Shown: in pieces, positions 1 through 22,578 of the stretch | Layout of the letters: each line of letters opens with the position of its first letter | Position numbering within the stretch: position 1 is the first letter of the stretch | From: a virus | Virus record (IMG/VR): IMGVR_UViG_3300011114_001008 | Span: 1 to 22,578 of that record | Reading direction: 5' to 3' (one strand) | DNA: 22,578 nucleotides | Program-made: the position numbers and the translations under genes | The notes under the pieces: generated by a model | What the model was told of the DNA's origin: nothing | Databases searched by the model: none | The model's input: only the letters and a program-made list of their open reading frames with translations

Positions 1-66
1 GATGGCTATGGCGATGGCTTTTGCTCTGGCGATGGCTCCGGCGATGGCTTTGGAATAGGTTATTGA
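1..66 (+). CDS. C-terminal fragment of a Gly/Asp/Ser-rich mini-protein (5' end outside window)
   Basis: The first 21 codons are open from the window edge to a TGA at 64-66 and read as alternating glycine with Asp, Ser, Phe and Tyr, ending GIGY. The next gene ends in the same GIGY and has the same GDGSG-type composition, so this is most likely the tail of an upstream paralogue that also begins MKIAINFE. No function is recognised. Glycine-aspartate repeats recall Ca-binding RTX motifs, but no proper nine-residue RTX nonapeptide is present, so I do not claim calcium binding. Confidence 0.5.
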   Translation, partial: DGYGDGFCSGDGSGDGFGIGY

Positions 67-204
67 ATCATGAAAATCGCAATCAACTTTGAAGATTCTC
101 AGAACTCGCATAGCGATGGCAATGGCGATGGCTCTGGCTCTGGCGATGGCTCTGGAATAGGGTATTGAATCATGAAAATTGCAATCAACTTCGAATATTC
201 TCAG
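43..204 (+). repeat. 102-bp offset direct repeat spanning the mini-gene junctions
   Basis: Bases 43-102 recur at 145-204 with only a few mismatches. The repeated block covers the GIGY end of one mini-gene, its TGA, the ATC spacer, the ATG and the first eleven codons of the next. The 102-bp offset is a multiple of three, so reading frames are kept. This is the footprint of tandem gene duplication. Confidence 0.75.
70..168 (+). CDS. Gly/Asp/Ser-rich 32-aa mini-protein, MKIAINFE family
   Basis: This is a 32-codon ORF starting three bases after the TGA of the preceding mini-gene. The first ten residues are MKIAINFEDS. Residues 15-30 are a run of alternating Gly with Asp, Ser and Asn, and the end is GIGY. 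The next ORF repeats the N-terminus nearly exactly, and the stop-spacer-start junction (TGA ATC ATG) is duplicated exactly. This makes tandem duplication of a real coding unit more likely than chance. There is no Shine-Dalgarno sequence; the tight spacing suggests translational coupling. The function is unknown; a conserved leader with a variable glycine-rich tail is all that can be seen. Confidence 0.5.
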   Translation: MKIAINFEDSQNSHSDGNGDGSGSGDGSGIGY

Positions 205-240
205 CCCCCCCTCCGCGCGCGGAGGGCGATTTACAACTGA
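172..240 (+). CDS. Third MKIAINFE mini-gene, tail replaced (22 aa)
   Basis: It begins MKIAINFEYSQ, matching the previous mini-gene for ten of eleven residues, three bases after that gene's stop. After the Gln codon the glycine-rich tail is missing. Instead there is a run of seven C and an 18-bp GC palindrome (209-226), and the frame ends at TGA 238-240. It looks like a truncated duplicate whose 3' part was lost or replaced at the GC-rich palindrome. It may be a decayed copy rather than a functional gene. Confidence 0.4.
   Translation: MKIAINFEYSQPPLRARRAIYN
209..226. repeat. 18-bp perfect GC palindrome
   Basis: CCCTCCGCGCGCGGAGGG is its own reverse complement. It lies exactly where the third mini-gene departs from its paralogues and stands out against AT-rich flanks. 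It has no T-tract and is not a convincing terminator. Confidence 0.7.
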
Positions 241-241
241 C

Positions 242-249
242 AATAAATA
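242..249 (+). promoter_or_regulatory. Late-promoter-like box AATAAATA before the zinc-repeat gene
   Basis: Seven of eight bases match the T4 late box TATAAATA, and the ATG at 255 starts five bases after it. This resembles the close box-to-ATG spacing of the exact boxes at 13483 and 18665. AT-rich sequence makes chance matches common, so this is tentative. Confidence 0.3.
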
Positions 250-254
250 TATTC

Positions 255-512
255 ATGAAATCATATTGCACATATTGCAATCAACCTTTATATGGATATG
301 CCTGTCCATTCTCTCCAAGTAAAAAACATCGACATGCGGCAGATGCCAATGCATGCATATGGTGTGGAGTGCGTACGTATGGACGCAATTGCCCATTTTC
401 ACCCACGGTGAATACTCACCAACATGGCCATGGAAAGGGATGCATTTGGTGTGGAGCTCGTACGAAAGGAAAAGGCTGCGCATTTTCTGCAACTGGATAT
501 CACGAATCTTAA
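255..512 (+). CDS. Small protein with three Cys/His (zinc-ribbon-like) repeats, 85 aa
   Basis: The ATG at 255 is chosen because everything before it in the open frame is shadow of the mini-gene in another frame. The protein is three tandem units of about 25-30 residues. Each has C-x2-C, a Gly-rich turn, a third Cys, and in the first two units a PFSP motif followed by paired histidines (HRH, HQHGH); the third unit is shortened and ends near a single His. A C-x2-C-x7/8-C...H-x-H pattern would suit one structural Zn2+ per unit. Repeat units CIWCGVRTYGRNCPFSP and CIWCGARTKGKGCAFS are clearly duplicated. Nucleic-acid or protein binding is the usual role of such modules, but no function is known here. 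Seven bases separate it from the next gene. Confidence 0.75.
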   Translation: MKSYCTYCNQPLYGYACPFSPSKKHRHAADANACIWCGVRTYGRNCPFSPTVNTHQHGHGKGCIWCGARTKGKGCAFSATGYHES

Positions 513-518
513 TTTTCT

Positions 519-911
519 ATGGAAATCATTTCTACGCTATTCGATGAATGGAAACAGGATTTTGTTCTCTCGGTCGCAATTTCTTCTGGTAATTTTGTAA
601 TTCCGCTTAACGAACTTCGAATGCCAAATCCTGAATACTGGACACGTACGGAAAAGGCAAAGAGAGATGTTGACGATTACTATGATCTGATTGTCAATCA
701 AGCTCGAATGCATCGATTTTCAATTTCAACTAAAACGTGGTATTGCGCAGATCGGCGAGAATATATCCATTCAACAATTGAACCGGATTTGAAAAAGAAA
801 CGCGCGGCTCTCGAAAAACCACTTTCCCTTGAACCGATAGAAATTAACAAGAGCGAAGAAGGTGTAGTAGCTTTTTCGTCAATTGAGAATTTCTTCGTGA
901 AAATCCGATAG
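519..911 (+). CDS. Hypothetical protein, 130 aa
   Basis: ATG 519 lies seven bases after the previous stop; there is no Shine-Dalgarno. The protein is soluble, with no membrane segment or signal peptide. The middle is rich in charged and aromatic residues (RDVDDYYDLIVNQARMHRF), then comes a KTWYCADRREY segment and a lysine-rich stretch. I do not recognise a family. Codon use matches its neighbours, and the frame is open for 131 codons in AT-rich DNA, which supports it being real. It probably belongs to the same accessory operon as the flanking small genes. Confidence 0.6.
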   Translation: MEIISTLFDEWKQDFVLSVAISSGNFVIPLNELRMPNPEYWTRTEKAKRDVDDYYDLIVNQARMHRFSISTKTWYCADRREYIHSTIEPDLKKKRAALEKPLSLEPIEINKSEEGVVAFSSIENFFVKIR

Positions 912-929
912 GTCTATGATATTAAATTT

Positions 930-1160
930 ATGACATATTTTAAAGATAAAACATTTTGCTCCGGAGCGGGGTGTTTCAAATTCAGCACATGCCCACTTGC
1001 TCTGACAGAAAAAATCTTAGAGGAAGCGACTCGATGGTGGGGAGATCGAAATGCACCAATTTCTCGCTTTTTCGATCCGACTAAATTGCCATGCTATGCA
1101 GGTCCAACTCAAAAAATCTTCCTGGCAGAGGGCCTCGAGGGCCCCGGGGTGCCGGGGTGA
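930..1160 (+). CDS. Four-cysteine small phage protein (76 aa), C-terminus runs into GC island
   Basis: Residues 9-56 contain Cys10, Cys15, Cys21 and Cys55 with an ALTEKILEEATRWWG helix between. I recall similar small phage proteins with C...C..ALT...A..WWG...P...C, but no function for them. Four spaced cysteines could hold Zn2+ or an Fe-S cluster; the latter is of interest because an Fe-S scaffold gene lies 350 bp downstream. The last ten residues (EGLEGPGVPG) are encoded by the GC-rich island starting near 1128 and look grafted on. The native C-terminus may have been different. Function unknown. Confidence 0.6.
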   Translation: MTYFKDKTFCSGAGCFKFSTCPLALTEKILEEATRWWGDRNAPISRFFDPTKLPCYAGPTQKIFLAEGLEGPGVPG

Positions 1161-1262
1161 TGATCGAGCAGACTAGTCCGCTCTAGGTCTTCCGCGCTGC
1201 TGGAGGCTGATCTCCGTGCTGACCGAAGCCGTACCGGCGCCGCCGGCGGCTTCCATGCAGAA
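1128..1262. other. GC-rich island with multiple hairpins
   Basis: About 135 bp of strongly GC-rich sequence sits between AT-rich genes. It holds GGGCC-tcgag-GGCCC (1130-1144), GGAG-gctgat-CTCC (1202-1215) and GAAGCCG/CGGCTTC arms (1225-1231 with 1247-1253). Inside the last is the perfect 12-bp palindrome 1239-1250. No tRNA fold is found. The island codes the end of the upstream 76-aa protein and then about 110 bp with no convincing ORF. It may be a structured RNA, an inserted element, or an attachment/recombination scar. No clear flanking target repeat is visible. Confidence 0.55.
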
Positions 1263-1270
1263 CAAAACTT

Positions 1271-1513
1271 ATGACTGACGATATTATGAATCCAAAATCC
1301 ATTCCAAAGGCATCTAATCAAAATACCACCACTTCTTCGATCGATGCTCCGAAAATTTCAAATCCTGTTGTCCAATCGTTAAAGAACCGATATTTCGATA
1401 TCATACGCAAAGAGAAGTATCCAAGCACTCCGGAGATTACCAAGGAAGCTGATTGCATTGAAGAAGCTATCAAGGATATTCTAGCCGCTTCGAAATTAAA
1501 ATCAAAGTCATGA
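1271..1513 (+). CDS. Hypothetical 80-aa protein overlapping iscU
   Basis: The N-terminal 30 residues are Asn/Ser/Thr/Lys-rich and probably disordered. Residues 31-80 are charged and helix-prone (SLKNRYFDIIRKEKYPS, then EADCIEEAIKDILAASKL). Its TGA overlaps the ATG of the Fe-S scaffold gene (ATGA at 1510-1513), so the two are translationally coupled and may act together. Its base composition is AT-rich like other phage genes and unlike the scaffold gene that follows. No family is recognised; the single Cys gives no cluster motif. Confidence 0.6.
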   Translation: MTDDIMNPKSIPKASNQNTTTSSIDAPKISNPVVQSLKNRYFDIIRKEKYPSTPEITKEADCIEEAIKDILAASKLKSKS

Positions 1514-1962
1514 GCGATACCTACACACTCTATAATCAAACCGTGATGGAACACTTCTTGAACCCACGCAACATGGGCGATCTGAAGGACGCCAATGCCA
1601 TTGGCGAAGTAGGCGCGGCAGTCTGTGGAGACATCATGAAGATGAGTCTGAAGATCAAGGATAGCATCATCGTCGATGCGCGCTTCAAGACCTTTGGTTG
1701 CGGCTCGGCCATCGCCAGTTCCAGCATGGCGACCGAACTCATCAAGGGCCGTAGCATTGACGAGGCAATGAACTTCTCGAACCAGGAAGTTGTGGATGCG
1801 CTCGGCGGTCTGCCGCCCGTGAAAATACATTGCTCCGTCCTCGCCGAGGAAGCTCTAAAGGCCGCGCTCAAAGATTATTTGAAGAAACATCCCGAAGCAG
1901 CGGATCCAAAGGCCCGGCTTTTGCAAAGGCCCATCAAACATAAAATAATTGACTTCCATTAA
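1510..1962 (+). CDS. iscU: IscU/NifU N-terminal-type iron-sulfur cluster scaffold protein
   Basis: IscU assembles [2Fe-2S]/[4Fe-4S] clusters on three cysteines, using sulfur from a cysteine desulfurase, and hands them to client proteins in the cytoplasm. All key residues are here: Cys39 and Asp41 in VCGD, Cys64 in FKTFGCGSAIASSS, and His107-Cys108 in LPPVKIHCSVLAEEA. That last segment also carries the LPPVK site bound by the HscA/DnaK-type chaperone. The N-terminal Y...V..HFLNPRNMGDL motif is typical. At 150 aa it exceeds the roughly 128 aa of bacterial IscU, owing to a 20-residue basic tail. No desulfurase or chaperone gene is in the window, so it would need host IscS/SufS. The codons are visibly richer in G/C at third positions than the flanking genes, suggesting recent capture from a bacterial genome. 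Confidence 0.93.
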   Translation: MSDTYTLYNQTVMEHFLNPRNMGDLKDANAIGEVGAAVCGDIMKMSLKIKDSIIVDARFKTFGCGSAIASSSMATELIKGRSIDEAMNFSNQEVVDALGGLPPVKIHCSVLAEEALKAALKDYLKKHPEAADPKARLLQRPIKHKIIDFH

Positions 1963-1984
1963 AATTTAACCTATACTTTACTAT

Positions 1985-2158
1985 ATGAACGTAATTACAT
2001 ACCAAGCCCCAAACGGGGCGTCCATCGACGTCACCCCTCACCAGATTGCCGCATTCAAAAAGGCTGACGAATGGCCGCGCAATGAGTCTGGCGAATACTG
2101 CACGGTTTCCCATGGGCTGCACTTCGTAGACGACTCAGACCTTGGATACTCATTTTAA
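1985..2158 (+). CDS. Hypothetical 57-aa protein
   Basis: It runs from ATG 1985 to TAA 2156-2158, 22 bp after the scaffold gene. The protein is small, soluble and mildly acidic, with a NGASIDVTPHQIAAFKKADEW segment suggesting a short strand-helix. Its codons are GC-richer, like the Fe-S scaffold gene before it and unlike the AT-rich DNA after it, so the two may have been acquired together. No family is recognised. Confidence 0.6.
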   Translation: MNVITYQAPNGASIDVTPHQIAAFKKADEWPRNESGEYCTVSHGLHFVDDSDLGYSF

Positions 2159-2540
2159 TTTAATAAATAAGGCTGAAATAATCATCCAGCTTGCCAATTC
2201 CTCGCACCTCTTCGTCGATTGGGGCTTTACAGTATTGTAATTATTGCCTCGACTATTTTACGATGCACGTCACTTTGAGCTCTATTTTTGTATAGATAAT
2301 TCTGAAGTCTTCCCATTCCATCACATTGAAATTAGATTGATCTCTAGGAAAATGAAAAAATATGAATCGATATGAAGGGGTATCATAGATCATTGATTAA
2401 AGAGAGATCTGTTCACAAGGGAAGGATTGAGAGATGTTATCGTAAAACTTCAAATCTATTTTATGTACATTCAACATTTTCATGGTATGATTGATGCATT
2501 GAAAACGGATAGTATGAACTAATGACGAAGCTATAGAATT
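2159..2540. other. AT-rich stretch without a confident gene
   Basis: Nearly 380 bp separate the 57-aa gene from gp33. It contains a late-promoter-like AATAAATA (2162-2169) not followed by a start codon, and a possible 40-codon ORF (listed separately). No tRNA, strong hairpin or repeat was found. It could carry early or middle promoters for the gp33-59-32 module, but no box is good enough to call. Confidence 0.5.
2372..2494 (+). CDS. Possible 40-aa basic peptide
   Basis: An ATG-to-TGA frame of 40 codons encodes a Lys/Arg/His-rich peptide with one Cys (middle part KGRIERCYRKTSNLFYVHS). It is the only sizeable plus-strand frame in the 2159-2540 gap. There is no ribosome-binding site, no recognised family and no repeat support, so it could be chance. 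Confidence 0.25.
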   Translation: MKGYHRSLIKERSVHKGRIERCYRKTSNLFYVHSTFSWYD

Positions 2541-2783
2541 ATGATATTGCGTACATTTTTAAACAAACAAACCCTTGCTGAAAAAACTGAGATTCTTGTG
2601 CGAAGGGAGAATATACGATATGCTGAAGCTGTCGTATACATATGTGAAGAATATGGCATCGATCCTGCCGACATGGCAAAAATAATTATCGGTTCTCCAC
2701 TTAAGGATAAGATCGAAAGAGAATCGATTAAACTCAACTCCGTTCGTGGCAAAAAACAATCAACTCGGGGAATTCTCGTCTAG
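2541..2783 (+). CDS. 33: gp33-like late-transcription co-activator
   Basis: T4 gp33 bridges the beta-flap of host RNA polymerase and the sliding clamp gp45, allowing gp55-directed transcription from TATAAATA promoters. Residues 18-66 here (RRENIRYAEAVVYICEEYG, then IDPADMAKIIIGSPLKDKIE) align by eye with the C-terminal half of T4 gp33. They share the pattern Y-x-E-A, E-E-x-x-I, A-K-x-I and a K-I-x-x-E-x-I helix. It is shorter (80 vs 112 aa), lacking the N-terminal extension. The order 33-(unknown)-59-32 mirrors T4 33-59-32 and supports the call. The ATG follows CTATAGAATT with no Shine-Dalgarno. The late boxes found at the structural genes are its expected targets. Confidence 0.78.
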   Translation: MILRTFLNKQTLAEKTEILVRRENIRYAEAVVYICEEYGIDPADMAKIIIGSPLKDKIERESIKLNSVRGKKQSTRGILV

Positions 2784-2794
2784 CATAACATAAC

Positions 2795-3145
2795 ATGAAA
2801 ACACATAAAAATACGGCAGCAGAAGTTGCAGCACAATCGGATGTCGATCCTGCCGATCGCGCTTTGATTCAATCTTACATTGAAAAATATATCAATACTG
2901 GAGTGAAGCCTTCCGGGAAGGATAAGATTAAGATGCTTGAATTGACGGAAAAATATAACATCAAGATCAATAACAATCCACGTCCCATCATTTCGCGTTT
3001 CGCAAAGGTGCGTGAAAACATAACTGACTCGAACAGGAATTCCATTCCCCATGAAGCTCCGGAAAATCGAGGCGTCTCGAGAACGGCACTAAAGAAGCAG
3101 CGCGCGCGGGATCGAAAGGCTCTGAACCGTGCCGCCCATTCCTGA
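2795..3145 (+). CDS. Unknown 116-aa basic protein between gp33 and gp59
   Basis: It starts 11 bp after gp33, and its last 17 bases overlap the gp59 start, so it is part of the same operon. The N-terminal half is helical (DRALIQSYIEKYINTG, then KDKIKMLELTEKYNIKI). The C-terminal 45 residues are strongly basic (TALKKQRARDRKALNRAA), suggesting nucleic-acid binding. T4 has no gene between 33 and 59. I do not recognise a homologue; the location suggests a role in late transcription or helicase loading, but that is only inference from position. Confidence 0.65.
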   Translation: MKTHKNTAAEVAAQSDVDPADRALIQSYIEKYINTGVKPSGKDKIKMLELTEKYNIKINNNPRPIISRFAKVRENITDSNRNSIPHEAPENRGVSRTALKKQRARDRKALNRAAHS

Positions 3146-3749
3146 AAAGGTCACTCCCCACGTGGCATGGAATATCGCCACGTCGATTAAGCTTCACTTC
3201 GAAGGCCGTCTTGATGCACTGAAATATCGATTCTCGATGAGGAGTCTTACGCCTCAGGCATTCGAAGCTCGAAAAGATCGATACTTCTTCGAAAAGTTAG
3301 CGCGCAAGCATTCTGATTTTCAGGAATGCGTGTGGTATTGCACTTCCAATCTGATTCATGGCAATAAGTGGATTGGTTCAATGAATGAAGAACCGTTCAC
3401 GGATCTTAAAGCTTGGCATGAATCCATGGACTATCGTTTCGAGCAAGAGCTAAAAAAACTGGTCGAGGATGGAGAAACTTTCGATGGGCTTCTCTTAAAT
3501 CTAAAGTTAGACGGTAAACCTCCCAGACTTCTTCAATCATATGCATCTGGAAAAACTAGCATACATGCAATTGGAATTGTTGAATGTCTGACTGGATTTC
3601 TTTCAAGGGAAATGAATAAAGTTATAGATCCACTTTTAATGTGGGAGGAACATTCAACATGTGTTCGAGCCTATGCAAGGATTTTGGAAACTAAAATTGA
3701 TAAAGTTGCAATGAAAGCCATTGTAATAAAAGTGTTTACTTCGGAATAA
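3129..3749 (+). CDS. 59: gp59 helicase loader
   Basis: T4 gp59 binds fork DNA and gp32 and loads the gp41 replicative helicase. This 206-aa protein is close to T4's 217 aa. It shares the diagnostic stretch ALKYRFSMR...RKDRYFFEKLARK (about residues 30-58), then SNLIHGNKWIG (T4: SNLVANQDAWIG), and a C-terminal LMWEEHSTCVRAYARIL segment matching T4's LVWNNYSIKLKAYRKIL. No ATG fits the N-terminus. GTG at 3129 gives the right spacing to the first conserved block and overlaps the upstream gene by 17 bp. It precedes gp32 as in T4. Confidence 0.9.
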   Translation: MPPIPEKVTPHVAWNIATSIKLHFEGRLDALKYRFSMRSLTPQAFEARKDRYFFEKLARKHSDFQECVWYCTSNLIHGNKWIGSMNEEPFTDLKAWHESMDYRFEQELKKLVEDGETFDGLLLNLKLDGKPPRLLQSYASGKTSIHAIGIVECLTGFLSREMNKVIDPLLMWEEHSTCVRAYARILETKIDKVAMKAIVIKVFTSE

Positions 3750-3775
3750 AACTGAGTAAGATAGATAATGTTGGC

Positions 3776-3838
3776 GCCGAATAGATGTTCGGCAAAAATA
3801 AAAACACAAACATAACATACATAAAAATACATTGACAT
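3776..3838 (+). promoter_or_regulatory. Putative gp32 translational operator: hairpin plus unstructured A-rich leader
   Basis: A perfect 6-bp hairpin (GCCGAA 3776-3781, TTCGGC 3788-3793, 6-nt loop) is followed by about 45 nt of nearly G-free A-rich sequence up to the gp32 ATG. T4 gp32 represses its own translation by nucleating on a folded element and spreading cooperatively across an unstructured A/U-rich leader over the start site. The same layout is seen here. TAAAAATA (3822-3829) in the tract may also be a weak late box. The start codon itself lies in the palindrome GACATATGTC (3834-3843). Confidence 0.45.
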
Positions 3839-4747
3839 ATGTCATTTAATACATTAAAAACAAACCGCACGGAGGCAATGCATAAACTCATCTCGGCAGC
3901 CGATAAACTTTCGGTCAAATACGAAACAGACGAAACGTATTGGACTCCGACAGTCGACAAAGCCGGTAATGGATATGCCGTCATTCGATTCCTTCCGGCC
4001 TGTGAAGGAGAAGATGTTCCGTGGATTCGTTTCTGGGATCATGGTTTCAAGGGACCGAGTGGCCGTTGGTACATCGAGAATTCTCTGACTTCGATCGGTC
4101 TGACCGATCCTGTTTCCGAATACAATTCGAATCTGTGGAATGCTTCGGCCGATGATAATTCGCCTCAGCGGAAACAGGCACGAAATCAAAAACGCCGGCT
4201 TCATTATGTTTCAAACATTGAAGTCATTTCCGATTCGAGCAATCCGGCCAATGAAGGCAAGGTGTTCAAGTTTAAATTTGGAAAGAAGATCTGGGATAAA
4301 ATCGATGATCTGATGCATCCTCAATTTCCCGGTGAAAGTCCCATCAATCCCTTCGATTTCTGGGGTGGTGCGAACTTCAAATTGAAAATTCGGCAGGTTG
4401 AAGGATATCGTAATTACGATAAATCTGAATTCGAAGTACCAAGTCCTCATAGAAAGGGCGACGATAAAGTTCTGGAAGCCATCTACAAACAGCTCTATCC
4501 TCTTAAGAGCCTCTTGGATTCGGCGAACTATAAGACATATAACGAGCTTTCGAAAAAGCTCGGAGATGTCCTGGGCGAAGTTATCGACTTTGAAAGGATC
4601 GAAAATGAATCTACTGAAGCCGAGAAAAATAGTGCCGAATCGGTTCATTCTTCTCCATCTCGAGCAGAAGCTGCAGAGAAAACGCCGATCGATGAAGATG
4701 CGGGTGGAAAGGATCTGAGCTACTTCGCCAAACTCGCCAATTCCTAA
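3839..4747 (+). CDS. 32: gp32 single-stranded DNA-binding protein, without the zinc cysteines
   Basis: It coats ssDNA in replication, recombination and repair. It has 302 aa against 301 in T4. The N-terminal TLKTNRTEA resembles the basic cooperativity motif. The core AGNGYAVIRFLP (42-53), HGFKGPSGRWYIE (68-80), NEGKVFKFKFGKKIWDKI, and GANFKLKIRQVEGYRNYDKS match T4 closely. The C-terminus is acidic and Ser/Glu-rich, ending DLSYFAKLANS, the usual protein-recruitment tail. T4's zinc site (His64, Cys77, Cys87, Cys90) is not conserved: CPVC is replaced by DPVS (90-93), and only the His (68) remains. I recall a similar zinc-free variant in marine T4-like phages. Transcription ends at the terminator 20 bp downstream. 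Confidence 0.96.
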   Translation: MSFNTLKTNRTEAMHKLISAADKLSVKYETDETYWTPTVDKAGNGYAVIRFLPACEGEDVPWIRFWDHGFKGPSGRWYIENSLTSIGLTDPVSEYNSNLWNASADDNSPQRKQARNQKRRLHYVSNIEVISDSSNPANEGKVFKFKFGKKIWDKIDDLMHPQFPGESPINPFDFWGGANFKLKIRQVEGYRNYDKSEFEVPSPHRKGDDKVLEAIYKQLYPLKSLLDSANYKTYNELSKKLGDVLGEVIDFERIENESTEAEKNSAESVHSSPSRAEAAEKTPIDEDAGGKDLSYFAKLANS

Positions 4748-4767
4748 TTGACTTAGTCGCGGCACAC

Positions 4768-4805
4768 AATCCCCTTAGGTACATTGTACCCGAGGGGATT
4801 TTTTT
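4768..4805 (+). terminator. Intrinsic terminator after gp32
   Basis: AATCCCCT (4768-4775) pairs perfectly with AGGGGATT (4793-4800). An inner GGTAC/GTACC stem closes a three-base ATT loop, and seven T follow (4799-4805). It separates the plus-strand gp32 operon from the convergent tape measure gene ending at 4815. On the minus strand no T-tract follows, so it acts mainly on plus-strand transcription. Confidence 0.9.
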
Positions 4806-4814
4806 GTCCTCTTC

Positions 4815-7127
4815 TTAAAAAGCGTGGGCTAAGATTAAAGCCGAAGATCGATCTGGCATCCAGCTATTATTGAAGACAACGGTAGAAACTTTATTGTTGA
4901 TAGTCTTTTTGCCTCCGCCGGCGGAGTTCTGACCGGCAGTATGGGCAGCCGTTCTTGCATTTGAAGCGTTCTGAGCACCTTCGGATCCTGCGACACTCAG
5001 ATCGATACCGTCTTTTGAAGGCATTGCATTTAATGCGGCATTGATACGTTCAAGAGCCGTTGCTGTTTTATCGAGTCCGTCAGCCGCCTGAGCGAGAGCC
5101 ATGATTTTTTCCATGGGTCCCATGCCAGGAGTAATCTTGTCAAAAAATCCAGAAATCAAGCCACCACCTGAAGATACCACTCCAGCTGCAGCAAAAGCAA
5201 TCATGGCTGCAGATACTAGTGCGATCGCAAGTGCGGTTTTAAGAAGATCTGGCGCCGATTTGCCTAGTTCTATCATCTTATCGATGCCATCAAAGGCCGC
5301 TTTTACGAAGCGCTCGAATGCTATAGCGATCAACAATACGCCTACGCCAGCTAAGACGCATGCAACGCCGAATCCAATTAGAATCAAAGCGAATGCGGCC
5401 AGCGCGGCCATGCCGATCCAAAAGAGAGGATTCGTCGCTGCAACGCCGAGTTGAGTAAGAGCTAAACTGAGGCCTCTAACAAATACTTTGAGCATTGTCA
5501 TGCTTATGTTCATCGCTCCCTGCGCAGAGGCAAATACTTTCAATGCACCGGCAAAAAGCCTGAGGATAACTGTGCCAATGAATACCATGCCCCAACGGAT
5601 CTCACCAAACGTCTTAAGTGCGTTGGTAAATTGTACAAATGATTGGATCGTTTGTTTAGCTTCCTTAGAGCCGATACTCCTTCCTAGTTCATTAACAGCT
5701 TTGCCGAATACTTTAAAGAGAGGGGATATCATCTTCAAAGCGATCAGACCGAATAACACTTTTCCCCACTTTATATCACCAAAGGCTTTTAGCGATTCGC
5801 TTAGAGCTTTAAAGCCTTCAAAGTCTTTACTTGAATTCTTCAATCCTCTGACCGCGATCGCAAATTCTTTGAAGCCATTTGCTGCAACCTTGATGAGCTT
5901 AGGTAATATTGCCATCATCGTGAATCCCAATATTACTTTACCCCAGGCTATTTCAGAGAAAGTTTTAAGGGAATTGGATAATAGAGTAAATGCTTCAAAG
6001 TCTCTACTTGAATTCTTCAATCCTCTGACCGCGATCGCAAATTCTTTGAAGCCATTTGCCGCAACCTTGATGAGCTTAGGCAACGTTGCCATCATCGTGA
6101 ATCCCCATATTACTTTACCCCAATCAATGTCGGAGAAAGTTTTAAGGGAATTGGATAATAGAGTAAATGCTTCTAAGTCTTTACTTGAATCGGATAGAAC
6201 CTTGATCGCTTTGGCAAAGGCTTTGAAGCCAGCCTGAGCTTCGGTAAATGTATCTTTAAGCTGTTTAATCGATTTCAATCCAACTTTGACACCATCCCAA
6301 TCAATGTCGGAAAAAGTTTTAAGTGCTTCAGATAATAGTGTAAATGCTTCGAAGTCTTTACTTGAATTCTTCAATCCTTTGACCGCGATAGCAAAGGCTT
6401 CGAAGCCAGCCTGAGACCTGGTAAATGTATCTTCAAGTAAGCTAATTGATTTCAATCCTACATTAACACCATCCCAATCAATGTCGGAAAAAGTTTTAAG
6501 CGCTTCAGATAATAGAGTAAATGCTTCGAAGCTGTCACTTGAATTGTATAGAACCTTGACCGCGATAGCAAAGGCTTCGAAGCCAGCCTGAGACCTGGTA
6601 AATGTATCTTCAAGTAAGCTAATCGATTTCAATCCAACTTTGACACCATCCCAATCAATATCAGAGAAAGTTTTAAGCGCTTCAGATAATAGAGTAAATG
6701 CTTCGAAGCTGTCACTTGAAGTGGATAGCAATGCCACTGAATCGGCAAAGGCTATGAAGCCATCTTCAGCCTTGGTAAATGTAGCTTCAAGCTGTTCAAT
6801 CGATTTCAATCCAACTTTGACACCATCCCAATCAATATCAGAGAAAAGGGAAAGTCCTCTAGATAGATCTTTAAAGACTTCCGTAGAGTTTTGACTAACC
6901 AATTCAAATGCGTTTAGAGATCTTGCAACCTCCTTAAACGAATTTTCCAATCCGGTAAAGGTAGCTAAACCTTCTGCCGCACCCCTTCCAAATTTGGACC
7001 AATTGATTGCAGCATAATCACTTAGAGCTCGCGTTAGCCCTCGCAGCTCTTCAACGCCTTTCACGCCATCGAGCTTCTTCGCAGCTTCTACTAGCGCACT
7101 TACAATATTATCTAGTTCGGCAGCCAT
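4815..7127 (-). CDS. Tail tape measure protein built from 59-residue repeats
   Basis: This 770-aa protein lies just after the gp26/gp51 chaperone frames, where tape measure genes usually sit. About nine copies of a roughly 59-residue helical module (signature FEAFTLLSEALKTFSDIDW) fill residues 30-510. The C-terminal third has long hydrophobic segments (around FWIGMAALAAFALILIGFG and ALAIALVSAAMIAFAAAG), typical of tape measure proteins that reach the host membrane. It then ends in a Gly/Ala/Asn-rich tail. The tape measure sets tail length and fills the tube lumen; T4 gp29 has 590 aa, so a somewhat longer tail is expected. No enzymatic domain is visible. The ATG at 7127 follows the gp51 stop by six bases. 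The call rests on context and architecture, not on direct gp29 similarity. Confidence 0.82.
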   Translation of the reverse strand: MAAELDNIVSALVEAAKKLDGVKGVEELRGLTRALSDYAAINWSKFGRGAAEGLATFTGLENSFKEVARSLNAFELVSQNSTEVFKDLSRGLSLFSDIDWDGVKVGLKSIEQLEATFTKAEDGFIAFADSVALLSTSSDSFEAFTLLSEALKTFSDIDWDGVKVGLKSISLLEDTFTRSQAGFEAFAIAVKVLYNSSDSFEAFTLLSEALKTFSDIDWDGVNVGLKSISLLEDTFTRSQAGFEAFAIAVKGLKNSSKDFEAFTLLSEALKTFSDIDWDGVKVGLKSIKQLKDTFTEAQAGFKAFAKAIKVLSDSSKDLEAFTLLSNSLKTFSDIDWGKVIWGFTMMATLPKLIKVAANGFKEFAIAVRGLKNSSRDFEAFTLLSNSLKTFSEIAWGKVILGFTMMAILPKLIKVAANGFKEFAIAVRGLKNSSKDFEGFKALSESLKAFGDIKWGKVLFGLIALKMISPLFKVFGKAVNELGRSIGSKEAKQTIQSFVQFTNALKTFGEIRWGMVFIGTVILRLFAGALKVFASAQGAMNISMTMLKVFVRGLSLALTQLGVAATNPLFWIGMAALAAFALILIGFGVACVLAGVGVLLIAIAFERFVKAAFDGIDKMIELGKSAPDLLKTALAIALVSAAMIAFAAAGVVSSGGGLISGFFDKITPGMGPMEKIMALAQAADGLDKTATALERINAALNAMPSKDGIDLSVAGSEGAQNASNARTAAHTAGQNSAGGGKKTINNKVSTVVFNNSWMPDRSSALILAHAF
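4913..4926. repeat. 14-bp perfect GC palindrome in the tape measure C-terminus
   Basis: CTCCGCCGGCGGAG reads the same on both strands and codes part of a Gly/Ser-rich tail on the minus strand. It is one of several GC palindromes in otherwise AT-rich coding DNA (209-226, 1239-1250, near 21294-21311). Confidence 0.6.
5593..7006 (-). repeat. 177-bp tandem repeat array inside the tape measure gene
   Basis: The anchor CAATCAATRTCRGAGAAAG or a close variant recurs at 6829, 6652, 6475, 6298 and 6121, then more diverged at 5944 and 5767. All are exactly 177 bp apart, which is 59 codons. A further copy at about 5593 is one codon short, and an outer copy near 7000 is two codons short. The central copies are nearly identical at DNA level, implying recent duplication or gene conversion. 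Confidence 0.9.
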
Positions 7128-7133
7128 TTTAGT

Positions 7134-7370
7134 TTATTTGTACTTACTATTTATGGCGTCTGCTTCTTTCTTCTGCCTTGAATTTTCTTTTTTGACGTAA
7201 TCCATCAAGAGAGCGACATATATTTCCCTCTCCCATGGCAGCATCTCATTGAGTTCCGTGAGGCTGTATCCATGCCGCTGCGCCATCTCAAAATTTACCG
7301 TGTAGTGATTGACGAGCGTATCATGGGAGAGGCCTATACGAAAAAACTTTGCAATCCAGATAGAGTGATC
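7134..7370 (-). CDS. 51: gp51-like tail assembly protein, probably made as a gp26-gp51 -1 frameshift fusion
   Basis: The minus-strand frame is open from 7370 to TAA at 7136-7134 and overlaps the end of gp26 in the -1 frame. From the slip site it encodes 68 residues with a hallmark MLPWEREIYVALLMDYV segment and a Lys/Glu-rich helical tail. This resembles gp51 of T4-like phages and the C-terminal part of many tail-assembly chaperones. The frame has no ATG, GTG or TTG before the Met of FEMAQRHGYS. Independent initiation would therefore give only about 50 aa and lose the N-terminal part. Frameshifting at 7340-7346 would give a 305-aa fusion. The tape measure gene follows, as in lambda G-T-H order. 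Confidence 0.75.
   Translation of the reverse strand, partial: DHSIWIAKFFRIGLSHDTLVNHYTVNFEMAQRHGYSLTELNEMLPWEREIYVALLMDYVKKENSRQKKEADAINSKYK
7148..7155 (-). promoter_or_regulatory. Late-promoter-like CATAAATA upstream of the tape measure gene
   Basis: The minus strand reads CATAAATA, 7/8 to TATAAATA, 20 bases before the ATG at 7127. A second 7/8 match, TACAAATA (7135-7142), lies seven bases before the ATG. Both are inside the gp51 frame. Either could drive the tape measure gene separately. Confidence 0.4.
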
Positions 7371-8050
7371 TTATGCTTAACCTTGCACTTAGGACATGTA
7401 TATTCCAAATCTTTAGTTAAGCGCGGAAGAGATTCGATGTAAGCCTGAATCTTCTGAAGGTGTGGAGTCGAGAGCGAATCGATAAATGTAGAGAGTTCCT
7501 CGACCGTATGATCTTCCACGCGATATACGCCATTCTGATCGAAGATCGATTCCATCGACGCTATGATCATTGCTGTAATTTGATCACCTTTCGTTTTACT
7601 TTCAACATTCAAGCGGCCTAGAGTTCGCACAGACATAGGACGCAAAGTCATGCCAACTTTATCGGTTAGCTGAACATTATTACTGACGTGTGCTCCAGAA
7701 GACGTAGGTTCGATCGAATCGAGATCGATCGAGGCATTTATCGATCCGGTACATTCTGTATCCAGGCACTTCAACGTAACCGACGAGATCTCACCGACGG
7801 ACTTACAACGGAGTTTGAGAAAGATATATTCAAGATCAACGGTTGTGAGATCATCTGGATTGACTTTATCGAATGTGCAAGCGCGAATGATATCCTTGAT
7901 GGCCACGATCATTTGCTTCTCGTCATGCGATTCAATTGCAATCATGAGGATCTTTTCCTCTTTGACTAGGTAGGGACGAATTTCAATCGATTTCCTGCTC
8001 GACGGAATTGTAATCGTATATTTAGGCGTTTCAAGCGTGGGTAGTAACAT
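7334..8050 (-). CDS. 26: gp26-like baseplate hub / tail assembly protein
   Basis: It has 238 aa (T4 gp26: 208). The segment SIEIRPYLVKEEKILMIAIE (21-40), followed by a helical region with AIKDIIRACTF, is typical of the T4 gp26 family. The end carries CPKCKVKHKITL (219-230) and LSGLQSFFV. Two Cys pairs, C95-x4-C100 and C219-x2-C222, plus C82, could bind zinc. It lies between a tube-like protein and gp51/tape measure, the position of the lambda G chaperone. The slippery site just before its stop suggests that both a short form (gp26) and a long form (gp26-gp51) are made. gp26 is annotated as a baseplate hub component in T4; a chaperone role for the tape measure is my inference. Confidence 0.82.
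   Translation of the reverse strand: MLLPTLETPKYTITIPSSRKSIEIRPYLVKEEKILMIAIESHDEKQMIVAIKDIIRACTFDKVNPDDLTTVDLEYIFLKLRCKSVGEISSVTLKCLDTECTGSINASIDLDSIEPTSSGAHVSNNVQLTDKVGMTLRPMSVRTLGRLNVESKTKGDQITAMIIASMESIFDQNGVYRVEDHTVEELSTFIDSLSTPHLQKIQAYIESLPRLTKDLEYTCPKCKVKHKITLSGLQSFFV
7340..7346 (-). other. Predicted -1 ribosomal slippery heptamer T-TTT-TTC
   Basis: On the minus strand the last codons of gp26 are AGT TTT TTC GTA TAG. T TTT TTC fits the X-XXY-YYZ rule, and both tRNA-Phe re-pair perfectly after slipping to TTT TTT. The -1 frame continues directly into gp51. The zero-frame stop comes two codons after the slip site. No strong downstream hairpin is obvious by eye. Confidence 0.7.
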
Positions 8051-8123
8051 AGTGAATTTCAGTTGTTTTAGTTGTTTGTTCCGAAAGTTATTATTGAATA
8101 GTAGTTAGCTAAGCAGTCTTTAC

Positions 8124-8687
8124 TTATAGTCCTTGCTTTGCCAAGTCCAGGATGCTATAATCGTAATATGAAAATGTAACACTGAGGCTATGAACCGCAT
8201 CGGTTGAACCGCCATCCAATTCCAGATCACTTATACCTGTAGGAAAGGCATGATTGAGCTTGACTCCATAGATTATATCTCCAGACTCATTGAGTTGATA
8301 GATCGTTATCGTTGAAGAATACTCATTGCGATATAGCAAACGATATGATTTACTATCTATTGACTTATCGATCCATTTATCGAATAGATTTTTGGGAAAA
8401 AAGTCATTGCCAAGCAGGAACTTGCACTCAACTTTATCATATGAGTATCCACTTGGGATTGCAAAAGAGTGACGCTGAGCACCATCGTAATCGGTCACGT
8501 CGATCGCACGCGTGGGTAGCGATGCGCTCTGGCACATGATAGACAGATCTTGCATATCCCTAGGATCAGCCACACCTGCAGGCAAAGAGAATTCAACTAG
8601 AAACTGCGTAGGCTTAGCTAAGCCTTTTCTCTTGATGATTGTCGCTTTAAGCGTATCAATCAATCCACTAGTGTCATTATCTGGCAT
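8124..8687 (-). CDS. Tail tube protein of the gp19/gp54 family
   Basis: This 187-aa protein is near the 163 aa of T4 tail tube gp19. It shows the pattern typical of tube-fold proteins in T4-like phages: KPTQFLVEFSLP (25-36), an RDMQDLSIMCQSASLPTRAI segment, DYDGAQRHSFAIPSGYSYD, F...F..WID, and a C-terminal AFPTGISDLELDGG...LSVTFSYYDYSIL. Such proteins stack as hexameric rings. It may be the main tube, or a tube-initiator paralogue (gp54-like); the main gp18-gp19 pair is usually adjacent, and no sheath gene is in this window. It starts six bases after a late-promoter-like box. Confidence 0.72.
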   Translation of the reverse strand: MPDNDTSGLIDTLKATIIKRKGLAKPTQFLVEFSLPAGVADPRDMQDLSIMCQSASLPTRAIDVTDYDGAQRHSFAIPSGYSYDKVECKFLLGNDFFPKNLFDKWIDKSIDSKSYRLLYRNEYSSTITIYQLNESGDIIYGVKLNHAFPTGISDLELDGGSTDAVHSLSVTFSYYDYSILDLAKQGL

Positions 8688-8693
8688 AATTCT

Positions 8694-8701
8694 TATTTAT
8701 G
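8694..8701 (-). promoter_or_regulatory. Late-promoter-like CATAAATA before the tube protein gene
   Basis: The minus strand reads CATAAATA (7/8 to TATAAATA), ending six bases before the ATG at 8687. The spacing resembles that at the exact plus-strand boxes. It overlaps the end of gp4 and would give a tube/gp26/tape-measure transcript. Confidence 0.5.
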
Positions 8702-9152
8702 CTGTCAGTATTCGAATGCCTAAATTTTTCAATGAAATTTCTGTCCAGACTTGAAAGATCCATCCTTGACTCTTGGCATACTCATCGGCGGCTTCCCACT
8801 TAGATATATTCTTAGCATAGTTCATTACCTCGATTATGTATTTACGAGTCTTACGCTTGGGTTGAATCGGCGGTATAGTTTGAGACTTGGGCTTGATCTC
8901 GATCAGGTAGGTATTCCCATTGGCCATCTGAAGCTTCAGATCGATGAAATATCGATGCATCTTTCCATCGGTCTTGCACATGTAGGGAATGACTGTCTCC
9001 TCGGAACACCACTTAACGACTTCAGTATTTGTATCACACCATTTAAACGTAACTCTCTCCCATAAGCTTCGATGTATTATATTAGTCGGATCTCCTTCAT
9101 ATTTTGAAGGATTCCGCGGAATATATTTTCCACTGTAGAAGTGATTGCTCAT
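8697..9152 (-). CDS. 4: gp4-like head completion protein with PD-(D/E)XK nuclease motif
   Basis: It has 151 aa against 150 in T4. FYSGKYIPRNPSKYEGDPTN near the N-terminus matches the FKGKYRPKNPxKYxGDPTN signature. The nuclease core is visible: Glu32 in SLWER, Asp71 in YFIDLKL, and Glu85-x-Lys87 in LIEIKPKSQ. This is the TnsA-like PD-(D/E)XK arrangement. gp4 acts in head completion before tail joining. The ATG has GGAG six bases upstream, one of the only Shine-Dalgarno-like sequences in the window. In T4, gene 4 is next to 53 on the same strand; here it heads the opposite-strand block. Confidence 0.92.
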   Translation of the reverse strand: MSNHFYSGKYIPRNPSKYEGDPTNIIHRSLWERVTFKWCDTNTEVVKWCSEETVIPYMCKTDGKMHRYFIDLKLQMANGNTYLIEIKPKSQTIPPIQPKRKTRKYIIEVMNYAKNISKWEAADEYAKSQGWIFQVWTEISLKNLGIRILTA

Positions 9153-9193
9153 TTAGCTCCGGCGCTTCTCTTCTTGCACGACAGGATAGGCCA

Positions 9194-9201
9194 TATAAAT
9201 A
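9194..9201 (+). promoter_or_regulatory. T4-type late promoter TATAAATA (baseplate operon)
   Basis: This is an exact match to the T4 late box, in the 52-bp divergent gap between gp4 and the tube-cap gene. With the T4 geometry (start about six bases past the box), transcription would begin near 9207, after the first ATG. That favours initiation at ATG 9217. Confidence 0.78.
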
Positions 9202-9204
9202 GTT

Positions 9205-10179
9205 ATGAACATATTTATGTCACAATTAGCACTAGGTAATCCTTACGTCGTTTTTCCATCAGATCTTCTAGATCTGGAAGGTCCTATAGCATATCCTCAG
9301 ATATCGTTTACAGTTCAGGAAGACAAGGCTGGAGGCAATAGATTTACGACAATCTATCTGCCTATGCCCGCTGGCGTGAGCTTTACCGATGCCGGAACTT
9401 ATGGTACGATGGATCTAGGAGATATCGCCGCAAGTGGAGGAGTCGATGCATTGGCCGCCGTCATGGCTGGAGAAGGTGGGGCACTTGATTCGGCCGCAGG
9501 ATCTGTAAAGCAGATAGGTAAGTCGATAGTTGGCGGTAAAGGCAAACAAATCCTGGCGACCAAGGTGGCCGGTATCGATAAAGAAACGGCGATGTTTGCA
9601 CAGAAGAAGATTAAAGCGCCGAATCAGAATACCACCTTTACGGGTAACAGCATGCGTGCCTTTACCTTTGCGTTCAAGTTGATAGCTAGCTCTGAACGAG
9701 ATACGGCTGCGATTGCGCGCATTCAACGTACATTTCGTCGTTACACATATGCGGGATCTTCCGATGATGCTCCTAACATCGTGCTCGACTATCCTCCTCT
9801 CTGGAAGATTCAATTCCTCGAGGGAGGGCGCGAGAATGAATACCTACCTAAGATCTTTGCATGCTACCTTGAAAGCTCCCAATGTATATTTAATGGAGAG
9901 GCAAATATGTTTAGACGGGATGGCTCACCCTTTTCTGTTGATTGTACACTGTCATTTAAAGAAACTCGCACTCTTACTAGGAATGATATTGATCTTCTCG
10001 AGATGAACAAATCAGATCGCGGCATTAGTCTGAAGACTGGATTGGCTACGTCGACCGCACCGTCTGGTATTAAGTTGCCGATAAACCCATATAACGAGAA
10101 TTTGCCCACTCCGCCGCCGGCGAATGATAAGAATAGACCTGCAAACATCCGCGGCGGTGGACGGTTTGCTTTACCTTGA
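9205..10179 (+). CDS. gp48/gp54-type tail tube cap / baseplate protein
   Basis: This 324-aa protein starts the plus-strand baseplate operon. Residues 30-60 (PQISFTVQEDKAGG, then TTIYLPMPAGVSFTDAG) begin a tube-like fold. Residues 143-180 (TTFTGNSMRAFTFAFKLI, followed by ERDTAAIARIQRTFRRY) match the conserved region of the T4 tail-cap proteins gp48/gp54, which close the baseplate end of the tube and start tube polymerisation. LDYPPLWKIQFL and YLESSQCIFNGEANMF follow the usual pattern. The C-terminus is Pro/Asn/Gly-rich, ending in GGGRFALP. An alternative ATG at 9217 gives 320 aa and fits the promoter better. gp48 is favoured by position beside gp53. Confidence 0.78.
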   Translation: MNIFMSQLALGNPYVVFPSDLLDLEGPIAYPQISFTVQEDKAGGNRFTTIYLPMPAGVSFTDAGTYGTMDLGDIAASGGVDALAAVMAGEGGALDSAAGSVKQIGKSIVGGKGKQILATKVAGIDKETAMFAQKKIKAPNQNTTFTGNSMRAFTFAFKLIASSERDTAAIARIQRTFRRYTYAGSSDDAPNIVLDYPPLWKIQFLEGGRENEYLPKIFACYLESSQCIFNGEANMFRRDGSPFSVDCTLSFKETRTLTRNDIDLLEMNKSDRGISLKTGLATSTAPSGIKLPINPYNENLPTPPPANDKNRPANIRGGGRFALP

Positions 10180-10188
10180 TGATTCAAT

Positions 10189-10196
10189 CCTAAATA
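10189..10196 (+). promoter_or_regulatory. Weak late-promoter-like CCTAAATA before gp53
   Basis: It matches 6/8 bases of TATAAATA and ends seven bases before the gp53 ATG, in the 24-bp gap after the tube-cap gene. It is listed because of its position; it could be chance. Confidence 0.25.
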
Positions 10197-10203
10197 CGAT
10201 ATC

Positions 10204-11325
10204 ATGGCATTCTTTAGACAATTTCCCGAGGCGACGTATGATATTTTGAATAATGGTGCGCTAACGCGTATCACGAATATATTTCGCAACGTGACGTCTC
10301 GTCAGCTCAACATTCCGTCAAGCGCATTTGCAACTTACCGCATTGTAAATGGAGCGCGGCCAGACGTCGTGTCTCAAATCATCTATGGAGATCCGGATTA
10401 CTATTGGACTTTTTTTATGATCAATGATGATCTTAAAATCGGGCATGCTGGATGGCCAATGACAGATACGGAGCTGGAATCATTCCTCTCTAGGGAATAT
10501 GATGCATATTCCGTTATTCAGATGTGTGATAATGATGAGCACGTCTATGAGCTAGACGGTGTGAAGTTTTCGACAACTGTGGCTACGGATAGTGGAAAAG
10601 ATTTAGATTTCTCTACAAATTTACAGTACGTTGTAGATCTAGAATCTGGAGCTTCGCGCAAAGTGATGAAGTACGATCCGACGATGCAGCAAATATGGTT
10701 GTACAATTCAGGTTCTTCGGATACCTTTATCGACACTCTTAAACAATCTGGCTCATTCAGATTTTCAACACAATCATCCTATCCATTTACAATTGCAACA
10801 GTATCTAGTGATGGAAACTTATATGATAAATTCTACCCCGTTAGAAGCGAACAGGGTAATAGTATTGGTTCGCCTGGAGTATTACCATATATTTCGGCCG
10901 GCCGAAATGCTATTCATCACTATGCTTTTGTTCCTGCTGAGGGCGATTATATAGAGCTAGGATATCGCGACAATGACGGAAATTTCCAAGGAATTAAAGG
11001 TACAGCTATCGAAATTCTCCAACCTACTTCAGATTCATATGGCAGTATCAAGCTTCAGATTGACAACGGCAACTTTCAATATCATTATTTCAAAGACGAT
11101 GGATTCACTCTGACTGTACAGGATGTGCACAAGGTATTGATCTATAATCCAGTCCTTAATAGCACCGACTCAAATTTTAAAATTTCTCCGACAAATCGAA
11201 TAATTCCTGTCACACATGCGGAATGGGAATATTCTCAGAATGAACGAAAGTCAAATATTCGAGTAGTGAATTCGACTCAGATTCGTGCATTTACCAAACA
11301 ATATCGAGACTTGCTAAATGCCTAA
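10204..11325 (+). CDS. 53: gp53-like baseplate wedge protein, enlarged
   Basis: gp53 clamps neighbouring baseplate wedges around the hub. The N-terminal 110 residues fit the family: RQFPEATYDI, TDIFRN-like NIFRNV, YRIVNGARPDVVSQIIYGDP, DYYWTFFMINDDLKIGHAGWPM (T4: AIYGNPQLYWVLLMCND...GW). The end has the family-like NERKSNIRVVNSTQIRAFTKQY. At 373 aa it is nearly twice T4 gp53 (196). The extra 170-odd residues between are beta-rich and include DGNLYDKFYPV and AEGDYIELGYRDNDG, probably an inserted domain. Its last eight bases overlap the hub gene start (ATGCCTAA), indicating coupling. Confidence 0.9.
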   Translation: MAFFRQFPEATYDILNNGALTRITNIFRNVTSRQLNIPSSAFATYRIVNGARPDVVSQIIYGDPDYYWTFFMINDDLKIGHAGWPMTDTELESFLSREYDAYSVIQMCDNDEHVYELDGVKFSTTVATDSGKDLDFSTNLQYVVDLESGASRKVMKYDPTMQQIWLYNSGSSDTFIDTLKQSGSFRFSTQSSYPFTIATVSSDGNLYDKFYPVRSEQGNSIGSPGVLPYISAGRNAIHHYAFVPAEGDYIELGYRDNDGNFQGIKGTAIEILQPTSDSYGSIKLQIDNGNFQYHYFKDDGFTLTVQDVHKVLIYNPVLNSTDSNFKISPTNRIIPVTHAEWEYSQNERKSNIRVVNSTQIRAFTKQYRDLLNA

Positions 11326-12694
11326 TCAACGTGGCAACATAAAGCCGAATACGGATAAGGCGCTTACGCCATATGCGTATACGATCGACACTATCACTCT
11401 GACTAATCATAAAGGACAGGAGGCTGATATTCAGAACATCGTAATGGATTTCTCAATTACCGAGAGTCTCTATACGGCTGCGATGATTGTAAAGCTCAAT
11501 ATCAAAGATTCGGCCAACTTCATCGAAGAGTATCAACTCGTTGGTCAGGAGACTATTCGAATTAAAATGGGTCGACATGATTATACGGCTTTGAATTGGA
11601 CATCCGTAGATCTGATCTTTTACGTTACGGAGTATCCTCTATTCGTTCGGGGCGATCAACAGAATACGCAGGCATACTCAATTGTAGGTGTGACAAAACC
11701 GGCCTACGTCGCTCAGTTCAAACGTCTTTCACGAGCCGTCGACGATCTGATCTCAAAGGAGATAGAAAAAATTCTCTCGACTGATCTGCTGATTAAAAAT
11801 GTGAATTACGTTGAACCTACTGTAGGACGAATTCGAGGGGTCATACCTCTGATGAATCCTCTAGATGCGGCGTATTGGCTTCTTCGACGAGCCTACGATC
11901 AGAACTCGAGGCCATTCTTTTTATATGAATCGATGATTGGCGGCGTTCGTCTGGAGTCTTTAACCAATTTGATTGATGATAAAAAGAATCCTGAATATCG
12001 AACTTATCGAGATGCTAGGTTATTTTTTTCAACTCCTGGATCGCCTGAATACTTTAAGGAAAGCATCGAGCGCATTCTAGAGATAGCATCGGACTTCAAG
12101 ATGTCAAAGGTTCTTCCAACGATTAGTAAGGGAGCATATGCTTCGAATAATATATTGTTAGATCTATCGACCAAGACGATTAACACCGAGCGATTTACTT
12201 ATGCCTCGATCGATGCCAAGTCGACTCTGAATAAACATAAGGTACTGTCAAACACATTTGGTGTACCCTATGAATTGCCTGCGCAGGTTCGAAAGATCGA
12301 TCAGATATATGATGCATATACGCAATATCTACCAATCAATTCATTGGCCTATTCTTCCGATGGATCTACAAAGAGCTATCATGATTTGATGGTCAAACGC
12401 CTGGGCACGTATAATTCTATAGTTGAAACGTTTGATACTATTACCCACGAGATTACGACGGCTGGAGACTTTAATATGAGGCCCGGTCGTAAAGTCTCAC
12501 TGGAGATTCCAAAGGCGATCGATCTTAAAGCCTTTAACTATAAGGCTATGAAAGGCCTATTTGATAATTACTTCGATCGTACGGTCTCGGGCAAGTATCT
12601 GGTTACGTCGGTCATTCACATGTTTGATACGGAATATCATTGTCGCTTGCGTCTAAAACGTGACTCATTGACCTATGATGTAAATAAGAGTTGA
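11318..12694 (+). CDS. 27: gp27-type baseplate hub protein
   Basis: It has 458 aa (T4 gp27: 391). gp27 trimers form the hub ring that joins the tube to the spike. The N-terminal ADIQNIVMDFSITESLYTAA and ANFIEEYQLVGQETIRIKMG segments fit the first tube-like domain of gp27/gpD-type hub proteins. VRKIDQIYDAYTQYLPIN, TITHEITTAGDFNMRPGRKV and GKYLVTSVIHMFD in the C-terminal third match the pattern of hub proteins in T4-like phages. The position directly before the OB-fold spike gene supports this. It starts inside gp53 and ends one base before the spike gene. The assignment is by pattern and context. Confidence 0.8.
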   Translation: MPNQRGNIKPNTDKALTPYAYTIDTITLTNHKGQEADIQNIVMDFSITESLYTAAMIVKLNIKDSANFIEEYQLVGQETIRIKMGRHDYTALNWTSVDLIFYVTEYPLFVRGDQQNTQAYSIVGVTKPAYVAQFKRLSRAVDDLISKEIEKILSTDLLIKNVNYVEPTVGRIRGVIPLMNPLDAAYWLLRRAYDQNSRPFFLYESMIGGVRLESLTNLIDDKKNPEYRTYRDARLFFSTPGSPEYFKESIERILEIASDFKMSKVLPTISKGAYASNNILLDLSTKTINTERFTYASIDAKSTLNKHKVLSNTFGVPYELPAQVRKIDQIYDAYTQYLPINSLAYSSDGSTKSYHDLMVKRLGTYNSIVETFDTITHEITTAGDFNMRPGRKVSLEIPKAIDLKAFNYKAMKGLFDNYFDRTVSGKYLVTSVIHMFDTEYHCRLRLKRDSLTYDVNKS

Positions 12695-12695
12695 C

Positions 12696-13472
12696 ATGAT
12701 TACTACACATCACAGAGACGACTTTGCATTAAACGGCGGTGGCTTTCACTGGTTTCATGGAGTGATTGAAGACGTCATGGATCCCTTGAAATTAGGAAGG
12801 GTCAGAGTTCGTTGCATTGGATATCATACGGACGATCGTGGCTTGCTCCCGACGTCTGGACTGCCCTGGGCGCTGTGCCTCCTTCCAAATACGTCGGCAT
12901 CTATGGCTGGAGTTGGACAGTCTGCAACTGGTTTGCAAGCCGGTTCTTGGGTAATCGGATTTTTTCGAGATGGTTTATCGGGTCAGGATCCAATCATTAT
13001 GGGATCGATTGCTTCGAAAACATATGCGAAGCCAGATAAAACCAAGGGATTCTCCGATCCTTCGGGCGCCAATCCGTCGAAAACGGGGCAAGATATTCCG
13101 ACCGAAGCGGCCATTGGAACTAAGACGGCTAAGGGTACACATAACACGAGTGTGAATCTAGATTACATTGCTCCGACATATCCATTGAATCAGGCATTCA
13201 AAACTCGATCTGGACATGTCATTGAATATGATGATAGTCCTGGAAAGGAGCGAATTTCTCTTCTCCATAAAGATGGTGGATTTATCGAATTGGCTCCGGG
13301 AGGTACAATCAACATCGTAGGGAATAAAATCAACATCTCGGGAAAGGTGGGAGTATACATTAAGGCGGGGGGTCAAGAGGTTAAAAGTTTTGAGTTAATG
13401 ATGACCACGGCTGTAGCGCCGCACGATGTCGGAGTTGTTAATTTCGCGCCGGCGAATTCCTCGTTCTCTTAG
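12696..13472 (+). CDS. 5: gp5-type baseplate spike protein lacking the lysozyme domain
   Basis: Residues 16-110 form a gp5/VgrG-like OB domain: FHGVIEDVMDPLKLGRVRVRC, then LPWALCLLPNTSAS and GSWVIGFFRDGLSGQDPIIMG. After a linker, residues 168-215 (RSGHVIEYDDSPGKERISLL, then INIVGNKINISGKVGVYI) look like the start of a triple-stranded beta-helix spike. T4 gp5 has 575 aa with a T4-lysozyme domain between these parts. Here the whole protein is 258 aa, and no lysozyme Glu/Asp motif or extra 170 residues is present. Wall digestion, if needed, must come from another protein. It starts one base after the hub gene. Confidence 0.87.
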   Translation: MITTHHRDDFALNGGGFHWFHGVIEDVMDPLKLGRVRVRCIGYHTDDRGLLPTSGLPWALCLLPNTSASMAGVGQSATGLQAGSWVIGFFRDGLSGQDPIIMGSIASKTYAKPDKTKGFSDPSGANPSKTGQDIPTEAAIGTKTAKGTHNTSVNLDYIAPTYPLNQAFKTRSGHVIEYDDSPGKERISLLHKDGGFIELAPGGTINIVGNKINISGKVGVYIKAGGQEVKSFELMMTTAVAPHDVGVVNFAPANSSFS

Positions 13473-13482
13473 TAAACATAGC

Positions 13483-13490
13483 TATAAATA
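13483..13490 (+). promoter_or_regulatory. T4-type late promoter TATAAATA before gp25
   Basis: An exact late box lies in the 28-bp gap after the spike gene and ends ten bases before the gp25 ATG. With T4 geometry the leader would be only about five nucleotides. Confidence 0.78.
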
Positions 13491-13500
13491 AAACAACTAT

Positions 13501-14067
13501 ATGGCTAGCCAAAGTCTCTTTATTGCGCCGACGCTACCTACTGAAGATGAAGAAAATATACCGGTACTGGCGTCGGTGCCGGTGCCGGTAGCAACGCCGC
13601 TGGTCCTGTATAAAACCGTGGTTGTGCCAGTCGCAGAAGCGGCTCGCGGCGCCGCGACTATTCAACCATCGCTCTTTGGCCCTAGAGAAACCTATTCAGA
13701 TCTAGATCTTCGAGATCCATTCATCTCTCCATATTCCCGAGACGTAATGCCAGTCAAAGATATGATGGCTGTTAAAAATTCCGTGAGGAACTTAGTTCTG
13801 ACTAACTTCTACGAGACACCATTCGATCCATTTCGCGGATCTGATGTGCGCGGCTTTCTATTTGAGAATGCCAATGCATATACTGCATTGACGATAGAAA
13901 AGGAGATCGGACGAGTGCTCATTCAATATGAGCCTCGAGTCAATGTGACATCTATAGATGTGATCGATCGATCTGACGTCAATGCATATGAAGTCACAAT
14001 CAATTTTAATATCATCGTCCTAAATAAAGAATCGTCGGTCAATTTCTTCCTCGAGAGGCTTAGATAA
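13501..14067 (+). CDS. 25: gp25-like baseplate wedge protein with N-terminal extension
   Basis: gp25 is the conserved wedge-core subunit of contractile injection systems. The family domain is residues 75-188: DPFISPYSRDVMPVKDMMAV, VRNLVLTNFYETPFDPFRGS (the typical ...NLLLT..GER.F.P..G pattern), VRGFLFENANAYTALTIEKEI, and a closing YEVTINFNIIV. T4 gp25 has 132 aa. Here residues 1-65 add a Pro/Val/Ala-rich low-complexity segment encoded by locally GC-rich DNA (13560-13665). That extension has no counterpart in T4. It is followed three bases later by gp6, as expected, since gp25 and gp6 interact. Confidence 0.9.
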   Translation: MASQSLFIAPTLPTEDEENIPVLASVPVPVATPLVLYKTVVVPVAEAARGAATIQPSLFGPRETYSDLDLRDPFISPYSRDVMPVKDMMAVKNSVRNLVLTNFYETPFDPFRGSDVRGFLFENANAYTALTIEKEIGRVLIQYEPRVNVTSIDVIDRSDVNAYEVTINFNIIVLNKESSVNFFLERLR

Positions 14068-14070
14068 TTT

Positions 14071-16608
14071 ATGGCACAACCGGTTTTAAACGCAACAGAA
14101 CTCGATTTCGATCAGATTAAAAGTAATCTAAAGGCGTATTTCCTACGTCAAGAATCTCCAATTAAAGATTGGAATTACGATGGCTCTGGTCTTAACATGC
14201 TTCTAGATGTATTGGCTTACAATACGCATTACAATGCTGTCTTGGCCCATTTAAACTTGAATGAGAGTTTCATCGATACGGCACAGCTTCGCTCTTCGGT
14301 AATCTCTCTGGCTAAGTTGCTTGGATATGTTCCAAGATCAATCGGCGCGGCAAGTGTAAATGTTACAGCTACATTTACAACGTCCGGAACTATAGGCTCT
14401 ACTGATACTCTGATTATTCCAGCTGGTGCTAAGTTCAATGGAACATCTCCGGCCGGATCTTTTACATTCATTACTCCATATAGCACAACTGTAAATGTGA
14501 CAAGTGGAAGTAATAGCTTCGCTGCCAATCTTTCTTTGATTCAAGGTGTGTTTCGTTCTCAGACATATCAGGTCGATAATGCTTTGGCCAATCAGCGTTT
14601 TACGATTGATGATGATTCGGCAGATATATCCACTCTGAAAGTAAGCGTATTTCCAAATCAAAATACCACAAATCCCATTCCTTATTTTCCTATTTCGACT
14701 TACATTGGAAATAGTGGAAAGGATGATATCTCCAATGTGAGTGGCATTTCTCAAATCTACTATCTTTCACTTAATTCGAGTGGCAAATATGATGTTACCT
14801 TTGGCGATGGTGTACTTGGTCAGCCGCTGAATAATCTTAGCGTTGTTCAACTCACATATCTTTCAACACTAGGTCCTGTGGCAAATAACGTTTCGCAGTT
14901 TACCTATGCCGATGAAACGCTAGAAGCGAGTAATGGCGAGCCAATAACAGATACCACTATAGCAGCTTTGACATATTCCACCGGCGGATCTGATCAGGAA
15001 TCAACCGAATCGATTCGCATCAATGCTCCGCCATCTATGATTGCACAAAATCGAGCCGTCACGGCCCTCGATTATATTGCTATCCTTCAAAAGCAAAATC
15101 CTGAAATTATTACCTCGAGCGTGTGGGGTGGAGAAGATGAGGTCACATATGATCCGATTAACGCCGCGCGATTTGCCGGAAAGGTTTTTATCTCATATGT
15201 GACCAAAGAAGGTCAGCCTCTCAATTCGATCGACGTCATCGCACGTCTGATACCATTTAAAGTAATGTCGGTGACTCCGATATACTATGCTCCAGACGTC
15301 GTCAATATCGTTTTAAAGATCGATGCCAAATTTAATCCTAATCAAACTACAGTAGGTTCGACAGACCTGGCAATCGTGATTGGAAAGATCGTTGATGCAT
15401 ATAAGAGTAATTCGGTTAAACGTTTTACAGATGTATTTCGTCACTCGAATCTCCTGCGTCAGATCGATACCTCCGATCCTTCTATCTTGAATTCGGACAT
15501 GCAGGTTTCTTTCTATAAAAATTATTTTCTCAATAAGCTAACAGGGGCAGGCGATGTTAGCTTATATGGCACTCAAGCTCTTCCAAATGGATTGGTGACT
15601 ACATTTGGAAATGCCTTATATGGTACCATGAATCAAACCACTCCCATGCTGACGTCATCGGGATTTGCCCTTTCATCCGTATTGAACTCACCGCAGACTG
15701 AAATTAAAGTGTTTGGAACATTTTCAACCAATTCCACTACAGTCTATCTTTCGTCTAGCCCGGGTACATCTACTTCGGCGCCGAATAATATTACGAACCC
15801 ATACTTAGTTGTCGGATCTGCGGTGATCACAGGTACCAATTCGGGTGGATTTTCTACAAGCCGCGCGGCTATAATTTCGTCAATCAACAACCTGGGGAGC
15901 TATTCAATTCTGACATTGAATACCGTATCAACCGTTACATCCTCTTTATTCGCTGCAGGAGGTTCTACGCTAACCATCACTCCGCCTGGAGGCACCTTCT
16001 ATCTTAAAGATGGACCCGATCCTGAATCGACTACCACTCGAAAGTTGTTCATGTCGACCTACTCGACCAACATAATTGCCTCGGATCCAAAATATGTTTC
16101 TACTGGATCGGATATTCACATTGGCACAGTATATCCACTGACTGGAAAGGTTGAATTGTATACGTATATCACCGGACAGGTTAGCAGTCAACCCATCCCT
16201 GGATATACTCTCGTTGATACAAACTCGGGCGCGCCGGCCGGAATGGCCGATAAAAACTGGTTAACCAATCAATTTACGTCATGTTCTCTGGCTATCGTTG
16301 CAGGTAGTGGTGTTGGACTATCGGCCGTGATTACGACAAATTCTGCCGATCAACTGAATTGGGCTAGCCCGTCCATTCTCTTGGATGCCACGTCGCGCTA
16401 CACTATTATTCGCTCTGTCATCGACACTAGCAATACTAGCTCAAATATACAAATTTATTCGCGCCCGGCTTCAAATGATGTGGCTCCGAGTCGACATCAG
16501 ATTCTATCCATTTCAAGTGCCGTTATTACGGCAACTGCAGATACTTTTGCTCAGTCTGGTGTCCTTGGTGCAAAAGCATATACAACCTTCTCTCGAGATC
16601 CTCAATAA
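14071..16608 (+). CDS. 6: gp6-like baseplate wedge protein
   Basis: gp6 dimers form the inner ring of the baseplate. The first 110 residues carry the strongest family signature: LDFDQIKSNLKAYFLRQ, WNYDGSGLNMLLDVLAYNTH, YNAVLAHLNLNESFIDTA, LRSSVISLAKLLGYVPRS. Residues 250-430 hold YYLSLNSSGKYDVTFGDGVLG, NRAVTALDYIAILQKQNPEI and VFISYVTKEGQPL, also typical of gp6/J-like wedge proteins. At 845 aa it exceeds T4 gp6 (660). The extra part lies mainly after residue 530 and is Ser/Thr-rich and beta-like, possibly a surface domain. The TAA is two bases before the next ATG. Confidence 0.94.
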   Translation: MAQPVLNATELDFDQIKSNLKAYFLRQESPIKDWNYDGSGLNMLLDVLAYNTHYNAVLAHLNLNESFIDTAQLRSSVISLAKLLGYVPRSIGAASVNVTATFTTSGTIGSTDTLIIPAGAKFNGTSPAGSFTFITPYSTTVNVTSGSNSFAANLSLIQGVFRSQTYQVDNALANQRFTIDDDSADISTLKVSVFPNQNTTNPIPYFPISTYIGNSGKDDISNVSGISQIYYLSLNSSGKYDVTFGDGVLGQPLNNLSVVQLTYLSTLGPVANNVSQFTYADETLEASNGEPITDTTIAALTYSTGGSDQESTESIRINAPPSMIAQNRAVTALDYIAILQKQNPEIITSSVWGGEDEVTYDPINAARFAGKVFISYVTKEGQPLNSIDVIARLIPFKVMSVTPIYYAPDVVNIVLKIDAKFNPNQTTVGSTDLAIVIGKIVDAYKSNSVKRFTDVFRHSNLLRQIDTSDPSILNSDMQVSFYKNYFLNKLTGAGDVSLYGTQALPNGLVTTFGNALYGTMNQTTPMLTSSGFALSSVLNSPQTEIKVFGTFSTNSTTVYLSSSPGTSTSAPNNITNPYLVVGSAVITGTNSGGFSTSRAAIISSINNLGSYSILTLNTVSTVTSSLFAAGGSTLTITPPGGTFYLKDGPDPESTTTRKLFMSTYSTNIIASDPKYVSTGSDIHIGTVYPLTGKVELYTYITGQVSSQPIPGYTLVDTNSGAPAGMADKNWLTNQFTSCSLAIVAGSGVGLSAVITTNSADQLNWASPSILLDATSRYTIIRSVIDTSNTSSNIQIYSRPASNDVAPSRHQILSISSAVITATADTFAQSGVLGAKAYTTFSRDPQ

Positions 16609-16610
16609 AA

Positions 16611-18656
16611 ATGATATCTACGATCGGAATCAATGAACAGCAACCGCGCAATCTAGAAATTTCTAGATCGGCGGAATTGCTTCCAGAGCAAATACGTGTA
16701 ACGGCTACGAACTTTCTCCAGCTTCTCGAAGAGTACTACAGGTTCATGAATCTGAATGAGATTGCAACTGTTGCAACCTCAGTGCCAAATTCTTCGAAGT
16801 TGAGTGGAAAATCGGGTTCGGGCCCATCGAATGTCATTCATTCAATTCTCACTCAACTCGATCCAGATCTGGTTGATGAGGATTATCTTACACATATTGT
16901 ATCGGCAATTGCGCCATATGTTCCATTGCCATCATACATGTCGACAACTTCGACCGTGACGGTCAATCCTCCTGCACTATACAAGTATCATACGACAGAA
17001 GAATTGGCATTTCTCAGAGCTCAGCTATATCGAAAGATCATTAAATACTTCTATAGCACACGAGGTTCTCGTAATTCCGTAGAGACTTTCTTTCGAATAT
17101 TCTACAATGCTGGGGCATCGATCATCGATAACAACGATTATCCGAGCACGATTCAATACTACGTTAAGGACTGGCTTACTACTTCGGGAATGCCGATTGC
17201 CATGACAACAGTCAGTGGTGGTTCATTGGTCTATGGACAAACACCAATGGAGGCTTGGACTCCATTCACATATGTTATTTCGACAGCTGTTATAGGTGGA
17301 GCCAGTACTTTCGGCGTGCCATATCAAACCATGGTTCATCCGATCGGATTTAAATATCACTTTCAACCGGCGGGTGGAGAAGGTGAGAATAAGCTAGCCG
17401 ATAGTCGAATGGTACATGCTCGAGAAGATTATCAAAAAGCTCTATGGTGTCTGGATTCAACGACATTGGCCGAATATGTCGACTATAAGGTCGGAGATGC
17501 ATCGAATCCTTACGTTGTCGACAATCGAAATATATTAGGTTATACCTATGCCGATTGGTCGAACATCGGATCTAAAACTCGATTTAATCTGTCCAATATG
17601 GTTGGATTGTCGGGCTACGATTATCTAACAACGCCGATCACAACTACCTATTTCAACAACATATCTTTTGGAAACGATATACGAAATATAACATCTTCTT
17701 CGGCAATTCCATATTATACAACAATCGTAAGTAGGAATATCGTCAATTTTTCAGTAAGTGCAGTTACTATATCGAACGCCTCGACGCAATTCGATTTATT
17801 CAACAATCCAGCTATCTTTCCTGGATTGTTCGTAAGCGCTTCGGGTATTCCATTGAATACCTACGTTACTTCAATCTCTACTAGCACCGTTTCGGCGATC
17901 TTAATCAAAAATGATTATACACTGAATACGGATACTGATTCAGACCGGCCGGCTAGGCCTTACTGGAATTCCACGTATGCAGATCTTACTAATCTTATTA
18001 CATTTCGTCAGCCTCATTCTGGCATTTCGCCTGGCATGCTTGTAACTGGCGGAGGTATAGCCAATGGAACGACAGTTACTGCAATAGTCGTATCGACTTC
18101 AATATCCGTCATTGGATCCGTAGGGACGCAGGCTACGTCTGGCAAGAAGGGTGACGGGGTCGGCGCTACCCCCGAAATTATCGAATTTAAATACTTTCCT
18201 ACGGAACATAGTAAGATTATTCCAGGATTGTATATCAGTAATGCTTTTATTCCAGTCGGAACCTATGTGACAAAGATTACATTGCTTCAACCGAAAGAAT
18301 CAGTATGTTCGCCGTACACCTGGTGGGGTTCAAAAGTATGCAAAATTAAAAATGGGGTAGTAATGATGCGAATTGAGACGTCGACGCCGGGGGGCATGTC
18401 TTTTAGCTGGCCTGCGAATTACAACGAGAAGGTCACTTTCTCAAAATTCATTGTAGCAATTTCATCGGCTGCTACCGCTACGATATCATCGGATGTTAAA
18501 TTTTACGATTCGAATTCGAAAACGGTTCATCTATCTGCAGCTGCAACATCAACCACTTCAACTGCATCTGTAACATTCTACGGTGGAGTTATCAATCTCA
18601 CTTCCACATCGACTAACTTAACAGCTTTGACTGATAGAATAGAGATTGACGCATAG
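16611..18656 (+). CDS. Baseplate wedge protein in the gp7 position
   Basis: This 681-aa protein lies between gp6 and gp8, where T4 has gp7 (1032 aa). The N-terminal region is helical (LLPEQIRVTATNFLQLLEEY at 23-42). A conserved block follows around residues 137-180 (AQLYRKIIKYFYSTRGSRNS, VETFFRIFYNAGASI). I recall this block in wedge or virion proteins of marine T4-like phages. The rest is beta-rich, with repeated TSTSVSAI/GTTVTAIVVSTS-type strands around 390-500 and a Ser/Thr-rich C-terminus. I see no direct T4 gp7 similarity, so the gp7 label rests on synteny. Its job would be in the wedge arm carrying gp8 and the fibres. Confidence 0.65.
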   Translation: MISTIGINEQQPRNLEISRSAELLPEQIRVTATNFLQLLEEYYRFMNLNEIATVATSVPNSSKLSGKSGSGPSNVIHSILTQLDPDLVDEDYLTHIVSAIAPYVPLPSYMSTTSTVTVNPPALYKYHTTEELAFLRAQLYRKIIKYFYSTRGSRNSVETFFRIFYNAGASIIDNNDYPSTIQYYVKDWLTTSGMPIAMTTVSGGSLVYGQTPMEAWTPFTYVISTAVIGGASTFGVPYQTMVHPIGFKYHFQPAGGEGENKLADSRMVHAREDYQKALWCLDSTTLAEYVDYKVGDASNPYVVDNRNILGYTYADWSNIGSKTRFNLSNMVGLSGYDYLTTPITTTYFNNISFGNDIRNITSSSAIPYYTTIVSRNIVNFSVSAVTISNASTQFDLFNNPAIFPGLFVSASGIPLNTYVTSISTSTVSAILIKNDYTLNTDTDSDRPARPYWNSTYADLTNLITFRQPHSGISPGMLVTGGGIANGTTVTAIVVSTSISVIGSVGTQATSGKKGDGVGATPEIIEFKYFPTEHSKIIPGLYISNAFIPVGTYVTKITLLQPKESVCSPYTWWGSKVCKIKNGVVMMRIETSTPGGMSFSWPANYNEKVTFSKFIVAISSAATATISSDVKFYDSNSKTVHLSAAATSTTSTASVTFYGGVINLTSTSTNLTALTDRIEIDA

Positions 18657-18664
18657 TAGATCTA

Positions 18665-18672
18665 TATAAATA
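18665..18672 (+). promoter_or_regulatory. T4-type late promoter TATAAATA before gp8
   Basis: An exact late box lies in the 26-bp gap after the gp7-position gene, ending ten bases before the gp8 ATG. The spacing is identical to the gp25 promoter. Confidence 0.75.
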
Positions 18673-18682
18673 AATATTCAAT

Positions 18683-20518
18683 ATGTCAGCTATTATTACT
18701 CATCAATTTCGAAAGAACAATATTCAGAATGTGTTCAACGAAATGTGTTTTCCCGCTGTCACACTAGTAGGGTGCGAAAGCAACATGGGCGGCGGACCTT
18801 TCGTTACCATCACTCCTAACGCTTCCAGCAATCACATTTCTCTTCTTTCTAAACTTGAAGTTGGAATGTCAGTCACGGCGCCTTTCGCCGTCAATACTCT
18901 CACCAACTCTAGCACAACAATTGTTACGTCAATTTCACCGACGACATTTACAATTTCGCCTGGCGCGCCCGCCGCCATCTCCGGCGGCGGCGGCGCGACG
19001 CTCCACTTCCATTCCCAATATTACATTGGCATTGGTAAATCTGATTCATATAGTGGAGAGCTAGATGGCTTAGATGTGAGTCCTGGATCTCCTGTTGCGG
19101 CTCCTCGAACAGATGTTGATGTAAAAAACAATCTGATTGCACTTCAGAGAGTATCTGTCGCACGTAATACAGGATCATCGGCCAGTTATGCCATCTATGG
19201 AAATGCTGGTTACGTACTCCCTCGCTTTAATTGGATTTCTGGATCGTACATTAAAGCATATGATTCGACAGATCCAAGCTGCCTATATCCTTCTACGGTG
19301 AATACGCTATCGGGCATCGTTACGGCCTATCCATGCTACACGGTCCATAATTCTGGATCTGGAGCGAGGTTGTATATCTGCGCGCAATCTGGAATGGATG
19401 CATCGACGTCGAAAGCCGTTTCGGATCCGCCAAATAATTCGGCTACAGTATTAGGCCTGGTCGGAACTAGTTCGACGTGTGGATATCGATGGGTGTACGT
19501 TGGAAATTTGGATCTGGACACGGCCGGAACATTGGCTTCTAAAAATCTTACAACGGCATCTGGAAATACTTCATCGACTCTAGATTCAAACCAATTTTTT
19601 AAGATATATCGAAGAGCTACCACCACTGGTACGTCGTCGGCAAATACATCATCGACATTTACAAATTCCGAAGGGGGAATTTATTCATGCCGCGTAGTTG
19701 GTGGAGGACTCGGCTATACAACAACATCTACATTCGTAGTTGACGGAGATGGCTCTGGCGCAGCTGGAACTGTAACTAGCACGAGTAGTCAAGGTGCGAT
19801 TCTCAGTGTAACGATGACTGCGGCCGGATCGTCATATACTACTGGTGTCGTACGTTTCACGTCGGGACAGGGAACTTCGCCGGCCACTATCCTTCCACGA
19901 ATTGCTCCGCGCAATGGATTTGGATATGATTTGACGGACAATCTTCCATGCTGGTATGCTGGATTCTACGGTAAATTCGATTATGATTCCACCTATCCAG
20001 GAACTATGGATGTTCCTGCTCAGGATCAGATTCGTCAGATTAGCCTGATTAGAAATCCCGTAGTCTTTACATCATCGTCGGGTTCGGCGATTACATTTCG
20101 ATGCTTGAAATCCTTGACCATATCAACGGGGTCGGGAGAAGGACTTCCAGCGGTTGGAGATGTCATTGAGCTCACTTCCACTTCGGCGGCCGGTTATCGT
20201 GCACGTGGATGGATCGATCACGTTAATGCTTCGGCAAATACAGCTGTCGTATATTACCATCAGAATTCCTCTAGATTTGGTTCGAATGGAGAGTCGATTA
20301 CACCTATTCCATTTTCTACTGGATCTGGATATGCAATCTGGCCGAAATCGACGTTTTACGCTGCACCGACAACTTACTCCAATCTGTCTATAACGGCAGT
20401 GACAGCATCGGAAGAATACGTGGGTGGAACAGGTCAAGTCATCTACGTGCAAAATCGAATTCCAATGACTCAGTATCCAGGTCAGAGCGAAGCATTGACA
20501 ATCATAACACAATTTTAA
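18683..20518 (+). CDS. 8: gp8-like baseplate wedge protein, enlarged
   Basis: gp8 dimers lie in the outer wedge. T4 gp8 begins with VTSKFRTEKMLNFYNSIG followed by FITFGRSEPW. Here ITHQFRKNNIQNVFNEM (residues 5-21) and YYIGIGKSDSYSGELDGLD (about 113-131) match the same order, followed by DVKNNLIALQRVS. The C-terminus TGQVIYVQNRIPMTQYPGQS resembles gp8's final IxYIENRxP pattern. It has 611 aa against 334 in T4. Between the first two blocks there is a roughly 80-residue beta insertion that includes a GC-rich Ala/Gly stretch (DNA 18960-19000). A second Ser/Thr/Gly-rich insertion lies around residues 300-410. The insertions could be exposed decoration domains. Confidence 0.83.
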   Translation: MSAIITHQFRKNNIQNVFNEMCFPAVTLVGCESNMGGGPFVTITPNASSNHISLLSKLEVGMSVTAPFAVNTLTNSSTTIVTSISPTTFTISPGAPAAISGGGGATLHFHSQYYIGIGKSDSYSGELDGLDVSPGSPVAAPRTDVDVKNNLIALQRVSVARNTGSSASYAIYGNAGYVLPRFNWISGSYIKAYDSTDPSCLYPSTVNTLSGIVTAYPCYTVHNSGSGARLYICAQSGMDASTSKAVSDPPNNSATVLGLVGTSSTCGYRWVYVGNLDLDTAGTLASKNLTTASGNTSSTLDSNQFFKIYRRATTTGTSSANTSSTFTNSEGGIYSCRVVGGGLGYTTTSTFVVDGDGSGAAGTVTSTSSQGAILSVTMTAAGSSYTTGVVRFTSGQGTSPATILPRIAPRNGFGYDLTDNLPCWYAGFYGKFDYDSTYPGTMDVPAQDQIRQISLIRNPVVFTSSSGSAITFRCLKSLTISTGSGEGLPAVGDVIELTSTSAAGYRARGWIDHVNASANTAVVYYHQNSSRFGSNGESITPIPFSTGSGYAIWPKSTFYAAPTTYSNLSITAVTASEEYVGGTGQVIYVQNRIPMTQYPGQSEALTIITQF

Positions 20519-20521
20519 TCT

Positions 20522-20656
20522 ATGCCACTCATTACATCAAAGCCAAGCATTCCGGTATTGCAATCGGATACATTCGAAATTCAGAGACAGAAGATCAATA
20601 ATCTGGCTACGGATCTCAATACTAGACTAGACTCGGCGGCGAGGACTGGCATTTGA
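20522..20656 (+). CDS. N-terminal part of the gp9-position protein, ends at in-frame TGA
   Basis: A 44-codon frame starts three bases after gp8 and ends in TGA (20654-20656). It reads MPLITSKPSIPVL then QSDTFEIQRQKINNLATDLN and RLDSAARTGI. T4 gp9 also has a KIN...N segment near its N-terminus before the body of the protein. The same frame continues open past the TGA directly into the 210-aa ORF. The 32 intervening codons also look coding (YIKSIKFNFSVGGETHAENL). It is therefore best seen as the start of one gene interrupted by a nonsense codon or read through. Confidence 0.6.
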   Translation: MPLITSKPSIPVLQSDTFEIQRQKINNLATDLNTRLDSAARTGI

Positions 20657-21385
20657 TATGCGTACATTAAATCCATTAAATTCAATTTCAGCGTTGGAGG
20701 TGAAACTCACGCCGAAAACCTTCGAACACAAGCAACTGACAATGACAGTTATATGTACAATCGTTTTGGTCCTTTGGACTCCCATCTCGAGACCTATCTC
20801 CGCGGCTACCATCCAGATTACGCAATGATTCCGGGTTACTTTTTTGCAGTAAATGCCGTAAGTCCTGCGCAATATTCGCTCGAATATAACGCGACGGAGA
20901 ATTATTATCTCCAAAGCTCCAGTGGAAATTCGATCGGGAATCGTGCGATTATTAGTAAAAACGAAAAACTAATTATTGAACCTGCTCAAATTGCTACTTT
21001 CTTTTTCGCAGGCGGCACATCGCATGATAACTGGCACATAGGTGGTGCATACCTTGAGAGTCGAAATCAGGTTATCGAGGATGTTCCGTTGAACGACGAT
21101 AAATTTATTGTTCAATTTGCCTTGATAGATGGTCGGATAGCAACTCATACCTATTCGTACAAAGCAGGTAAGAGAGAGATCGACCGAGGCGGTAATGTTG
21201 GATGGAGTGGAAAGATAATTCTAGTTATTAACGCCGCGCGGGCCGCTAGCGGAAAACATGCGGTTCGGTTGTTACAAAGGAAATTGGTCGAGACTGTCGG
21301 CCGGCCGGCAGTAACATATTACGCCGCGGATTACGATAATCCTCTAGAGCTTTTAGAAGACAACTTCACGATAACCTATAGTTAA
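20657..21385 (+). CDS. C-terminal part of the gp9-position baseplate protein (tail-fibre socket candidate)
   Basis: The frame is open from 20657 to 21385. The first ATG is at 20753 (210 aa), but 32 sensible codons precede it with no ATG, GTG or TTG. The protein is beta-rich and has no membrane segment. DVPLNDDKFIVQFALIDGRIA, about two thirds of the way along, resembles DIPLFHRTEYNMAKLLVTCQ-VDGRKI of T4 gp9, the trimeric socket for long tail fibres. Position after gp8 supports gp9, but similarity is weak. Together with 20522-20656, the full-length product would be about 287 codons, almost exactly T4 gp9's 288. Four bases separate it from the next gene. Confidence 0.55.
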   Translation, partial: YAYIKSIKFNFSVGGETHAENLRTQATDNDSYMYNRFGPLDSHLETYLRGYHPDYAMIPGYFFAVNAVSPAQYSLEYNATENYYLQSSSGNSIGNRAIISKNEKLIIEPAQIATFFFAGGTSHDNWHIGGAYLESRNQVIEDVPLNDDKFIVQFALIDGRIATHTYSYKAGKREIDRGGNVGWSGKIILVINAARAASGKHAVRLLQRKLVETVGRPAVTYYAADYDNPLELLEDNFTITYS

Positions 21386-21389
21386 TCCT

Positions 21390-21893
21390 ATGGCCATCAT
21401 TGCCAACTTAACGGTCGATCAAGGTTCTTCATATGCCAATACTATCGATCTGAAGGATTCCAATGGACTTCCTCTAGATGTGACTGGCCAACTCTTTCGA
21501 GCGCAATTTCGAAAGAGCTATCAATCGACCAATCTGACGGATTTTATTTGCACGGTCACCTCTGCTTCAGATGGTCATATTTCAATTGCGCTGACGTCCG
21601 ATGTTACGCGAAATATCAAGGCGGGAAGGTACGTGTATGACGTCGAAATGTATAATACAATTTCTGCGACTTGCACTCGACTTAGGGAGGGGCAAATTGA
21701 ATTCACGCCCGCCGCGACCGATCCGATTGGAGGAGTTCCAAATTACCCATATCGTGCATCGGGCCATGGTTCTCCAGAAGGTCTCGTAACGGGTCTTCCT
21801 GGATATTCATATGTAGATTTGGATACGAATACTCTATGGTTTAAGATAAGTGGAAATTCTACAGCTGGATGGCAAGCTTTCGTTCAATTATGA
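21390..21893 (+). CDS. Small virion structural protein (BppU N-domain-like), 167 aa
   Basis: MAIIANLTVDQGSSY, then LKDSNGLPLDVTG, FRAQFRKSYQSTNL and AGRYVYDVEMYN form a pattern I recall in short baseplate-associated proteins of many tailed phages. It is an N-terminal beta-sandwich starting VxxGxxF/Y and ending in G-RYxYDVE. Residues 115-167 add a Pro/Gly-rich linker and a DLDTNTLWFKISG...WQAFVQL tail common in fibre-attachment proteins. The likely role is linking fibres or receptor-binding proteins to the baseplate. Its stop overlaps the next gene (ATGA). Confidence 0.65.
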   Translation: MAIIANLTVDQGSSYANTIDLKDSNGLPLDVTGQLFRAQFRKSYQSTNLTDFICTVTSASDGHISIALTSDVTRNIKAGRYVYDVEMYNTISATCTRLREGQIEFTPAATDPIGGVPNYPYRASGHGSPEGLVTGLPGYSYVDLDTNTLWFKISGNSTAGWQAFVQL

Positions 21894-22578
21894 AATCACT
21901 AATTATTATCTGGTCCATCATTCTTTTAATTGTTCTGGGCTGCAATTGCATTGTTCAAGGCGCCGCGCTATTACCTGTTCGTGCTACGCCCTGGACAACC
22001 AGCACTAATCCAGAACTAGTTCGAATTTCACTCGGACTATATTCTACTGCGGAATCCGATTCGTACTTGCTTAGTTCAACAAATTTACTATGGATACAAT
22101 TCATCACAAGCTTAAACGCGGCTTCGAATGCCTTGGCCGTAAGCCTAGGCGCGGCTTCGAATAGCATCGTTCAGGCTGAGATTACCAATGCCGTGCAGCA
22201 GACGGCACTGGCCGGATTGACTAACCGGGTAGTGCTTACCGAATCTACCAATGCCGGATCAGTGGCAAACATTACTTCTATTTCTAATAGGGTAGTGACA
22301 GCTGAAACCACTAACGCCGGATCGGTGGCAAACATTACTTCTATTTCTAATAGGGTGGTGACAGCTGAAACCACTAACGCCGGATCGGTGGCAAACATTA
22401 CTTCTATTTCTAATAGGGTAGTGACAGCTGAAACCACTAACGCCGGATCGGTGGCAAACATTACTTCTATTTCTAATAGGATCGTTAATGCTGAAACCAC
22501 TAATGCTAGCCAGCAGACCGCGCTGGCCGGATTGACTAACATGTTCACTCTGACAGATTCTACTAATGCCGTGCAGCA
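21890..22578 (+). CDS. Secreted-looking coiled-coil repeat protein (3' end outside window)
   Basis: The frame begins at an ATGA overlap with the previous gene and stays open to the window end (229 full codons). Residues 1-24 look like a Sec signal: MKS, then IIIWSIILLIVLGCNC, with a poor lipobox VLGC. From residue 98 the protein is made of 21-residue units (TNAGSVANITSISNRVVTAE type). Three heptads per unit suggest a trimeric coiled coil, as in phage fibres or trimeric autotransporters. No in-frame ATG lies nearby downstream that would remove the signal. It could be a tail fibre with an unusual N-terminus or an envelope protein of infected cells. The function is unknown. Confidence 0.7.
   Translation, partial: MKSLIIIWSIILLIVLGCNCIVQGAALLPVRATPWTTSTNPELVRISLGLYSTAESDSYLLSSTNLLWIQFITSLNAASNALAVSLGAASNSIVQAEITNAVQQTALAGLTNRVVLTESTNAGSVANITSISNRVVTAETTNAGSVANITSISNRVVTAETTNAGSVANITSISNRVVTAETTNAGSVANITSISNRIVNAETTNASQQTALAGLTNMFTLTDSTNAVQ
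22181..22578 (+). repeat. 63-bp tandem repeats encoding 21-residue coiled-coil units
   Basis: Units start at 22181, 22244, 22307, 22370, 22433, 22496 and 22559 (cut by the window end). The four central units are almost identical. The outer units 22181 and 22496 form a second type sharing CAGCAGAC and CTGGCCGGATTGACTAAC, giving an A-B-B-B-B-A-type order. Frame is preserved throughout. Confidence 0.92.

Follow-up and report, generated by a model that had tools for sequence, protein, structure and literature searches.

The stretch of DNA analysed here, which is referred to as the window, is an IMG/VR virus record of 22,578 bases with a T4-like gene content. Profile matches point to a gp59-like helicase loader, a gp32-like protein, a gp4-like head closure protein, a gp19-like tail tube protein, gp26 and a tape-measure protein. 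The gp4 head-closure homologue (phrog_218; 8697-9152, minus strand) also matches PF08722, the TnsA-like endonuclease N-terminal domain (2.3e-18). The features in the neighbourhood of gp26 are listed in Table 1, together with the gp26-family loci of a Campylobacter phage that serves for comparison.

Table 1. Position of the gp26 region features in the window and of the PF12322 loci of a comparison phage
Feature	Position	Strand	Evidence
Tail tube protein (gp19-like), next gene upstream of gp26	8124..8687	-	phrog_45, E 3.8e-33
gp26 ORF, predicted short chaperone form (TAC-N / "G"), 238 aa	7334..8050	-	PF12322, phrog_150, AF2 model
Predicted slippery heptamer T TTT TTC; 0-frame codons TTT TTC, -1 frame TTT TTT	7340..7346	-	
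gp26 0-frame stop TAG, one codon past the heptamer	7334..7336	-	
-1-frame extension, gp51-like C-terminal domain (TAC-C / "T"), 68 aa + stop	7134..7340	-	
Tape-measure protein, 770 aa	4815..7127	-	phrog_4372 tail length tape measure, E 1.5e-11
PF12322 loci of Campylobacter phage vB_CjeM_WX1	L101 1856-2596; OP654737.1 37520-38260 and 47105-47734		

On the minus strand, gp26 ends with ...CAA AGT TTT TTC GTA TAG (7348-7334), and the heptamer on which the original prediction was built can be read directly in this end. The motif alone is not rare, TTTTTTC being present nine times on the two strands of the window. A -1 slip at the heptamer would yield ...LQSFF followed by RIGLSHDTLVNHYTVNFEMAQ...MLPWEREIY..., a product of 237 + 68 = 305 aa with its stop at 7134; the predicted junction peptide of this gp26-gp51 fusion is LQSFFRIGLSHD. 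The tape-measure ORF starts only 6 nt past the extension stop, in line with the claim that it follows at once. It had also been proposed that the -1 frame has no start codon before its middle. There is indeed no ATG, GTG or TTG in this frame ahead of the ATG at 7286, which is 60 nt past the heptamer and opens a 50-aa ORF, but roughly one quarter of the 68 residues, and not half of them, precede this ATG. The arrangement is that of a G/GT-type gene: a short ORF is overlapped by a -1 ORF without its own start, a heptamer of the type X_XXY_YYZ, conserved among relatives, lies near the end of the short ORF, and the whole is located between the tail tube and tape-measure genes.

The gp26 protein belongs to the PF12322 (T4_baseplate) family, with an E of 3.1e-54 and 184.4 bits against a curated cut-off of 24.5, and matches phrog_150 in a profile search (E 5.4e-59). 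One PF12322 copy is found in the window record, which is a 22.6-kb fragment only. The extension, which had been called gp51-like on account of its MLPWEREIY stretch, matches the gp51 family phrog_634, "baseplate hub assembly catalyst" (E 3.6e-24). It matches the gp26 family phrog_150 as well, at the C-terminal end of that profile (positions 235-277). Furthermore, a profile of the fusion aligns with the in-frame gp51 of T-even-type phages over 242 columns, co-linearly across the junction (E 7.9e-21). In a model of the T-even gp51, built from only 7 sequences (pLDDT 83.8), the counterpart of the extension is a helical C-terminal domain; a fold search with this model gave no informative match.

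A sequence search of solved structures revealed no relative of gp26. Its AF2 model (pLDDT 94.6) has as top matches, over the first ~90 residues, exactly the three solved structures 3FGX (Z 7.7, 85 aligned residues, 3.9 A), 2OB9, which is HK97 gp13 (Z 7.5, 83 aligned, 3.9 A), and 3KLU (Z 7.1, 85 aligned, 4.0 A), all of which are named as phage tail assembly chaperones (PMC9603447). The next unrelated structure follows at Z 2.5. Since Z remains under 8, the match is one at the level of the fold; Foldseek alone ranked the three structures weakly. Structure prediction, which had been proposed as a check for gp26-gp51, thus connects gp26 with known tail assembly chaperones.

If the slip site has a function, it should be recognizable in other phages, and a comparison of gp26/gp51 junctions had been proposed for this reason. 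Relatives were collected by gp26 similarity alone, to which a few named phages were added from gp51 matches, so the heptamer itself was no selection criterion. In a first scan, T TTT TTC or T TTT TTT stands beside the gp26 stop in all 80 IMG/VR loci as well as in the window, and the -1 frame always encodes gp51. Four scans, together with named phages and isolates, brought the number of loci to 185. Of these, 177 have gp51 in the -1 frame; the remaining eight are T-even-type or Campylobacter phages, loci where the examined stretch gave no gp51 match, and a close relative of Stenotrophomonas phage Moby (L108, discussed below). Clustering at 80% protein identity gave 71 clusters. In 67 of these, an in-frame T TTT TTN immediately precedes the stop codon of gp26, and gp51 lies in the -1 frame. 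The four clusters without the heptamer are all Ackermannviridae, so that outside this family it is present in 67 of 67. Elsewhere in the same genes, in-frame TTTTTTN occurs five times at 15,139 other codon positions. In an unannotated Desulfovibrio phage, 7757 (L100, around 2501), the junction likewise reads T TTT TTC and the -1 frame encodes a gp51-like domain.

The conservation concerns the nucleotides. In the 67 clusters, the codon before the slip is AGT, TCT, AAT, GAT, GCT, ACT or CAT and never a C-ending synonym. The residue before the two phenylalanines can be S, N, D, A, H or T, six amino acids in all, and its codon always ends in T; the first Phe codon at the slip is TTT in every cluster with the heptamer. 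A T-ending codon is used whichever residue is encoded, a pattern of selection that acts on the nucleotides and not on the protein. The probability of these codon choices, calculated from each gene's own codon usage, has a product of 10^-39.7, which is not a true p-value because of the shared ancestry of the genes.

Signals that might stimulate slippage are less pronounced. No convincing stimulator was found in the window, where the downstream fold has a z of 0.07 and the Shine-Dalgarno-like pairing an energy of -3.1 kcal/mol (34th percentile). For the set of clusters, the mean downstream fold z of -1.2 represents a weak excess of structure. In 57% of clusters, the Shine-Dalgarno-like pairing is among the lowest 10% of gene windows; this signal, about 8-12 nt upstream, is modest and, across the set, stronger than under synonymous resampling (p 1e-4).

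In current annotations, gp51 is a separate small protein with its own start, which would be produced by termination-reinitiation. Many cyanophage records contain such a gene, some relatives (KVP40, Moby, RL2RES and P-SSM2) have an ATG at or just past the gp26 stop, and in the window the 50-aa ORF would suit a protein of this kind. However, in 49 of the 67 clusters the stretch that begins upstream of the slip and ends 21 nt past it is free of ATG, GTG and TTG; an ATG is found within these 21 nt in ten clusters and a GTG or TTG in two more, while six have an upstream start. Moreover, the residues ahead of the first Met are conserved in the -1 frame: over the first 19 codons past the slip, changes at -1-frame positions 1, 2 and 3 number 1506, 1063 and 3204, and this third-position variation indicates that the -1 frame is translated ahead of any start codon. 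Taken together with the missing starts, it implies that ribosomes must enter from gp26. The heptamer nucleotides are kept even in relatives that do have an ATG. In ACG-2014e, S-CAM1 and ACG-2014d (L082-L084) there is no start codon near the slip, and the public records leave the region unannotated, with a gap of ~180 nt over the gp51-like extension. A separate gp51 is therefore a very unlikely general solution. Nevertheless, where an ATG lies close past the slip, as in the ten clusters, or where there is an upstream start, a free gp51 may also be made, for example in KVP40.

Two further explanations ascribe the second frame to the T run itself. Such a frame break, which here sits in a run of six T, could be an artefact of sequencing or assembly in a homopolymer. 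In L108 (a 99% relative of Moby) the run is reduced to five T and the frame relation is broken, as a result of either a sequencing error or a mutation; errors or mutations thus do occur at this run. For the family, however, an error is rejected and hardly conceivable, since the same break and heptamer are shared by 67 clusters from many sequencing projects, complete isolate genomes included. RNA polymerase, instead of the ribosome, could also slip on the 6-7 T of the site. Such a run is short for polymerase slippage, and the conservation fits exactly the codon phase of a tandem slip, T TTT TTN, including the TTTTTTG variant of RL2RES, which makes this possibility very improbable, if somewhat less so than an error.

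On the basis of the layout, the conservation of the slip site, the missing starts, the similarity in fold and the homology to a natural gp51, gp26 and the gp51-like segment are very probably one chaperone gene that is read in two ways by a predicted -1 slip. We infer that slippage occurs, how frequent it is and that the products act as chaperones. Most ribosomes would stop at TAG and produce the short chaperone gp26. A minority would move back by one base on U UUU UUC, where two tRNA-Phe can re-pair with UUU UUU, and continue to the 305-aa form with its helical C-terminal domain of 68 residues. If the analogy with lambda gpG/gpGT holds, the tape-measure protein may be coated by many short copies, and few long copies may recruit tail tube subunits; the lambda mechanism on which this model is based is summarised in PMC5009743.

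With lambda gpG/gpGT and the P2-type chaperones (Xu, Hendrix and Duda 2004), the locus shares a -1 slip site close to where the short ORF ends, a C-terminal extension without its own start, a position directly before the tape measure and an N-domain fold of the same class, as in HK97 gp13. It differs in that gp26 is larger (238 aa), has an extra C-terminal part and has T TTT TTC as slip run, and the likeness is one of layout and fold.

T4 itself has another solution. Its gp51 matches PF12322 with residues 1-201 (3.9e-52), while its C-terminus matches the 68-aa segment, and T4 gp26 and gp51 are similar to each other in a two-sequence comparison (2e-6). T4 gp51 is thus a paralogue of gp26 with the same C-terminal domain, so that in T4 the long form has a gene of its own. 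The end of T4 gene 26, GAG TTC TTT GAG TTA CTA TAA, has no slip site; the two phenylalanines are kept as TTC TTT. The proposal that the T4 "hub" proteins gp26 and gp51 may be a G/GT pair, with its frameshift mechanism, is well supported but has to be corrected in one respect: T4 does without frameshift here, gene 51 providing the long form. The two genes are divergent in T4 and tandem in RB43. Two PF12322 copies are found in T4, Aeromonas phages 31 and Aes508, RB43 and a Krischvirus, and one in complete genomes with the heptamer. The long form of the T-even phages has most simply arisen, we presume, by a duplication in place of the frameshift. Campylobacter phage vB_CjeM_WX1 resembles T4 in having the two-gene solution: some 9 kb separate its two PF12322 genes, and one of them continues in frame into the gp51 domain.

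In the Ackermannviridae, a single PF12322 gene is overlapped by a gp51 C-domain in the -1 frame, but the heptamer is lacking. In most of them, gp26 ends with GA[AG] ATT TTC ATT TAA; the sequence at the stop is TAATG in Dickeya JA15 and Vibrio 1.244.A, and TAATT in Kuttervirus and close relatives. Since the single gene and the -1-frame domain are kept while the heptamer is lost, these phages could have a third way of producing the long, or the C-terminal, form of the chaperone, a possibility that we regard as slightly more doubtful than not. For example, ribosomes might initiate at an AUU or AUG that overlaps the stop and so make a free C-domain, or a non-canonical slip might take place. At most of the Ackermannviridae loci (L091, L093-L095 and L201-L215), a terminator-like hairpin is situated right after the gp51-like ORF.

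The chaperones of T4-like phages were identified by Vladimirov, Gautam and Davidson (2022, Virology 566:9-15), as cited in PMC12846349 and PMC10274946. As far as can be judged from the papers that cite this work, it is credited with poly-T -1 slip signals in TAC-N genes of T4-like phages (in a 2025 paper) and with a short gene and a fused long gene in some of these phages (in the PRFect paper). Their TAC-N/TAC-NC genes are, as described there, the same genes with the same conclusion, and the window represents a further uncultivated phage. The link between gp26/gp51 and the G/GT chaperones put forward in the original prediction is hence right but had already been published. The present analysis adds a large independent comparative test of that idea. 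In the abstract of the earlier study, frameshifting is reportedly said to be conserved in several groups of T4-like phages, T4's own not being among them.

Cyanophage gp51 was described as being without the first ~200 residues of T4 gp51 (Sullivan et al. 2010, PMC3037559), and T4 as an exception to G-T frameshifting (Atkins et al. 2016, PMC5009743). Both the apparent absence of these residues and the seemingly exceptional position of T4 would be explained by the two ways of encoding the long form, an explanation that follows from the published idea. The "hub" labels of gp26 and gp51 in many T4-like genomes would hide a tail-assembly chaperone of two forms, the second of which is mis-annotated or omitted in many records.
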